Source: an uncultured Candidatus Melainabacteria bacterium (GTDB lineage: Bacteria; Cyanobacteriota; Vampirovibrionia; Gastranaerophilales; Gastranaerophilaceae). Taken from it: 64,000 bases of DNA. Below, in pieces: positions 1-64,000 of the stretch. Below the pieces are notes generated by a model. That model was not told the DNA's origin and did no database searches. It was given only the letters and a program-made list of their open reading frames with translations. Where the stretch lies: positions 62,001 through 126,000 of the forward strand of contig CATKZI010000005.1 in NCBI GenBank assembly GCA_949841365.1, read 5' to 3'. Made by a program: the position numbers and the translations under genes. Each line of letters starts with the position of its first letter. Position 1 is the first letter of the stretch.

Positions 1-267
1 GGCTGTCCTGCTATAATAGGAGTTATCAACATTGACGTAAACGGCGAAAAAGGTCCCAATAAATATGGCAGAGATTACTTTTCATATCGATTGTGCGTTA
101 ACGGAAAGCTTCTTGCAGAAGGCAGTAAAGAACTAGCAATGACAGCAGGTGACAATTATACCGGCTACTGGTGGAAAACAAGTTATTCCTGCAGTGGAAA
201 TAATAAAGGTATAGGCCACGGCTGTGCCGGACGTGTTATGGAAAATGGCTGGAAGATGGATTATTAA
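1..267 (+). CDS. pilin-like protein, C-terminal part (5' truncated by window)
   Basis: The first frame is open from base 1 to a TAA at 265-267 and gives 88 residues. It ends in NGWKMDY, nearly the same ending as the complete pilin-like protein at 11074-11790 (NGWEMDY). It also has the same late IDVNGEKGPN-type segment and scattered cysteines, as in the other two pilin-like proteins here. The prepilin signal would lie outside the window. The type is inferred from this C-terminal resemblance. Its last four bases overlap the convergent rmuC gene. Confidence 0.7.
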   Translation, partial: GCPAIIGVINIDVNGEKGPNKYGRDYFSYRLCVNGKLLAEGSKELAMTAGDNYTGYWWKTSYSCSGNNKGIGHGCAGRVMENGWKMDY

Positions 268-1337
268 TCATTCTCTTCAACCTGAGGCAATTCTTTTGTA
301 TAAGTACAGCCCAGTTTTTCAAGTTTTGTAATCTGATTGATTATATTGCCTGTTCCGTTAAGCTTTTTCAACGATGTATCAAGGTTATCACGAATTTTTA
401 AAAGCTCTGACAAAAGTGATGCAAACTTATCATGAACACTTGTACAAAGTCTTGCCATTTCCAATACATTTTTATTCTGGCGGTCTACAACGTGGAATGA
501 ATTGATAATTTTCAAAGCCGCAAGCAATGTCGAAGGCGATACAGGCATTACTTTATTTTTCCAGGCAAAATCCCACAATGCGCATTCGTCGCAAAACATC
601 ATCGAATAACAGCTTTCAATAGGTATAAACATCAAAACATAATCAGGCGATGCATCCTCAACCGAATAATCACGTTTTGCAAGCCCCGTAATATGCGCTT
701 TTGTAGAATCTATAAACTGCTTATAATGGATTTGTTTTTCCGTTTCATCTTCGGCATTTACAAACCCGTCCCAAGCAGAAAAAGAAGTCTTACTGTCAAT
801 AAATATGCATTTTCCCTCAGGTAAAAATACGGTAGCATCAGGTCTGCCCTCAGCTGTTCCCATCTGAATTTTATATTCCTCATCTTTGCGAAGCCCAGAT
901 GCTTCCAAAACTCTTTCAAGAACAATTTCACCCCACCTGCCTGAAGTTCTGTTATCGGATTTCATAACATTTACAAGAGAATTTGCATCGTGCGAAATTT
1001 TATTGCCTGTTTCAAGGAAATTTTTAATATTCATATCAAATTTTGTAAAATGTTCAGTTTCTGTTTTAAAGTTTTCCTCTGCGCGCTTTTCAAAATCCTC
1101 AATACGCTCTTTAAAACGTTTGAAAAATTCCTCTAACTTTTCCTTATTATGCTCGGAAAGCTCTGACGAACTTTCTTTAAAAATTCTGTTTGCAGTGTTT
1201 TCAAAATACAGCTTCATCTGCTCTAAGAGCATATCTTGCGAAGCTTTATTATTTTTATTAATAACTTTGAACGGAACAAATACGCACAAAGCACCGATTA
1301 AAAAACCAACCAAAAATATTAAAATTTGCATACACAT
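264..1337 (-). CDS. rmuC: DNA recombination protein RmuC family
   Basis: RmuC-family protein of 357 residues. Residues 3-25 form one hydrophobic anchor. A long charged coiled coil follows (about 30-110), then the conserved nuclease-like core with SGRWGEIVLERVLEASG near 133 and a D-A-T...FIDSKTSFSAW segment near 170-190, which resembles the restriction-endonuclease-like fold of the family. The family is linked to limiting DNA rearrangements; the biochemical activity is not proven. Two ATGs lie two codons apart after a GGGAG ribosome site, so the start is certain only to six bases. It ends convergently with the pilin-like gene. Confidence 0.9.
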   Translation of the reverse strand: MCMQILIFLVGFLIGALCVFVPFKVINKNNKASQDMLLEQMKLYFENTANRIFKESSSELSEHNKEKLEEFFKRFKERIEDFEKRAEENFKTETEHFTKFDMNIKNFLETGNKISHDANSLVNVMKSDNRTSGRWGEIVLERVLEASGLRKDEEYKIQMGTAEGRPDATVFLPEGKCIFIDSKTSFSAWDGFVNAEDETEKQIHYKQFIDSTKAHITGLAKRDYSVEDASPDYVLMFIPIESCYSMMFCDECALWDFAWKNKVMPVSPSTLLAALKIINSFHVVDRQNKNVLEMARLCTSVHDKFASLLSELLKIRDNLDTSLKKLNGTGNIINQITKLEKLGCTYTKELPQVEEND

Positions 1338-1401
1338 TTTCTCCCTTTAAAAGAATTATACCACAAGCGTATTAATTCAAAAATATTAGGAAATTTGAAA
1401 A

Positions 1402-1450
1402 TCAACCATGCGGTCACAAATTCTAAAAGCATGGTGTAGAGCATGGTTGA
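1402..1450. repeat. 10-bp inverted repeat upstream of the response regulator gene
   Basis: TCAACCATGC (1402-1411) is matched exactly by its reverse complement at 1441-1450. A further GCATGG core sits at 1429 and another near 1514. This lies in the 252-base gap between rmuC and the regulator gene, where no other gene was seen. It could be a regulator-binding region or chance. Confidence 0.4.
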
Positions 1451-1589
1451 GCTACTTTATCAATCCAAAGATGTAAGACAAATTCTCAAACCATTATTTT
1501 ACCAATATCAATCGAGGCATGGATGAAAACAACCCTCTAAAAGTTGTAGTATACAAAGTGTAGAGGGAACTAATTGAGGGAGATATAAA

Positions 1590-2282
1590 ATGAGAGAATT
1601 TAAAAGAAAATCCAGAATACTTTTAATTGATGATAACGCAGATCACTTAAGAGGTGTAAAAGAATTAATTACACTTGAAAGCAGTTACGACGTAGTAGGT
1701 GCTACAACAAGTGTAAATATGGGTATAAGCCTTGCTAAAAAATATCGCCCCGACATTATCCTAATGGACATTAATATGCCCGAAAAAGACGGCTTACAAG
1801 CTATTCAAGAACTTGAAAAATTAGACTTAGGTGTAAAAGTAATTGCATTAAGCGGTTATGATGATGCAGATTTAATCTTTAGAGCAATGAAACTTGGTGC
1901 TAAAGGTTATGTTTTAAAGACTATGGCATCAGCTCAATTAATCTATGCAATTGACGAAGTTGCATCAGGAAAAATCTATCTTCCTACAGCCCTTACATCA
2001 AGATTTTTCGAATATTTTCAACGTTCCTTCAAAGAAGAAACTCAAACTTCAAACGAAGAAAACCTTCTTACCTATTTGACAGCAAGAGAAGAAGAAGTTC
2101 TGGAATTATTAACACAAGGTAATAACTACAAAGGTATTGCAGGAAAATTATTTATCTCGGAAACTACAGTTAAAACACACGTAAACAATATTTTCCAAAA
2201 ATTACAGGTAAATGACAGAACACAAGCTGTACTTTATGCTCTAAACAACGGTTTTGCAAACAGAAAAGCAATCCGCGCATAA
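1590..2282 (+). CDS. NarL/FixJ-family two-component response regulator
   Basis: Cytoplasmic regulator of 230 residues. The receiver domain spans about 9-125, with the acidic pair D14-D15, phospho-acceptor D60 in LMDINMP and the VLKT lysine near 113. A LuxR-type helix-turn-helix follows at about 163-225 (LTAREEEVLELL ... SETTVKTHVNNIF). The start ATG follows a GGGAG site. The next gene is a small histidine kinase, so the two probably form a pair. Stimulus and target genes cannot be read from the sequence. The gap upstream contains repeated GCATGG cores that might be binding sites. Confidence 0.92.
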   Translation: MREFKRKSRILLIDDNADHLRGVKELITLESSYDVVGATTSVNMGISLAKKYRPDIILMDINMPEKDGLQAIQELEKLDLGVKVIALSGYDDADLIFRAMKLGAKGYVLKTMASAQLIYAIDEVASGKIYLPTALTSRFFEYFQRSFKEETQTSNEENLLTYLTAREEEVLELLTQGNNYKGIAGKLFISETTVKTHVNNIFQKLQVNDRTQAVLYALNNGFANRKAIRA

Positions 2283-2300
2283 GATGTTATAAGAATTTGC

Positions 2301-2329
2301 AGAGGTTCGGTAATTTTTGCCGAACCTCT
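2301..2329 (+). terminator. intercistronic hairpin between regulator and kinase
   Basis: AGAGGTTCGG (2301-2310) pairs perfectly with CCGAACCTCT (2320-2329) around a nine-base loop. The following bases (CTTGTTAG) are not a strong U-run. This may be a weak terminator, an attenuator or a processing site rather than a full stop. Confidence 0.6.
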
Positions 2330-2345
2330 CTTGTTAGAGGATTTG

Positions 2346-2996
2346 ATGAACAATTTAATTTCAGAACAATCAAGATGCATAGCACACGAAATAAGAAACC
2401 ATATTTCGATTTGCGAACTTTATACAAGAATTATCAAAAAAAATCTTGAAAACGAAGGCATCGAAAACGACTCAATTGATAATGCAATAAAATGTATTAC
2501 AAAATCACTAAAGATTATGAACAATTCTCTTTTGGATTTAAAATCATTGAACAATTTTTCACCGGAGATTTGTGATATACAGGCTGTAGTGCAAGAGGGA
2601 ATAAATCTTTCAACTGTTTACATCGGCGATAAAGACATAAAAATCAATCTTGAAGCAAAAGATACTGCCCCTGTATACATTGATGAAAACAAATTCCTTG
2701 CCTGTTTGGTTAATATTATAAAAAATGCCATAGAAGCAATTCAAGAAAAAGGCTGTATTAATATTCAACTTAAAATACAGGATAAAGTTGTCATAAAAAT
2801 CTCTAATAACGGTGAACAAATCAAAAATCCGCAAGAAATATTTAATGTCGGATTTACCACCAAACAAACAGGAAGCGGCCTCGGGCTTCACATTTGCGCC
2901 AATAACCTGCAAGCACAAAATGCCGAATTAAAATTAACACAATCTACCCCTGAAATTACAGAGTTTGAAATAACTTTACCTGTTTACAAAAATTAA
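2346..2996 (+). CDS. soluble sensor histidine kinase without an input domain
   Basis: A kinase of 216 residues from the chosen ATG. An earlier in-frame TTG at 2331 is less likely because an AGAGG ribosome site lies five bases before 2346. The phospho-acceptor H14 is in AHEIRNHIS, directly at the N-terminus, so there is no sensor or membrane segment. The ATP-binding domain has the N-box NAIEAI (about 135-140) and the G-box GSGLGLHI (about 182-189). Partner of the preceding regulator by position. With no input domain, it must get its signal through another protein or by controlled expression. Confidence 0.88.
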   Translation: MNNLISEQSRCIAHEIRNHISICELYTRIIKKNLENEGIENDSIDNAIKCITKSLKIMNNSLLDLKSLNNFSPEICDIQAVVQEGINLSTVYIGDKDIKINLEAKDTAPVYIDENKFLACLVNIIKNAIEAIQEKGCINIQLKIQDKVVIKISNNGEQIKNPQEIFNVGFTTKQTGSGLGLHICANNLQAQNAELKLTQSTPEITEFEITLPVYKN

Positions 2997-3052
2997 TAAA
3001 ATAGTCAAATTTTTAAATTTTCCTGTTTTTATATTTATAATAGGGAAAAATT

Positions 3053-6000
3053 ATGGACTTTTTTAATTCATTATCTCAAGTCGCCAAAAACAAAGGCAAC
3101 TTCAAGAAATGGGAAGAAAATCAAAAGAACGAACAGGCTCAGCGCGAGGAGTTATATAAACGCCGTCAATATTCCGATGCAGAAATAGCAAAAGCCAAAG
3201 CATTGGGCGAAAACATTATTGACGTTGTAGATATTATGGATAACCACTCCGAAAGCGTTGCAGAAAATGTTGAAACAGCAACAGAACCTATTGTTGCTTT
3301 TGCACCGTTTGCATCCATTCTCGGTTCAGGTTGGTTAATGGCTAAATTTGTCCACCAGCCCAATTCAAAGAAAATCCACGCAATCAGAGAACAAATAGAA
3401 AATGATGAAGCTGCAAAAGATTTATGCAGACGAATAACAGAATTTAACGAAAAAAATGCTAAAAATCTTTATTTTTCCGAATGGGAACTAACAAATAAAA
3501 ACAGCATAAAACGAATTAAAAGTTCCGAATTAAGAGCCGAAGCTATGAAATTTTATAATAAATTTCAAAAAGACACGGCAAAATTCAGAAAAGCACAAAA
3601 ATTAGGTTGGATAGGCGCAATAGGTCTTACTTTAGCTTCATTTATCGGCGCTAATATTTATGCCGCAAAATTACAGGTTGACAGTTCGAAAATTGCCCGC
3701 TATCAGGCAAGAGAATCTCTAAAAGATCCTAAAGCTTTCGTAAACTATACACCGGAACAAATTGCAAAAGCTAAAGAAGAAATTGCAAAACATCCCGAAT
3801 TATTAAAAGAAAAGAAAAAAGAAAAACTTAAAACAGGAATGTTCAAAAGTATCATTAATGTTTTAAAAGACAGAAAAGCATATAAAAACTCAATCAAAAA
3901 TGATACAGATGAATCCAAAATTGTCACAAGAGAATTATCTCCTGAGGAATTAAAACGAGCAAAACAAGATCAGGAAGTAATTCAAAGAACAGTCAGATTA
4001 ATCAACAACGAAGCCGAAAAATACTCTCAAAATATGGAAGTAGCAGCAGAAGTTCTGGTTAACGGAACACCGTTTTTAGGCGCGGCAGTCGGCGGAGTTA
4101 TAGGCTGGGTTTTAAACAAAACAGGTGCAATTACAAAATTTGTCGATAATAATGTTGCCAAAAACGGTTCAGAAAAGACAAAAGAACTTTATGCCGACCT
4201 CAAAAAAGGGCAGGAAAGCGGTGCTACCTACCACCACAAATGGAACAAATTCAGAGAATCATTCCTGAAAGATTTACGCGGCATTGAAGAAAATGCAGGC
4301 GAAAAAGTAATAAAATCTACAAAACGCAAACCGACTGATATTATAAAAAATACAAAAAGATGGTTTACAACAGTTCTTGCACATCAAAAAGGCAGAAACT
4401 GGATGATTGCAGGTATAGGCTCAATTGTAACAGGTATTGCAGGTATGATGATTGGTTTGAAACTTACCAAATCAGCATCAAGAGCAGGCAGATATACTGC
4501 AAAACGTGAATTGGAAAAAGACCCGAGAAACTTTATCGGCTACACAGAAGAAGATTATAATGAAGTTTCTGATGCTAAACCGAAGAAAAAAGGGGTTTCA
4601 AAACTCAAAGAAACAGTAATGTTCCTTCCGACAGTTCTGAAACAGTATTTTGCTTACGAAAAATACAAAAAAACAGAATACAAAGAAAAACAGGTGTTAA
4701 ACGAACAGCTTCACAAACAGGAAGTAAGCGCAGAACAGCTTAGAGAAGCTAAAAACCTACAGCGCAAACTGTTTAATACATTTGAAAAAGTTGACGATAA
4801 CTCTCAAACATATTCAGAATCAATGGAAGCAGCGATTGATATCGCACAACCGTTTGTAGTATATGGCGGTATTTTAACGGCAGCATCACCGTTTATCTGG
4901 GCAGGAGTTCAGATGAAACGCGGCAAACTTTCTGCTGCAAAAGTATTGAATAAAGTTACAACATTCTTTAGCAAATCTAGCGAAAGATTGAAATCAAAAT
5001 GGTTTAAAAAATACCTTAAAAATGTTGCAGATAACGTAGCTCCGACAGTTCAAAAAACAAATGTTGAAAGCAAACCCGTTGCAAGAATTCTTCAAGGCGT
5101 TGATTTACAAAAAGACAGCATCCATACAATTTTCACAAAAACTATTGCCAACTTAAAATCCACAACAGGCGATTTAAGAAACATGTCCGAACGCGAACAA
5201 TTTGATGCAATATGGAAATTACGTGAAAGCCTAGTTAGCACTATCAGAACACAAGATAAAGAATTAGCCATAAAAATAGGTAAAATATTTGACGGTCTTT
5301 TAGGTTGGACAAATAATCCTAATGTCAGAGCTGATGCATTGGATATTATTGTAAATCCGTCATCAATCAAAGCAATGGGCAAAGAAAGATACGAAGAAGC
5401 ATATCAATTCTTAAAACGAGCAATCCAAAACGGATTTGAATTTGAACAAATTGATAAATTCTATTTAGGTATTCAAAATATGTTTAAAGATGCCGAACCT
5501 CAAAAAATAAGAGGTTTATATGCCGAATTACGCACACTAAGCCCCGAAGCTGAACAAGCACTTACCCCTGAAACAATTGAAAAATTAATCAATAATTTAG
5601 AAAAGATCAAGAGTGAAGATTACAGGTATGCAATTGAAAATGCTATTGATGAAACAATGTCACACGAAAACGTTGTCAAGGTGTTAGAAGCTATTAGTGC
5701 AGCAAAAGCTAAACTAAAAGCCGTACCAAACTTGGTTAATGAAAACCCGAAAGCAAAAGAAATGCTTGATATGTTAAATTCAATGGTTGAAATACCTCTA
5801 TCTCCAAAACAAATATCATCATTGAATAAGCTTGGAATTAGACCTCCTGAAACTCTTAATCCCGAAACAATTCTTGCAATATTTAAACAACAAACAGCAA
5901 AGGCTAAAGGGTTGAAAATTAAAGAAGCATTTGATATGCTTCCTGAAAGAATGCGCGACCCGAAACAGGCACTAAGTTCATTAAGAGCCCGAATCGAAAA

Positions 6001-6475
6001 AATGTCCGATGATGATTTTGCTCAATTTGCAGAAGATTTACATTTCAGCAGTATGGATAGAAAAACAGCATTAGAAATTATTCCAAAACTTGAAAAAATG
6101 CTTAATAACATTCCAAAAGAAGAAATGACAGCAATTTGGAACAAAATTGTACAGGAATTCAATGCACATCCCGATGAATTCATCAAACTTGTAAAATCAG
6201 GTAAAATCGGTCAAATCTTTATGACACCGGGCTTGAAAAAAGCATTAAAAATTGCAGGTATTTCTTTTACAACATTTACACTTGCTATGACTTACGCAAT
6301 TGAATCTTGGCTTGCAGATATTAAACTTAAAGCAGGCAGACTTGGTGTAATGAAAGCAATGGAAGGTTTGAATGACCCGAGATATTATGCAGATATTGAA
6401 CCCGCGCAACAACAAACTGCACAAACCTCAAACCTTATGGCAAAAATTACTCCAAAAACTCCTGAATTGAAATAG
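3053..6475 (+). CDS. large membrane protein with three internal repeat units, unknown function
   Basis: 1140 residues, not matched to a known family. Three repeats are visible. Part A begins (S/P)xEx(L/I)xxAK near residues 40, 295 and 559 and runs into a hydrophobic stretch about 45 residues later (EPIVAFAPF, VNGTPFLGA, AQPFVVYGG). Part B is a membrane segment followed by a GRYxAKxxLxDPRxF-type sequence near 184-232, 449-497 and 1066-1115. The third A and B are separated by a soluble, helix-rich insert of about 370 residues. No signal peptide. The start ATG follows AGGGA. Its 3' end overlaps the convergent mgtC-like gene by 29 bases. Confidence 0.85.
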   Translation: MDFFNSLSQVAKNKGNFKKWEENQKNEQAQREELYKRRQYSDAEIAKAKALGENIIDVVDIMDNHSESVAENVETATEPIVAFAPFASILGSGWLMAKFVHQPNSKKIHAIREQIENDEAAKDLCRRITEFNEKNAKNLYFSEWELTNKNSIKRIKSSELRAEAMKFYNKFQKDTAKFRKAQKLGWIGAIGLTLASFIGANIYAAKLQVDSSKIARYQARESLKDPKAFVNYTPEQIAKAKEEIAKHPELLKEKKKEKLKTGMFKSIINVLKDRKAYKNSIKNDTDESKIVTRELSPEELKRAKQDQEVIQRTVRLINNEAEKYSQNMEVAAEVLVNGTPFLGAAVGGVIGWVLNKTGAITKFVDNNVAKNGSEKTKELYADLKKGQESGATYHHKWNKFRESFLKDLRGIEENAGEKVIKSTKRKPTDIIKNTKRWFTTVLAHQKGRNWMIAGIGSIVTGIAGMMIGLKLTKSASRAGRYTAKRELEKDPRNFIGYTEEDYNEVSDAKPKKKGVSKLKETVMFLPTVLKQYFAYEKYKKTEYKEKQVLNEQLHKQEVSAEQLREAKNLQRKLFNTFEKVDDNSQTYSESMEAAIDIAQPFVVYGGILTAASPFIWAGVQMKRGKLSAAKVLNKVTTFFSKSSERLKSKWFKKYLKNVADNVAPTVQKTNVESKPVARILQGVDLQKDSIHTIFTKTIANLKSTTGDLRNMSEREQFDAIWKLRESLVSTIRTQDKELAIKIGKIFDGLLGWTNNPNVRADALDIIVNPSSIKAMGKERYEEAYQFLKRAIQNGFEFEQIDKFYLGIQNMFKDAEPQKIRGLYAELRTLSPEAEQALTPETIEKLINNLEKIKSEDYRYAIENAIDETMSHENVVKVLEAISAAKAKLKAVPNLVNENPKAKEMLDMLNSMVEIPLSPKQISSLNKLGIRPPETLNPETILAIFKQQTAKAKGLKIKEAFDMLPERMRDPKQALSSLRARIEKMSDDDFAQFAEDLHFSSMDRKTALEIIPKLEKMLNNIPKEEMTAIWNKIVQEFNAHPDEFIKLVKSGKIGQIFMTPGLKKALKIAGISFTTFTLAMTYAIESWLADIKLKAGRLGVMKAMEGLNDPRYYADIEPAQQQTAQTSNLMAKITPKTPELK

Positions 6476-7157
6476 ATTCAATACCGTCAATTTTTTGGAA
6501 AGTCTTGTACATTGTCTGAATAGGTTTTTTGCCGACAACATCAAGGATTACGTTAATTTTAGTCAGATTGTCGTCCTGTTTATTGAGTTTTTTTGAAATC
6601 TCTCTTAAGTGCGTATAATTTTCAACCAGATAATTATAGATATCATCAGATTCTTCACTTAAACAAGAAATATTAACTTTCAAACGTTTTGTATTTTTTG
6701 TGCTTGATATAAGAACATTTCTTTCAAAAACTCTCACTGAAACAAGAGTAAGTATTGATAAAACAGTCCCTAAAATTGCAACAAAATATAACCCTGATCC
6801 GCAAGCCATACCGATACTTGCCGCAATCCATAACGTAGCCGCGGTTGTAAGCCCAAATATTGATACGCCGTGACGAAATACGGTACCTGCACCGATAAAA
6901 CCGATACCTGTAACAACCTGAGCCGCAATACGCGCCGTATCTCTTACACCTGTTGCTTGAGAAACAATTACGTTATCACCATCGGCAAAAGTCGGGAAAC
7001 CATAAATAGAAATTATCGTGAATATACAAGCACCTAAACAAACAAGAATGTTTGTTCTCAAACCTGCATATTTATTAGTCATTTCGCGTTCCAAACCGAT
7101 TGCAAAACCTAACAATAACGCTGAAAGTATTCTTATAAAAATGTCGATATACTCCAT
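6447..7157 (-). CDS. MgtC/SapB family membrane protein
   Basis: 236 residues with four or five membrane segments in the first 145. Family motifs are visible: LLGFAIGLERE, KYAGLRTNILVCLGA, GIGFIGAGTVFR and GLTTAATLWIAASIG. A soluble tail of about 80 residues resembles the small ACT-like domain of MgtC proteins. Family members are linked to magnesium limitation or acid stress; the molecular action here is unknown. The start codon directly follows the stop of the peptide permease gene, so it is probably last in that operon. Confidence 0.88.
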   Translation of the reverse strand: MEYIDIFIRILSALLLGFAIGLEREMTNKYAGLRTNILVCLGACIFTIISIYGFPTFADGDNVIVSQATGVRDTARIAAQVVTGIGFIGAGTVFRHGVSIFGLTTAATLWIAASIGMACGSGLYFVAILGTVLSILTLVSVRVFERNVLISSTKNTKRLKVNISCLSEESDDIYNYLVENYTHLREISKKLNKQDDNLTKINVILDVVGKKPIQTMYKTFQKIDGIESISIQEFLE

Positions 7158-8213
7158 CTATCTCACCTTACTTTTCGGATCCAACACATCTCTAATTGTA
7201 TCACCTATCAAATTAAAGGCAAGAACCGCAACAAAAATTAAAAATCCGGGTGTCAAAAGCCATGGTCTGTAAATTATATTTGTATATTCCTGCGCCTCTT
7301 TAAGCATATTTCCCCAGCTTGCATCAGGCTGTTGAATACCTAAACCCAAAAAGCTTAAGCCCGATTCCGACAGAATATAAGAAGGCACTGATAACGTCAT
7401 TGCAACAATTACAAAACTCGTTGTTTGAGGCAGGATATGTTTTATGATTATGCGAAGTCGCGAAGCGCCGATTGACTTTGCAGCCTGAACATATTCCTGA
7501 TTTTTGACAGATAAAACCATACCGCGAACAACTCGCGCAAACCCTGCCCAGCCGATAAGCGCAAGGATTATAACAATAAGCATAAATCTTTGAACACTGG
7601 TCATACCCGATGGCAAAATTGAGGCAAGGATTATCAAAAGATAAAAACTCGGTATGGACATAACGGCTTCTGCAAACCTCATCATAATCATATCGGTTTT
7701 ACCGCCAAAATATCCCGCAATACCGCCGTACAAAAGCCCTATCGGGAACAATACAAACAAGGCAAGAAATCCGATTGTCATAGAAATTCGCCCGCCAAAA
7801 AGCAATCTTGAAAAGACATCACGCCCGTTGATATCAGTTCCAAGCAAGAATAAACGTCCGTCAGAATCTGTTGTAACCAAATGCCGTTTCATCGGTATAA
7901 AACCCAAAAACTTATAAGGCTGACCTTTTGCAAAGAATTTTACATAATGTTTTTGACTTCTATCAAGCGTATAGATAATTTTCAAATCCGTTTCATCAAA
8001 TTCACGCTTGTAATTATATGTATAAGGTTTTGAAAACTTACCGTTTTCATCAATCGTAAAAATCTTTGAAGGCGGAACATAAGCCATTGTCCTGTCCGAA
8101 AAATCTTTTGTATAAGGCGCTATAAAATCCGCAAAAAAGAGCGCAAGATAGATTATCCCCAAGACAATCAAGGCAATTCGTGCAAATTTATCTTTCCACA
8201 ATTGTTTTAACAT
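7158..8213 (-). CDS. oligopeptide/dipeptide ABC transporter permease (OppC/DppC type)
   Basis: 351-residue inner-membrane permease. One N-terminal membrane segment (about 12-32) is followed by a periplasmic stretch to about 130, then GTDINGRDVFSRLLFGGRISM, typical of OppC N-ends. The core has five more helices and the EAA loop (AAKSIGASRLRIIIKHILPQ), which contacts the ATPase. It ends in FNLIGDTIRDVLDPK, the usual family ending. Its start overlaps the oppB-type gene by seven bases. No ATPase gene lies beside it, so the ATPases must be encoded elsewhere. Confidence 0.93.
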   Translation of the reverse strand: MLKQLWKDKFARIALIVLGIIYLALFFADFIAPYTKDFSDRTMAYVPPSKIFTIDENGKFSKPYTYNYKREFDETDLKIIYTLDRSQKHYVKFFAKGQPYKFLGFIPMKRHLVTTDSDGRLFLLGTDINGRDVFSRLLFGGRISMTIGFLALFVLFPIGLLYGGIAGYFGGKTDMIMMRFAEAVMSIPSFYLLIILASILPSGMTSVQRFMLIVIILALIGWAGFARVVRGMVLSVKNQEYVQAAKSIGASRLRIIIKHILPQTTSFVIVAMTLSVPSYILSESGLSFLGLGIQQPDASWGNMLKEAQEYTNIIYRPWLLTPGFLIFVAVLAFNLIGDTIRDVLDPKSKVR

Positions 8214-9184
8214 GCCTGACCTCCTCTAATCCTCGGATCAGTCATAATAAGGAGAATATCAGCGATTAAATTGCCTAAAATAAGCATTACCGCCCCCATC
8301 ATCAATGATGCCATAACAAGGTTTATGTCTGATTTTAAAACTGCTTCCAAAATCAAACGTCCCAAACCGGGGTATTGAAAAACGTATTCTGTCAATGCAG
8401 CACCGCTTAAAAGCCCCGCAAATTCAAATCCCAAAAGAGTTATAAGAGGATTAACCGCATTTCTCAAAGCATGTTTAAAAATAACCTTAAATTCGCTCAG
8501 CCCCTTTGCTCTGGCAAACTTAACATAATCGCTGTCAAGAACATCAAGCAAATTTCCTCTCATCTGTCTTTGCAATCCCGCAAGAGAAAGCGTAAACAAA
8601 ACAGTTACCGGTAATACAAGGTGATGTGCAATATCACCGAATTTTTGCCAGAAATTCATCTCTAAAAAGTTAGAACTTGTCAAACCGCCGACGGGAAACC
8701 AACCCGTTTTAACCGCAAAAATCAACAATAATACTGCAAAGAAAAATGAAGGTATTGCCATTCCGATACTTGTAAAAACGGTTAAAATTCTGTCAAAAGG
8801 AGTTTTCCAATACACCGCAGACAAAATCCCGAGAGGAATACCGACAATCCATGCCAGAAAAATTACGATTGTAGTCAAAAGCAGTGTGTTTGGAATACGC
8901 TCTTTTAACTTAGTACTAACCTTTTCACCGTTTGAAGTTACGCCCAAATCGCCCTTAATAAATGACTTTGCCCATTTACCGTACTGAACAATAATAGGTT
9001 TATCTAACCCCAAACGCTGTGTTTCTGCCTGCAAAGTTTCTTTTGAAACCGACGGGTTTAACCTCAATTCTGCCAAAGGATCAACAGGCGACAAGCGGAT
9101 TATAAAAAAGCTTATCAACGACACTATAATAAGCAGCGGTATTGTCTGTAATATTCGTTTTAATATGTATAACAAGATTTGCAT
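8207..9184 (-). CDS. oligopeptide/dipeptide ABC transporter permease (OppB/DppB type)
   Basis: 325-residue permease with the classic start (YILKRILQTIPLLIIVSLISF) and IIRLSPVDPLA. Six predicted helices. The EAA loop is FARAKGLSEFKVIFKHALRNA near 223-243, and the ending IADILLIMTDPRIR is typical. Pairs with the next gene to form the membrane channel. Its ATG overlaps the stop of the binding-protein gene by one base, which suggests translational coupling. Confidence 0.94.
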   Translation of the reverse strand: MQILLYILKRILQTIPLLIIVSLISFFIIRLSPVDPLAELRLNPSVSKETLQAETQRLGLDKPIIVQYGKWAKSFIKGDLGVTSNGEKVSTKLKERIPNTLLLTTIVIFLAWIVGIPLGILSAVYWKTPFDRILTVFTSIGMAIPSFFFAVLLLIFAVKTGWFPVGGLTSSNFLEMNFWQKFGDIAHHLVLPVTVLFTLSLAGLQRQMRGNLLDVLDSDYVKFARAKGLSEFKVIFKHALRNAVNPLITLLGFEFAGLLSGAALTEYVFQYPGLGRLILEAVLKSDINLVMASLMMGAVMLILGNLIADILLIMTDPRIRGGQAC

Positions 9185-11013
9185 TATTCTATAAAAATCT
9201 CCTCAATATTATGCGTAACCCCGCCCAAAGTGGTCGGATATATGTTTTTGAACTTGTCACGTATTGCGACAATTCTGATAGGCGAATAAATATAAATTAA
9301 AGGTTTTTCATCATACACTATCGCCTGATATTCATCATAATATTTCTTTCTGTCCTCAAATTTCGTTGCCAGCGCCCCTTGTGTATAAAGATAATCTATA
9401 CGGTTTTCAAACCCGTAGCGGCGGCTATTCTCATCACCTTCAAGTCGTTGATTAAATATATGCAAAGTTCCGTCAGAAAGCCAGACGTTTTTTCCGCCAT
9501 TCGGTTCAAGAGGTGAACCCGTAAACCCCATTATAACCATATCCCAATCAAGCGTTGACATAAGTTTATTGACAAGTGAATTAAATTCAATCGGTTTAAA
9601 ATTAACCTTCATGCCCAAATCCTCAAGGTCTTGTTTTACCATAACCCCGATTGCTTCACGTTCTGTGTTTCCCGCATTTGTATAAAGGTCAAATTCAACA
9701 TGATTTCCGAAACGGTCTAACAAATGTCCTGCTTTATCCCAATAAAATCCTGACTTTTTCAATAATTCGCGGGATTTATTAGTATCCTTATCATAAGGTT
9801 TCAAATTTTTGTTCAAGAAAATGGAATTTAAAGTTTCAGGCGTAAATAAAGGATATGCAAGCCCGTTTGCAATATTAAATACCATATTTTTTCTGTCTAT
9901 TGCATAATCCACTGCCTGTCTGAAATTTTTATCCTGAAACCAGAGTTGTTTTTTAGGGTCTACGTAATATTTTCCCTTGTCATTTTTACGGTTGTTCATG
10001 TTCATTGAAATATACATTGTACCCGTATCAGGACCGATATTGTAAACCGTAAAATCAGAGTGTTTTTCCATCTCCTTAAAACGCGCAACATTAGCTCCCT
10101 GTAAACTTATTTCATCAAGCTCTCCCCCCTCGAATTTCAAAACCTGATTGTTTATATCACCAACGATTAAGTAAACAAGTTTTTCAAGGTAAGGGAGTTT
10201 TTGCCCGTCTTTGTTTATAACGTAATAATTTGGATTTTTTTCAAACACAACACGCTGAGCAGGAACGTACTCTTTTAACTTAAATGCGCCCGAGGTTACA
10301 AATTCCTCAGGTCTTGTATTTGTAGATAAAAAGCCGTCAAAATATGCTTTACCGCGGTTTACAGCAGGTTCAAAAACATGTTTTGGCGCAATCGGTGAGG
10401 ATAACATTCTCAAAAACGGCGCAAAAGGTTTTGGCGTAACAAATTTCACCGTATAATCATCAATTTTTGTGACAGATGGTAATTTCCCGTCAATAATTAT
10501 CGAATCACGTGTTGAAGTGTTTCCAAACCCGCCAAGAATAATTTTATTCCACGTAAACACAACATCATCAGCCGTAATCGGTTTACCATCCGACCATTTA
10601 ATCCCGTGACGAAGGTTTACAATATATTCACAACCGTTAACGGTGAATGATTTTGCAAGTTTCGGAATAGTTTCGCCCGTAACGGGGTTTGTCGTCACAA
10701 GCCCGTCATACATAATCTCTGACATTGTAGACGAAATATTATCTTTTGAATTAAACGGATTGAAAGTTTTCGGACCTTCGCCAATTGTGGATGAAACAAA
10801 CTGCCCGCCGAATTTCCCGACAGGAACTTGCGACTGCAGGTAATCAACACCGTTAACGGTAACATTTTTTTCAATTCTGTAATCTGCAAAAACGAGTTCC
10901 TCTTTCGGTCTCAATTGAGGTGTATTTTCAGAAAAAATATCACGTCTTATACAAGCCTTACAAAGCCCAAAAATAAGTACCAAAACTATGATAACATACA
11001 TAACCCGTTTCAT
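9184..11013 (-). CDS. peptide ABC transporter substrate-binding protein (SBP family 5)
   Basis: 609 residues. A hydrophobic N-terminus (3-21) is followed by cysteines at about 18 and 21; the lipobox is not canonical, so it may be a lipoprotein or anchored by the helix. Family 5 features follow: NPFNSKDN, MYDGLVTTNPVTGE, LRHGIKWSDGKPITADDVVFTW near 135-155, and the second-lobe GVMVKQDLEDLGMKVNF. First gene of a four-gene operon (binding protein, OppB, OppC, MgtC-like). The ligand is probably a peptide, but this cannot be fixed from sequence. Confidence 0.92.
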   Translation of the reverse strand: MKRVMYVIIVLVLIFGLCKACIRRDIFSENTPQLRPKEELVFADYRIEKNVTVNGVDYLQSQVPVGKFGGQFVSSTIGEGPKTFNPFNSKDNISSTMSEIMYDGLVTTNPVTGETIPKLAKSFTVNGCEYIVNLRHGIKWSDGKPITADDVVFTWNKIILGGFGNTSTRDSIIIDGKLPSVTKIDDYTVKFVTPKPFAPFLRMLSSPIAPKHVFEPAVNRGKAYFDGFLSTNTRPEEFVTSGAFKLKEYVPAQRVVFEKNPNYYVINKDGQKLPYLEKLVYLIVGDINNQVLKFEGGELDEISLQGANVARFKEMEKHSDFTVYNIGPDTGTMYISMNMNNRKNDKGKYYVDPKKQLWFQDKNFRQAVDYAIDRKNMVFNIANGLAYPLFTPETLNSIFLNKNLKPYDKDTNKSRELLKKSGFYWDKAGHLLDRFGNHVEFDLYTNAGNTEREAIGVMVKQDLEDLGMKVNFKPIEFNSLVNKLMSTLDWDMVIMGFTGSPLEPNGGKNVWLSDGTLHIFNQRLEGDENSRRYGFENRIDYLYTQGALATKFEDRKKYYDEYQAIVYDEKPLIYIYSPIRIVAIRDKFKNIYPTTLGGVTHNIEEIFIE

Positions 11014-11073
11014 AGTTTTAGCATAACATAAATAAAATATTTAAGGACTAGCCAAGTGAATAAATATTAGTTT

Positions 11074-11790
11074 TTAATAATCCATTTCCCAGCCGTTATC
11101 TTGCAGTACCTTGAAACACATAGCTGCATCTGCTCCCATTAAAGAATTTCCTGAAGCTTGACACCTTGCTAAATCTGCTTTTGATTCAGATTCAGCTTTC
11201 TGAGTTTCACATGCTTCATCATCTCTTGCACAATTAATATCAGTATAAGCCCTTAATGAACCATCATTAAATAAACCTAATACAAATACATCCCTGCCCA
11301 AAATATTAGGAGCAGACTTGCCGTTTGTATCAAATGTAACATAAGTTAAAAAATCACCAGCATTCGCAAAAGCAACTGAATAATAACAAATACCTGCTCC
11401 GCTAGCTATAACATGGCATGTCGTACCTGTACTATAACCGGCAGAACCGCCTAAAAGATTTTTTGTTACAGAACCGCCGACGCAACTATCCATAGCTGCG
11501 CCACCTCCGGGATTACAAGTTTTAACAATTTTCATCTGATTTCTTATCAATGCATCAAGATCTTGATAACCTGAAATACCAGCTTCACGTAAATTTACTG
11601 CATTACGTTCCGTAATAGCAGATTCTGTTGCTTGTTGAAATTCATTATAAATCTTATGCAGCTGTGTCACATAAACTTTGCGCTGATGATTTTTAGTAAG
11701 TGTAGGCAAAGTCATTGCTGACACTACTCCAATAATACCAAGAGTAACCAAAACTTCTGCCAAAGTAAATGCTGTTTTTAATACTTTCAT
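11074..11790 (-). CDS. pilin-like protein with type IV prepilin signal
   Basis: 238 residues. The signal is MKVLKTA followed by [16 protein letters not shown], with the conserved glutamate at +5 of the mature protein. The residue before the cleavage point is alanine, not the usual glycine. One N-terminal helix leads into a Cys-rich globular part (CNPGGG, SCVGG, TTCHV, ICYY) and the ending NGWEMDY. A late FDTNGKSAPNILGRDVF segment is shared with the other pilin-like proteins here. Probably a minor pilin or pseudopilin. Single-gene unit with an AAGGAG ribosome site. Confidence 0.85.
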   Translation of the reverse strand: MKVLKTAFTLAEVLVTLGIIGVVSAMTLPTLTKNHQRKVYVTQLHKIYNEFQQATESAITERNAVNLREAGISGYQDLDALIRNQMKIVKTCNPGGGAAMDSCVGGSVTKNLLGGSAGYSTGTTCHVIASGAGICYYSVAFANAGDFLTYVTFDTNGKSAPNILGRDVFVLGLFNDGSLRAYTDINCARDDEACETQKAESESKADLARCQASGNSLMGADAAMCFKVLQDNGWEMDY

Positions 11791-11877
11791 ATTTAAACTC
11801 CTTTTAGAATATTATAATCACATTTTAATAAAAAATCAACCGAAAAATTAATTTTTCCTTAAGGAATTCAAATATTG

Positions 11878-11883
11878 TATAAT
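11878..11883 (+). promoter_or_regulatory. putative -10 element of the groES-groEL promoter
   Basis: TATAAT lies 42 bases before the groES ATG, leaving room for a short leader with the AAAGGAG ribosome site at 11913-11919. No good -35 is seen at the right distance (TTCCTT at best). No CIRCE inverted repeat is present upstream. Confidence 0.45.
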
Positions 11884-11925
11884 TTGTTTTATAATTTTAG
11901 AGTAGGAGAGAAAAGGAGAAAAAAT

Positions 11926-12210
11926 ATGTTAAAACCATTAGGCGACAGAATTGTTATTAAAGTTATTGAAGATACTGAACAAACTTCAGGCGGAATTTTT
12001 ATTCCCGACAGCGCTAAAGAAAAACCTCAAAAAGGTGAAGTAGTAGCAGTAGGTGAAGGTAAAATGAACGACAAAGGCGAAAGAGAGCCAATGGATGTTA
12101 AAGCAGGGGATGTAGTTCTTTATGCTAAATACGCAGGTACAGATATTAAAATGGACGGCGTAGAATATAAAATTCTATCAGTTAAAGATGCATTAGCAAT
12201 TATTCAATAA
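11926..12210 (+). CDS. groES: co-chaperonin GroES
   Basis: 94 residues, the normal GroES length, beginning [12 protein letters not shown]. It contains the mobile-loop region [22 protein letters not shown] and the ending VKDALAII. The ATG at 11926 is chosen because AAAGGAG precedes it and the family starts there; a longer in-frame extension upstream has no support. It forms the lid of the GroEL folding chamber. groEL follows 13 bases later in the same operon. Confidence 0.97.
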
Positions 12211-12223
12211 GGAGACAAAATAA

Positions 12224-13867
<1,644 letters not shown>

Positions 13868-13887
13868 TCATCATTTCTAAATAAATA

Positions 13888-13919
13888 AAAAAAGACGGGA
13901 AATATTTCCCGTCTTTTTT
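13888..13919. terminator. intrinsic terminator after groEL
   Basis: A perfect 32-base palindrome centred on GGGAAATATTTCCC, flanked by A-run and T-run, so it can work in both directions. It is the natural end of groES-groEL. Confidence 0.92.
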
Positions 13920-14006
13920 ATTTGTTCTATTATTTAATTCTACAAATTTTACAAAAATTCTTAGCAATTATTCTTATAAGATTTTTAACAATTCTTAACA
14001 TTCTTA

Positions 14007-14034
14007 TTGACTTTTTGTGATAATCATTTAAGAT
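14007..14034 (+). promoter_or_regulatory. putative promoter of the 162-residue gene
   Basis: TTGACT (14007-14012), then 16 bases, then TAAGAT (14029-14034). The start codon of the gene at 14080 lies 45 bases downstream. Confidence 0.5.
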
Positions 14035-14079
14035 ATAAATATAAATCAAATTTTCACAAAAAAGAAATGGAAAAAACTC

Positions 14080-14568
14080 ATGAATTATGAAAAAATTATT
14101 TTAGAATTACTTTCAAGAGTTAAAGATTTGGAAGATGAAGTTAGAATCATCAAAGAAAAAACTTTAACTTTACCGACAAATGAGCCTACGCCAATATTAT
14201 TAAAATCGTACAAAAAAACAACTGACGAAATGATTATGTTATGCTATAAATTTGGCAAAAAAGCATTTGAAAACTCATCAACTCACATTGTTAAATATGC
14301 AAAAGAAGTAGCAATTTCTACAAATATGAACACAAGTTCTGCTTTTATGTATATTTATGTTGTAAAAAGCTTGCTCGAAGGAAACGTTTTCAAAAGAGCA
14401 ATTAACAGCAAAGCTTTAGATACATATCTTGAATTAATTAGCGAAGAATACGGAAAAAACGGTTTAACAAAAGCTCTTAATGCCACTAAACAACATATCG
14501 AATACCGTAAAAAATTCAACCACCCAATTGATTCAATCATAAAAATTTATAATAAATATAATAAGTAA
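14080..14568 (+). CDS. small soluble helical protein, unknown function
   Basis: 162 residues; I do not recognise the family. It begins with an amphipathic segment (about 1-25) that could form a coiled coil, then a helical body rich in Lys, Ala and Tyr. No signal peptide, no membrane helix and no clear catalytic motif. It stands alone between two strong terminators with its own promoter-like sequence. The ribosome site is poor (GGAAAAAACTC), so the start is fairly but not fully sure. Confidence 0.7.
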   Translation: MNYEKIILELLSRVKDLEDEVRIIKEKTLTLPTNEPTPILLKSYKKTTDEMIMLCYKFGKKAFENSSTHIVKYAKEVAISTNMNTSSAFMYIYVVKSLLEGNVFKRAINSKALDTYLELISEEYGKNGLTKALNATKQHIEYRKKFNHPIDSIIKIYNKYNK

Positions 14569-14621
14569 TACACTTATTCTTCTCTATTAGACCATGAACC
14601 GACCTTCTACAAACACCACAT

Positions 14622-14653
14622 AAACAAGGCGGGAAATATTTCCCGCCTTGTTT
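14622..14653. terminator. intrinsic terminator with GGGAAATATTTCCC core
   Basis: A perfect 32-base palindrome, AAACAAGGC plus the 14-base core plus its mirror. The T-run is short. The core is identical to that of the groEL terminator. Confidence 0.85.
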
Positions 14654-14658
14654 GTAAC

Positions 14659-14687
14659 TTGACAATCTATAAAAAATAAGAAATAAT
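14659..14687 (+). promoter_or_regulatory. promoter of the third pilin-like gene
   Basis: TTGACA (14659-14664), then 17 bases, then AATAAT (14682-14687). CGGAGGT at 14693-14699 is a good ribosome site for the ATG at 14710. This points to 14710 as the intended gene start although the frame is broken after it. Confidence 0.65.
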
Positions 14688-14728
14688 AGTTTCGGAGGTA
14701 TATATTATTATGAAAAAGCTCAGAATCG

Positions 14729-14738
14729 CCCCCCCCCC
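14729..14738 (+). repeat. C10 homopolymer tract at a reading-frame break
   Basis: Ten C residues lie six codons into the frame opened by the ATG at 14710. As written, that frame gives a 22-residue peptide ending at 14776. Eight or eleven C would join the ATG to the pilin frame without a stop. It is either a slippage (phase-variable) site or a base-count error. Confidence 0.85.
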
Positions 14739-14807
14739 AAGTGCTACGCACGTAGCCATGCCGAACAATATTGGTTAAGATTTTTAAAACATTGTCCGAA
14801 GTTAGGC

Positions 14808-15527
14808 TTGACCCGCCACATTGGGGATTGGAGAAATTTTAATGGTGGTTTCACATTAGCTGAGGTTCTTATAACATTAGGTATTATAGGAGTCGTTGCA
14901 TCTTTAACCATCCCCCAATTAATAGCTAATCATCAAAAAAAAGTTACAGTGGCAAAGTTAAAAAAAGCTTATTCACTTGCATCCCAAATTATAGAAAATG
15001 ATGAAATTTCAGTATGGGAATGGAATAACTGGGATAATGCCGAAACGATATTACGAGAACATTTTGTCCCCAAATTACAAGTAACACAGGTTTATCCGCC
15101 TGTCTCAGCATACAAACCCATGTGCGGAAACACTAAACAATATACCTGGCTTGGCGGTATTGGTATTGCTTCACCTTTTATTAACAGCACAGCTTCTATA
15201 AGACTAAATGACGGGACCTGTTTAGGTTTAAACCCAAATGACAATACACAATGGCAAGGTCTGAACAATTACAATTTCTTTATTGATATAAACGGTCCTC
15301 AAAAACCAAATATAGCAGGAATTGATCTTTTTATATTTTATATCAATTCTAAAGGCCAGTTACGCCCATATGGAGATAATTTTACTGATGAAGAAATAAA
15401 TACACCATCAACTAAATCTTGCGCCTATAAAAGAGGGATCAGAGACTTTGGCGGACGCAGTTGTGCAGCAAAAATAATTCGAGATGGCTGGGAAATAAAA
15501 GAGGATTACCCGTGGCGAAATAATTAA
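14808..15527 (+). CDS. pilin-like protein, start displaced by a C-tract frameshift
   Basis: From a weak TTG, 239 residues are open, with GG before [16 protein letters not shown] (prepilin cleavage after Gly, glutamate at +5). The body has a C-terminal domain with cysteines, an [17 protein letters not shown] segment shared with the other pilin-like proteins and a DGWEI ending. The TTG has no ribosome site. The good promoter and ribosome site lead to ATG 14710 in another frame, and the pilin frame is open from 14739 onward. So the true product is probably longer, with a leader of about 30 extra residues. The 3' end overlaps convergent cysK by four bases. Confidence 0.75.
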
Positions 15528-16423
15528 AGAACACTCAAATATCTTTCACCGGTATCAGGTAAAATTGCGACAATAACTTTTCCCTCATACTTGTTGGAAT
15601 ATTCAATTGCAGCATACAATGCCGCACCTGATGAAATTCCGCAAAGAATTCCTTCTTGTGTTGCGGTTTTACGGGCAGTATCAATCGCATCATCATTTGA
15701 TACGGTAAAAATCTCATCAATTACATTCTTATCAAAGTTTTCCGGAACAAAATTTGCACCGATACCTTGAATTTTATGCGGTCCTGCCTGTCCCTTTGAA
15801 AGCAACGGAGATGATAAAGGTTCAACTGCAACTGCTTTAATATTTGGATTTTTCGCTTTTAAAACACGCGAAATACCCGAAATTGTTCCGCCCGTTCCGA
15901 CACCTGCAATTACAATATCAACTTTGCCGTCTGTACACTGCCATATTTCTTCGGCAGTAAACAGGTGAGATGCAGGATTTGCGGGATTTGAAAACTGCTG
16001 CGGGATAAAGGAATTTTCAATTTCTTTGTGAAGTTCATTTGCTTTATCAACAGCACCCTGCATACCTTTTGAACCTTCAGTCAAAACGAGTTCCGCACCG
16101 TAAGCCTTCAAAAGCTTTCTACGCTCCTCACTCATTGTCTCAGGCATAGTTAAAATCATACGATAACCTCTGACGGCACAAACCATCGCAAGTCCTATAC
16201 CTGTATTTCCGCTTGTAGGTTCGATTATAACTGTATCTTTGTTAATAAGACCCTTTTTTTCGGCATCCTCAATCATATTAAGAGCAGGTCGGTCTTTCAC
16301 TGAACCTGCGGGATTAAAACTTTCAACTTTCGCCAAAACAACTGATTTGCCGCCATTAAGTTTGTTTATTTTTACTAACGGAGTGTTTCCGATTAAATCC
16401 AATATATTTTCTGCAACTTTCAT
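15524..16423 (-). CDS. cysK: cysteine synthase (O-acetylserine sulfhydrylase)
   Basis: 299 residues, full length. PLP-dependent enzyme making cysteine from O-acetylserine and sulfide. The PLP lysine is in [12 protein letters not shown] (about residue 43). SGNTGIGLA (about 70-78) binds substrate, GTGGTISG (about 176-183) binds the PLP phosphate, and GISSGAA lies near the C-terminus. Start [19 protein letters not shown] is typical. Located downstream of the sigma/anti-sigma/Spy-like cluster but separated from it by a terminator. Confidence 0.96.
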
Positions 16424-16437
16424 ATTTTAATATTAAA

Positions 16438-16464
16438 AAAGGGTTGATAAAAAATCAACCCTTT
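16438..16464 (-). terminator. terminator of the sigma/Spy-like operon
   Basis: AAAGGGTTGAT and ATCAACCCTTT pair perfectly around a five-base loop. A T-run follows on the minus strand. Confidence 0.85.
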
Positions 16465-16471
16465 ATAAGAA

Positions 16472-17032
16472 CTATTTTACTTCTGCCGGAGGAGGACATT
16501 CACATTCCGGGCGAGGTCCAAATTCACCTCTGTGCGGATGTTTTTTAAATTCTTTATCGAATTTTTTGCGTCCTTCTTCTTTCATTTTTTTCAATTCTTT
16601 CAACTGAGATTTTGTAAGAAGTGCTTCAAAGTTTTTCATATTTTCCATACGTAATCTGTGCATTTCATTTCTTAAAGCTCCGATTTCGCGTTTTAGTTGT
16701 TCAATTTTTTCATTTTGTGCTTGAACTGCAATTCTTGAACGTTTTACGGCTTCAATTTCAGCGCGTTTTTCTTTCATTTTATCCATCAGAGGTTTCATTT
16801 TTTCAAACCCCTGTTCACGAAGTTCTTTTGCTTTTGCTTTTTGTTCATCCGTAAGTTTCAAACGCTGTTCAAATTCAGCCTGACGTTGTTTAAAGTCAGG
16901 ACCTTTTTGAGGCGGTCTGTGGCAGTTACATTTTGCAGGCGGATTTACGGGAGTTTGTTTAACTTCCTCTGCCAATACTGCACTAGTTGAAGCTACAATA
17001 AGAGCACAAGCCACAATCAAAGTTTTTTTCAT
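16472..17032 (-). CDS. periplasmic Spy/CpxP/ZraP-like protein with metal-type ligands
   Basis: 186 residues. Signal peptide 1-21 (ends AVLA). The helical body has two LTxxQ motifs (LTDEQ at 60-64, LTKSQ at 139-143), the mark of the Spy/CpxP family. A coiled, charged region lies between. Possible metal ligands sit at both ends: C35, C37 and H38, then H165, H167, C177 and C179. Starts 14 bases after the ECF sigma gene, so it is in the same operon. It could be a periplasmic chaperone or, as in CnrX, a metal sensor for the sigma factor. Confidence 0.82.
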   Translation of the reverse strand: MKKTLIVACALIVASTSAVLAEEVKQTPVNPPAKCNCHRPPQKGPDFKQRQAEFEQRLKLTDEQKAKAKELREQGFEKMKPLMDKMKEKRAEIEAVKRSRIAVQAQNEKIEQLKREIGALRNEMHRLRMENMKNFEALLTKSQLKELKKMKEEGRKKFDKEFKKHPHRGEFGPRPECECPPPAEVK

Positions 17033-17046
17033 AAGTTACATCCTTT

Positions 17047-17538
17047 CTATAATAAATCTTGTAATTTTTCTGCTAACTCTTTTTTTGCGTTGTATAATCT
17101 TGATTTTACTGTTCCGAGCGGACATTTTAGTTTTTCTGCCGTTTCCTCGTATGTGCAACCGTAAATTTCACAGTACATAACAACTTCTTTGAACTTTGGT
17201 TTTAGAGAATTAATCGCGCTTATAATTCTTTTTTGCCTGTTGTTACTGATTAGAGTAAGTTCGGGCGTTTGTTTTTTATCTTTAATTGTTGTCAAAATTT
17301 CATCATCTTCTGCATTTCTATTTTTATATTGTGCTGATTTCAGATAATCTTTTGATACATTTTTTGCAATTGTACTTATCCAGCTCTTAAATGAGCCTTG
17401 CTCTTTGTATTTGTCTTTGTTTTTCCAAACTTTAACAAACACTTCTTGTTCAAGATCTTCATTTGTTTCTTTTGTAATCAGTCTTATAATATTTCTTACG
17501 TTGTTTTGGTTATTTTTTACTATCTCTTTAAAATCCAC
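17047..17538 (-). CDS. ECF-type RNA polymerase sigma factor
   Basis: 163 residues, normal for an ECF factor. Region 2 spans about 8-75 (EDLEQEVFVKVWKN; FKSWISTIAKNVSKDYLK binds the -10). Region 4 spans about 108-160 (YEETAEKLKCPLGTVKSRLYNAKKEL is the helix-turn-helix for the -35). The start is a GTG that overlaps the stop of the anti-sigma gene (TAGTG), so the two should be translated together. It should direct RNA polymerase to a small envelope or metal-stress regulon; targets unknown. Confidence 0.93.
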   Translation of the reverse strand: MDFKEIVKNNQNNVRNIIRLITKETNEDLEQEVFVKVWKNKDKYKEQGSFKSWISTIAKNVSKDYLKSAQYKNRNAEDDEILTTIKDKKQTPELTLISNNRQKRIISAINSLKPKFKEVVMYCEIYGCTYEETAEKLKCPLGTVKSRLYNAKKELAEKLQDLL

Positions 17539-17882
17539 TATTCCACCATTAACAAACCGTATGAATCTACGGGAAGTCCTAAGTCTTCTGCACTTAACGT
17601 ATTTCCGTATTTAATAACATCGGAAATATCCGTATTAAAATTTACTACACCCATTGTTGCTGTACTAAGCAAAATTGTAAGCATTGCACAGGCAATTTTT
17701 AACTTTGCCGTATTCTTGCGTTTGTTTATATAATACGGTTTTACTTCTTTCAACAGTTCTGAAACTTTATCCATAACTTCCTGTTCTTTTCTGCAATCTT
17801 CACAGGTTTCGATATGTTTTTTTAAAGTTTCTTCATCGCTGAAAGTAAATAATCCTTCATATTTACTGCATTTCTTATTCAT
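17538..17882 (-). CDS. membrane anti-sigma factor with zinc-binding HxxxCxxC
   Basis: 114 residues. The cytoplasmic N-domain has H23-x3-C27-x2-C30 and an extra C5, the zinc-binding anti-sigma pattern. One membrane helix lies at about 64-84, and an outer tail of about 30 residues has no clear motif. It should hold the following ECF sigma factor inactive at the membrane. The gene order is unusual: anti-sigma comes before sigma, and a Spy-like periplasmic protein follows. Confidence 0.85.
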   Translation of the reverse strand: MNKKCSKYEGLFTFSDEETLKKHIETCEDCRKEQEVMDKVSELLKEVKPYYINKRKNTAKLKIACAMLTILLSTATMGVVNFNTDISDVIKYGNTLSAEDLGLPVDSYGLLMVE

Positions 17883-17991
17883 TTTTTTTAACCTCTGTAC
17901 TATTATAACGAATGGAAAATAAAAAAGTTCATTTTTTTATTATACACTAGCAAAAAAAAATTTGTTTGTTTGTTATATAAAGCGGAAAACC

Positions 17992-18576
17992 ATGTCATTT
18001 AACAGTTTTATAAAAAATATATGCTCAAAATTGGGCAATAATAGCAAACCATTATATCCGATATTAGCCATTTCATGCGCAAACGGAATATTCCGCCCGA
18101 CATTTACAATGATGAAAAAAGGCGAAAATCCTGAAAGTAAGAAGTATGCCGCATTAAGAGAAGGGATTACGGAAGTCGTTGCAATGCCGACTTATTTTGT
18201 AACAGGTATTTTAGGGGCAAAATTAGGTGAAAAAATTGCCGTAAAAGCACATGAAGCAGATATTGCCAAAAGAATTAAAGCGGGAGAGGTAATCTCAGAA
18301 ACTGTTAAGCAGGAGATGAAAGCTTCGGCAATTAAAAAAGGGCAAGCAGGTTTGGGCTTGATTGCAATCTGTTTTGCTGCAGGTGTTGTAATTCCTGCCT
18401 TATGCTCAGTTGTTGTTACCCCTATCATGAAACATTTGGGCAAAAAAAATCAACAAAAACCTTTAGATATCAAAGAAAATGCAGTAACTCCACCTGCAAT
18501 AATACGCCCGACAACTCCAATTGCTCGTCCTACATTTAACAATTGGGCTTCCGGTATGAAAGTAGGTGGCGTATGA
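17992..18576 (+). CDS. small membrane protein of a local lineage-type group, unknown function
   Basis: 194 residues from the ATG at 17992; an upstream in-frame TTG at 17962 is less likely. Two hydrophobic segments (about 55-75 and 115-140). Its LREGITEVVAMPTYFVTGILG resembles RREGIREILSGPSAFLIPLGI of the 626-residue protein at 20761. The tail is proline-rich. Family not recognised. Its TGA overlaps the ATG of the next gene (ATGA), so the two are translationally coupled. Confidence 0.75.
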   Translation: MSFNSFIKNICSKLGNNSKPLYPILAISCANGIFRPTFTMMKKGENPESKKYAALREGITEVVAMPTYFVTGILGAKLGEKIAVKAHEADIAKRIKAGEVISETVKQEMKASAIKKGQAGLGLIAICFAAGVVIPALCSVVVTPIMKHLGKKNQQKPLDIKENAVTPPAIIRPTTPIARPTFNNWASGMKVGGV

Positions 18577-19205
18577 TTTCAGCAATTTCAAGAGTAATTA
18601 CAAACCCTACAGTTGTTAATATTGCACAAAATGCTGATGCGACAGTTACCTGCAAGACAACAGTAAACGCAATCGGCAGACCCGGATTTATTCTTATTGA
18701 TAATCATATTGATAAAGAAACTAAAAAATTTGCTTCGGTAAAAGAATTTTTATATCAGGCAACCTGCTTAGCCGTTTATATGGCGGTAATTGTTCCGATA
18801 TTTAAAAAAGGCGGATTTAAACTTGCAAAAGAAAAAATCTATAAAAATACTCAGGGCTTTGAACATTTTAAAAACTTCAAAGAATACTCCGCCTACAAAA
18901 AAATTGCAGACCTTGCCACAAAAAAAGAAAGACTAAGTGCACTTAACAGCTCTAAAACAAAATTCAGCGATGTATTAACAAAAGAATTGAAAAAAGATAA
19001 ACCAAATCATTTCGGTGACATAAAAGGCGCGGTTGAATTAAGCAACATTACAGGTTCTGTTGTCGGACTTGCAATCATTGCTCCTCAGGTAAGTCAGGCA
19101 CTTATACACCCTGCGATGCGACTTATCGGGCTTGAAAAACCTGAAAAAGTTGAAATTAAAGACGAGCATGAAGCCAAACAAGAAGAAAAAGATGATGATG
19201 ACTAA
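18573..19205 (+). CDS. small membrane protein coupled to the preceding gene, unknown function
   Basis: 210 residues from the ATG that overlaps the upstream stop; an earlier in-frame start is not needed. Begins MISAIS, like the GH13-like protein at 54135 (MISAIN). Has RPGFILIDNHIDKETKKFASVKEFLYQA and two hydrophobic stretches (about 65-85 and 160-185). The end is very acidic (EEKDDDD). No known family recognised. It is the last gene of a two-gene unit closed by a terminator. Confidence 0.75.
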   Translation: MISAISRVITNPTVVNIAQNADATVTCKTTVNAIGRPGFILIDNHIDKETKKFASVKEFLYQATCLAVYMAVIVPIFKKGGFKLAKEKIYKNTQGFEHFKNFKEYSAYKKIADLATKKERLSALNSSKTKFSDVLTKELKKDKPNHFGDIKGAVELSNITGSVVGLAIIAPQVSQALIHPAMRLIGLEKPEKVEIKDEHEAKQEEKDDDD

Positions 19206-19223
19206 ATAACACAGGATATTAAA

Positions 19224-19249
19224 AAAAGGACTCTTACAAGAGTCCTTTT
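19224..19249. terminator. terminator after the coupled membrane-protein pair
   Basis: AAAAGGACTCTT (19224-19235) pairs with AAGAGTCCTTTT (19238-19249). It overlaps the last codons of the convergent trmFO and may serve both directions. Confidence 0.8.
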
Positions 19250-20535
19250 AAGTATTCAACAGAACGAGCAGTTAAGAGTTCTGCTTTTAATTTTTTGTTT
19301 TTACGCTCTTTTTTAGGCATCTCAACTGGTGCGATAATTCCCCAATTTGAATTTATCGGCTGAAATTTTTCATGATTTTCGTCGCTTATATATTGAGTTA
19401 AAGCTCCAAGAATAGTTTCTTTCGGCAAAATTAAAAGCGGTTCGCCATTTATAAGTCTTGCCATATTTATCCCAGCAAGCAGCCCCGTCGCAATAGATTC
19501 GGTATAACCTTCCGTACCTGTTAACTGACCTGCAAAGAAAAGATTTTCACGTTTGCGGGTTTGAAGTGATGCTTTCAAAACTTTCGGAGAATTTATAAAC
19601 GTATTTCTATGCATAACACCGTAACGCACTATATTAACATTTTCAAGCCCGGGAATTGACTGCAATAATTCTTTCTGGCTTCCCCATTTCAAGTTTGTCT
19701 GAAACCCTACAAGATTAAATAATGTCTTTGCAGAATTATCCTGTCGAAGCTGTACTACGGCATAATTTTCTTCACCTGTACGCTTATCCACTAAACCGAC
19801 AGGTTTCATAGGCCCAAAACGCAATGTATCCACCCCGCGGGAAGCAAGAACTTCTATCGGCAGACAGCTTTCAAAAAATTTAGCGTTTTTTTCAAACTCT
19901 TTCAGTTCAATTTTAGGTGCGTTAACCAAAATACCGTAAAACTTCTCATACTGTTCTTTATTCATCGGGCAGTTTATATAAGAAGCTTCACCTTTATCAT
20001 AACGGCTTGCCCAAAAAGCTTTATCAAAATCTATACTGTCTTTTTCAACAATCGGAGCAATAGCATCAAAAAAGTGCAAGTGCTCACTCTCTGTAAACTC
20101 TCTTATTGAATCTGCCAGACTGTCAGATGTCAATGGGCCTGATGCCATTATCGTATACCCGTCAGGAATTTCCGTAACTTCTTCCTTTATTACGATAATA
20201 TTCGGGTTATTCTGAATTTTATCCGTAACAGTCTGAGAAAAGACTTCCCTGTCAATCGCAAGTGCATTTCCCGCAGGGACAGAACACTCTCTGGCAATCT
20301 GAATTAACTCACCGCCTAAAATTTCCATCTCTTTTTTCAACAAGCCGGATGCGTTTGAGCAATCTCCTGCCCCGAGACTGTTTGAACATACAAATTCTGC
20401 AAATTTTTCCGTTTTATGCGCCCCGGTTGATTTTTCAGGACGCATCTCATACAATTTAACTTTTATTCCGCGTTTGGCAAGCTGTAAAGCTGCTTCGCTT
20501 CCCGCAAGCCCCGCTCCGATTACATTTACTTCCAT
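19234..20535 (-). CDS. trmFO: folate-dependent tRNA (uracil-5-)-methyltransferase TrmFO
   Basis: 433 residues, normal length. FAD-binding start NVIGAGLAGSEAALQLAKRGI (3-23), then the family-specific EMRPEK...GAHKT...FAEFVCSNS (about 30-55) and FAGQLTGTEGYTESIATGL near 335-353. It makes ribothymidine-54 in tRNA using methylene-tetrahydrofolate and FAD. A stand-alone gene, convergent with the preceding pair. TrmFO is common in cyanobacteria and Firmicutes, which fits the proposed lineage. Confidence 0.96.
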   Translation of the reverse strand: MEVNVIGAGLAGSEAALQLAKRGIKVKLYEMRPEKSTGAHKTEKFAEFVCSNSLGAGDCSNASGLLKKEMEILGGELIQIARECSVPAGNALAIDREVFSQTVTDKIQNNPNIIVIKEEVTEIPDGYTIMASGPLTSDSLADSIREFTESEHLHFFDAIAPIVEKDSIDFDKAFWASRYDKGEASYINCPMNKEQYEKFYGILVNAPKIELKEFEKNAKFFESCLPIEVLASRGVDTLRFGPMKPVGLVDKRTGEENYAVVQLRQDNSAKTLFNLVGFQTNLKWGSQKELLQSIPGLENVNIVRYGVMHRNTFINSPKVLKASLQTRKRENLFFAGQLTGTEGYTESIATGLLAGINMARLINGEPLLILPKETILGALTQYISDENHEKFQPINSNWGIIAPVEMPKKERKNKKLKAELLTARSVEYLKGLL

Positions 20536-20614
20536 ACAAATAAGTTTATCAGTTCAAAAAACATAGTCAAATCTTAAGTTTTGTAAATAAATTATTACAT
20601 TCGTAGTAAATTAC

Positions 20615-20643
20615 TTGCAATTATTGCTCGGATTAAGTATAAT
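20615..20643 (+). promoter_or_regulatory. promoter of the 626-residue membrane protein gene
   Basis: TTGCAA (20615-20620), 17 bases, TATAAT (20638-20643). This predicts a 5' leader of about 110 bases before the ATG at 20761. No other gene lies in the 225-base gap. Confidence 0.65.
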
Positions 20644-20760
20644 AAATACACTTAATACATTTATCTTAATTTTTCTTAAAATCTTGTCGGAAAAAAGCAA
20701 TAAGTGTAAATAAGATGTTTTTAAATATGTGTGTAGTTATGAAATTTTTAAAGTAGGGAC

Positions 20761-22641
20761 ATGTCAGTAAAAGCAATAAACCAATCACCGAATGCTGTCA
20801 AAAATCAGCAGACACCATACGGCAGACAACAATCGTTTACAGGAAGTTTCAATCCAGTAGTTACTCTAATGGATGCTATTGATAAAGGCGGATTTGCTGC
20901 GTCTTTTATTGCACAAGACGGTATTGGTATGGTTGCTCCCCGTATTTATGAAGGTCTGAATCGTAACAGACCTAAAGACGAAAACGGCAAAAAAACAGGT
21001 CCTTTGAACTGGGAATTTGCAAGACGTGAAGGCATAAGAGAAATTCTCAGCGGTCCAAGCGCTTTCTTAATCCCGCTTGGAATACTCAGCGTTGTTAAGA
21101 AAACATCAGGTCCTGCAAATAACGTTCACGTTAACCATATTGAAGCATTAGGAGCTGATTTAGCAACATACGCAGAAAAAAATAAAGCTCAACTCAGTAA
21201 CCCGAAAGCGTTCAAAAAAGGTTACTACACTCAAGTCTTTGAAAATGTATTATCAAACTCTACAGATAACAACCTTTCTGCAGATAAATTAAAACAAACA
21301 GCACAAGAGTTCGCTCAAAAACTCGTTGATGCCGAAGAAAAACACAAAAGCAAAGACAAAAAAGGTGCAAAAAAACTTTTAGCAGAAATTACAGAAGAAT
21401 ACTCCAAACTTCGTAAATCTACAGTTTCATCCTCAAGTGATGAACTGAGTGCTGTTATTAAAGTTAACGGACAAAACAAAACTGTCGGAACAAACATCAG
21501 ACGTTTAACACAAAGTTTAACAGACTACACAAACGATGCGCTTAAACATGTTCCTCAAACATCTGAAAATATAGCAGAAGCAGTTAAAAAATTCACCACT
21601 CACAGAGCAGGTACAAGAGTTCTTACAAATCTTGGCATGTGGGGAGCTGTTGTCGGCTTCTATACATTAATTCCAAAACTTTACAATATGGGTATCAAAC
21701 ATGACCCCGGTTTAAAAGGCTTGGAAGGAAACAACGAAACAGAAAACAAACAGCAAAAAGACCCGACATTTACAGGGCTGGCATCTACCGCAGGTAAAAC
21801 AGCTATGGAAGGCGGTAAAATAAGTAAACTCCTCGGCAACTTTGAATTTAACGGAGCTTCTATGTCTATACCCGCAATGTTAACTTTGTTATTCGGGTTT
21901 ACGTTACCTCCGCGTTACTTAAACGCAAAAAGTGACAAAGAAAAGAAAGAAATTGTTGTCCGCGATATTACAAGTTTCGGAGCAATCCTTTTTGCGGCAA
22001 AAGCTTTATCTCGTGCGTTCTCAACAGGATTTGCAAAACTTTCGGGTCTTGCATTGAACATTACACCTGATGACCATAAAAAAGGATTTTTCCATAAACT
22101 AAAAAATTACTTCACTGCAGGAAACGGTATAGAAGTACTTTCAAGTGAACAAATAGTAACTAAATACAGTGATTTGGCAGGTTACAAAGACGGTATAAAC
22201 GGATTCTTTGATTTCTTACAAAATAACGGCGGAAACGTTAAAAAAGTATTACATATTGATAAAACCGTTCAGGAACAATCTGAAGCTATTATGAAAAAAT
22301 ACGGCAACAAATCGCTGAAAGATGCAACTGTAGATGAAATTAAAGAAGCTTTCAAAAAAGCAAAAGGCTCAGAAGCTCTTGAAAAAATCTATACAATATT
22401 CCAAGCAAAAGATAATAAATTCATAAACCGTGCTAAAACATTTAACAGTGCATTCGGCTTTGCTTCAACACTTGTTCTTGTACCTGCGTTTATGATGTGG
22501 CTTGCAAGATACTGTGAAAGAATGACTAAAAAAGCAGTTGAAAAAGAAATGGCATTAAAAGCAAAAGATACACAACCTGCTCCTCAACCAATCCCGATTG
22601 CTACTGATAAACCAACTATGGCAGGATTTTTAAACAATTAA
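20761..22641 (+). CDS. membrane protein of a lineage-type group, unknown function
   Basis: 626 residues, no family recognised. The polar start has a short QQSFTG motif (about 23-28). The membrane part has FIAQDGIGMVAPRIYEGLNRN and RREGIREILSGPSAFLIPLGI. A soluble helical section covers about 120-285, then several hydrophobic segments (about 290-310, 365-385, 400-425 and near 570-590). The tail is proline-rich. No cleavable signal peptide. Similar REGI..P motifs occur in the product of 17992. Single-gene unit with its own promoter and terminator. Confidence 0.82.
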   Translation: MSVKAINQSPNAVKNQQTPYGRQQSFTGSFNPVVTLMDAIDKGGFAASFIAQDGIGMVAPRIYEGLNRNRPKDENGKKTGPLNWEFARREGIREILSGPSAFLIPLGILSVVKKTSGPANNVHVNHIEALGADLATYAEKNKAQLSNPKAFKKGYYTQVFENVLSNSTDNNLSADKLKQTAQEFAQKLVDAEEKHKSKDKKGAKKLLAEITEEYSKLRKSTVSSSSDELSAVIKVNGQNKTVGTNIRRLTQSLTDYTNDALKHVPQTSENIAEAVKKFTTHRAGTRVLTNLGMWGAVVGFYTLIPKLYNMGIKHDPGLKGLEGNNETENKQQKDPTFTGLASTAGKTAMEGGKISKLLGNFEFNGASMSIPAMLTLLFGFTLPPRYLNAKSDKEKKEIVVRDITSFGAILFAAKALSRAFSTGFAKLSGLALNITPDDHKKGFFHKLKNYFTAGNGIEVLSSEQIVTKYSDLAGYKDGINGFFDFLQNNGGNVKKVLHIDKTVQEQSEAIMKKYGNKSLKDATVDEIKEAFKKAKGSEALEKIYTIFQAKDNKFINRAKTFNSAFGFASTLVLVPAFMMWLARYCERMTKKAVEKEMALKAKDTQPAPQPIPIATDKPTMAGFLNN

Positions 22642-22652
22642 TTCATAACTAC

Positions 22653-22683
22653 AAAAAGGCGACTCATTTGAGCCGCCTTTTTT
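22653..22683. terminator. bidirectional terminator
   Basis: AAAAAGGCG and CGCCTTTTTT flank a small inner stem (CTC/GAG) with one mismatch. It lies between convergent genes and has T-runs on both strands. Confidence 0.85.
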
Positions 22684-22684
22684 C

Positions 22685-22885
22685 TTATTCTTCAATTAAT
22701 GCATTAATATCAGCAACCATTGCGTCAGGGTCAAATCCGTGAACTTTAGCACCTGCTTCCAAATTTTCAAAATGAGCAGCTGCGCATCCGATACAACCCA
22801 AACCATATTTTTGGAATACTGCAATACTTTCAGGGCATTGTTGAACAATATCCATGATATTCATATCCTTAGTAATCTTAGCCAT
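22685..22885 (-). CDS. DUF1858 domain protein with CxxC
   Basis: 66 residues from the ATG preceded by AAAGGAGAAGG; an upstream extension is not supported. The whole protein is a DUF1858 domain: TKDMNIMDIVQQCPESIAVFQKYGLGC-type start with the redox pair C-x-x-C in GLGCIGC (about 30-33) and the ending DALN-like VADINALIEE. Such small proteins are thought to be redox partners of hybrid-cluster and related proteins. No partner gene is next to it. Confidence 0.88.
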   Translation of the reverse strand: MAKITKDMNIMDIVQQCPESIAVFQKYGLGCIGCAAAHFENLEAGAKVHGFDPDAMVADINALIEE

Positions 22886-23011
22886 AATCCTTCTCCTTTT
22901 CTTTGACTTAATTGCAAAATTCATTAAACTACTATTAGTATATCCCAGTGGTGGGTGGAGCGGCACGCTCCTTAATAAAATTATACAATAAAAATAGAAG
23001 GATATGTAGTT

Positions 23012-23170
23012 ATGGAATTTATCAAAAATTTATTCAAAGATGAAGACAAAGCAATAGGTCTTTGCAGTTTCAAAAAAAACGAGCAAAAAATCTATACTTT
23101 TACACCACAATATAGTGCAATAGAACTCATCTACAGCACTAATACAAAAAATAATTTCTTATTATCCTAA
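23012..23170 (+). CDS. small hypothetical protein
   Basis: 52 residues beginning MEFIKNLFKDEDKA. AAGGA lies about nine bases upstream. No motif or family recognised. Its stop lies inside the end of the convergent 61-residue gene. Codon use is like its neighbours. Existence is plausible, not certain. Confidence 0.45.
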   Translation: MEFIKNLFKDEDKAIGLCSFKKNEQKIYTFTPQYSAIELIYSTNTKNNFLLS

Positions 23171-23347
23171 GCAGTATAAATTCAGCCCATGAATACCGTC
23201 ACCACGATGTTCTGGACAATTTGGGTTTGCATTTTCAAATGCAAAACTATTTTTTACAAAATTATTATCTGTATAATTTGTATTTACTTGAAACGGATTA
23301 GTTGCTCCTTGTGCAGGATTAATTCCAAAAAGTTTTCCAATCGGCAT
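23162..23347 (-). CDS. small hypothetical protein
   Basis: 61 residues starting MPIGKLFGINPAQG, after an AGGGGT ribosome site. Rich in Asn and Gly, with two cysteines (about residues 44 and 59); no signal or membrane segment. Not recognised. It may be one of the short soluble proteins common around this locus. Confidence 0.5.
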   Translation of the reverse strand: MPIGKLFGINPAQGATNPFQVNTNYTDNNFVKNSFAFENANPNCPEHRGDGIHGLNLYCLG

Positions 23348-23433
23348 AATTTTACCCCTAAAATTTCCCTATATTATATATAAGTATTTCATTCCCAAAA
23401 AATTGCCAAAATACAGGAAAATATTAAGTAATA

Positions 23434-23607
23434 TTAAGCAAGAAAATCTAAATGATTTGCTTTTGTTTCTGAGCCAAAGACTTTCGGGTGGTTTAAATTA
23501 TGTTCTGACTGCGCAAACAAATTTTCGTATTGTTTACGGTCTGTAAACATACTAATCGGATTTATACGATAAAAACTATTAGACTGTATTGCTTTAACAC
23601 TATTCAT
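23434..23607 (-). CDS. small hypothetical protein with NSVKAIQ start
   Basis: 57 residues from the ATG at 23607. The start MNSVKAIQSNSF resembles the start of the 626-residue protein at 20761 (MSVKAINQSPN). No clear ribosome site. It begins just after the terminator of the upstream gene, so it would need its own promoter. Function unknown and existence only moderately supported. Confidence 0.4.
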   Translation of the reverse strand: MNSVKAIQSNSFYRINPISMFTDRKQYENLFAQSEHNLNHPKVFGSETKANHLDFLA

Positions 23608-23616
23608 ATATAAATA

Positions 23617-23648
23617 AAAACCTGAAATTTTTCTCAATTTCAGGTTTT
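23617..23648 (-). terminator. terminator of the bifunctional-nuclease-family gene
   Basis: AAAACCTGAAATT and AATTTCAGGTTTT pair perfectly around a six-base loop. The minus strand continues with TTTTTATTTA. Confidence 0.85.
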
Positions 23649-23672
23649 AGAAAATTTGTAACAATTTTAATA

Positions 23673-24188
23673 TTACTGGTCACTCTCGTGATGTTCGTTA
23701 TCTTTCATAAGTTTTTCAAAGTCTGACGGTTTAATGCTTTGAACAAACTTTTTAAACTCTTGAGCTTCTTCTTCATCTTTAGCAGAATCAGTCGAAACAG
23801 ATCCGTTTGAAATGACATTTGCAGTCACAAAAATCGGAGCGTCAACCCTTATTGCCACAGCAATTGCATCTGACGGACGGGAATCAATTTCAATAACTTC
23901 ATCCTTATCATTTGTCAAAAACAAAGTAGCGTAATAAGTGTCTTTTTCCACATCATTAATCTCAATTTTATTAAGTTTATAGCCTGTTTTTTCAATAATA
24001 TTAATAATCAAATCATGTGTCATCGGACGAGTTACCGAGAGATTTTCGATTTTTCTGATAATCGCGCTTGCTTCCGCTGACCCAATCCAAATCGGAAGTG
24101 CTTTTCTATTATCTTTATCATGTAAAACAACAATCGGCGAACCTGTTCTTGTATCAAGGGCAATACCCATAACTTTCATTTCAATCAT
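23673..24188 (-). CDS. bifunctional nuclease family protein (DUF151)
   Basis: 171 residues. The DUF151 core runs from about 4 to 125: MKVMGIALDTRTGSPIVVLHD, LPIWIGSAEASAI, PMTHDLIINII and the signature IEIDSRPSDAIAVAIR. The C-terminus is acidic. Members have been reported as DNase/RNase enzymes, and the fold is common in cyanobacteria. The ATG at 24188 has AAAGG nine bases before it and is preferred to one eight codons further up. Single gene. Confidence 0.88.
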   Translation of the reverse strand: MIEMKVMGIALDTRTGSPIVVLHDKDNRKALPIWIGSAEASAIIRKIENLSVTRPMTHDLIINIIEKTGYKLNKIEINDVEKDTYYATLFLTNDKDEVIEIDSRPSDAIAVAIRVDAPIFVTANVISNGSVSTDSAKDEEEAQEFKKFVQSIKPSDFEKLMKDNEHHESDQ

Positions 24189-24291
24189 AGTGATAAACCT
24201 TTCTAACAACAATTTTAACCTAACAAAAGAAAGTGGTCAACAGATATTTACTAAAAAAATATTTTATGTTATTATAAAAATATACTCATGC

Positions 24292-24380
24292 GGAGTAATG
24301 GCCGAGTGGCTGAAGGCGGCACCCTGCTAAGGTGTTATGTGGAGCAATCTGCATCTAGGGTTCAAATCCCTATTACTCCG
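24292..24380 (+). tRNA. tRNA-Ser(GCT)
   Basis: 89 bases. The acceptor GGAGTAA (24292-24298) pairs with TTACTCC (24373-24379), with G as discriminator. The anticodon loop is CTGCTAA with GCT at 24326-24328. A long variable arm is typical of serine tRNA, and the T-loop is GTTCAAATC. The CCA end is not encoded. It reads AGC and AGU codons. Confidence 0.96.
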
Positions 24381-24423
24381 TTTTTAAGTCCACAAACTGA
24401 GAATCAGTGAAGATACGAATTTG

Positions 24424-24450
24424 AAAAACCGCCCACAGTGGGCGGTTTTT
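24424..24450 (+). terminator. terminator after tRNA-Ser
   Basis: AAAAACCGCCCA and TGGGCGGTTTTT pair perfectly around a three-base loop. The remaining gap to 24595 holds only AT-rich sequence with no gene that I can see. Confidence 0.9.
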
Positions 24451-24595
24451 GCTATGCTTATTTTTTAAGAGAATTTTTCTCATCATATTTTCGCAACTTT
24501 TCAAACTTTTCCTGCCCAAATTCTCTTTTTCATTTTTTCGAGGTGCAGATTGGATATTAATATTAAAAATTTTTATATTTTAAATTAATGAATTT

Positions 24596-25042
24596 CTATT
24601 TGATATTTTTTCTCAAATCACAAGTTTTATTTTTTTCATTCCAATAATAATTAAATTTATTACAGTTTTCTCTGTTAATAATAAATTCAACTTGAGCTGT
24701 TTTTATAATTTCGCCTTCTTTGCATACAGAATTATCTATACACATCAGATTATCATTTATAGCTATAACATCAGGTAAAACTTTGGCACTCAATATTAAC
24801 ATTACCCATAGAACAATATAAATTATAAATTTTAATCTTTTTGTTTTAATAAATACTAAAAATGTATATACTAATAAAATTAGATTTAAAGCTATATAAA
24901 AATTTATTTGAAACGAATATTTATACAATATAAAAAAGTCATAAATTAAACTTATTAAGAACAACACTATAAACAAAAAGCACAACCACTTTATTAAAAA
25001 TAATATTATTCTGCATAACTTTTTTAATATCATTAAAAACAT
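24596..25042 (-). CDS. small membrane protein, candidate immunity protein
   Basis: 148 residues. Three strongly hydrophobic segments (about 5-35, 45-65 and 70-90) are followed by an outer domain of about 55 residues with cysteines near 101, 107, 127 and 138. Very AT-rich. No family recognised. Starts 20 bases after the stop of the MuF-domain gene, with no clear ribosome site of its own. By position it could be the immunity partner of that putative toxin; this is inference only. Confidence 0.65.
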   Translation of the reverse strand: MFLMILKKLCRIILFLIKWLCFLFIVLFLISLIYDFFILYKYSFQINFYIALNLILLVYTFLVFIKTKRLKFIIYIVLWVMLILSAKVLPDVIAINDNLMCIDNSVCKEGEIIKTAQVEFIINRENCNKFNYYWNEKNKTCDLRKNIK

Positions 25043-25062
25043 AATTTTATTATACTACAAAT

Positions 25063-26112
25063 TTATATATGCTCTTTAGGTAAACCTTCTGGTATAGGAA
25101 TAATATCTTCAGGTCGTTTATCCGGATTTTCTCGTCCCAACTTACGTCCCATTTCGTTTATTTCTAAATCATATACACTATGTTCAAATGCATCTTTTAT
25201 TTTATAACCTTTTATTAATATTTCCTTAGGAAAGTCTGTAAATTCTCTAAGGTAGCCAAGTATAGTCGCGACAAACTCTCCGACATCACCTAACTGGGCT
25301 GCTTCACAATTTGCTTTAGTATGATAATATTCTGCTGAATAATCAACATAATGCCCAACCTCTTTTCCAACAGCTATAAGTTCATCAAGATTATGCTTAA
25401 AAATTGATATTGTTTGCACTGCTTGGGATATAATATCATATAATTCAAAGACATTCTTTTCAATCAATTCATCTAATTCTTGTATAAATATTTCAATATT
25501 GTTATTACTATAATTCATTATATCTCTTAATATATCTTCTATATCACTAATACTATCTTCTGATTCAGAAATTAAATTTTCTATTTCATTACAAGCATTA
25601 TTACATTCTAAAGCCCAAGTTGATAACTTCGTAATACAATCGCATGGTTCTTCATCATCATTAGGTGTTTGTGGTTTTGATTCATCCTCCTCAATAACCT
25701 CCACCGTACACCTACAATTCGGATGCGGACGTTCAGGGACTTCATCATAAAAATCAAAAACTTGACCGTCTAATGATTTACAAACTTCGCAGGTATGTTC
25801 TCCGTTTTCAGAATGCCAAACGTATTTGTTATAACTGATTCCGCCTTTTAATACTGTATTCTCTATATCTGCTTTCTCGGCATTTGATTCCAAATTATTC
25901 TCATTTAAGGCATTGTAACGATATAAAGATTTACCAATATTTTGTAAGTTTGAGAATTGTTTTAGTATTTTATTTTTATCTTTGTTGTTGAATACCGGAT
26001 TTGAATGATTTTTCAATAAATTCTCCTGACTTTTTGATAAATCATTTAAAATTGTTTCTAAATTTTTACCGTTTTGTAAAGCTTGCAAAACTTTGTTTTT
26101 TAAATTTGCCAT
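25063..26112 (-). CDS. MuF-domain protein, putative polymorphic toxin
   Basis: 349 residues. Around 95-140 lies the conserved end of a phage MuF/SPP1-gp7 head-morphogenesis domain: W near 99, then C-x-x-C-KSLDG, and PHPNCRCTV near 128-136. A helical, acidic linker follows to about 250. The last 90 residues have H-x-KANCEAAQLG...GYLRE...EINEMGRKLGREN, which resembles C-terminal domains of Rhs-type toxins. No other phage genes are near. Start ATG after AAGGGGA. Toxin function is inferred from this domain order and from the small downstream gene. Confidence 0.75.
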   Translation of the reverse strand: MANLKNKVLQALQNGKNLETILNDLSKSQENLLKNHSNPVFNNKDKNKILKQFSNLQNIGKSLYRYNALNENNLESNAEKADIENTVLKGGISYNKYVWHSENGEHTCEVCKSLDGQVFDFYDEVPERPHPNCRCTVEVIEEDESKPQTPNDDEEPCDCITKLSTWALECNNACNEIENLISESEDSISDIEDILRDIMNYSNNNIEIFIQELDELIEKNVFELYDIISQAVQTISIFKHNLDELIAVGKEVGHYVDYSAEYYHTKANCEAAQLGDVGEFVATILGYLREFTDFPKEILIKGYKIKDAFEHSVYDLEINEMGRKLGRENPDKRPEDIIPIPEGLPKEHI

Positions 26113-26131
26113 TTATATTTCCCCTTTCTGA

Positions 26132-26180
26132 TAAAAAAAAAAGAGTAAGGTAGAAATCCTTTAATTATCTTACCTTACTC
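26132..26180 (-). terminator. terminator of dapL
   Basis: GAGTAAGGTA (26143-26152) pairs with TACCTTACTC (26171-26180). On the minus strand a run of ten T follows, so transcription from dapL should stop before the MuF-domain gene. Confidence 0.85.
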
Positions 26181-26246
26181 GTTTTTTATATTTAATTGTA
26201 TATTTTATTATATCATTTACTCTCGAAATCCGTCAATGTTTAAAAT

Positions 26247-27416
26247 TTATTTGAATAACTTTTCAAATCTTTCCATTGCTTCGATTGTGTTTTCTTTAGA
26301 GCCGAAGGAAGTTAACCTGAAGTAGCCTTCGCCGTTTTTGCCGAATCCGGCACCCGGAGTTCCCACAACTTGAGCATTTTCAAGTAAATAATCAAAGAAA
26401 TCCCAAGATGACATATTGTTCGGGCATTTCAACCAGATATAAGGTGAGTGTTTTCCACCGACATGCCATATACCAAGACGGGTCAAGGTTTCTGAGATTA
26501 ATTTTGCATTTTCCTTATAATAAGCAATATTTTCTTTAATTTCTTTTTGACCAAGTTCCGTGAACACAGCTTCCGCACCGCGCTGGATAATATAAGGTAC
26601 ACCGTTGAACTTTGTTGTCTGGCGTCTTAACCAATATTTATTAAGTGCACCAAGTGCATTCGGAACAATTGTATAACCGCATCTTGTTCCTGTAAATCCT
26701 GCAGTTTTTGACAATGAACAGAATTCTATCGCACAATTTTTTGCACCTTCAATTTCATAAATACTGCGTGGGAGATTTTCATCAGAAATAAAGCTTTCAT
26801 AAGCTGCATCAAAAAGGATTACTGCATTATTAGAAAGCGCATAATCAACCCATTTTTTCAATTGTTCTTTGTTATAAACAGCACCTGTAGGGTTGTTTGG
26901 TGAACAAATGTAAATCAAATCAACTTTTACGTTATTGTCAGGCAACGGTAAAAATTCATTTTCACCGTTTGCATCAACAAAAATAACTTTTCTGCCTGCC
27001 ATAATATTTGTATCGACATAAACAGGATAAACAGGATCGGGAACTAACACTGTATTATCTTTTGAGAACAAGTCCAGAATATTTCCCAAATCGCTTTTAG
27101 CACCGTCAGAAATAAATATTTCATCAAGTTCCAAAGAAACACCGCGTTTTGCATAGTAACCCTGTACGGCAGAACTTACAAACTTATAACCCTGTTCAGG
27201 ACCGTAACCTCTGAATGTTTCCTGCACGCCCATCTCGTCAACCGCTTTGTGCATAGCATCTGTAACACATTTACACAAAGGCAGAGTAACATCACCGATA
27301 CCCAATCTTATGATTTTTTTATCGGGATTATTTTCGGTAAACTCTTTAACTTTCTTTGCAATAGTTGAGAACAAATAGCTTTGTTCCAAATTAGAATAAT
27401 TTTCATTTATCTTCAT
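26247..27416 (-). CDS. dapL: LL-diaminopimelate aminotransferase
   Basis: 389 residues. PLP aminotransferase that makes LL-diaminopimelate from tetrahydrodipicolinate in one step, for lysine and peptidoglycan. Visible: RLGIGDVTLPLC (about 42-53), FRGYGPEQGY, the PNNPTGAVY loop (about 172-180), and the PLP lysine in SLSKTAGFTGTRCGYT (about 232-247). DapL is typical of cyanobacteria, plants and some anaerobes. It lies 38 bases behind the hydrogenase-related operon and may be cotranscribed with it. Confidence 0.96.
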   Translation of the reverse strand: MKINENYSNLEQSYLFSTIAKKVKEFTENNPDKKIIRLGIGDVTLPLCKCVTDAMHKAVDEMGVQETFRGYGPEQGYKFVSSAVQGYYAKRGVSLELDEIFISDGAKSDLGNILDLFSKDNTVLVPDPVYPVYVDTNIMAGRKVIFVDANGENEFLPLPDNNVKVDLIYICSPNNPTGAVYNKEQLKKWVDYALSNNAVILFDAAYESFISDENLPRSIYEIEGAKNCAIEFCSLSKTAGFTGTRCGYTIVPNALGALNKYWLRRQTTKFNGVPYIIQRGAEAVFTELGQKEIKENIAYYKENAKLISETLTRLGIWHVGGKHSPYIWLKCPNNMSSWDFFDYLLENAQVVGTPGAGFGKNGEGYFRLTSFGSKENTIEAMERFEKLFK

Positions 27417-27454
27417 GTCGCACTCTCCTATGCAAAGATTTTACCATAAAATAG

Positions 27455-28183
27455 TTATTTCTGCGAAATGTAGCTCAAAACACCGTTGATAAATGTAAGC
27501 GGATGAACAGGGCAACCCGGAATATACAAATCAATCGGATATTTATCCAAAAATTCTCTGTTTAATTCTGTACTGTTTTGGAAAACTCCGCCTGATATTG
27601 CACACGCTCCGCAAAGAATTACTAGTTTTGGGTTCGGAACTGATTTGTAGCAATCCTCTAGTGCATAAGCCATATTTTTTGTAATCGGACCTGTGATTAC
27701 GATACCGTCAGCGTGTCTTGGGGAAGCCACAAAGTCGATACCAAATCTGCCCATATCAAAGTTAACGTTTGAGCAGGCATTCAATTCCATTTCACAGCCG
27801 TTACAGCCACCTGCCGAAACCTGACGAAGCTTCAAAGAACGTCCGAACATTTTAACGATTTCTTTTTTAACTTCAACTGCTGATTTTACGTAATCCTCAT
27901 AATTTGATTGAGGAGTAACGATTAATTTTTCTCTGTCGGTTGATGTTAATTTATAACCGTTGGTGAATTCAACGCCTTGAGATTGGCAAGCACCGCAGAA
28001 TGTACATTTGCCCATATCAATTGAATTTGCTTTTAATGCACCTGTCGGGCATACACTTTCATCACAATTAAGCCCTTCTTTCAATACGGGAAAACCTCTG
28101 AATTGTTCTCTCATCGGAGCATTTTTAATATCTTTTATAAATTGATTTCCTTGAAAAATTCTTGATTTTAATGTATCAAACAT
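27455..28183 (-). CDS. hydrogenase-related complex small subunit (NuoB/HyfI type) with fused ferredoxin part
   Basis: 242 residues. The N-terminal part (about 25-75) is a worn-down 2[4Fe-4S] ferredoxin: CTFCGAC plus one CPTGA cysteine remain, enough for one cluster, while the other is lost. The NuoB-like domain (about 115-240) keeps all four ligands of the proximal cluster: AGGCNGC, GACAISGG and IPGCPVHP. It should pass electrons between a soluble donor and the large subunit. Last gene of the six-gene operon, 12 bases after the large subunit gene. Confidence 0.9.
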   Translation of the reverse strand: MFDTLKSRIFQGNQFIKDIKNAPMREQFRGFPVLKEGLNCDESVCPTGALKANSIDMGKCTFCGACQSQGVEFTNGYKLTSTDREKLIVTPQSNYEDYVKSAVEVKKEIVKMFGRSLKLRQVSAGGCNGCEMELNACSNVNFDMGRFGIDFVASPRHADGIVITGPITKNMAYALEDCYKSVPNPKLVILCGACAISGGVFQNSTELNREFLDKYPIDLYIPGCPVHPLTFINGVLSYISQK

Positions 28184-28195
28184 AGTTTTTATTCC

Positions 28196-29644
28196 TTATA
28201 AATCATTTCCGCAATATGATAAATTGTGGCTTTTGTTACACAGCGGGAAGTCTGAAACGCCGTTGTTTCTAACGGCAAGCGCAAGACCGTACCAGTTGTT
28301 GAATGACGGGTCTTTAATCTTGTATCTGCTTAAATTTCCGTTGCTGTCGGTCATTGCGATATGGACAACTTCACCTCTCCAGCCTTCAACAATTGAGATT
28401 GCAAAAGCATCTTTTGCCATTTCACCGCCTTGTACAATAATCGGTTCGTCTTTAATTTGTTCCAATTTTGCAAAACATTTTCTGATAATTGAGAATGACT
28501 GCAAAATTTCTTTGTATCTCAATTTAAAGCGGGAATTAACATCATTTGTGGCTTTGAAAGCTTTTTTATGAATGCCCAATTCCTCATTCCATTTGTCAGG
28601 AAAATCAAAGCGGGAATCGACATCAACACCGCAAGCTCGTCCTGCCATACCGATTAAGCCTGCTTCTTGCGCGCGTTCTGTACTTACCGTACCTGTTTTT
28701 TCCAATCTTGACATAACGGTTGAATTTTTAAGCATTGTATTTGTCATACGTTCAACATCTTTTTCAACTTTTGCAAAAGTTTTCAATGCTCTGTCGATTT
28801 TTTCTTGAGAAATATCGTAATTTACACCGCCGACAGTAACCATACCGCGTCCGAAACGGCTTCCCGAAAATTCAAGCATTGTGTTAATAACAAGCGTTCT
28901 TGTCGCACCAAATACCGATGCGCCCATAAGATATGCGATATCGCCTGCGATTGCGCCCAAATCGCCGATATGAATTGCGGCTCTTTCCATTTCCAAACAT
29001 GCTTTTCGGATTAACTGAGCCTTATCGGAAATTTGAATACCTTTTAAAGTTTCCATAATTTGAGAATAAGCTGTATTATATGCAATAACGCTGTCTCCGC
29101 AAATTGATTCGGCAAGCTGATTTGACGGGCATTTAACCATCATATCCTCAACCCCTCTGTGCTGATAACCAAGCATTATTTCTAAATGGTAAACGGTTTC
29201 GCCATTGCACATAAATCTAAAATGTCCCGGTTCAATTACACCCGCGTGGATTGGACCTACCGCAACCTGATGGACTTCATCGCCTGTCATTTCAAAGAAT
29301 TCGTAATTGTCCTGATTTTTTCTAACAGGTTTCAACCAAGGGTGGTTGAGCGGTTTAATCCCGAACTGTTCGAAAAATTCTCTTTCATAAATATGGAAAG
29401 CGGGAATCGCATTTGTTATACATTCGTAAGATTTTTCATCTGCCTCAAATACAGCTGATGAAACAAGAAGTTCGGGAGCGTTTTCCAAAACAACAAACAA
29501 TCTTACCCTGCCTTCGCCCCAATCTTTGCCGAAAAACGCAATCGGGCGTTTGTTTTCTTTTATAATTTCTTCTCTCAATTCACCGATTTTCAAAACGGGA
29601 ATATCAGATAAGTTTACTTTTGAGTTATTTTTTAATACTAACAT
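28196..29644 (-). CDS. hydrogenase-related large subunit (NuoCD/HyfG type) lacking NiFe ligands
   Basis: 482 residues. A NuoC-like N-domain (about 30-110, with HIYEREFFEQFGI) is fused to a NuoD/hydrogenase large-subunit domain (GPIHAGVIEPGHFRF near 130; MLGYQHRGVED). The NiFe site is gone. The first CxxC is C182-G-D-S185 with Tyr at the usual His position 189, and the C-terminal DPCxxC is D-P-S447-F-N-N450. Only one of four nickel cysteines is left, so hydrogen chemistry is not expected. The subunit fits the Ehr (energy-converting hydrogenase-related) group. Confidence 0.9.
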   Translation of the reverse strand: MLVLKNNSKVNLSDIPVLKIGELREEIIKENKRPIAFFGKDWGEGRVRLFVVLENAPELLVSSAVFEADEKSYECITNAIPAFHIYEREFFEQFGIKPLNHPWLKPVRKNQDNYEFFEMTGDEVHQVAVGPIHAGVIEPGHFRFMCNGETVYHLEIMLGYQHRGVEDMMVKCPSNQLAESICGDSVIAYNTAYSQIMETLKGIQISDKAQLIRKACLEMERAAIHIGDLGAIAGDIAYLMGASVFGATRTLVINTMLEFSGSRFGRGMVTVGGVNYDISQEKIDRALKTFAKVEKDVERMTNTMLKNSTVMSRLEKTGTVSTERAQEAGLIGMAGRACGVDVDSRFDFPDKWNEELGIHKKAFKATNDVNSRFKLRYKEILQSFSIIRKCFAKLEQIKDEPIIVQGGEMAKDAFAISIVEGWRGEVVHIAMTDSNGNLSRYKIKDPSFNNWYGLALAVRNNGVSDFPLCNKSHNLSYCGNDL

Positions 29645-31081
29645 TTAAAATCCTCCAACTGCCAGTTTTATAATGTTATTTAAAAACGGCGGAATGTATA
29701 CACCCAATACAAATACAATCAAAAGCATTACAAATTGAGGAATATACATACAAACACTTACCTTGTGTCTGTTTTCGTCAATAACTTTTGCCTTATCATC
29801 ACTTACGTTTCCGAAAGCTGTCTTGATAACAACTTTACCTAAACCGTAAAGAACAATTGTCAAAAGGATTACAAACAAAGCACAAAGTACAAACTTATGT
29901 TCAATAATCATTTGTTTTATCATCAAAAATTCACTGATAAATAACACTGATGTCGGGAACGCACAAATTGCCAAAAACGAGCAGACCCATAACCAGCCTG
30001 TCTTACCGTCAGCTTTAATAAGACCGTTTACAGACTTAATTCTTTTTGTACCGTAAAGTTCCAAAACATTACCTGAAGTTAAGAAAAATGATGCCTTAGC
30101 AAGCGAGTGACCTATTAAATGTAAGATTACCGCATAAAAAGCAACGCCGCCCAAAGCTGTTCCAATTGCTAAAATACCCATATTTTCAATTGATGAATAA
30201 GCAAGCATTCTTTTGTAATTTTTGATATGGTAAACAAATACCGCAGTCACAAACAATGACAAAAATCCCATTACAAAAAGCATTAATCTTGCATAATCCG
30301 CGCATCCCGCAATCTCTAAAATTTTAAATACTCTGACAATTACAAGAAAAGCAGAATTCAAAAGACAAGCTGAAAGCAATGCCGAAATCGGCGACGGAGC
30401 TTCTGAGTGAGCATCGGGAAGCCAAAAATGAATTGGAGCTAATCCCATTTTTGCACCAAAGCCAAACAACATAAATACAAATGCAATTTTCAACCAGTTC
30501 AAATCAAATTGTGAAGCGTGGCTGTAAAGTTCCGCAAAACTCAATGAATTTACCGCACCTGTTGAAATGTTTAACAAAATAATTCCGACAAACGCGAGTG
30601 CAATACCGATTGAGCAAATAAATACATATTTCCAAGCAGCTTCAATTGAATGTTTTGTTTTGTTAAAATAAATCAAATATGCGCTTGATAAAGTTGTAGC
30701 TTCAACCAAAACCCAAGCCAAACCTAAATCCGTACTCAACAAAGTTCCTGTCATTGAAAGCACAAATATCAAAATCATAAATGAATAATGACTGATTTTT
30801 TTATCGGGAAATTCAAAGTTTTTGACATAACCTGCGTTATAAACAGCCACCATCAAGAATACTAGTGACAATACAATTAAAAAGATTAAATTTGTATTAT
30901 CAACCGCAAAGTAAGGTATTGATTTTTCGCCGTATCCTAATGTTAATAATACTGTAATTACAAAATGTACAACTGCATACAAACTTACCAAAAACGTATT
31001 AAATTTTCTGTTTTTGATTAAAAGTGTCAATATACATGCAATTATCGGAAATATTAAAAGTGTACTAATCATTGTTTTCAT
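29645..31081 (-). CDS. ion-pumping membrane subunit (HyfF / NuoN-like)
   Basis: 478 residues, about 14 membrane helices of the Mrp antiporter / complex I pump type. Key family segments: WVLVEATTLSSAYLIYF (glutamate of helix 5), FGAKMGLAPIHFWLPDAHSEAPSPISALLSA (helix 7-8 with Lys and His) and KNYKRMLAYSSIENMGILAIG. It should move protons or sodium across the inner membrane. Shorter than NuoL and without its lateral helix. Directly abuts the large-subunit gene. Confidence 0.92.
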   Translation of the reverse strand: MKTMISTLLIFPIIACILTLLIKNRKFNTFLVSLYAVVHFVITVLLTLGYGEKSIPYFAVDNTNLIFLIVLSLVFLMVAVYNAGYVKNFEFPDKKISHYSFMILIFVLSMTGTLLSTDLGLAWVLVEATTLSSAYLIYFNKTKHSIEAAWKYVFICSIGIALAFVGIILLNISTGAVNSLSFAELYSHASQFDLNWLKIAFVFMLFGFGAKMGLAPIHFWLPDAHSEAPSPISALLSACLLNSAFLVIVRVFKILEIAGCADYARLMLFVMGFLSLFVTAVFVYHIKNYKRMLAYSSIENMGILAIGTALGGVAFYAVILHLIGHSLAKASFFLTSGNVLELYGTKRIKSVNGLIKADGKTGWLWVCSFLAICAFPTSVLFISEFLMIKQMIIEHKFVLCALFVILLTIVLYGLGKVVIKTAFGNVSDDKAKVIDENRHKVSVCMYIPQFVMLLIVFVLGVYIPPFLNNIIKLAVGGF

Positions 31082-31715
31082 AATCCTTTAAATCTGATAA
31101 ATTAGAAACTTCAAGGTCATTAAATTCCTTGTTAATAACGTTGACGAACAAGCCCAAAATATAAACGGCAATAAATACGTCAAGCAAAACACCCATATTT
31201 ACCAATACAGGCATTTCTTTTGCAACGGAAAGCGACAATAAAAATATACCGTTTTCCATTGTAATAAACTCGATTACGTTAGAAATAATTTTATGTTTAA
31301 TCGTAATCAGCCACAAACTTATAATAATTGTTGCAACAGAAACACCAAAGAACATCGGTGAAATAAGTTTCATTGAAGAAACAAAATATTCAGACACCAA
31401 AAATCCTGCCAATAAAATTACGCTTGAAATTACCAAACAGTAAAAATGCGGAATATTCGCTGCAACATCACGGTTTGAGTGAGTTTTCTTCAAAACTCTG
31501 TACAAAAACCAAGGTATAACAATTGCTTTGACAACTAAAGTTTCAACAGTTAAAAATGCGAAATTAAATTTGTCAATATGTTCCATACCACAGCAGCAGA
31601 TTAGAAAAAGTAAAATTCCTTGTGCAATTAACAATCTGATATGCGCAACAATTCTGCTGGTTGCGGATAAATATAACATTGTAAGTCCGAAAAGTATTAG
31701 AAATCCGTTTACCAT
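31065..31715 (-). CDS. HyfE-like membrane subunit
   Basis: 216 residues with about six to seven hydrophobic helices. HyfE resemblance: start LFGLTMLYLSATSR, middle FLTVETLVVKAIVIPWFLYRVL and later ENGIFLLSLS. HyfE proteins combine NuoK- and NuoJ-like parts and sit in the membrane arm. Its start lies three bases after the HyfC-like gene, and its 3' end overlaps the HyfF-like gene by 17 bases. Confidence 0.88.
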   Translation of the reverse strand: MVNGFLILFGLTMLYLSATSRIVAHIRLLIAQGILLFLICCCGMEHIDKFNFAFLTVETLVVKAIVIPWFLYRVLKKTHSNRDVAANIPHFYCLVISSVILLAGFLVSEYFVSSMKLISPMFFGVSVATIIISLWLITIKHKIISNVIEFITMENGIFLLSLSVAKEMPVLVNMGVLLDVFIAVYILGLFVNVINKEFNDLEVSNLSDLKDYENND

Positions 31716-31718
31716 TCT

Positions 31719-32627
31719 CTAGCCTCCAAACATCCTTGCAACAACAAGCGCAAGAACTACTAACGCAAATGAACTCATCAAAAATACAAATTCAAATACA
31801 TGTGACATTCTAAATCTTGCCATTGCAGATTCAACAGTTCCGATAATAACAGAGATTATAAACATTACGAAAAGATAAGCTAAAACCGCCATCCATTCCG
31901 TTAACCCCTGAGGGATTACGATAAACGCAATCAAAGAAGACAATAAAAGCATCTTAATGCTGTTAGCCCAAGTAAAGAATGCCAAATCGCTTCCCGAATT
32001 GTCCAAAATCATAACCTCATGTATCATAGTCAACTCAAGGTGAGTTGCAGGGTCATCAACAGGAACTCTCGAACCTTCAATCAAAATCATAATAAATAAT
32101 ACAACAACCGCGAAAATTTGGATTAATACCCCGTAATTTCCCGCACTTGCCAAAATATTTTGCAAACTGTCAAAAGTAAAGTTTCCGCTCAATGCCATAA
32201 TTGAAGCAATCAACATAAAAAATGCAGGTTCAACTATAGTTGTAAAACAAGCTTCACGAGATGCGCCCATTCCTTCAAACGAACTTCCCGTATCCATTGC
32301 AGAAATTAATGAAACAAATTTGCCCAAACTTAATGTATAAGCAAAGATTATCAGCCCTGCAGAAACATTAATCAATGCACTTCCGCAAGCTAAAGGTACA
32401 AACATTGACGCAAACAATACTGACGCAATCTGCACAACAGGCGCAATTTTGAATACTGTCGATGTTGTCTTGCTTATTACAAAATCTTTTTTCATCAGCT
32501 TGATAAAATCATGCAAAGGCTGAAATATCGAAGCGCCTTTTCTACCACCCCAAAAAGCTTTTGTTTTCTTTATCACACCCGCCATTAAAAACGGAACAAT
32601 TAAAAGTATTATCAAATTTATAATCAT
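31719..32627 (-). CDS. HyfC / NuoH-like membrane subunit
   Basis: 302 residues with eight predicted helices. Typical HyfC/HycD segments are KKTKAFWGGRKGASIFQPLHDFIKLMKKD (cytoplasmic loop, about 21-50), EGSRVPVDDPATHLELTMIHEVMILDNSG (about 192-220) with the charged quinone-cavity-like residues, and an arginine-rich end. It joins the membrane arm to the soluble subunits. ATGA overlap with the HyfB-like gene. Confidence 0.93.
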   Translation of the reverse strand: MIINLIILLIVPFLMAGVIKKTKAFWGGRKGASIFQPLHDFIKLMKKDFVISKTTSTVFKIAPVVQIASVLFASMFVPLACGSALINVSAGLIIFAYTLSLGKFVSLISAMDTGSSFEGMGASREACFTTIVEPAFFMLIASIMALSGNFTFDSLQNILASAGNYGVLIQIFAVVVLFIMILIEGSRVPVDDPATHLELTMIHEVMILDNSGSDLAFFTWANSIKMLLLSSLIAFIVIPQGLTEWMAVLAYLFVMFIISVIIGTVESAMARFRMSHVFEFVFLMSSFALVVLALVVARMFGG

Positions 32628-34600
32628 ATTAATAAGCTCCCGATTATTACAATTACAAGGAATATCAAACCGTATTTGATATATGACTGAATATTACCGC
32701 TTTGAATTCCTTCAAATTTAGATAAGAACCACTCGTCAGATTTCAAAATCGGTTCAATTACATAAGCTTCTTCAATATCTTCTACATGCAAACTAAAGTG
32801 AGCACTTTGAGGGAATAATTTTCTCGGTTTTTCTACATCAAACACCTTCTTGAACAAAGGATTTAACATTGACAAGAAAGGACTTGCGTAAGATGATGCC
32901 GTATATTGCATGTGGTTATTTGCTCTGTTATAACCGCATCCCCAAGTTTCGTGCATTTCAATTTTGCCGTTTGTAAGTTTAACTTTAACCAACACAAGCA
33001 CTCCGACAAATACCAAGAATGCCAATGCATACAATGTAATCACACCCACAACAGAAAGCGTAGGCAATATATTATATTGCATAACAGGTGTCAAAACACT
33101 TACGGGTCTTAACAGCAACACAAATACAAATATCGGCAAAACCCCGATAGCCAACGAAGCCAACGCTAAAAATCCCATCGGTAAAATCATTGAAAGTTCA
33201 CAATCGCGTGTAACTTTTTGAGCCGAAGCACTTCTCGGCATTCCAAGGAAAATAATGCTGAATGCCTTTGAAAAACAAAGCACTGCCATAGTTCCGACTA
33301 ACGCCAAACCTGCAATAGCAAACAAAATTAATATTACCGTTGAAAAATTATGAATTGATAAACCCTTGAACATTCCCAGATATATTAAAAATTCACTTAT
33401 AAATCCGTTGAAAGGCGGAAGTCCGCAAATCGCAATTGAACCTATAAGAAATAATACCGCAGTTTTAGGCATTGACTTAATCAAACCGCCCAAAAGTTCA
33501 ATGTTTCTGGTATGAGTTTTTATATATACACTTCCCGCACCCATAAACAAAAGTTCTTTGAATAATGAGTGGTTCAATACATGGAGAATTCCGCCTGCAA
33601 ACCCTAGCATTGCAATAACTGGATGATTATATGCAAGTCCGAGCATTCCGACGCCGATACCCATTCCGATAATCCCGATGTTTTCAATACTGTGATAAGC
33701 AAGAAGTCTTTTTAAATCATGCTGTGATATAGCATATAAAACGCCATATAAAGCCGAAATTACGGAAATTATCAAAACTGCAAAAGCAATTGATTTTGAC
33801 GGAGTTCCGATTAAAGATAAAGTTCTTAAAATTCCGTAAATACCTGTCTTAATCATAACACCCGACATAATTGCACTGACATGAGAAGGTGCTGCAGGGT
33901 GAGCATCAGGCAACCAGTTATGGAACGGTACAAAACCTGCCTTTGTTCCAAAACCGATAAACAACAATATAAATATCATATTTGCAAAATGAACATTTTC
34001 ACCTAAAACAGCTTTGAAAGAATTGAAATCAAAACTTCCTGCCTTAATTGATAAAAGTGCAAATGCAATCATTATAAAAAGAACCGAAATATGCATAAAT
34101 ACTAAGTATTTTATTCCGGCTTTTAAAACATCTTTCTTTTCGTTTTCAAAAATCACAAGGAAAAATGAACTCAACGACATTATTTCCCAACAGATTAGAA
34201 ACATAAACGCATTTTGGCAAGTAACAACTGCCTGCATTGATGCAAAAAGCATCGGCAAAAATACTAAATGCGCATTAATATTCTTACCTTTTTCAACATA
34301 AGGTCTTAAATATCCGATTGCATATACAGCCGTAACTAAACTCATCACGGAAATTACTGCAATAAAAAATGCTGAAAGCGGGTCAATAACAAAGTTTACA
34401 GCCCCGAATAATGAATTGAAATTAAAAGTTTGAACTAAATTTTCACCGCCGAATAAAACTTTAACAGCAGGCACAAGAGCAAACCCTGAAGCTATAGCTG
34501 TAAACACAGACAGTGCAATAGTTTTAAACTTATTAGAAAATTTTCCTGCGATAAATCCGCAGAGCAATAGAATGATTAAACTTGTGAAAAAGCTATTCAT
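32624..34600 (-). CDS. HyfB-like ion-pumping membrane subunit
   Basis: 658 residues, about 16 helices of the NuoL/M/N antiporter type. Visible: MFLICWEIMSLSSFFLVIFENE (helix 5 glutamate), GFGTKAGFVPFHNWLPDAHPAAPSHVSAIMSG, and HDLKRLLAYHSIENIGIIGMG. The long C-terminal extension contains a conserved ETWGCGY and a last helix, as in HyfB/HycC. First gene of the operon HyfB-C-E-F-G-I types. There is no separate HyfA or HyfH ferredoxin gene; a ferredoxin remnant is fused to the small subunit. Confidence 0.93.
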   Translation of the reverse strand: MNSFFTSLIILLLCGFIAGKFSNKFKTIALSVFTAIASGFALVPAVKVLFGGENLVQTFNFNSLFGAVNFVIDPLSAFFIAVISVMSLVTAVYAIGYLRPYVEKGKNINAHLVFLPMLFASMQAVVTCQNAFMFLICWEIMSLSSFFLVIFENEKKDVLKAGIKYLVFMHISVLFIMIAFALLSIKAGSFDFNSFKAVLGENVHFANMIFILLFIGFGTKAGFVPFHNWLPDAHPAAPSHVSAIMSGVMIKTGIYGILRTLSLIGTPSKSIAFAVLIISVISALYGVLYAISQHDLKRLLAYHSIENIGIIGMGIGVGMLGLAYNHPVIAMLGFAGGILHVLNHSLFKELLFMGAGSVYIKTHTRNIELLGGLIKSMPKTAVLFLIGSIAICGLPPFNGFISEFLIYLGMFKGLSIHNFSTVILILFAIAGLALVGTMAVLCFSKAFSIIFLGMPRSASAQKVTRDCELSMILPMGFLALASLAIGVLPIFVFVLLLRPVSVLTPVMQYNILPTLSVVGVITLYALAFLVFVGVLVLVKVKLTNGKIEMHETWGCGYNRANNHMQYTASSYASPFLSMLNPLFKKVFDVEKPRKLFPQSAHFSLHVEDIEEAYVIEPILKSDEWFLSKFEGIQSGNIQSYIKYGLIFLVIVIIGSLLI

Positions 34601-34640
34601 ATATAATCTCTTCCCTTAGCTTGTGTAAATAACAATTCAG

Positions 34641-34668
34641 TTTTAAATCTAACAAACAGGATTGTCAA
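34641..34668 (-). promoter_or_regulatory. possible promoter of the hydrogenase-related operon
   Basis: On the minus strand there is a perfect TTGACA (34668-34663). 16 bases on is a weak -10 (TTAAAA, 34646-34641). The first start codon lies about 40 bases further. No better candidate in the gap. Confidence 0.4.
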
Positions 34669-34730
34669 GTGTAAATTTTACAATTAATAAAAATATAGTT
34701 CTAGAGTAGTCGCATCAATAGTTTTGCCCG

Positions 34731-34760
34731 TGTGCCAATCGGCGGTCGACGATAGGCACA
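34731..34760 (+). promoter_or_regulatory. 30-bp operator-like element, copy 1
   Basis: An imperfect inverted repeat, TGTGCC-A-ATCG ... CGAT-A-GGCACA, around GGCGGTCGAC. It matches the copy at 35247-35276 in 26 of 30 positions. TCGACG inside it lies 17 bases before TAAGAT (34769-34774), which is six bases before the XRE start codon. So it probably covers the -35 of that gene. Confidence 0.75.
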
Positions 34761-34780
34761 CGATTACATAAGATTATTCT

Positions 34781-34996
34781 ATGGTAGAAGATGTTAGAAT
34801 AAAATTTTCACAAAGATTGCAAAACCTGAGAATAGAACGAAACCTTTCTCAAGAAAAGCTTGCATTGCTTTGCGGAATTGACAGAACCCATATAGGACGT
34901 ATTGAAAGACTTGAAAGAACACCAAGTCTTGTTATATTGCAAAAAATTGCAGACGGATTAGGAATGTCCTTAACTGAACTGTTAACATTCAATTGA
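34781..34996 (+). CDS. XRE-family helix-turn-helix regulator, copy 1
   Basis: 71 residues, a bare Cro/CI-type DNA-binding domain: KFSQRLQNLRIERNLSQEKLALLCGIDRTHIGRIER (about 9-44), then SLVILQKIADGLGMSLTELL. About 70% identical by eye to the XRE gene at 35298. No ribosome site; the predicted -10 leaves almost no leader, so the message may be leaderless. The 30-bp element over its -35 suggests self-repression. Confidence 0.9.
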   Translation: MVEDVRIKFSQRLQNLRIERNLSQEKLALLCGIDRTHIGRIERLERTPSLVILQKIADGLGMSLTELLTFN

Positions 34997-35230
34997 TTAT
35001 AATTTAGATACTTTATCTCTTAAATCCAATAAGTGAATATGTAAATCTCTTAAATTTTTATTCATCTCGTTTAGTTGTTTTTGGGATATAGGTTTTCTAT
35101 TACCGCTGTATTTAGTATCTACAGTGTAATTGCTAAATTCAAGTATTCCTTCAAATGCTCCTACCAAGCCAATATAATTTTCTTTAAAATTTTTCACTTG
35201 CTCATTCAATATTTCTAAACATACATCCAT
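34997..35230 (-). CDS. small protein between twin XRE regulators, unknown function
   Basis: 77 residues from the ATG preceded by GAGGAG; an upstream extension would run through the operator and is rejected. Helical, charged, soluble; no family recognised. Its stop directly abuts the stop of XRE copy 1 (convergent). Its start faces operator copy 2, which it shares with the divergent XRE copy 2. Control by the XRE proteins is therefore likely. Confidence 0.7.
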   Translation of the reverse strand: MDVCLEILNEQVKNFKENYIGLVGAFEGILEFSNYTVDTKYSGNRKPISQKQLNEMNKNLRDLHIHLLDLRDKVSKL

Positions 35231-35246
35231 AATTTTCTCCTCATTA

Positions 35247-35276
35247 TGTGCCAATTGGCGGTCGACTATTGTCACA
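35247..35276 (+). promoter_or_regulatory. 30-bp operator-like element, copy 2
   Basis: TGTGCCAATTGGCGGTCGAC then TATTGTCACA. TCGACT lies 17 bases before TACAGT (35285-35290), and the ATG follows seven bases later. This is the same geometry as copy 1. It lies between two divergent genes. Confidence 0.75.
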
Positions 35277-35297
35277 TAATGACATACAGTTAATTTT

Positions 35298-35510
35298 ATG
35301 TCAAGTGAAGTAAATATAAAATTTGCAAAAAGGCTTAAAGCATTAAGACTTGAGAGAACTTTATCTCAAGAGGAACTTGCTTCACTTTGCGGAATTGACA
35401 GAACATATATAGGTCGGCTAGAAAGACTGGAACGCAATCCGAGTTTAGAAATATTACAAAAAATAGCTGATGGACTTGGTATTGAATTAACAGAATTATT
35501 AAAATTTTGA
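35298..35510 (+). CDS. XRE-family helix-turn-helix regulator, copy 2
   Basis: 70 residues, a twin of the protein at 34781 (KFAKRLKALRLERTLSQEELASLCGIDRTYIGRLERLERNPS). No effector domain. No ribosome site and probably leaderless. The twin elements, the similar helix-turn-helix and the small gene between suggest a duplicated regulatory cassette. It precedes the formate/nitrite transporter gene, with a hairpin between. Confidence 0.9.
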   Translation: MSSEVNIKFAKRLKALRLERTLSQEELASLCGIDRTYIGRLERLERNPSLEILQKIADGLGIELTELLKF

Positions 35511-35519
35511 CATTATAAA

Positions 35520-35563
35520 GGAAATTTTTTCTATGAGGGCAATGCCCTCTAAAAAAAATTTCC
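35520..35563. terminator. long hairpin between XRE copy 2 and the transporter gene
   Basis: Inner stem GAGGGC/GCCCTC, outer stem GGAAATTTTTT/AAAAAATTTCC. It is symmetrical, so it can act as terminator of the XRE gene or as a leader structure of the next gene. Confidence 0.65.
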
Positions 35564-35635
35564 CCCTTGCATTTTTAATTTCACGATATAAAATATCAAG
35601 CGGAAAACCCCATTATTTTTTAGAGGAGATGAAAA

Positions 35636-36499
35636 ATGACAATTACTCAAAATCTTGATACAAAAGATTGTATCAATCCAACTGATGTCGCTCACGAGCT
35701 GACCGAACAGGTTATGCCCGCTAAAGCGAATTTTAGAAAATCAAAAACATTCGTACTTGCTATCGCTGCAGGTGCTCTAATTGCTTTCGGTGCGCAGGTT
35801 TCACTTACTGTTATGACAGGAACGGAACAGGTTAGCTGGGGGCTTGCAAAACTCGTCGGAGCAATGACTTTCGCTACAGGTTTGATGATGGTAGTTTTGA
35901 CAGGTGCAGAACTTTTCACAGGTAATGTTATGATGTCTTTTGCGGTTATCGAAAAGAAAACAAGCCTTGCAAAACTATTAAGAAACTGGACTATCGTTTA
36001 TCTCGGAAACCTTGTCGGTTCAATAATTTTAGCTACATTAATATATTTTTCGGGATGCTCACATAATTCTCATGAAGCATTAGGCGTTATGGGCTTAACA
36101 ACAGCTTATACAAAAGCTTCATTACCATTGGTTGAAGCATTCACCAGAGGTATTTTATGTAACTGGTTAGTATGTCTTGCAATCTGGATGGCTTCATCAT
36201 CAAGACACGTTATCGGTAAAATCTTTGCAATATTTTTCCCGATTATGACATTCGTTGCTTCAGGATATGAACACAGTATTGCAAATATGTATTTCTTAAC
36301 TAACGGTTTGTTCTTAAAAAATACACCTGCAGTTGTTGCAGCATCAGGATTGACTGCTGATCAGCTTTCTGTATTAAACTTAAAAACTTGTATTTTAGGA
36401 AACCTAATCCCTGTAACATTGGGTAACATGGTAGGTGCATTAGTTTTCGTAGTACTATTATTCTGGACAGCTTATTTAAGAGATGATCACAACGATTAA
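35636..36499 (+). CDS. formate/nitrite transporter (FocA/NirC family)
   Basis: 287 residues, six membrane helices. Family marks are GALIAFGAQVSL near 48, LTGAELFTGNVMMSF (about 89-103), LLRNWTIVYLGNLVGS, RGILCNWLVCLAIWMA (about 171-186) and GYEHSIANMYF (about 216-226, central His). It carries formate, nitrite or a similar small anion through the inner membrane; which one cannot be fixed from sequence. Ribosome site AGAGGAGAT. The next gene, a porin-like protein, overlaps its end by 17 bases. Confidence 0.93.
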   Translation: MTITQNLDTKDCINPTDVAHELTEQVMPAKANFRKSKTFVLAIAAGALIAFGAQVSLTVMTGTEQVSWGLAKLVGAMTFATGLMMVVLTGAELFTGNVMMSFAVIEKKTSLAKLLRNWTIVYLGNLVGSIILATLIYFSGCSHNSHEALGVMGLTTAYTKASLPLVEAFTRGILCNWLVCLAIWMASSSRHVIGKIFAIFFPIMTFVASGYEHSIANMYFLTNGLFLKNTPAVVAASGLTADQLSVLNLKTCILGNLIPVTLGNMVGALVFVVLLFWTAYLRDDHND

Positions 36500-37679
36500 G
36501 AGAATACTGTTAATATTATTGCTAATTTCTTCTTCTGCGTATGCAGAAGAAGAAATTTTGCTGGAAAAAACACCTCTTTTTGAAAGCGGTGCAACTGTCG
36601 AAGATGCGATTGAAGCTCCTTTAGACAGTTCTGTTCACCACCATACAAAGTTCTATGATGAGCTTTATAAAAATGCTCATAACGTTTATAACCTTCAAAT
36701 TGAAAACACAAACGTTCCGTCTTGTCTTTTAAAAGAGCCTTTAACACACACATTTGAAAAAGGACCGATTGAAAGCGTTCACCTTTGGGGTGTTGTTCAA
36801 ATGAACAACAGTACAAATTTTGATGAAGGCGATACCGACAACAATTTTAGAGTAGGTCTTATAAATGCTCTTATTGACGGAAAATTCAAAGGCGGTAAGG
36901 AGGATTTCAGGATTATGCTTGATCCGACGCCAACTCATGCCAGAGGATTTTTCCAACAGTTTATACAAGATTTATACGTGGAAACACACAGGATACCGCA
37001 TCATACGGTTTTGGTCGGTAATTCACGTCCCGGTGTCGGAATTGAGGGAGCGCAATCTCCTTATACATTACCTCTGGTAAGCCGTTCTCAAATTTCAAGA
37101 AACCTCGCAAATGTGAGAAAATTCGGGATAAGAGTTCGCGGAGATTATTCACTTGTTGATTACGATTTTGGCGGATACAGTTCAGATACATACTTTAGAG
37201 AATTTTTCCCCGGTGCGGAATTTGACGGCTGGGTAAACTTTAAACCACTTGGCAAAACCAACGGAAAATACGGAAAACTTGTCACAGGGGGCGGTATTGT
37301 ATCAGGTAAAAAACATTCCACAGATTATTTTGTAGCAGGCGCTTATGTCGGCTACGAATACAAAAAGTTATGGATGCGCGCGGAATACGCAAATTCTGAC
37401 GGATCAAACGGTGGAGACGGGCTTACCAATAAAAAACGTCAGGGCTGGTATGCAACAATAGGCTATCATATTACCAAAAAGCTTGAAGCTATATTACGTT
37501 ACGACGAATTTGACCCCGACAAAACTATCAGTAATAACAATAAACGAGAATATACAGCAGGAATTAATTATTACGTAAAAGGACAAGCCCTGAAGCTTAT
37601 CCTCAATTACGTATTCTGTCAAAATCAAGCGTCGCCCGACAGTCATAGAATTATCGTCGGAACGCAGATTGCATTATGA
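36483..37679 (+). CDS. outer-membrane porin-like beta-barrel protein
   Basis: 398 residues. Signal peptide about 1-21 (ends SSAYA). From about 95 on there are alternating strand patterns (VHLWGVVQMN, FRVGLINALIDGKF, FRIMLDPTPTH, FGIRVRGDYSLVDYDFGGYS, GWYATIGYHITKKLEAILRYDEF) and a last strand ending in a hydrophobic residue (IIVGTQIAL), as in phosphate-selective-porin-like barrels. The start lies within the transporter gene, so the two are translated together. It probably gives the same solute an entry through the outer membrane; this is inference. Confidence 0.82.
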   Translation: MITTIKRILLILLLISSSAYAEEEILLEKTPLFESGATVEDAIEAPLDSSVHHHTKFYDELYKNAHNVYNLQIENTNVPSCLLKEPLTHTFEKGPIESVHLWGVVQMNNSTNFDEGDTDNNFRVGLINALIDGKFKGGKEDFRIMLDPTPTHARGFFQQFIQDLYVETHRIPHHTVLVGNSRPGVGIEGAQSPYTLPLVSRSQISRNLANVRKFGIRVRGDYSLVDYDFGGYSSDTYFREFFPGAEFDGWVNFKPLGKTNGKYGKLVTGGGIVSGKKHSTDYFVAGAYVGYEYKKLWMRAEYANSDGSNGGDGLTNKKRQGWYATIGYHITKKLEAILRYDEFDPDKTISNNNKREYTAGINYYVKGQALKLILNYVFCQNQASPDSHRIIVGTQIAL

Positions 37680-38699
37680 TATAACTTTAATCCAGCCTTC
37701 GGGAGCTTCAATTCTGCCCATTTGGATTCCTGTTAATGTGTCATAAAGTTTTTTGGTAATTTCGCCCATTGAATCCATTCCGAAAACAATTTCTTCATCA
37801 CCGTTAACAACTCTGCCAACAGGTGAAAGAACAGCAGCTGTTCCGCAAAGTGCACATTCTTTGAATTCTTTTACTTCCGTGAACGGAATTTCTCTTTCTT
37901 CCGCTTTCAATCCCAAATAGTGTTCTGCAACATACATCAAAGAACGTCTTGTAATTGAAGGCAAGATAGAATCTGATTTCGGAGTAACAACTTTATTATC
38001 TTTAGTTACAAAAATAATATTAGCTCCACCTGTTTCTTCGACTTTGGTTCTTGTTTTAGAATCAAGATACATATTTTCGTTAAAGCCTTTGTTATGAGCG
38101 TCAACAATCGGGTGAAGGCTCATTGCGTAGTTCAAACCTGCTTTGATATGACCTGTACCGCGCGGAGCAGCTCTGTCAAAATCGGGAACTCTCAATGAAA
38201 TCGGCTTCACACCGCCTTTAAAATAAGGCCCTACAGGTGTTGCAAAAATTCTGAATTGGAATTCCTCCGCGGGCTTAACCCCGATTACGGCATTTGAACC
38301 GAACATATAAGGTCTTAAGTACAACGATGCACCCGAACCGTATGGAGGAACAAAATCCAAATTAGCTTTTACGACTTTTTCAACCGCATCAATAAATCTG
38401 TCTTGCGGGAAAACTGCCATCTCAAGTCTTTCGCAGGTATCTGCCATTCTTTGAGCATTTAAATCAGGTCTGAAACAAACTACTTTTCCGTCAACCGTTC
38501 TGTATGCTTTCATGCCTTCAAAACAAGTCTGCGCATACTGCAAAACTCCTGCGCTTTCGTGAAGTGTAACGGTTTCATCAGTTGTTAAAACGCCGTCGTC
38601 CCATTTGCCGTCTTTAAAATTTGAAACATATCTGTAATCGGTTTTTACATAACCAAAACCCAAACTGCTCCAATCAATATCTTTTTTAGCACTAATCAT
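37674..38699 (-). CDS. ilvE: branched-chain amino acid aminotransferase
   Basis: 341 residues from the ATG preceded by GGAGGG; an in-frame ATG 21 bases earlier overlaps that ribosome site. Fold type IV PLP enzyme: QTCFEGMKAYR (about 74-84), RPYMFGSNAVIGV, and the PLP lysine in AGLNYAMSLHP-type region (GHIKAGLNYA, about 185-194), then TVEETGGANI-like KVEETGGANIIFV. It moves amino groups between glutamate and leucine, isoleucine and valine. Convergent with the porin-like gene (6-base overlap); the DXS-like gene precedes it. Confidence 0.94.
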   Translation of the reverse strand: MISAKKDIDWSSLGFGYVKTDYRYVSNFKDGKWDDGVLTTDETVTLHESAGVLQYAQTCFEGMKAYRTVDGKVVCFRPDLNAQRMADTCERLEMAVFPQDRFIDAVEKVVKANLDFVPPYGSGASLYLRPYMFGSNAVIGVKPAEEFQFRIFATPVGPYFKGGVKPISLRVPDFDRAAPRGTGHIKAGLNYAMSLHPIVDAHNKGFNENMYLDSKTRTKVEETGGANIIFVTKDNKVVTPKSDSILPSITRRSLMYVAEHYLGLKAEEREIPFTEVKEFKECALCGTAAVLSPVGRVVNGDEEIVFGMDSMGEITKKLYDTLTGIQMGRIEAPEGWIKVIS

Positions 38700-38720
38700 A
38701 CTTAATCCCTCCGCACTCAT

Positions 38721-40475
38721 TTATATCATGCAAAAATCGGGAAAGCAACTTTTTACATCTTGTGCAATTTGTTCTTTAGTCAGACGGTATCTCTTATAAA
38801 GTTCTTCTAACGGAACTCTGTCGGTAAATTCTTTTTTAGCACCGTAGTTAAGAACTTTCATATCGGAATTTCCGTAAAATCTTGTAATTTTTTCGCCGAA
38901 ACCGCCGTCAAGTTCGCCGTCCTCAAGAGTGATAACGACATCATGGTTTGCTTTCAGATTTTCCAATAATTCTTCGTCGATACCTGTCATAAAGCGCGGA
39001 TTAATAAGTGTTGCATTAATTCCGAGTTCTTTTTTAACCTGTCTGCCAAGTTCAAAGAAATTACCAAGCGCAAGAATTGCAACTTTTTCACCCTGTTCAA
39101 CAACTTTGAATTTATTCAAAACAGAGTAATCCGTATTATCCTTAACTCCAGTTGATACAAGCGGTGTCATAGGAACTCTTATTGCAACGGGGTGTTCGGT
39201 TTGAGCAAGCGACCAATCCAACATTGCAAGATATTCTTCCTTGTTGGTCGGCGCAAGATAAACCATATTCGGAATATTTGACACTAACGGAATATCAAAT
39301 GTGCACAAATGAGTTGCATCAGCACCAGAAATTCCGCCCCAGTAAACAAGCATTGTAACGGGCGAATTGTTCAGACACAAATCCTGCGACATCTGATCAT
39401 AAGTTCTTTGAATAAACGAACTCATAACGGCAAAAATCGGTTTTGCACCGCATTTTGCAAGCGCTGATGAGTATGCAACAGCATGTTCTTCTGCAATACC
39501 TACATCTGTATATTGTCTTCCAAGAGTGTTTCTGAATTCCTTATCAAACCCGAATACCCCCGGAGTTCCCGCATTAATCGCAATAACCGTTTTATCATCT
39601 TTTGTTTTGTCTAAAATATATTGACGTGTAAGAGATGTGTAATTTTCAACAAATTCAACTGGTTCTTTGTTTTCATCCAATGCTCCGGGCATAATCCAGT
39701 GGAAAGCTTCTTTGTTCTGTTCGGCAACTTCAAGCCCGCATCCTTTAACTGTTCTGATATGAACAACTACAGGGTGATTTGAATCTTTAACTTTTTCAAA
39801 AGTTTCAACAAGCTTTTCAACACTGTTGCCTTCATTTACATAATAATAATCAAAGCCTAAAGATTTAAAGAAATTACATTCAGCTTTTCCGTCGGTTTCT
39901 CTCAAAAGTTTCAAGTTATCATACAGTCCGCCGTGGTTTTCCGCAATAGACATATCATTATCGTTAACAATAATAATTATATTGCTGTCCATAGAAGCAG
40001 CATTATCCAAACCTTCCAAAGCCTCGCCGCCACTGAGTGAACCGTCACCAATAAGCGCAAGTACATTACCATTTTCACCTTTCAAATCTCTTGCTTTTGC
40101 AACACCGCATGCAAGCGATACAGAAGTTGAAGTGTGACCGACTTTGAACAAATCGTGTTCGCTTTCCTCAGGTGCAGTGTAGCCTGTATAAACATTATAT
40201 TTATCAGGATTTGTAAAACCTTCTTTACGCCCTGTCAAAATCTTATGCGGATAACATTGATGTGAAACATCAAATACAAATTTATCAACAGGTGAATTGA
40301 ATACATAATGCATTGCAATTGTTGCTTCCACAATACCCAAATTCGGCCCCATGTGTCCGCCTGTTGTATTAACCTTTTTTATAATAAGTTCTCTCATCTC
40401 ATCTGCGAGAGTATTCATTTCGTCAAACGATAATTTTTTCAAATCATCAGGGTTGTTAATTCTGTCTAAAATCAT
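38721..40475 (-). CDS. DXS-like transketolase (1-deoxy-D-xylulose-5-phosphate synthase-like)
   Basis: 584 residues from the ATG with AAAGGAGA before it, shorter than usual DXS (about 620). It keeps GGHMGPNLG (about 35-43), FDVSHQCYPHKILTGR, the thiamine-diphosphate motif IGDGSLSGGEA...NDNDMSI, and catalytic DVGIAEEHAV. The DXS motif DRAG-x-VG...THxG, which holds the substrate phosphate, reads VYWGGISGADATHLC. So it may have a different acceptor. Located before ilvE, 21 bases apart, likely one operon. Confidence 0.8.
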   Translation of the reverse strand: MILDRINNPDDLKKLSFDEMNTLADEMRELIIKKVNTTGGHMGPNLGIVEATIAMHYVFNSPVDKFVFDVSHQCYPHKILTGRKEGFTNPDKYNVYTGYTAPEESEHDLFKVGHTSTSVSLACGVAKARDLKGENGNVLALIGDGSLSGGEALEGLDNAASMDSNIIIIVNDNDMSIAENHGGLYDNLKLLRETDGKAECNFFKSLGFDYYYVNEGNSVEKLVETFEKVKDSNHPVVVHIRTVKGCGLEVAEQNKEAFHWIMPGALDENKEPVEFVENYTSLTRQYILDKTKDDKTVIAINAGTPGVFGFDKEFRNTLGRQYTDVGIAEEHAVAYSSALAKCGAKPIFAVMSSFIQRTYDQMSQDLCLNNSPVTMLVYWGGISGADATHLCTFDIPLVSNIPNMVYLAPTNKEEYLAMLDWSLAQTEHPVAIRVPMTPLVSTGVKDNTDYSVLNKFKVVEQGEKVAILALGNFFELGRQVKKELGINATLINPRFMTGIDEELLENLKANHDVVITLEDGELDGGFGEKITRFYGNSDMKVLNYGAKKEFTDRVPLEELYKRYRLTKEQIAQDVKSCFPDFCMI

Positions 40476-40531
40476 GTTCTCTCCTTTCGTATACAACATT
40501 TTAACCTTGAGAGCAACTATCAGTCAAGAGG

Positions 40532-41881
40532 TTAAATATTTTTCGGAAAAGTCAGAATAAAACCAGTACCCTCTCCGATTTTACTTTCAACGGAAACCTT
40601 TCCGCCGTGAAGCTCGGTAATATTTTTAACTATTGCAAGTCCCAAACCCGTTCCGCCGTTTTTTCGGCTTCCGGATTTATCAATACGGTAAAACTTTTCA
40701 AAAATACGTTCAAGATGATATTTTTCAATACCGACACCGTAATCTTTCACTTTTATAAAAATATTTTTGTCATCTTGGTCGAGAATGACATCAACTTTTT
40801 CCGAGCGCGAATATTTTTGTGCGTTGCTCAAAAGATTTACAACAGCTTGAAACAAAAGCCTTTCATCTCCATATAACTCTAATAAATTATTTGCAAAAAT
40901 ATTTATATCAATATTTTCAAAACAATTTACAGCATCTTTTATAATATCGTTCAAGACAACCCGTTTAAAATCTTTACTTTCATTTAACTTTTCTTCTTCA
41001 AGTTCCGCGAGGCTCAAAATATCGTTGACCAAAACATTTATAAACTTTACCTGAAACTGTATCATATCAAAGCATTCTTTGCTTTGAGCATCTGAAACGG
41101 CATCTTTTTCTTTAATAAGTTCAACTGCCGTATTAATTACGGTTATCGGAGTTTTAATCTCATGCGAAATATTATTGATAAAATCAGTTTTATATTGTTC
41201 CAGCTTTTTGAGTTTATCAATCTGATTTTTTAATCTTTTGGTCATTTTCTTTATTGCAAGGGTTAAGTCCTGCAAAATAGGAACAGATGAAACCTCAATT
41301 TTTGTATCTAAATCTCCGTTTGCAATTTTTATAACACTTCCTTCCAAAGAGTCAAACGGAACACGAATTTTTTGAAAGAAATAAATTAAAGATATCAAAA
41401 ATATCGCAAGACAGCAGGCAAAAAGCAGTAAAATTCTATTTTGCGCCGTTGTTATGCTTTTCAAAACATCATCTTCTGAAATGCTTAATTCAAGATAATA
41501 AGTTTCGCCGTTTATATTATATTCTTTTAAAACCCCTATCATTTTATCTTTTACAGAAGCCGTATATAAATCTATTGAAGTATCCTCATACCCTTTAGAA
41601 GACGCTATCAAATTTTTATTTTTGTCAAAAATTTGGAATTTTACATCTTCACCTGCAAAATCCTCGCAATATTCTCTCAAAACACCATAATTTTTCTCTT
41701 TCAAGTAAGGCATAATAGCCCACTCTATCTGCTTTTGAAAAATTTTCAACTCAGCTTTTTCTTCTTCCATATAAGAAGCATCAAATTGGATTATGTTATA
41801 AAAGGACAACACCGTAAATACAACAATTATCCCCAAAAACCACAAAAGTCTGTATATCCAAAATTTATCTCTTTTATTCAT
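40532..41881 (-). CDS. membrane sensor histidine kinase
   Basis: 449 residues. Membrane helices near 12-30 and 148-168 enclose a periplasmic sensor of about 115 residues. Then a HAMP linker, the H-box NNISHEIKTPITV (His about 238), the N-box LLSNAQKYSR, and the G-boxes DYGVGIEKYHLERIFEKFYR and GGTGLGLAIV. It phosphorylates the OmpR-type regulator encoded just upstream; the two genes overlap by one base. Signal unknown. Third gene of a three-gene operon. Confidence 0.94.
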   Translation of the reverse strand: MNKRDKFWIYRLLWFLGIIVVFTVLSFYNIIQFDASYMEEEKAELKIFQKQIEWAIMPYLKEKNYGVLREYCEDFAGEDVKFQIFDKNKNLIASSKGYEDTSIDLYTASVKDKMIGVLKEYNINGETYYLELSISEDDVLKSITTAQNRILLLFACCLAIFLISLIYFFQKIRVPFDSLEGSVIKIANGDLDTKIEVSSVPILQDLTLAIKKMTKRLKNQIDKLKKLEQYKTDFINNISHEIKTPITVINTAVELIKEKDAVSDAQSKECFDMIQFQVKFINVLVNDILSLAELEEEKLNESKDFKRVVLNDIIKDAVNCFENIDINIFANNLLELYGDERLLFQAVVNLLSNAQKYSRSEKVDVILDQDDKNIFIKVKDYGVGIEKYHLERIFEKFYRIDKSGSRKNGGTGLGLAIVKNITELHGGKVSVESKIGEGTGFILTFPKNI

Positions 41882-42558
41882 TATAATCCCTTCAATTTAT
41901 ATCCTATACCGCGGACCGTTTCAAGTTTCTTGCCTAAATCACCGAGCTTTCTCCGTAAATTCAGTATCTGAACATCAACGGCTCTTTCAGAAACCTCAAA
42001 CCCGTCGTCACCTCGCAAATATGCTAAAAGCTGACTGCGGGAAAATACTCTGTCTATATTCTTTATAAATAACTGCATCAATTCAAATTCAAAATTAGTA
42101 AGTTTTACTTCAACCCCGTCCAAATAAACCGTTCTTGATATATTATCAAGTTCCAAACCCTCATATTTTATAACTTTTTCATCATAGCGTGAAAGGTTTG
42201 CCTCTATACGCGCAAGCAAAATTTTATTATTAAACGGCTTCACAACATAATCCACAGCTCCGCATTCAAAACCTTTCAAAATATCTTCTTCAAGTTTTCG
42301 CGCCGTTATCATAATTACAGGAATATGTTTAAATCTGATATCGTTTTTCAATTTTCTGCAAAATGTAAAACCGTCCATTTCAGGAAGCATTACGTCTAAC
42401 AAAATCAAATCGGGACAATCAGAATTAACCATCTCTAAAGCCTTTACACCGTCAAAAGCTTTTTGAATGTTATAATAACCGCCTGATATCAAAAGCATCT
42501 CAATCAGTCTGTTTAAATGCGGTTCATCTTCAACTATTAAAATCTTACTCTTTTTCAT
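41881..42558 (-). CDS. OmpR/PhoB-family response regulator
   Basis: 225 residues. The receiver domain (about 4-118) has E10-D11-E12, phospho-acceptor in LLLDVMLPEMDG (Asp about 55) and VKPFN (Lys about 105). The winged-helix domain (about 130-223) has LTNFEFELMQLFIKN, VFSRSQLL, RAVDVQILNLRRKLG and TVRGIGYKL. Its start overlaps the phosphoesterase gene by 14 bases and its stop overlaps the kinase start. Confidence 0.95.
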   Translation of the reverse strand: MKKSKILIVEDEPHLNRLIEMLLISGGYYNIQKAFDGVKALEMVNSDCPDLILLDVMLPEMDGFTFCRKLKNDIRFKHIPVIMITARKLEEDILKGFECGAVDYVVKPFNNKILLARIEANLSRYDEKVIKYEGLELDNISRTVYLDGVEVKLTNFEFELMQLFIKNIDRVFSRSQLLAYLRGDDGFEVSERAVDVQILNLRRKLGDLGKKLETVRGIGYKLKGL

Positions 42559-43312
42559 CTATCAACCTTGTATAAACCATATTATCATCAATTTCTATAA
42601 GCTTGCAATACTGCCCGTCAGAAAAATTCTTTGTAACCACATGATAAATTCCGTCCCGAAATTCTTCCCTGTTGGCATGATAATGCCCCGACAATACCGC
42701 AATAACATTTTTATGTTTCTTTAAAAGTTCCAGATATTTTTCGCCCTGATAAATTTCATGCCCTTTTGCTTTTACTTCCAAAAACGGGAAATGCTGTAAT
42801 ATCACAACTCGTTTTGATTTGTTTTTTAAAAGCACCTTATCAAGCCAATCAAGTTCACTATCTCTAAAATATCCGTTTGCTCCAGGGATAACCTCTTTTG
42901 TTCCGTCCATTGCAACAAAAAGAATATCACCTTTTTTAAAGGTATAATTCGATTTGTCACTGTGATAAGCTCCAAGCGTTTTTCTCACCGTTTTCATATA
43001 AGTATTTTTATCAAGCTGCTGCTTGAAAACATCATGATTACCAAGCAAAACATATACGGGCTTATTTATTTTTTTAACTTTAGACAAAAATAATTCTAAA
43101 TCTTCCTTATGCGGTCTGTCGATATTGTCACCCGTAAAAACTACAAAATCCAAATTCGGCATATCATTGATACTTTTAACAAACTCATCAAGATTATGAC
43201 CGTTTTCTTGTGTCGTATGCACATCTGTGACCTGAATAAATCTGATTTCCTTTGCTTTTACGGGTAAAGATAACAAAAACAAACACAAAATTATAAAAGC
43301 TATTCTTTTCAT
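42545..43312 (-). CDS. secreted calcineurin-like metallophosphoesterase
   Basis: 255 residues. Signal peptide about 1-20 (ends PVKA). Metal site motifs are all present: TDVH (about 29-32), FTGDNID, LLGNHD (about 91-96), LQHFP (His about 169) and LSGHYHANREEF (about 208-219). It hydrolyses some phosphoester outside the inner membrane; the substrate is unknown. First gene of an operon with a PhoB-like regulator and kinase, which may suggest phosphate use. The start codon is in the loop of a 12-bp hairpin and has no clear ribosome site. Confidence 0.9.
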   Translation of the reverse strand: MKRIAFIILCLFLLSLPVKAKEIRFIQVTDVHTTQENGHNLDEFVKSINDMPNLDFVVFTGDNIDRPHKEDLELFLSKVKKINKPVYVLLGNHDVFKQQLDKNTYMKTVRKTLGAYHSDKSNYTFKKGDILFVAMDGTKEVIPGANGYFRDSELDWLDKVLLKNKSKRVVILQHFPFLEVKAKGHEIYQGEKYLELLKKHKNVIAVLSGHYHANREEFRDGIYHVVTKNFSDGQYCKLIEIDDNMVYTRLIDEKE

Positions 43313-43329
43313 AATAAAAAAGAATAGCT
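43298..43329 (-). promoter_or_regulatory. hairpin enclosing the phosphoesterase start codon
   Basis: On the minus strand AGCTATTCTTTT (43329-43318) pairs perfectly with AAAAGAATAGCT (43309-43298). The eight-base loop contains the ATG. It is preceded by an A-rich and followed by a T-rich stretch, so it could also terminate the AsmA-like gene upstream. Confidence 0.7.
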
Positions 43330-43354
43330 CTTTATTGTTAATTTTTTGTTAGCA

Positions 43355-46135
43355 TTATTTTAATTTTCTCAAAGAAGAAATAAAGTTGTTATGTTCAACA
43401 TCACCATCAACTTTCGTCATAAATATTTGAGCGCCCTGTTCATTTTCCAATTCAGGCAACTGAGACAATTCAGCTTCATAATAGTGAGCATCGTTTCTGG
43501 TTGTCATCGGCATTCTGTTTGCAAGACTGTTAAGCGAAATATTTCTCAATGCGCCTGCAAAACCTTTATTTTTACTGCTGAATTTTGTATAAATTCTCAA
43601 TGCCGCATCACCGTTTTCAAGGTTGTATTTTCCTGCAATATAAGCACTCAACTGCGGTGCTGATGATTTTATCTGCATTTTTTCAATTATATTATCTTTT
43701 AATTCCAATACCCCTGAAATTCTGTCAAAATTACCGTCAGGTACATTTACCAAATCAGAAAATATTGAAGGGCTGATAGTTGCAATCGGATTTCTGAATA
43801 ATGAAGCAAATTTCAGGACATATTCAACCAAACCTACTTTTTGAATAGTACCGTTCAATACCAAAAATTTAATTGAACCGTTCAGCTTCATACTGTCATC
43901 TGTATTAAGTTCAATAAGCCCGCTTGCCTTGCCCGTAATCTCTTTTTTCAACTGCAAAATAGTTGATGCCATCAAATCAGAATTAACATCTTTTATACCA
44001 AGACGAACAGCATATTTATGTTTTTTCAAATCACAGTTGATTTTTGCGGACGAATGACCTTCCGCAATTTCAAATTTGTTTGAATAAATATTTAGAATAC
44101 TGTTTTTATCAAGCGTCAAAGTTGCTTTCATATCATTGAAATTAATGTCCTGATAATGACCTTTTAAAATATGCAATACACAATCTTCAACGATAAAGTT
44201 TCCTATATCAAATGTCGGAGTATCATCGTCATCATCTTTTGCTTCTCCCGATGGAGCTAAATCCATTTTTTCGCTTGTTATTGCTTCAGAACTTTGATTA
44301 TTTGCAGATGCCATAAATTTTTCAACATCAACATCATCAACTGTTAAATTAATATTTTTAACCACAATTGGGAATTTAAGTTCATTAATCAAACTTCCGT
44401 CAAAATCATAAGCGGAGCGTCTGTATCTTCCGTCAGCAGCCAAATTTAAAAGTCCGTTATCGGTATTCATTTCACCATGTTTTAAGAAAATTCTCTGTGA
44501 AGGTATACGCACTTCATCCATAGTAAGTCTGCCGTCAAGATAAGGATATTTGCCTGCGTTTATATACTGCATTTTACCTGCGATTTTACCGCCTTTAAAG
44601 AGTTTTTGCCCCATAAATACATTCAAAAATTCACTCGGCAAAGGTCTTGGAATTTCAAATCCCATATCTTTAACATCAGGAATTTCTTTTGAACAGTCGA
44701 TATTTCCCGCAAGTTTCAATACAGGCTGAATTTTAGCTCGTTTTTCTTTATCAGGATTATCTGGTGCAATATAATAATCAATTGATTTTATATTAAACAT
44801 CAAATCCTCAAAATGCATATCAGCTTTAAGCATTCTGCGATAATTTGCAGGAGTTAAGGAAGCGCCATCCAATAAAATATCCTGCCCGCTTTTAAGCCCG
44901 AATAACCATTTTAAATCAATTTTGTTATTAACAGATTTGATATCAAGTCTTGTTTTTGTAGAACCGCCTGTCAATTCAACAGGAATTCCGAGAATTTTCG
45001 ACATATAATTCTGTGCAAAATCATTTGTCACAACTGCACGTGCAACAACATTCGTATCAATTGATTTGAGGTAATCTTTTACAGAGCCTTCCATTGTAAT
45101 TTTGTTTTCTGCGCGGTTATTATAATTCCCCTCAAAATCAGAAAGAGTAATTTCATCTTTAGTCATCACAATCTTACCTTTTTCGAGGCGGACGGGAATA
45201 TCTGCAATCGGAACTATTTTACCCGTAAAGTTATTGAGGTTAACAACGCCGTTCAAGTCATTGTTTGAAAGTTTTATATTAAAGTTGAAACTGCCTTTTA
45301 AATCTTTGAAATATGCAAGAGGTTCATTCAGATTGTTTTCCACAATGCCTGAATTAATCAAAGCCAAAACATCGTCCATATCGATTTTGTCAGAGAAAAG
45401 CTCAATATTGAATTTGCTGTTTTTATCAGATTTACCGCTGAAAAATATTTTTGATTTGTTAAATACCAAATAACATTTATCAACCCATAATGCTTTGTCT
45501 TTTATATATACGGTATTTCTGTCTGCGATATTAAAATGAACTTTATCAGAGCCTTTTTTGATATCGGAAGTGATATTAAAATGCACGAAACGAAGTTCTT
45601 TTTGAGTATTGTCGATACTTATGTCATCAGCCTTCAAAGAAACATAAGTTGAAGGTTCAACCTTGTACAAGAACAATGATTTTTTTACATATAACAGTGA
45701 ATCATAAAAATCGAAATTCCAATCGGATTTTTGCTGTTCGGTTTGTTCGCCCTGCGCAAGCGTAGAAAGTCCATTTATATCTACAAAAATATAATCTGCA
45801 CCGAGTTTTTTGACGATAATATTTTTATCAAAAATTTCTTTAAACGAAATTGCGGTGTTGAAATTGTCGACTTGCAAGAGATTTACACCATTGTTCATAA
45901 GCGACAAAGCGTCAACTTTAAATTCCAAATCTGGTGACAAAGAAGTTTTTAAAACAGGATTTTTTATTTGCAAATCCAATCCCATAGTATCATGTAGCGT
46001 TTTTTCCACAAAACTGATTGTTTTTGGGTTTGACACAGCCCATGGCAAAACATTCAAATAGAGAGCGAACGGTACATAACCCAACGCAACTGCTCCCGCT
46101 ATAATTCCAATTGTAAATCTTTTTGATAACTTCAT
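43355..46135 (-). CDS. AsmA-like envelope protein
   Basis: 926 residues. One N-terminal membrane helix (about 8-30), then a very long beta-rich periplasmic region. AsmA-type marks: NPVLKTSLSPDLEFKVDALSL near 59, ISFKEIFDKNIIVKKL, and the C-terminal AsmA domain (about 690-900) with GSIKFLVLNGTIQKVG, FDRISGVLELKDNIIEKMQI and ISSLRKLK at the end. An acidic DDDDD linker near 636. Such proteins are proposed bridges for lipid transport to the outer membrane. Single gene. Confidence 0.85.
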   Translation of the reverse strand: MKLSKRFTIGIIAGAVALGYVPFALYLNVLPWAVSNPKTISFVEKTLHDTMGLDLQIKNPVLKTSLSPDLEFKVDALSLMNNGVNLLQVDNFNTAISFKEIFDKNIIVKKLGADYIFVDINGLSTLAQGEQTEQQKSDWNFDFYDSLLYVKKSLFLYKVEPSTYVSLKADDISIDNTQKELRFVHFNITSDIKKGSDKVHFNIADRNTVYIKDKALWVDKCYLVFNKSKIFFSGKSDKNSKFNIELFSDKIDMDDVLALINSGIVENNLNEPLAYFKDLKGSFNFNIKLSNNDLNGVVNLNNFTGKIVPIADIPVRLEKGKIVMTKDEITLSDFEGNYNNRAENKITMEGSVKDYLKSIDTNVVARAVVTNDFAQNYMSKILGIPVELTGGSTKTRLDIKSVNNKIDLKWLFGLKSGQDILLDGASLTPANYRRMLKADMHFEDLMFNIKSIDYYIAPDNPDKEKRAKIQPVLKLAGNIDCSKEIPDVKDMGFEIPRPLPSEFLNVFMGQKLFKGGKIAGKMQYINAGKYPYLDGRLTMDEVRIPSQRIFLKHGEMNTDNGLLNLAADGRYRRSAYDFDGSLINELKFPIVVKNINLTVDDVDVEKFMASANNQSSEAITSEKMDLAPSGEAKDDDDDTPTFDIGNFIVEDCVLHILKGHYQDINFNDMKATLTLDKNSILNIYSNKFEIAEGHSSAKINCDLKKHKYAVRLGIKDVNSDLMASTILQLKKEITGKASGLIELNTDDSMKLNGSIKFLVLNGTIQKVGLVEYVLKFASLFRNPIATISPSIFSDLVNVPDGNFDRISGVLELKDNIIEKMQIKSSAPQLSAYIAGKYNLENGDAALRIYTKFSSKNKGFAGALRNISLNSLANRMPMTTRNDAHYYEAELSQLPELENEQGAQIFMTKVDGDVEHNNFISSLRKLK

Positions 46136-46173
46136 AATGAAATTATATCACGATTTTATGCTATTATAATATT

Positions 46174-47043
46174 ATGAAAAGATTTTTTACATTAATTGCA
46201 ATAATATTACTGTTAAATTCGGCTGTTTTAGCAAATGATGTCAAAGTTTTCAGCGAAAAAAATAAATTCGGGCTGCAGGACACTGACGGAACTCAAATTA
46301 CTCCCGCACAGTATTCTAAACTTATAAGACTTGGTGATAATGGCTGGATTGCACAGAAAAAAAGCAAATACGGACTTCTTAACAGTAAAGGCGAAATCCT
46401 CGTACCATTAAAATACAGGCATGTTGACCGCTTAACTTCAAAATTTGTAAAACTCGGTAACGACAACGACTTTGCGGTTTATGATGAATTCGGAAATACA
46501 ATAGTTCAGCCCGAATATTCATCTGTAAGTATGCTGTTTGGCGGAATGTTTCTGACAAAAAAAGATTACAAATACGGCATTGTAGACAAAAACGGCAGAG
46601 TAATTCTTGAAAACAAATTTGACGATATTTATATGCCAAAACCAAACGTTATGCGTATCCAATACAACGGACAGTGGTACGAAATAGAACAAATCAGCAA
46701 TTCAGAATTTCAATTACCTAATGACATAAAAACCGTAAAAGACAATGATAACTTTAAAGTTACGGCTTTTATAAAAGACCCCGTAACTGCATCAGGATAT
46801 TCCGCAGTTACATTCACTGACTATTTTATAAAAGTATTCTCATCAATCTCGCCGTCACATGAGGAAACTATTGATGAATTAATGCTTTCACAGGGTGCGG
46901 ATACTGTTTCAATATTAATGAAAATGACCTGGCTTCCCAAATATCCTTGGACATTTATCAAAAATTATTATCACAATATAAGGACTCCGAATAACGGACC
47001 GCTTACCAATATTAAATATGAATTAAAACAAAAAATGCAATAA
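46174..47043 (+). CDS. secreted WG-repeat protein
   Basis: 289 residues. Signal peptide about 1-20. Four WG-type repeats (about 25-185): KNKFGLQDTDGTQITPAQYSKL, KSKYGLLNSKGEILVPLKYRHV, then FAVYDEFGNTIVQPEYSSV and YKYGIVDKNGRVILENKFDDI. A C-terminal domain of about 100 residues, without known motifs, holds SGYSAVTFTDYF. WG repeats are binding modules of unclear role. It ends in a good terminator. Confidence 0.85.
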   Translation: MKRFFTLIAIILLLNSAVLANDVKVFSEKNKFGLQDTDGTQITPAQYSKLIRLGDNGWIAQKKSKYGLLNSKGEILVPLKYRHVDRLTSKFVKLGNDNDFAVYDEFGNTIVQPEYSSVSMLFGGMFLTKKDYKYGIVDKNGRVILENKFDDIYMPKPNVMRIQYNGQWYEIEQISNSEFQLPNDIKTVKDNDNFKVTAFIKDPVTASGYSAVTFTDYFIKVFSSISPSHEETIDELMLSQGADTVSILMKMTWLPKYPWTFIKNYYHNIRTPNNGPLTNIKYELKQKMQ

Positions 47044-47068
47044 CCTGACAAACGTCAGGTTATTTTTT
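47041..47068 (+). terminator. terminator of the WG-repeat gene
   Basis: TAACCTGAC and GTCAGGTTA pair around AAAC, then six T. Confidence 0.92.
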
Positions 47069-47137
47069 ATCTTAGGAAAAGCCGGCAAAGTTAATTTATG
47101 TTTTGTCAAGAAGCAATTTATGTGCCGGCAAAAATTC

Positions 47138-47938
47138 TTAATTGTGATACTTAATATTATATTTCAGATTATTTTTATTGCAATAGTTTGCAATCTCATC
47201 TGTTGTTTTTTCGAAATAATCAGAAGTCTTTTTAACGTAGATTGCATCATACAGCGGGATTAAGTCTTTATGCTCCTGCTTAATAAAATTAAACATCTTT
47301 GTTTTAAAACTGCTTCTTAAATCCAGCTTATCGAAACAATATTCATCGACATAGTCTTTTGTTGCTTCAACAATTTTTTCAAAAACAGTTATACCCGGAA
47401 TTATCGGGGAAATATAACAAACTGTTTTTATCCCTTCCGATTTTAAAACTTTAAGTGTTTCAATTCTTTGAGCAATACTTGAAGAATTCGGTTCAAGTTT
47501 TACTTTCAAATCCTCATCAAGCATACTAATTGAAACACCGACATCAATATGTTTCATCTGCTTGAACAAATCAATATCTCTCAAAACCAAATCCGATTTT
47601 GTAACAATGCTTATCAGCGCTTCGGATTTAATAAGCTGTTCAAGGACTTTTCTTGTCACACCAAACTCTTTTTCAAAATTGTTATAAGGATCGGTAACAG
47701 TACTTATCTGTACTTTTTTACCCTTAATCTTGAAAATATTTATTTTTTTATTGGTGCATTTAACATCAATAAAATCGCCCCAGCTTTCCGTGTGCTTACT
47801 AAAACTGGACATATAAGAAGCATAGCAGTATAAACACTTATGAGGACACCCTACATACGGGTTTATTACATAATCAAGGCTTTTGAGTTTTGTTTTGTTT
47901 AAGTAGTCTTTAACCCTTGTATAGTCTTGAGCAATCAT
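47138..47938 (-). CDS. radical SAM protein, SplB/Rv2578c-like group
   Basis: 266 residues. The cluster motif is C-x3-C-x2-C in VGCPHKCLYCYA (about 30-41), preceded by the group start SLDYVINPY. Then TDPYNNFEKEFGVTRKVLE and SIVTKSDLVLRDIDLF, as in the spore photoproduct lyase-like and Rv2578c-like groups. It uses S-adenosylmethionine to make a radical; the substrate is unknown. It lacks the conserved C-terminal cysteine of true lyases as far as I can see. A promoter with -10 six bases before the ATG suggests a leaderless message. Confidence 0.87.
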   Translation of the reverse strand: MIAQDYTRVKDYLNKTKLKSLDYVINPYVGCPHKCLYCYASYMSSFSKHTESWGDFIDVKCTNKKINIFKIKGKKVQISTVTDPYNNFEKEFGVTRKVLEQLIKSEALISIVTKSDLVLRDIDLFKQMKHIDVGVSISMLDEDLKVKLEPNSSSIAQRIETLKVLKSEGIKTVCYISPIIPGITVFEKIVEATKDYVDEYCFDKLDLRSSFKTKMFNFIKQEHKDLIPLYDAIYVKKTSDYFEKTTDEIANYCNKNNLKYNIKYHN

Positions 47939-47944
47939 ATCAGT

Positions 47945-47972
47945 ATAATATAGGTAAAAAGAGTCATGTCAA
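47945..47972 (-). promoter_or_regulatory. promoter of the radical SAM gene, probably leaderless
   Basis: On the minus strand TTGACA (47972-47967), 16 bases, TATTAT (47950-47945), then six bases to the ATG. Initiation at the usual distance would begin at the start codon. Confidence 0.6.
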
Positions 47973-47985
47973 TAGCATTGACTTT

Positions 47986-48549
47986 TTAATTCTCAAACGC
48001 GATATCTTCCTCAATAATCCTTGGCGGCTGCGATATAACAAGCATTTCAAGGTATTTATCATTGTTTTCTTTAATTTGTTTTGCAATATTTTCTATTTCG
48101 CTTTCGTGATTGAAAAAGTGCTTCACAGCATACTTTGTGACAATCATGCCTTTTGAAGGGTGTTTTTCAAATTTATACAAATCATATTCGAAATATTTCT
48201 TAGCATTTTCACATCCGTTTACGAGAAAACTTATTGCTGACTTGTCAGATTTTTTATTTTCAATAAGCTTCAAAAGCATGCTGTTTTCTGTATTTTCAAC
48301 CGTTTTGTCAAAATTTTGCGCATATTTAATCGGATTAGTTTCATCAGGATAATAATAAACACCAATCATTTTTGTCCAATTTTGGGAATTTTCTGATTCT
48401 TTATAATACTCGTTTCCGTAGCCGTTTGTTGCAGGCGCAAGAGCACTGAATTTCAACTTATAAACTTCATTATCAAAATGAATTTCTTCAGACAAACATA
48501 TAATTTGCGAGCATAACAATGCACACAGTATAATTAAAAATTTCTTCAT
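47986..48549 (-). CDS. secreted protein, unknown function
   Basis: 187 residues. Signal peptide about 1-20 (MKKFLIILCALLCSQIICLS). The mature part is hydrophilic with many Tyr and Asn and one cysteine near 113. No family recognised. Short C-terminal region with helix pattern. Single gene, located upstream of and on the same strand as the radical SAM gene. Confidence 0.75.
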   Translation of the reverse strand: MKKFLIILCALLCSQIICLSEEIHFDNEVYKLKFSALAPATNGYGNEYYKESENSQNWTKMIGVYYYPDETNPIKYAQNFDKTVENTENSMLLKLIENKKSDKSAISFLVNGCENAKKYFEYDLYKFEKHPSKGMIVTKYAVKHFFNHESEIENIAKQIKENNDKYLEMLVISQPPRIIEEDIAFEN

Positions 48550-48602
48550 ACCAAAATTAAAACTTGTTTCAAAAAAATTTTAAACTGATAAATCGGGTAA
48601 TA

Positions 48603-48773
48603 TTATACAAACTCAAGATTTCTGACTTCAAAAGCTGAAACTAAAGATTTAGCATCTTCAGAGACACCTTTGCATTTTAGCATGCACTCAGGATTGTGTG
48701 CTGATGATAAAACCATCATTTTTAAACCGTCAAAAATATTCATTGATGTAACATCTAACTCTATATTTTTCAT
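48603..48773 (-). CDS. small conserved-looking protein
   Basis: 56 residues from ATG 48773 (MKNIELDVTS). The pattern SSAHNPECMLKCKGVSEDAKSLV distantly recalls the second half of HPr-like phosphocarriers, but the phospho-His region is absent. Two cysteines. No good ribosome site. An alternative start lies nine codons upstream. Confidence 0.5.
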   Translation of the reverse strand: MKNIELDVTSMNIFDGLKMMVLSSAHNPECMLKCKGVSEDAKSLVSAFEVRNLEFV

Positions 48774-48849
48774 ACAAGCAATAACGAAATTATTTAACAA
48801 AAATTAAATATTTTGTATAAAATTAGTCTGTTTATAGGATAATAAAATT

Positions 48850-49323
48850 ATGGGAAATTCAGAAATTAAATTAGCTGCGTTTGACGTAGACGGGGTATTA
48901 ACAGACGGAAGTCTTACTTTTGATGAGTTCGGGCACGAATATAAAACATTCAATGCCAAAGACGGTCAAGGGATTGTAAACCTTAACAAAGCGGGAATTA
49001 TTACAGCAATAATTACGGCACGCAATAACGGAACTGTTGAACACAGAGCGAAAAATCTTAATATAACAGAATTACATCAGGGTTCAAAAAATAAAATTGC
49101 AACATTAGAAGAAATCCTGAAAAAATATAATTTTACTTTTGAAAATGTTGCATATATGGGAGATGATCTTCCTGATATATGCGTTTTGGAAAAAGTTAAC
49201 TTGAAAGGCTGTCCCGCAGATGCAGTTGATGAAGTTAAAAATATTGCAAACTTTATTTCATCAAAAAACGGCGGACGTGGAGCAGTAAGAGAGTTTTGCG
49301 ACTATATACTGGAGAATAAATAA
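48850..49323 (+). CDS. kdsC: KdsC-like phosphatase (HAD family)
   Basis: 157 residues, no cap domain. HAD motif 1 FDVDGVLTDGSLTFDEFGHE (about 12-31), motif 2 in TARNN, and motif 4 YMGDDLPDICVL (about 100-111). The set matches 3-deoxy-D-manno-octulosonate-8-phosphate phosphatases, which make Kdo for lipopolysaccharide; the ending GGRGAVREFCDYIL is typical. This points to an outer membrane with Kdo. Start of a three-gene unit with TAATG overlaps. Confidence 0.9.
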   Translation: MGNSEIKLAAFDVDGVLTDGSLTFDEFGHEYKTFNAKDGQGIVNLNKAGIITAIITARNNGTVEHRAKNLNITELHQGSKNKIATLEEILKKYNFTFENVAYMGDDLPDICVLEKVNLKGCPADAVDEVKNIANFISSKNGGRGAVREFCDYILENK

Positions 49324-49685
49324 TGTTTGAAATTAAAACACAGGCTTTTTTTGCCGCAGCGCATCACCTGTTAAATTACGACGGAGAATGCGAAAATCAG
49401 CATGGACACAATTGGATGGTAGAAGCTTTTGTAAAAGGCGATACACTTGACAAGAGTAATATCTTAATCGACTACAAAGTCTTGAAAAAAGAATTAAACG
49501 CTGTTTTGGATATGCTTGATCATAAAGATATTAACGAGCTTCCCGAGTTCAAAGGTGAAAGTCCGTCAAGCGAAATGATAGCATATTTCATTTACACTAA
49601 GCTTAAGGAAAGAATTGTTCAGCTGAGCAAAGTAAATGTTTGGGAAACTCAAACGTCATGTTGTTCATATTATGAGGAAGCGTAA
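49323..49685 (+). CDS. queD: 6-carboxytetrahydropterin synthase (QueD)
   Basis: 120 residues. Zinc ligands in FAAAHHL (about 10-16) and HGHNW (about 27-31). The possible catalytic cysteine is in GECENQHGH, then D...ILIDYKVLK, DHKDIN and E in VWETQ near the end. It converts dihydroneopterin triphosphate on the way to queuosine. Its ATG overlaps the kdsC stop and its stop overlaps the uppP start. No other queuosine gene is nearby. Confidence 0.92.
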   Translation: MFEIKTQAFFAAAHHLLNYDGECENQHGHNWMVEAFVKGDTLDKSNILIDYKVLKKELNAVLDMLDHKDINELPEFKGESPSSEMIAYFIYTKLKERIVQLSKVNVWETQTSCCSYYEEA

Positions 49686-50530
49686 TGGGCTTTATTCAAG
49701 CAATATTAATGGGGATAGTTCAGGGATTGAGCGAGTTTTTACCGATATCAAGTTCTGCTCACCTTGTGTTTACATCAAATTTTTATAAAGTTTTTAAAGG
49801 AATTGAGATAGTTCAAACATCTAATGAAGAAGTATTTTTCGATATTATGGTGCATTTGGGCACATTGATTGCGGTTTTAATCTTTTTCAGAAAAGATATT
49901 ATGAACATTTTAAAAGCAATGTATAATGCTTTTAAAACAAAAGACTGGTCTGATCATGAAGCCAAACTGGGCTTATTCATAATTGCGGGCACATTTATTA
50001 CAGTTGCGATGGCTCTTCCGATAAACAATATTGCGGAAAAACTCGTTTATTCACCAGCAATTGTCGGAATTTTACTGTTCATTACAGGTTTTGCACTTAT
50101 TTACAGTGAATACAAATCTAAGAAAATCGAAGCAAAAAAATCCGAAGTTGATTTAAAAACTTCGATATTTATCGGTATAGCACAAGGGCTAGCCTCATTA
50201 CCGGGTTTTTCACGCTCGGGGTGGACAATTGCTACGGGTCTGTTTTTAGGTTTAGATAGAGTAACCTCGGCAAGATATTCATTCTTGTTAAGTATTCCGA
50301 TTATTTTAGGAGCTTCCATGGTCTATCCGCTTTTGGAAATTGATATTCAGGAAGCCGTAAAATACAACTGGACTGCAATTATAACAGGTACAATCGTTTC
50401 TGCCGTAACAGGATACATTTGTATCAAATATTTTATGAAATTTATTTCTAAATTTTCATTAAAGATATTCGGCTACTACTGTATCATTGCAGGAATCGCA
50501 ACAGCAGTATTTTTCAGTTTATGTAAATAA
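49685..50530 (+). CDS. uppP: undecaprenyl-diphosphatase UppP (BacA)
   Basis: 281 residues with about eight helices. Signature QGLSEFLPISSSAHLV (about 14-29, catalytic Glu and Ser) and the second motif LPGFSRSGWTIATGLFLGLDR (about 173-193). It recycles the undecaprenyl lipid carrier of peptidoglycan and O-antigen synthesis and gives bacitracin resistance in other bacteria. Starts by TAATG overlap with queD. Confidence 0.96.
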   Translation: MGFIQAILMGIVQGLSEFLPISSSAHLVFTSNFYKVFKGIEIVQTSNEEVFFDIMVHLGTLIAVLIFFRKDIMNILKAMYNAFKTKDWSDHEAKLGLFIIAGTFITVAMALPINNIAEKLVYSPAIVGILLFITGFALIYSEYKSKKIEAKKSEVDLKTSIFIGIAQGLASLPGFSRSGWTIATGLFLGLDRVTSARYSFLLSIPIILGASMVYPLLEIDIQEAVKYNWTAIITGTIVSAVTGYICIKYFMKFISKFSLKIFGYYCIIAGIATAVFFSLCK

Positions 50531-50603
50531 ATGTAAAAATACTAACAAAAAAATATATTCAGGGGTCTTAATATACTGACATTCATGTGTGTGTGGAGTA
50601 AAA

Positions 50604-51617
50604 ATGATTTTAGCGGTTAATAACCATAACAATAAAATAAATTTTTCTGCAGAGGATAAAAAGAAAAAATCGTTGGAATACAACCACGATACACTTTTGA
50701 ACAACAATTTTGCCACACGCACAAAAATCGGAATAGACAAACTCACAAACGCATTAACCGTATACCCCGCTAAAGGCTTGAAAGGGAGCAAAAACGCTAA
50801 TTTCTACGAATTTCTGACAATGGGAACAGTCCCGTATATAATCGGCAGTATCACAATGATGTCAGTCTTTAACTCCGCAAACAAACATTTTGCACCTTTT
50901 GCAAAAACAAAAGCTTCCGCATTAGGTCAAAAAATGGCACTTGGAGTTCTTTTCTACGGCTTATTAAAAAGCGCATCAAAATCATTAGTCAGCAAACCCG
51001 TTCAAATGATAACAGGAATTGACACAGAACGCCCTTATGCCAAGGTTATTTATGAACTTCCTGATGATATTAACGACACAGACATCACAAGTATTGAACA
51101 TCATAAAGTATTTGAAAGTGTAGAATTCCCGCGTTGGGATTTACTTTACGGCGACGAGGCTAAAGGGCAGAAAAGAAATTACCGTTACGACAAAATCGCT
51201 AAAAAACTCGGAATGGGAGAAAACTTAAACGATTCCGATCAGGAAGTAAAACCGAGAATAAAAGAGATTGTAATAAAAACCAATTTAGCCAAAAATATTT
51301 CATCATACCTATGGGCTGCGACAGGCGTTGGTATTGCATTCCAAAAGCCATGGGAAAACTTCTTTAACGTAATGACTTTCAAATTCTGGAAAGGCAAAGA
51401 ATTCAAAAAATGTCTGCAGTCTTTCGGACATAACTTTGTTGAAAGTGTAAAAGATTTTTGGAAAGGTGAAGGTAAAGGCTTCTCCAAACATGCCGGCAAA
51501 GCTTTAGTTGGAGCTGCAGCATTAACCACAGTTTTAGGTGTTATTAACGCAGTTTCTCATAAGTCAACAAACACCAAAAATACTGTTAACAAGAATGAGG
51601 GGTATGTAGTATCATGA
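50604..51617 (+). CDS. membrane protein, shorter member of a paralogous pair, unknown function
   Basis: 337 residues from the ATG with TGGAG five bases before; a GTG at 50589 is rejected. A polar start with KINFSA (about 11-16), two hydrophobic segments (about 77-100 and 108-125), a soluble middle, and segments near 230 and 300. The stretch SVEFPRWDLLYGDEAKG ... KIAKKLGMGENLN ... SYLWAATGVGIA matches the product of the next gene (PQFIPWDLYSDKE ... KIGDRLGVPKNIP ... LWMLTAGFATP). No known family. Its stop overlaps the next ATG (ATGA). Confidence 0.8.
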   Translation: MILAVNNHNNKINFSAEDKKKKSLEYNHDTLLNNNFATRTKIGIDKLTNALTVYPAKGLKGSKNANFYEFLTMGTVPYIIGSITMMSVFNSANKHFAPFAKTKASALGQKMALGVLFYGLLKSASKSLVSKPVQMITGIDTERPYAKVIYELPDDINDTDITSIEHHKVFESVEFPRWDLLYGDEAKGQKRNYRYDKIAKKLGMGENLNDSDQEVKPRIKEIVIKTNLAKNISSYLWAATGVGIAFQKPWENFFNVMTFKFWKGKEFKKCLQSFGHNFVESVKDFWKGEGKGFSKHAGKALVGAAALTTVLGVINAVSHKSTNTKNTVNKNEGYVVS

Positions 51618-54142
51618 GTACAAATTTAATCCAAAACTACATATCTAAACCACAGCAGCCGACTGTTAAACCAAAACCAGATTTTGATATTCAACAAGAA
51701 TTGAATAACAGAACATTCATAAAACCATTAAAAGGTAAAGGCAAACTGCTAAGCGGAAATATTCTCTATGCACCCGTTGATACATTCAGAGATATTACTT
51801 ACAGTTTTAAAGCCTTGGGTCATGCCGCAAAAGGTAAAGCCAATGACCATGAACTCGGCAAACTTAACGATTTGGGAATGATGGCTGGCGGTCTTTCAAT
51901 TGCAGGCTACTTATTCACCAAAAAGACCACACCGTTGACAAAAGGTATGGAATTTGTCGGTTTGGGTTCATTTTTTGCGTCAATGGCAATTTGGCCAAAA
52001 ATTGCAATCCAACTTCCCGCTTACCTTATCCATGGTGTAAATGTTCAAAAACAATATCAAGACAGTTTCGGCAGAAGAAAACCGTTCTATCAAGATCCAC
52101 AATTTATCCCCTGGGATTTATATTCTGATAAAGAAATTGACAAAATCGGCGACAGATTAGGTGTTCCTAAAAACATTCCTAACAGACGCGATTTTATTCA
52201 AGAAAAAATGAGAAAACTTGCGGTTCAAAACAATACTCTCTGGATGCTTACAGCAGGTTTTGCAACTCCTATTATGAGCGCATTGATTTGTAATCAGGCA
52301 GAACCCTATCTTTTGAGATATCAAAATAATCAAAAGAATAAAAAGGCTGACCAAATTTTAACCAACCTCAATGAACACGCAAAAAAATACCAAACTAATC
52401 CTGCACAAAACAGAATAGCAGAAATCATTAAAAAACATGGAAATCAGCCTATCAATGACGAATTAATTGAAACTATTACAAACGCTCTTACTGCAGACAT
52501 TGATTCTGTTACATCGGAAAGTTTTGGAAAAGATTTACAAGCAATACTTTCAAACGGCAGATATTCGGTAAGTGATACAACAGCAAAAAATGTTACTGCT
52601 AACTTACAAGCTCAATTTGCAGGTAAAGGTTTTACAAAAGAATTTTTAGAAGCAGTTCTTCCAAAAGAAGCTGAAATGATTCAATTCTTTAAAGATAACG
52701 GCTTTACCGGAAACAGTTTCCAACAGGTAGAACATACAGAAATCAGTAATAAAATTGTTGAAGAAATCGTAAAACGTGCAAATATATTCAATCAGGCACA
52801 CCCTGACGATGCTGAAGATATAGGTTATATAAGAGAACTTATCAGTGCAAACAGAACTGAAGAACATCCTATTGCCAAAGCACTAAGTGAAGTTAGAGCA
52901 TCATTACTTGATGAAACAGCTCAAAGCAAATTGAAAAAACTTGCAGGAATACTTGATAATTTTAGAGCAAAAAATCTTGCGCTTGATGAATATGCACTTA
53001 TAAAAGTAGGTTCAGCACCCGAAACAGTAATTGCAAATTACTGGAATAATGTTTCACAAGAACTTATGAAATCTTTAGGCTTCACAACTTCCGAAATTGA
53101 AAAAGTAAGATTTAACAGAAATCTTATGGGTGAACTGTTGAGAGGAAAATTAGAACAAATTGCTTCCGATAAATCAGCTTATGACAGAGTAATGGGCATT
53201 CTTGTTGAAAAAGTCGGAGCTCTAAACAGTCAAATAAAACCAAATGATCTTGCATCACATATGCTTACAGATACAGGCTCGCAAACTACATATGAAAAAG
53301 AAGTTCAAACACAGTTTAATCATTTTGCTCAACAACTTAGAGAAAACGGTTTTGTAAGAGCAGCTCAATCAATAATCGGAAACGGACAAAATGAAAACGG
53401 AAGTTACATACGTATTCAAAAAGCTTTTGTTGAAGACAGATTACTTGGAGTAAAAAGTTCATTTAACAGACTTATCAGCACACTTGATTTATACAGACGT
53501 ATTGCAACTGATCCAAACAAATTAACACATATCAACCCTGATTTACCTCTTGTAAGAGAAGTTAAAGAAGAACTTATTGAACTTTGCAAAATCGTAATGC
53601 TTGAAGGTCACTCATCAGACCATGCTACAAAATTCTATATGCTGAGAAATCCTAACCCTTCAACCGATACAAGCCCATTAGAAGTTGCAGGCGGAAAAGT
53701 TAAAAACAAATATTTGGGACATGCAGTTGAAGGTACTGCTGATATATCAACCGACAAATATTTCTATCAAAATGCAATGAAATTTATGTTTATGGATGAT
53801 ATTCACCCCGATACAAGAGCTATCCTTGAAAGAAACGTTTCTATAAGAGATGAATTCACAAGATACAGACAACTGATTATTGAAAAACTCGGCGGAGATA
53901 AATATTTTGCCAAACCGCGTCATTTAATCAGCGGAAAAAATCAGACAGGTTCTGATATTAAATTCTTGCTTACAGGTATTGCTCCTGACGAATTTTTCTT
54001 TAAAGCAGGCCAGCAGGCATTTAACACTAAGAAATGGCTGAAAATGTTCGGCGGTTTCGGGGCAGGATTATTAGGAGTAACAGTATTAGCTCAATTCTTC
54101 TTAGGCAGATTAAAAACTCCAAGGCAGGTAAAAAATGATTAG
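51614..54142 (+). CDS. large membrane protein, longer member of a paralogous pair, unknown function
   Basis: 842 residues. The N-terminal membrane part (about 90-130 and 205-225) is shared with the preceding protein. Then a soluble helical region of about 550 residues, and a last hydrophobic segment near 810-832. No signal peptide or catalytic motif found. The layout (membrane segments flanking a long helical insert) is like that of the 1140-residue protein at 3053. Translationally coupled on both sides; the GH13-like gene starts eight bases before its end. Confidence 0.82.
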   Translation: MSTNLIQNYISKPQQPTVKPKPDFDIQQELNNRTFIKPLKGKGKLLSGNILYAPVDTFRDITYSFKALGHAAKGKANDHELGKLNDLGMMAGGLSIAGYLFTKKTTPLTKGMEFVGLGSFFASMAIWPKIAIQLPAYLIHGVNVQKQYQDSFGRRKPFYQDPQFIPWDLYSDKEIDKIGDRLGVPKNIPNRRDFIQEKMRKLAVQNNTLWMLTAGFATPIMSALICNQAEPYLLRYQNNQKNKKADQILTNLNEHAKKYQTNPAQNRIAEIIKKHGNQPINDELIETITNALTADIDSVTSESFGKDLQAILSNGRYSVSDTTAKNVTANLQAQFAGKGFTKEFLEAVLPKEAEMIQFFKDNGFTGNSFQQVEHTEISNKIVEEIVKRANIFNQAHPDDAEDIGYIRELISANRTEEHPIAKALSEVRASLLDETAQSKLKKLAGILDNFRAKNLALDEYALIKVGSAPETVIANYWNNVSQELMKSLGFTTSEIEKVRFNRNLMGELLRGKLEQIASDKSAYDRVMGILVEKVGALNSQIKPNDLASHMLTDTGSQTTYEKEVQTQFNHFAQQLRENGFVRAAQSIIGNGQNENGSYIRIQKAFVEDRLLGVKSSFNRLISTLDLYRRIATDPNKLTHINPDLPLVREVKEELIELCKIVMLEGHSSDHATKFYMLRNPNPSTDTSPLEVAGGKVKNKYLGHAVEGTADISTDKYFYQNAMKFMFMDDIHPDTRAILERNVSIRDEFTRYRQLIIEKLGGDKYFAKPRHLISGKNQTGSDIKFLLTGIAPDEFFFKAGQQAFNTKKWLKMFGGFGAGLLGVTVLAQFFLGRLKTPRQVKND

Positions 54143-55844
54143 TGCAATAAATTTACTTCAAATAAGAACTCAGCCCACATTTAAACAAGCTGTTCAAACT
54201 CCACAAACACAACCTGCACAGACAAATTCAGGTTTACTGAATGCATATTTAAATAATATGGCAATGATTAATACTCCTGCTGTCAAAAAATCAGAAACCT
54301 CAGCTCCTGTCGATTATCACAATGATTTGAAAACACTTTTCAGAACAAATCAGGCAAAAATTCTTGCAATTATCCCGAGAACCTTTAACGCAAAAGATTT
54401 AAACGGCAACGAATATATTGACGGAAACGAACAACACGGAACTTTCTTAAACGCAATCGAAAGACTTGATGAAGTTAAAGCTCAAGGATTTAACACATTA
54501 CACATCTTGCCAATTCACGAACCCGGTAAACTGAAAGCAATGGGAACGGCAGGTTCTTTGTATTCACCGAAAGATATGCTCGGAATTGACCCGAAATTAA
54601 TTGACCCGAAAGACCCGAGAAGTGATAAAGAACAGTTTAAAGCCTTTATTGACGAATGCCACAAACGCGGGATAAAAGTAATGCTTGATATGCCAAGCTG
54701 TGCATCTTACGATATGTTTTTAGAACACCCCGAATGGATGGCAATGGAACGCGACGGACTTGCAAAAACTCCTCAAGGCTGGAACGATATCAGAATGTTT
54801 CAACCTTGGGAAGATGAAGGTAAAAGAACATTAAACCCGAAACTTCTTGAACTCCATAAAGAATATGTAGATATGTGTATTGATTTAGGTATTGACGGAA
54901 TAAGAGCAGACGTTGCCAGAGCGAAACCCGTTGAATTTTGGGATATTATAATTCCTTATTCAAGAATGCGCGACCCCGAATTTGGCTGGCTCGGTGAAAC
55001 TTATACATATGAAGATGCTTCACCTCAGGCAAACATGCCTTATGACAGACCACAAGACTCGCTTCGTGCAGGTTTTGATACAATTTACGGACAATATCAC
55101 ATTTTCCATGAATGGCCTGATGCAACTACTTTTATGGATTACGTGAAAGAACAGCTTGATATGTCATACAAACTCCCGAAAGGTAAAGCTTTAATCGGTT
55201 CATTTGCAACACACGATGACATTTCACCGATGTACCATGGCGGTGCAGACTATTGTAATCTTACAATGGGCTTGCAGGCAACACTTCCGATGTTAAGTCC
55301 TTACATCGTTGACGGTTATCAATCAGGTGACAAATACCTGTATTCTTATGAGGGCAAACAAAACCCCGTAACTAATACTGATAACCATGAAATGACAGTC
55401 CACAGAGGCAGACTGGATATCTTTAACCTTTCAAGAAAACCGGGCGGTGATCAGCCCGAAATCGGCAAATTTATGACAAGCGCATTTGCTCTCAAAGACA
55501 AATATGCAGATGTTATAAATAAAGGAACATTTATACCGCTTGATAAAAAAGGCGACAAAAACGACCAAATCATAGCTTATGCAAGACACTTGAACGGAAA
55601 AACACTTCTCGTTGTAGCAAACAAAAATGTTAACAGAAATGTTTCCTGCACAGTTAACGTTCCAACATTAAAAGCAAATCAAGAACTTAAAAACCTTCTT
55701 CCGTCATACGGAAAGAAAAGTGCATTACAGGCAAGAGATAATCAACTTGCCGTAAACCTCGGACCTGCAAGAGTTCACGTATTTGAAATAGACACCCCGA
55801 AAATCGAAAATTATTCAAGAAAAATATATAAACAAAATTTATAG
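54135..55844 (+). CDS. GH13 alpha-amylase-family protein
   Basis: 569 residues, no signal peptide. The (beta/alpha)8 catalytic barrel starts near 80. Family sites: region I is changed to LDMPSCASYD, where DxxxNH is usual; region II GIRADVARA has nucleophile D259; region III GETY has acid/base E288; region IV THDD has H360-D361. So the catalytic trio is present. A beta domain follows from about 490 (LLVVANKNVNRNVSC). The first 55 residues are a polar, Gln/Thr-rich leader (MISAIN...PTFKQ). Substrate unknown, probably an alpha-glucan in the cytoplasm. Confidence 0.86.
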   Translation: MISAINLLQIRTQPTFKQAVQTPQTQPAQTNSGLLNAYLNNMAMINTPAVKKSETSAPVDYHNDLKTLFRTNQAKILAIIPRTFNAKDLNGNEYIDGNEQHGTFLNAIERLDEVKAQGFNTLHILPIHEPGKLKAMGTAGSLYSPKDMLGIDPKLIDPKDPRSDKEQFKAFIDECHKRGIKVMLDMPSCASYDMFLEHPEWMAMERDGLAKTPQGWNDIRMFQPWEDEGKRTLNPKLLELHKEYVDMCIDLGIDGIRADVARAKPVEFWDIIIPYSRMRDPEFGWLGETYTYEDASPQANMPYDRPQDSLRAGFDTIYGQYHIFHEWPDATTFMDYVKEQLDMSYKLPKGKALIGSFATHDDISPMYHGGADYCNLTMGLQATLPMLSPYIVDGYQSGDKYLYSYEGKQNPVTNTDNHEMTVHRGRLDIFNLSRKPGGDQPEIGKFMTSAFALKDKYADVINKGTFIPLDKKGDKNDQIIAYARHLNGKTLLVVANKNVNRNVSCTVNVPTLKANQELKNLLPSYGKKSALQARDNQLAVNLGPARVHVFEIDTPKIENYSRKIYKQNL

Positions 55845-55866
55845 GCACATTAAATTAAACACAGTT

Positions 55867-55899
55867 CAAAGGAGATGATTAACATCTCCTTTGATTTTT
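55867..55899 (+). terminator. terminator after the GH13-like gene
   Basis: CAAAGGAGATG (55867-55877) pairs with CATCTCCTTTG (55883-55893), then ATTTTT. Confidence 0.9.
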
Positions 55900-55991
55900 A
55901 AATATGTTTGCAGTAAAATATATAGGCGAGATAAAACTTTTGACGGCTATATAAAAAATTAATACCAAAACCTACAAAGAGGGCAAAAAGA

Positions 55992-56342
55992 ATGTTACAA
56001 GAATTTATAAGTTCAAAAATACACAGGGCAACAGTTACTGATGCAAACTTAAATTATGTAGGCTCAATCACAATTGACGAAACATTAATGAAAGCATCAA
56101 AAATTAAAGAATGGCAAAAAGTCGATATCTTAGACATTGATAACGGCGAAAGATTTCATACATACGTAATAAAAGGCGAACCTGATTCAGGTAAAATCTG
56201 CCTTAACGGAGCTGCTGCAAGAAAAGTTCAACCGGGCGATAAAGTAATTATTATTGCATACGGGCTCTATAATCCTGAAGAAATGGATAATTACAAACCG
56301 ACTATTGTAATAGTTGATGAAAATAATAAGATTACAAAATAA
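55992..56342 (+). CDS. panD: aspartate 1-decarboxylase
   Basis: 116 residues. Self-cleaving pyruvoyl enzyme: the cleavage point is G24-S25 in NYVGSITID, and S25 becomes the pyruvoyl group. Further marks are [44 protein letters not shown] and the tyrosine in that stretch. It makes beta-alanine for pantothenate and coenzyme A. Single gene with its own terminator. Confidence 0.97.
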
Positions 56343-56362
56343 GCTCCAAATGGAGCTTATTT
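56337..56362. terminator. bidirectional terminator between panD and yajQ
   Basis: AAATAAGCTCCA and TGGAGCTTATTT pair around two bases, overlapping the panD stop, and are followed by T-runs on both strands. Confidence 0.88.
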
Positions 56363-56363
56363 T

Positions 56364-56864
56364 TTATCTGTAATTTGTAAACTGCAAAGGATAATCATAT
56401 TTTTCTTCGTTTGAGCGTAAAAACTGAATTATTGCCTGCAAATCATCCTTATCTTTACCCGAAACTCTTACCTGATCACCCTGAATTGAAGCTTGAACTT
56501 TCTTTTTGCTTTCTTTAATATCTGCAACAATTTTTTTAGCAAGTTCTTGATTTAACCCTTTTCTTAGCTTAAATATCTGACGAACTTTACCGCCGAGTGC
56601 ATTTTCTACAGGTTGAGCATCCAAAATTCTTATACTCAAATTTCTCTTAACAAGTTTGGACTGCATAATGTCGTAAATATTTTTCAATTTCATCTCATCA
56701 CTAGTCGTAACGGTAATCATTTTATCAGCTTCCAACTCAACCGATGAACCTGAATCTTTCAAGTCGAAACGAGATGCAACATCACGTTTAACCTGATCAA
56801 TCGCATTCACAAGCTCCTGCCTGTCAAATTCTGACACAATATCAAAACTACAATCTTTTGCCAT
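56364..56864 (-). CDS. yajQ: YajQ family nucleotide-binding protein
   Basis: 166 residues, full-length YajQ/DUF520. Start SFDIVSEFDRQELVNAIDQVKRDVASRFDLKDS and end SNEEKYDYPLQFTNYR are highly typical, with VSGKDKDDLQAIIQFLR before. Members bind nucleic acids or cyclic di-GMP in studied cases. Cytoplasmic. ATG after GGAGGA. Single gene, convergent with panD. Confidence 0.96.
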   Translation of the reverse strand: MAKDCSFDIVSEFDRQELVNAIDQVKRDVASRFDLKDSGSSVELEADKMITVTTSDEMKLKNIYDIMQSKLVKRNLSIRILDAQPVENALGGKVRQIFKLRKGLNQELAKKIVADIKESKKKVQASIQGDQVRVSGKDKDDLQAIIQFLRSNEEKYDYPLQFTNYR

Positions 56865-56965
56865 ATATCCTCCTTTTTTTCAATTATACATAAAAAAGTG
56901 CAAGATGTAAAACACTTGCACTAAGATTGGTTATTATGGTTTAGGTTTATTATACACACACTACT

Positions 56966-57373
56966 TTACGGATTTTGAACCGGATTTTTCTTAAATAAAT
57001 TTTTAAATCTTTGCCACAATGACGGTTTTTGAGGAGCTGGAGGAGTTTTAGTAAACAACCCTTTTACATAATTCCAAACACCGCCTGATTTTTTGATACC
57101 TTTACGAACAACAGGAATAAAGCCCAAAAGCAAACAAGCACCTATTCCAAGCATAGCTTTTTTAAATGTGCTTTTTCCCTCTTCATTTTTCTTATTCATC
57201 AACTGAACTTTATCATTATCAAGCTGAGGTCTCATTTGAACACCGCCAAGATAAGATGTACTACCGATACCTCCAACGGCCATACCGCCAAACGGCATAC
57301 CCATCATCGGATTCATAGTATAGTTTGCTAAATCTTGATACATAACAGGTGTATCAAAGTCACCGCCTATCAT
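56966..57373 (-). CDS. small membrane protein, unknown function
   Basis: 135 residues. A Gly/Met-rich start (about 20-45), then one membrane helix (about 72-89, MLGIGACLLLGFIPVV), then a basic proline-rich tail (TPPAPQKPSLWQRFKNLFKKNP). No known family. It resembles in style the other single-pass, basic-tailed proteins of this lineage. The ribosome site is weak (GGAGAAATCG before the ATG). Confidence 0.7.
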   Translation of the reverse strand: MIGGDFDTPVMYQDLANYTMNPMMGMPFGGMAVGGIGSTSYLGGVQMRPQLDNDKVQLMNKKNEEGKSTFKKAMLGIGACLLLGFIPVVRKGIKKSGGVWNYVKGLFTKTPPAPQKPSLWQRFKNLFKKNPVQNP

Positions 57374-57460
57374 AACGATTTCTCCAAATTATTAACCTAA
57401 CCTTACATGTATATAAAGTATTTTGTTATGAAAGAATTGACTTTTTGTAAAGAAATGTAA

Positions 57461-57494
57461 AAAAGAGAGACGATTATTATATCGCCTCTCTTTT
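57461..57494 (-). terminator. terminator of rpmI-rplT
   Basis: AAAAGAGAGACGAT (57461-57474) and ATCGCCTCTCTTTT (57481-57494) pair with one mismatch around a six-base loop. Confidence 0.85.
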
Positions 57495-57513
57495 AAAAAT
57501 CGTTATTGTCAGC

Positions 57514-57867
57514 TTATTTAGAAGCTTTTTGAGCTGTTTCAAAAACTACTGAAAATGCTTCAGCATCTCTAACAGCTAAGTCAGCAAGCATTTTTCTGTT
57601 TACTGTGATGTTAGCTTTTTTGCAAGCGTTAACGAATTTAGAATAGCTCATTCCGCGTTCTCTAACAGCTGCGTTAATTCTAACAATCCATAAACGACGC
57701 ATATTACGTTTGTTAGTACGTCTGTCTCTGTAAGCATATTTTAAAGCTTTCATAACAGCGCAGTTAGCAACTTTGAAAATTCTGCTTCTTGCACCGATAA
57801 AGCCTTTAGCTAATTTTAATATTTTTTTATGTCTTTTGCGTAATACATTACCACGTTTTACTCTCAT
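57514..57867 (-). CDS. rplT: 50S ribosomal protein L20
   Basis: 117 residues, normal length. Start [23 protein letters not shown] and the middle [24 protein letters not shown] are diagnostic. It binds 23S rRNA early in assembly and in some bacteria represses its own operon. Follows rpmI by ten bases. Confidence 0.98.
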
Positions 57868-57877
57868 TTACTGCCTC

Positions 57878-58087
57878 CTATCTCGCATACTTTCTGTAAG
57901 GTAACTCTTTAGATATCAATTTGAAATGTGAATCAGAAATTGATACTGTTTGGAAAATTCTGCGTTTTCTAGAAGCAGATTTGTGTTGAAGTAAGTGGCC
58001 TATACCTGCTTGTCTTCTAACAATTTTGCCTGTTGCTGTAACTTTGTAGCGTTTTGCAGCAGACTTGTGTGTTTTCATTTTTGGCAT
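57878..58087 (-). CDS. rpmI: 50S ribosomal protein L35
   Basis: 69 residues: MPKMKTHKSAAKRYKVTATGK-type start and LHRKKR-like SASRKRRIF, full length. First gene of rpmI-rplT. infC, often upstream, is not here; the 129 bases upstream hold no gene and follow nadE. A leader control region may be there but no clear structure was recognised. Confidence 0.97.
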   Translation of the reverse strand: MPKMKTHKSAAKRYKVTATGKIVRRQAGIGHLLQHKSASRKRRIFQTVSISDSHFKLISKELPYRKYAR

Positions 58088-58216
58088 TTCGTCCTCTTTC
58101 TGTGCTAAGCACGGTTAGTGTCGTTAAGAAAGTTTTTGGCATACCAAAGCCATAAAACTTCTGCATAATAATTATATTATGCAAAATATTGATTTGCAAG
58201 CATTTTGTAAATTATA

Positions 58217-59608
58217 TTAATAAAGTTTCTGAACAACGGGCAGATTTACACCTCCGCAGAATGCGCGTTCGGTTAGCCTTACACCCAAACAAGCCTGATG
58301 ACGTTTAAATTGAAATCTGTGAATTTTTCTGATAACTTCATCCACAATTGAGCGTTCAAACGGGATTTCATCTGCTGACATATTTTGTTCCAAATACATT
58401 TCAATAATTTTATCCAAAACGTCATATTCAGGCAGTCTGTCACTGTCTTTCTGGTTAGGATGAAGTTCTGCCGAAGGTGCTTTATCAATAATTTCCTGCG
58501 GAATAATTTCACCATCACGGTTAATATAATTTGAAAGTTTATAAACATTTGTCTTTGTCAAATCGCAAATCAAATTGTAACCGCCTGCAAGATCGCCATA
58601 GAGAGTGCCAAATCCCATTGCACTTTCAGACTTGTTGCCCGTAGATAAAAGAAGCATATTTTCTCTGTTTGAATAGAACATTAAAATCAAAGCTCTTAAA
58701 CGCGCTTGAAGATTTTCTTCTGCAAGGTCATGAAGTCTGTCGCGTCCGTCTATAAACTTATCAAACAATGGCGTAATAGGTTCTGTCACAGTTTGCATAC
58801 CCAAATTTTCTGCTAATTTCAAACTGTCTTTCACACTACCTTCAGATGAAAACATACTCGGCATCAAAATCCCCAGTACATTTTCAGCACCGAGAGCTTT
58901 TACGGCAAGCGCTGCGGTTAATGCACTGTCAATTCCGCCTGATAGCCCGAGAACAACTTTTTTAAACCCTGTATTTTCGCAATACTCTTTTAATGCAAAA
59001 GTTGTAACAGCAAGAACCTGCTTTTCCATCGGTTCATCAACAAATTCAATTCTGCGTGAAAAATCAACCGTATCAATATCCTCTTGGCAGAGAGGCATTT
59101 GCATAACAAGTTCATTATCAGCATTTTTAGCAAAACTTGCGCCGGCATAAACATTTTGATCAGCCAAACCCAAAGCATTTACATATACAAAATTTGTATA
59201 AGCTTCAATACTTTCAACGAAATCAGCGTACGTATTCATTGCAAAATATCTGTTTTTTGCAAGAACATACAAATCACATTCAATATCTTCAATAAACGTA
59301 TCGGATACAAAAACTCTTTGTCCGCAAATATCGTAAAATCCGTCCTCGGAGATTTCAACTTCACCGTTTTTGATTAAAACGTCCCCGATTAGAATATTTT
59401 GAGGAAAGTTTTTTTCTGCAACATGCTGATAAAACTCACTCTGACAAATTCTGCATTTTTCATCAAGGATTAAATCCTTTCCGCCCAAATCCTCAATATT
59501 TGCCTGCGGAAAAATTACCAAATCACCTTTAACATTTTTTATTATATTTTCAAAATTAAATTCAAAATCGCCTGTTTTTAATTTTATCTGTGCCAGTGTA
59601 ATACGCAT
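58217..59608 (-). CDS. nadE: NAD+ synthetase with degenerate glutaminase domain
   Basis: 463 residues against about 540 usual. The C-terminal synthetase domain is intact: ATP loop VVLGLSGGIDSALTAALAV (about 219-237), STGNKSE, GTLYGDLAGGYN, and the ending LTERAFCGG. The N-terminal nitrilase-type domain (1-190) is short and has lost its active site: FPE is FPQ, and I find neither the catalytic lysine nor the cysteine (ICED-type motif absent). It should therefore use ammonia, not glutamine. Last gene of the murC-murB-ddl-ftsQ unit, seven bases after ftsQ. Confidence 0.93.
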   Translation of the reverse strand: MRITLAQIKLKTGDFEFNFENIIKNVKGDLVIFPQANIEDLGGKDLILDEKCRICQSEFYQHVAEKNFPQNILIGDVLIKNGEVEISEDGFYDICGQRVFVSDTFIEDIECDLYVLAKNRYFAMNTYADFVESIEAYTNFVYVNALGLADQNVYAGASFAKNADNELVMQMPLCQEDIDTVDFSRRIEFVDEPMEKQVLAVTTFALKEYCENTGFKKVVLGLSGGIDSALTAALAVKALGAENVLGILMPSMFSSEGSVKDSLKLAENLGMQTVTEPITPLFDKFIDGRDRLHDLAEENLQARLRALILMFYSNRENMLLLSTGNKSESAMGFGTLYGDLAGGYNLICDLTKTNVYKLSNYINRDGEIIPQEIIDKAPSAELHPNQKDSDRLPEYDVLDKIIEMYLEQNMSADEIPFERSIVDEVIRKIHRFQFKRHQACLGVRLTERAFCGGVNLPVVQKLY

Positions 59609-59615
59609 TTTATCC

Positions 59616-60482
59616 TCATTTCAATTTCAAATAATTAACCTTTTCCCAGCTTAAATCAAGATATTTAACCTTTGTTTCAACATCTTTGACCTGCGGGAGA
59701 ATTGACGGAATTCTTTCAATTCTTTTATAAACATTTTCATCAAGTTTACCTACTCTAATATTTACGGTTTTAATTTTTACAAAAATATCGTTCGGGTTTC
59801 TGAAATCAACAAATTCAACCTGTTCTTTTGAATAAGTTTCAACATATTTAACAATTTTTTGAATTTCTTTAATCTTTTCCAAATCCCATTTTCTGTAATC
59901 ATCACCTTTATTGCCGTAGGTGAGAACAAGAATTGTTTTATAAGATTTGTCCAGAGGCAAGAATTCTCTGCCGATTAAAGTACCGTCTGTTGTAAAAAAC
60001 GCAACGGGCGGAGATTTTATATCAGGAGAAATTGTAATAACAGGCGTGCGCTCTCTTATAATAATCTGAATTCTTGCAGGGAAAGCATAACGTCTTATAT
60101 AAACATTTTCAATCGGCGCTAACTGCATCAATTCTTTTTTAATAGAATTCGTACGCGCCATATATAACGGAAGATGCGGGACATTACTGTTTTTAAGCAT
60201 TGTCATAATTTTGACAGACGGTACAATCTTGTTGTTGATAATCTGAACGGAATTTCCGTCAGCTTTGTTAAACGCATTACTATCCATATACCAGCCGTCA
60301 GCCTTGAGAACGTATACCATTCCCAAAATCAAACCGACAGATATAAAAAACCGCATAACAGCTCTGAAACGTTCCTGTTTCATTCTGCCTTTGCGCACAA
60401 CTCTTTCACGGCGTTTTTTATGTACTAAATGTTTGCCGTCCTGTTGTTGTTCTTCTTCATTTATCTGTTCGTTTTCGTCCAT
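59616..60482 (-). CDS. ftsQ: cell division protein FtsQ-like
   Basis: 288 residues. A basic cytoplasmic start (about 1-40), one membrane helix (about 42-63), then a POTRA domain (about 75-155; NNKIVPSVKIMTMLKN ... APIENVYIRRYAFPARIQIIIRERTPV) and the FtsQ/DivIB beta domain. It links division proteins FtsB, FtsL and the septal synthase. Its ATG overlaps the stop of ddl by one base. Identity rests on domain layout and its place in the cell-wall cluster. Confidence 0.9.
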   Translation of the reverse strand: MDENEQINEEEQQQDGKHLVHKKRRERVVRKGRMKQERFRAVMRFFISVGLILGMVYVLKADGWYMDSNAFNKADGNSVQIINNKIVPSVKIMTMLKNSNVPHLPLYMARTNSIKKELMQLAPIENVYIRRYAFPARIQIIIRERTPVITISPDIKSPPVAFFTTDGTLIGREFLPLDKSYKTILVLTYGNKGDDYRKWDLEKIKEIQKIVKYVETYSKEQVEFVDFRNPNDIFVKIKTVNIRVGKLDENVYKRIERIPSILPQVKDVETKVKYLDLSWEKVNYLKLK

Positions 60483-61408
60483 TATTTATTTAATCCTGCA
60501 CTGTTTAAGATTAATTGTACCAAATTATCGTAATCAATACCCATAGCATTTGCTTGAGCCGGCAAATCGCTTGTTTCTGTCATACCCGGGCTTGTATTGA
60601 TTTCCAATACATAAGGAATATCGCCGACAATGTGGAAATCAACCCTTGAAACTCCCGAGCATCCCGCAATTTCGAATGCTTTAAGCGCAATTTCTTTAAC
60701 TCTTTTAGTCATTTCATCAGAAATTTCAGCAGGCAGAACAAATTCAGTCATACCCTTTGTATATTTGCACTCATAATCGTACCATTCATGTTTAGGGCGC
60801 ATCTCAAGAATTTCTGTTACCTGCCTGTCTGCACCGTCGCCTATTACACCGACAGTTGCCGCGATACCGACAAGATATTCTTCAATCAAAACATCATCGT
60901 TATATTTAATCGCATCTTCATAAGCTTTTTCAAGCTCATCGGGCGTATTAACCTTTGTCATACCAAAGCTTGAGCCTTCACAAACAGGTTTTGTAATCAA
61001 CGGATAGTTCAAATTTTTAGTCATTTCTCTGACATCGTCGCCTTTTCTGACAAAAACAGATTTAATCAACGGAATATCTTTGCAGGTAGAAAGAATTCGT
61101 TTTGTGTATTCTTTGTTCATGCAAACAGAACTTGCCATAACTCCGCATCCTGTATACGGGATTTTTAAGATTTCCAAAAGACCTTGAATACAGCCGTCCT
61201 CACCATATTTGCCGTGAAGTGCGTTATAAGCGATATCAAACCCTTTTAATTTCTGTGCGATATTTTCATCAACGACAACCAACTCTGCATTTTTATATCC
61301 AAGTCTTTTCAAAGCTTCATAACAACCTTTGCCCGAACGCATAGAAACTTCTGCTTCTGATGACATTCCGCCTGCGAGTACCGCAATTTTTGCATTTTTA
61401 TCTATCAT
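60482..61408 (-). CDS. ddl: D-alanine--D-alanine ligase
   Basis: 308 residues, full length. ATP-grasp enzyme. VLAGGMSSEAEVSMRSG (about 10-26), HGKYGEDGCIQGLLE (about 64-78), PYTGCGVMAS, KPVCEGSSFGM (about 142-152) and the metal site RVDFHIV...VLEINTSPGMT (about 255-280). It makes the D-Ala-D-Ala end of the peptidoglycan stem. Four-base overlap with murB. Confidence 0.97.
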   Translation of the reverse strand: MIDKNAKIAVLAGGMSSEAEVSMRSGKGCYEALKRLGYKNAELVVVDENIAQKLKGFDIAYNALHGKYGEDGCIQGLLEILKIPYTGCGVMASSVCMNKEYTKRILSTCKDIPLIKSVFVRKGDDVREMTKNLNYPLITKPVCEGSSFGMTKVNTPDELEKAYEDAIKYNDDVLIEEYLVGIAATVGVIGDGADRQVTEILEMRPKHEWYDYECKYTKGMTEFVLPAEISDEMTKRVKEIALKAFEIAGCSGVSRVDFHIVGDIPYVLEINTSPGMTETSDLPAQANAMGIDYDNLVQLILNSAGLNK

Positions 61409-62250
61409 AACTCTACTCCCAAAAACCTTATTTCAGGTTTTAATTCAATATCAAATTTCTCTTTTACTCTTTTTCTCATTTCGCGCATAAGATTTATAAC
61501 GTCAGTTGATGTTCCGTCATTATGGTTGACAATAAAGTTTGCGTGGTTTTCCCAAACCTTAACACCGCCGACTTCAAGCCCTTTCACGCCGCATTCGTCT
61601 AAAAGCCTGCCCGCCGAATTTTCCTCGGGGTTTTTGAATATGCTTCCGCAATTAGGCAAAGCTAAAGACGGCTGATGAGATTTTCGAAACGCAAGATTTT
61701 CATCCATTTTCTCTTTTACACCCTCGCGCGGAGTTAATTCAAATTCAGCTTCAAGAACAACATAATTTTTCTTTTGACAAATTGAAGTTCTGTAACCAAA
61801 TCCCAAATCAGTCAAGGTTAAAAGCCCTTGTTCGGGGCAATAAACTTTTGCCGATTTCAAAACATCTGCAACACACTGCCCGTTTGCGCCCGCATTCATA
61901 TAAACTTCACCACCGACAGAACCGGGAAAACCAATCATAAATTCCAACCCTGATAAACCTTTTTGAGCAACGGTTTGCGCAAGTTTCGGGCCTTTTACAC
62001 CCGCTCCTGCCGTAATTTTGCCGCCTTCAATAATAATTTCATTCAATCCTAAAGTTGAAATTACCACCCCGTCAAATCCGTCAGATGAAACAAGCGTATT
62101 TGAAAGATTTCCGGCAACAAAAGCCTGAGGGTATTCTTTTAAGCTTTGAACAAACTCATCAACGGTTTCGGGAAAAATCATTTTAGCGATTTTCCCGCCA
62201 ATTTTAAAAGATGTAAGTTTTTTTATTTCAAAATTTTCCTCAACGAGCAA
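61405..62250 (-). CDS. murB: UDP-N-acetylenolpyruvoylglucosamine reductase
   Basis: 281 residues. FAD-binding fold: TSFKIGGKI (about 13-21), GLSGLEFMIGFPGSVGGEVYMNAGANG (about 93-119), FGYRTSI, SLALPNCGSIFKNPE (Ser/Cys near 198-206) and the last acid EIRFLG. A type IIa-b MurB by length. It makes UDP-MurNAc in the cytoplasm. Overlaps murC by 11 bases. Confidence 0.97.
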   Translation of the reverse strand: MLVEENFEIKKLTSFKIGGKIAKMIFPETVDEFVQSLKEYPQAFVAGNLSNTLVSSDGFDGVVISTLGLNEIIIEGGKITAGAGVKGPKLAQTVAQKGLSGLEFMIGFPGSVGGEVYMNAGANGQCVADVLKSAKVYCPEQGLLTLTDLGFGYRTSICQKKNYVVLEAEFELTPREGVKEKMDENLAFRKSHQPSLALPNCGSIFKNPEENSAGRLLDECGVKGLEVGGVKVWENHANFIVNHNDGTSTDVINLMREMRKRVKEKFDIELKPEIRFLGVEL

Positions 62251-63610
62251 CTTCGATTACCTCATCTTTTACTGACAAAAGTTCTTTGCCCAGATTTGTA
62301 ATTGTACCTGCGCCTAAGCCTATTACAACATCGTTTTCATCCAATTTTGGATACAATTTTTTCGCAACATCTTTGATTGATCCTGAAATATACTCACAGT
62401 CAACATGAGATGACAATTCTTTTACGAAGTTTTCGGAATTAATGCCCTCGATTTCATCCTCAGAAGCTGAGTAAACATCTGTGACATAGACTTTGTCCAC
62501 ACCACCAAATGCATCCAAAAACTCATTCCACAAATTTTTCAATCTTGTGTATCTGTGAGGCTGAAATACTGCAACAATATGTTTTCCGCTCATTCCTTCC
62601 GCTGATGAAAGAGTTGCCTTAATTTCAGTCGGATGATGTGCGTAATCATCATACACAGTCACACCGTCAAATTCGCAAACCTTCTGGAAACGTCTGCCCA
62701 TACCCGAGAAAGTTGCAAAATGCGGTTTAACTTTTCTTATATCAACACCTGCCTGATGCAAGCTTGCAAGAACTGACAAAGCGTTATAAACATTGTGTTT
62801 TCCGCGCAAAATAATCGTCAAATCTGTTAAAAAATTATTTTTATAATAAATATCAAATGTAGTGCAATCAGACTTAAACTCAATATTTTTTGCAGTGTAA
62901 TCGGCATCATCCAAACCGAATGTAATAGCTTTATGACTATGCAAGCTCATTGCACCTTTACAATCTTTGTTTACAAGCAAAACCGCATCATCTGCCATAT
63001 TTGAAATAAATTTTTCAAAAGTTTCAAGAATAGACTTCAACCCATCCTTATAAAAATCGAGATGATCGGCTTCCAAATTGTTTACAACACAAATATTCGG
63101 AGAATATTTTACAATAGTACCATCGCTTTCATCTAATTCGGCACAGAAAAATTTTCCGTCCTGAGAATGAGCATTCAAGCCGATATCAGGCAAAAGACCG
63201 CCGACAACGTACGAAGGCATCAAGCCTGCTTTTTCCAAAACGTAAGAACAAAGTCCGCTTGTAGTAGTTTTGCCGTGAGTTCCCGAAAAACCTAAAAAGA
63301 ATTTGCCCCAACTTGAAATTTCCGCCAAAATATCTGAACGGTGGTAAACCTTCAATCCCAATTCTCTTGCTCGAACCATTTCAGGGTTGTTTTCCCTGAT
63401 TGCCGTGCTCGCAACCACAATCGCATCTGAAGGAACATTTTCAGCCTTTTGACCGATATAAACAGTTGCACCTAATTTTCTTAATTTATCAATATATTTG
63501 CTGTCTACTATATCAGAGCCTGAAACTTCACAGCCGTTTTCAAGCAAATATTTTGCCAAACCGCTCATTCCTACTCCGCCTATTGCTATAAAATAATATT
63601 TCTTATTCAA
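62240..63610 (-). CDS. murC: UDP-N-acetylmuramate--L-alanine ligase
   Basis: 456 residues from a TTG placed seven bases after GAGAGGG; an ATG 36 bases upstream would extend through this ribosome site. KYYFIAIGGVGMSGLAKYLL (N-domain), ATP loop FSGTHGKTTTSGL (about 106-118), ELDESDG, NNLEADHLDFY, and YDDYAHHPTEI (about 319-329) with VFQPHRYTR. It adds L-Ala to UDP-MurNAc. First gene of murC-murB-ddl-ftsQ-nadE, all overlapping or nearly so. Confidence 0.96.
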   Translation of the reverse strand: MNKKYYFIAIGGVGMSGLAKYLLENGCEVSGSDIVDSKYIDKLRKLGATVYIGQKAENVPSDAIVVASTAIRENNPEMVRARELGLKVYHRSDILAEISSWGKFFLGFSGTHGKTTTSGLCSYVLEKAGLMPSYVVGGLLPDIGLNAHSQDGKFFCAELDESDGTIVKYSPNICVVNNLEADHLDFYKDGLKSILETFEKFISNMADDAVLLVNKDCKGAMSLHSHKAITFGLDDADYTAKNIEFKSDCTTFDIYYKNNFLTDLTIILRGKHNVYNALSVLASLHQAGVDIRKVKPHFATFSGMGRRFQKVCEFDGVTVYDDYAHHPTEIKATLSSAEGMSGKHIVAVFQPHRYTRLKNLWNEFLDAFGGVDKVYVTDVYSASEDEIEGINSENFVKELSSHVDCEYISGSIKDVAKKLYPKLDENDVVIGLGAGTITNLGKELLSVKDEVIEVAR

Positions 63611-63685
63611 AATAATACCCTCTCTCCTTTTACTATTATAATACATAAATCGGGAGTGGATAGAAATTTTACTATTTGTAAATAA

Positions 63686-63708
63686 AAAAGCGGGAAATTC
63701 CCGCTTTT
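63686..63708 (-). terminator. terminator of leuS
   Basis: AAAAGCGGGAA and TTCCCGCTTTT pair around one unpaired A, followed by six T on the minus strand. The stem again has the GGGAAA/TTTCCC style seen after groEL. Confidence 0.9.
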
Positions 63709-64000
63709 ATTTAACTACTATATTAACTAATTTTTTGGGTACAACAATCGTTTTCACAATCGTTTTACCTTCTGTCAGTTCCTTAACTTTCGGACTTGAT
63801 AGAGCAAGCTCTTTAAGCTCATCCTGATTTAATGCTTCATCAGCCTCAATCTTATCTTTTACTTTACCGTTAATCTGAACAATTAAAGTAATCGAACTTG
63901 CTTTTGCAAGGTTTTCATCCCAAACAGGCCAATCTTGAGCGTGAATTGAACCCTCTCCGCCCAATTCTGTCCAAGCTTCCTCACACAAGTGAACCGCTAC
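63707..64000 (-). CDS. leuS: leucine--tRNA ligase, C-terminal end (5' truncated by window)
   Basis: 97 residues are visible up to the window edge. HLCEEAWTELGGEGSIHAQDWP is the typical end of the anticodon-binding domain of LeuRS, and the last domain has LIVQINGKVKDKI...TIVKTIVVPKKLVNIVVK, also typical. The catalytic part lies beyond base 64000. Located upstream of, and in the same direction as, the cell-wall cluster, with a terminator between. Confidence 0.93.
   Translation of the reverse strand, partial: VAVHLCEEAWTELGGEGSIHAQDWPVWDENLAKASSITLIVQINGKVKDKIEADEALNQDELKELALSSPKVKELTEGKTIVKTIVVPKKLVNIVVK

Follow-up and report, generated by a model that had tools for sequence, protein, structure and literature searches.

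The stretch of DNA analysed here (the window, 64,000 nucleotides from an uncultured Candidatus Melainabacteria bacterium of the Gastranaerophilaceae) encodes a complex I-like membrane complex of the Ehr (energy-converting hydrogenase-related) type. The best explanation, to which we give an even chance, is that the Ehr complex of this fermenting Gastranaerophilales bacterium draws on ferredoxin to pump ions and uses a non-H2 acceptor; its electron donor, direction and pumping are what we infer. Ehr is already known as a kind of complex, including in gut Melainabacteria, where a six-subunit complex of this kind was reported in 2013 by Di Rienzi et al. (PMC3787301) and given the name Ehr in 2019 by Matheus Carnevali et al. 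(PMC6349859). In the accessible parts of these two papers the complex is of the same class as ours (six-subunit, group 4-like, without hydrogen-binding motifs), and those parts contain no ligand-by-ligand analysis, ferredoxin-fusion subtype, C146/C469 cysteines or focA link.

Six contiguous genes occupy positions 27455-34600 on the minus strand in the order B-C-E-F-G-I (Table 1). All are open reading frames and match, respectively, HyfB, NuoH/HyfC, HyfE, HyfF, NuoCD/HyfG and NuoB/HyfI models, in agreement with the ordered Hyf-type genes described in the earlier note. The antiporter-like membrane subunits are encoded in the same operon as the large and small subunits, and no NuoEFG input module was found in the operon or its flanks. 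The large subunit has no C-terminal extension. Its best PDB matches by sequence were HycE (7z0s) and MbhL (6cfw), and a fold search with its AlphaFold model gave HycE (7z0s_E) as the nearest solved fold. In the model of the large subunit alone, pLDDT was below 50 at residues 108-159 and 458-482, so that the site, including the C146/C469 geometry, is unreliable.

Table 1. Features of the Ehr locus and its flank (positions in the window).
Feature	Position	Strand	Evidence
hyfI-type small subunit, 242 aa, N-terminal ferredoxin domain fused ahead of NuoB domain	27455..28183	-	PF01058; weak NuoI match at 50-93
Proximal [4Fe-4S] ligands C127, C130, C194, C224	27512..27805	-	fixed in 95/95 orthologues
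Ferredoxin part, ligands C45, C60, C63, C66 of one [4Fe-4S] cluster	27986..28051	-	fixed in 95/95 orthologues
hyfG-type large subunit lacking nickel-iron ligands, 482 aa, with NuoC and NuoD domains	28196..29644	-	PF00346, PF00329
True second ligand motif N474-LSYCGNDL482 (HycE D529-PC531YSC534-TDR)	28199..28225	-	alignment
C469, new conserved cysteine 7 residues ahead of S476	28238..28240	-	90/91 in family
DPSFNN, residues 445-450, misread earlier as DPCxxC	28295..28312	-	aligns with HycE ATYANW
First ligand motif C182-GDS185-VIA-Y189 (HycE C241, C244, H248)	29078..29101	-	alignment
C146, new conserved cysteine adjoining beta1-beta2 loop	29207..29209	-	91/91 in family
hyfF-type antiporter-like subunit, 478 aa	29645..31081	-	NF005044 hydrogenase 4 subunit F, 322 bits
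hyfE-type subunit, 216 aa, NuoK-like	31065..31715	-	NF008556 hydrogenase 4 membrane subunit, 61 bits
hyfC-type subunit, 302 aa, NuoH-like membrane anchor	31719..32627	-	PF00146, 119 bits
hyfB-type antiporter-like subunit, 658 aa, NuoL/MrpA-like	32624..34600	-	NF005086 hydrogenase 4 subunit B, 587 bits (cut-off 667); PF00361
focA-type formate/nitrite-family (FNT) channel, divergent from hyfB	35636..36499	+	PF01226, 257 bits; closest solved relative FocA 3kcu
Outer-membrane porin (PF07396-like), next after focA	36483..37679	+	conserved neighbour

The four nickel-ligand positions of the large subunit are now C182, S185, S476 and G479, and the CxxC...CxxC pattern is absent. At the first motif, CGDS stands in place of CxxC and a tyrosine in place of the histidine, as had been proposed: C182 and S185 align with HycE C241 and C244, and Y189 with H248. 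DPSFNN, previously taken for the second nickel motif, precedes the real one by about 30 residues. The latter, NLSYCGNDL (residues 474-482), aligns with NLCYACVDR of ligand-bearing relatives; S476 and G479 replace HycE C531 and C534, each in 91/91 orthologues, and the C478 within it is not at a ligand position. The view that only C182 remains of the four cysteines was right in placing this residue at the first ligand site, but it is found in 75 of 91 orthologues and is N, A, V, S or T elsewhere. C182 is thus a remnant and not a ligand that has been kept. Because the same substitutions recur in all 91 orthologues, from many separate assemblies, the loss of the nickel-iron site results neither from chance nor from sequence error at the two motifs.

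This operon almost certainly does not encode a genuine [NiFe] hydrogenase whose ligands have been displaced. A weak point in favor of that reading is the closeness in sequence of C146, C469 and C182 to the old site. However, no displaced full ligand set was found, since the conserved extra cysteines are just two and neither belongs to a CxxC pair, and Ser and Gly are invariant at the two C-terminal ligand positions. HypD, which serves Fe(CN)2CO assembly, was absent from the organism's own genome in a search that was positive in E. coli and other controls, and also from 22/22 other Gastranaerophilales carrying the complex. This reading was therefore rejected.

In the tree, the complex fell outside the formate hydrogenlyase (FHL)/Ech/complex I (Nuo) reference group, and thus not among true NiFe hydrogenases. 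It grouped with other ligand-less complexes in a 32-row clade (support 100/98), a placement to be read with its long branches and few references, the named ones being plasmid records and E. coli only, without Geobacter, Riflemargulisbacteria or archaeal sequences. Together with the lost ligands, this supports the Ehr-type assignment made earlier. E. coli hydrogenase 4 (Hyf) and formate hydrogenlyase (Hyc) have homologous subunits but differ in their four nickel cysteines, C-terminal extension, separate HyfA/HyfH-type ferredoxins and hyp genes, and, in Hyf, by HyfD. The Ehr operons of Rhizobium, Burkholderia and Methylovirgula likewise consist of BCEFG plus NuoB, with lost ligands and a retained proximal cluster, but they have no ferredoxin domain and form a separate branch. 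A close parallel in architecture is found on a plasmid of Variovorax sp. PBL-E5 (NZ_LR594673, L136), with the same BCEFGI order, a ferredoxin-fused small subunit, lost ligands and both C146 and C469. Its large and small subunits are 40% and 51% identical to those of the window; it differs in its soil proteobacterium host and in having two full ferredoxin motifs, and close to it is a further Ehr operon, one without a ferredoxin part.

The small subunit keeps its proximal cluster, and the ferredoxin part fused to it has lost one cluster and holds exactly one complete [4Fe-4S] ligand set, both as expected. A one-cluster ferredoxin was rejected as the mark of a distinct subtype: two full motifs are present in 42 of the small subunits compared and not in 56, so that cluster loss is recurrent. 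It is the fusion itself, shared with the Variovorax plasmid, that marks the subtype.

The fixation of both clusters in 95/95 orthologues argues that electrons still flow through the complex. The opposite defect was observed in the f12/f15 sister complexes, of the same class, which keep the nickel ligands but have lost the proximal-cluster ligands (11/11 small subunits seen), have no ferredoxin part and no HypD; the operon is nevertheless retained, and in f12 so are all pump residues. These sister complexes are new, and a narrow literature search found no published group 4 complex lacking the proximal cluster. In Allomeiothermus, nickel ligands and proximal cluster are both lost and the operon is kept. 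Electron transfer thus appears dispensable across the wider clade. It is possible, although unlikely, that the complex is a redox-independent or redox-gated cation/proton antiporter, with an Mrp-like membrane arm and a peripheral arm reduced to a structural or regulatory remnant. The f12/f15 and Allomeiothermus complexes point that way, as does the Rhizobium/Burkholderia type, which has no ferredoxin part. Against it, the window's own family has every one of the eight cluster cysteines fixed, which would be unlikely for a remnant.

The charged residues of the membrane arm are well conserved: E139, K220, K251, K348 and E403 of the HyfB-type subunit in 73/73 sequences, E125, E133, E184, D191 and E266 of the HyfC-type subunit in 75/75, and E127, K211 and K329 of the HyfF-type subunit in 81/81, with E384 in 79/81. 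As judged from sequence, these retained antiporter and E-channel charges would support the earlier reading as an ion pump. In the large subunit, 91/91 orthologues share E138 of the proton-donor loop (HycE E193, MbhL E21), R423 of the canopy and the proton-path residue E379, so that the chamber still seems suited to proton-coupled chemistry; 83/91 retain H225.

In the ferredoxin-fed pump that we favor, the small subunit would take up electrons from reduced ferredoxin at its ferredoxin-domain [4Fe-4S] cluster and hand them on to the proximal cluster. They would then leave to an acceptor other than protons, bound in the former nickel-iron chamber, and the free energy would be used to expel H+ (or Na+) by way of the E-channel in HyfC and both antiporter-like subunits. 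A point against this reading is that no acceptor-binding motif was recognized in the complex. The organism's own genome encodes a HydA-type FeFe hydrogenase with all three H-cluster motifs, which makes turnover of reduced ferredoxin plausible.

Complex I-like machines are reversible, and an ion gradient could power ferredoxin reduction. Such a reverse mode was suggested for the complex of gut Melainabacteria by Di Rienzi et al. (PMC3787301). However, no electron donor is known for which the complex has a binding site. In such fermenters ferredoxin is normally reduced via pyruvate oxidation, and we consider the reverse mode improbable. A ferredoxin:quinone oxidoreductase, by comparison with photosynthetic and archaeal complex I, has a low probability as well. 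The chamber is the same as the quinone site of complex I and a weak MenA-like prenyltransferase is encoded, but the quinone-site residues H38 and Y87 of Nqo4 are not kept (the aligned positions are I137 and G183), and the prenyltransferase scores far under MenA cut-offs (73 of 264 and 43 of 102 bits) and occurs almost throughout the family, whether or not a genome has the complex. The sulfane sulfur reductase MBS of Pyrococcus is also a ferredoxin-fed complex I relative without nickel site, but has a three-cysteine proximal cluster, two remaining nickel-site cysteines and an Mrp module (PMC7684303). Reduction of polysulfide at the proximal cluster, as in MBS, needs this three-cysteine cluster with its shortened motif, whereas the window complex, like true hydrogenases, has four proximal cysteines, all fixed and spaced as CxxC, and an MBS-like activity is quite doubtful.

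The large subunit has also gained two cysteines. C146 is shared with Variovorax and f8/f13, and absent from FHL, Nuo, f12/f15, Meiothermus and ferredoxin-less Ehr; C469 is shared with Variovorax and nearly all f8/f13. Among the complexes examined, the pair is found in those with both a ferredoxin domain and a proximal cluster (window family, Variovorax, f8/f13). It is missing from FHL, complex I, the cluster-less f12/f15 and Allomeiothermus and, as a pair, from ferredoxin-less Ehr. The nickel-iron site may have been replaced, not merely lost: we tentatively propose that C146, at the end of the beta1-beta2 loop, and C469 could form a terminal site fed by the proximal cluster, as a thiol/disulfide, a thiol-bound metal or a persulfide. 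As the pair represents one gain on the tree, it is a lead, not proof. C146 and C469 are new as cysteines fixed in the ferredoxin-fused subtype, and the pair is a first candidate for its terminal site.

A further point against the favored pump is that the complex is patchy, being found in 11/70 genomes of the family; the remainder live without it. Complementarity with the FeFe hydrogenase was rejected (55/56 family genomes have one), as was complementarity with a NuoD-type complex (Fisher p = 1.0). No oxidoreductase was shared among the neighbors in other clades, where the commonest neighbor was an outer-membrane ShlB/BamA-like protein. An FNT channel gene is confined to genomes of the family with the complex, a new result (8/11 versus 0/59 without; Fisher p 1.7e-8, by genus 1.1e-4), and the divergent focA-porin pair adjoins hyfB in 23/36 loci of at least 70% identity. 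The earlier note had seen in the nearby FocA-type gene a reason to test formate or a related small acid. Channel and complex are indeed tightly associated, but neither pyruvate formate-lyase (PFL) nor a molybdopterin/molybdenum formate dehydrogenase (FdhA; no PF00384 match, the control being positive in 11/14) was found in the organism's own genome, making a formate-oxidizing partner unlikely here. A complex partnered with formate dehydrogenase (FDH-Ehr) and a FocA channel thus seems very unlikely, despite the channel, a PFL about 1.5 kb downstream of the complex in one relative (L038), the higher abundance of Geobacter Ehr on formate than under hydrogen-containing conditions (PMC7894505) and the FDH-Ehr complex proposed in PMC6349859. 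PFL did not differ significantly with Ehr presence (4/11 versus 7/45, p 0.2). In 12 loci, a gene read from its sequence as a CoA-transferase subunit look-alike stands beside the focA-porin pair; the channel's anion may therefore be acetate or another fermentation acid.

What Ehr complexes do bears on how complex I evolved. The relatives compared here form a natural series in which the electron path is dismantled at the nickel site, the ferredoxin domain or the proximal cluster, and the pump is kept. The comparison yields testable items, namely two specific cysteines and a tightly linked anion channel. For the Gastranaerophilales, 'NiFe hydrogenase' annotations may rest on an Ehr-type complex, and so may the oxygen tolerance inferred from a 'NiFe hydrogenase' for koala gut genomes (PMC4040986).

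The window complex is an energy-converting hydrogenase-related (Ehr) complex, a kind already known and, as PMC3787301 and PMC6349859 report, already found in gut Melainabacteria. Its six genes are separated by few-base overlaps or gaps of at most 12 bases; the E. coli Hyf subunits HyfA, HyfD, HyfH and HyfJ have no counterpart. The source genome (1.69 Mb, 99% complete; window on contig 5) has as nearest named relatives Candidatus Gastranaerophilales/Melainabacteria MAGs, many from animal guts.

Features and their locations
Feature	Location	Strand	Basis
HyfB, HyfC, HyfE, HyfF, HyfG, HyfI-type genes	window 34600 down to 27455	minus	gene order and model matches
DUF1858/hybrid-cluster-protein-associated disulfide protein	window 22685-22966		
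92-aa ORF	window 34997-35275		
HydA-type FeFe hydrogenase	own genome, contig 4, 83000-90000 (L196)		motifs TSCCPAW, MPCTAKKYE, EVMACPGGCINGGG
Mirror complexes (f12/f15), loci	L026-L029, L051, L052, L163-L174		
Mirror complexes, genomes	G101, G106, G111, G115, G120, G124, G128, G132, G135, G138, G142, G153		
Allomeiothermus silvanus pMESIL01 complex	L160:7640-9789		
Variovorax PBL-E5 plasmid 3 Ehr operons	L136:6872-14156; L136:17568-24752		
CoA-transferase alpha subunit look-alike	L039:1192-1839 and 11 other loci		sequence
Pyruvate formate-lyase	L038:13153-15234		TIGR01255, 1148 bits

Nickel-ligand positions were mapped by aligning E. coli HycE and HyfG with 91 large subunits of the window's family. 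HycE C241 corresponds to C182 (Cys in 75/91), C244 to S185 (80 Ser, 11 Thr), H248 to Y189 (69 Tyr, 20 His), and C531 and C534 to S476 and G479, both invariant (91/91). The ligand loss claimed in the earlier note therefore stands, with S185, S476 and G479 replacing cysteines; DPSFNN, which it took for the second nickel motif, instead aligns with HycE ATYANW, about 30 residues upstream of the true motif. The subunit's last residue aligns with the TDR arginine of HycE, and no cleavable extension follows. HypD, the Fe(CN)2CO assembly protein, was found neither in the source genome nor in any of 22 other tested Gastranaerophilales genomes with the complex.

The electron-entry and pump parts are retained. 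In the small subunit, the proximal-cluster cysteines 127, 130, 194 and 224 and one ferredoxin ligand set (Cys 45, 60, 63 and 66) are fixed in 95/95 sequences. Two full ferredoxin motifs remain in 42 of 98 small subunits, which indicates recurrent loss of the second cluster. The E-channel and antiporter residues are fixed, as are E138, E379 and R423 of the large-subunit proton path; H225 is kept in 83/91, and Asn replaces the canopy Asp (HycE D529) in 75/91 (roles of proton-path and canopy residues from PMC9474812 and PMC7684303).

A maximum-likelihood tree built from large subunits, for which the program flagged long branches as a caveat, places the complex in a 36-row clade (100/100) distinct from FHL, Ech and Nuo. 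Within that clade, 32 rows without the ligands cluster together (100/98). Here the window's family groups with a Variovorax plasmid complex and two other families (f8/f13), all sharing the ferredoxin-fused small subunit; the Rhizobium and Burkholderia types, which lack the ferredoxin part, branch elsewhere. The plasmid of Variovorax, a soil proteobacterium, carries two distinct Ehr operons close together, one ferredoxin-fused and the other ferredoxin-less.

C146 (91/91) and C469 (90/91) are conserved in the window's family and also occur in Variovorax and nearly all f8/f13 sequences. Both cysteines were absent from the FHL, Nuo, f12/f15 and Allomeiothermus sequences compared; ferredoxin-less Ehr complexes lack C146, with C469 present in Rhizobium and Methylovirgula. 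Because electrons at the proximal cluster must exit somewhere, this new conserved pair is the leading candidate, judged from sequence, for a new terminal site, though the tree shows only one gain of the pair.

Families f12/f15, from the same class as the window organism, show the mirror image of the window family's losses. Their second nickel motif, LCYxC, is intact at the large-subunit end in 12/12 genomes, and the first, CGMC, in all 10 readable ones, with pump residues retained in f12. No HypD was found in the 12 genomes. Their small subunits lack the ferredoxin part and carry Glu at the C130 position (all 11 seen) and Asn or Asp at C224 (10/11, the eleventh not matched). A Cys remains two residues off the C194 position, leaving room for an unusual metal site, which may exist there. 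In the Allomeiothermus complex neither the nickel ligands nor any of the four proximal-cluster cysteines remain, and one ferredoxin cluster set is kept; no route by which electrons could reach the former active site is evident. Thus, the electron path is broken at differing points within one clade.

Among loci from genome collections, the commonest neighbours were a focA-type channel and a porin (29 loci each). Of 36 loci with at least 70% identity and enough sequence to judge neighbours, 23 have the pair pointing away from hyfB in divergent orientation; other flanks vary. An intact channel gene occurs in 8/70 family genomes, 8/11 with the complex versus 0/59 without (Fisher p 1.7e-8, or 1.1e-4 when counted by genus), though close relatives do not count as independent cases. 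It lies about 40 kb from the operon in one genome (G040) and on the opposite side at one locus (L060), so that co-occurrence goes beyond adjacency. Channel gene and complex are closely linked. However, the source genome contains no PFL or molybdopterin formate dehydrogenase, so formate would be neither PFL-made nor oxidised by the usual enzyme. The channel scored best against E. coli FocA (181 bits), followed by LCIA (147), the 3tdo group, that of the hydrosulfide channel (95), and NirC (85). Its anion could equally well be acetate or another acid as formate; the CoA-transferase-like neighbour of the focA-porin pair hints at acetate or another short-chain acid. One relative (L038) has a genuine pyruvate formate-lyase about 1.5 kb after its Ehr operon and lacks the focA channel.

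Other genes were noted nearby or elsewhere in the genome. The small disulfide protein lies 4.5 kb from the operon, and a hybrid cluster protein precedes an Ehr operon at another locus (L049). The ORF between hyfB and focA had no Pfam or NCBIfam match. A 620-aa ORF, judged HydB-like by eye, adjoins the HydA-type gene.

The window complex most likely works as a ferredoxin-fed ion pump.
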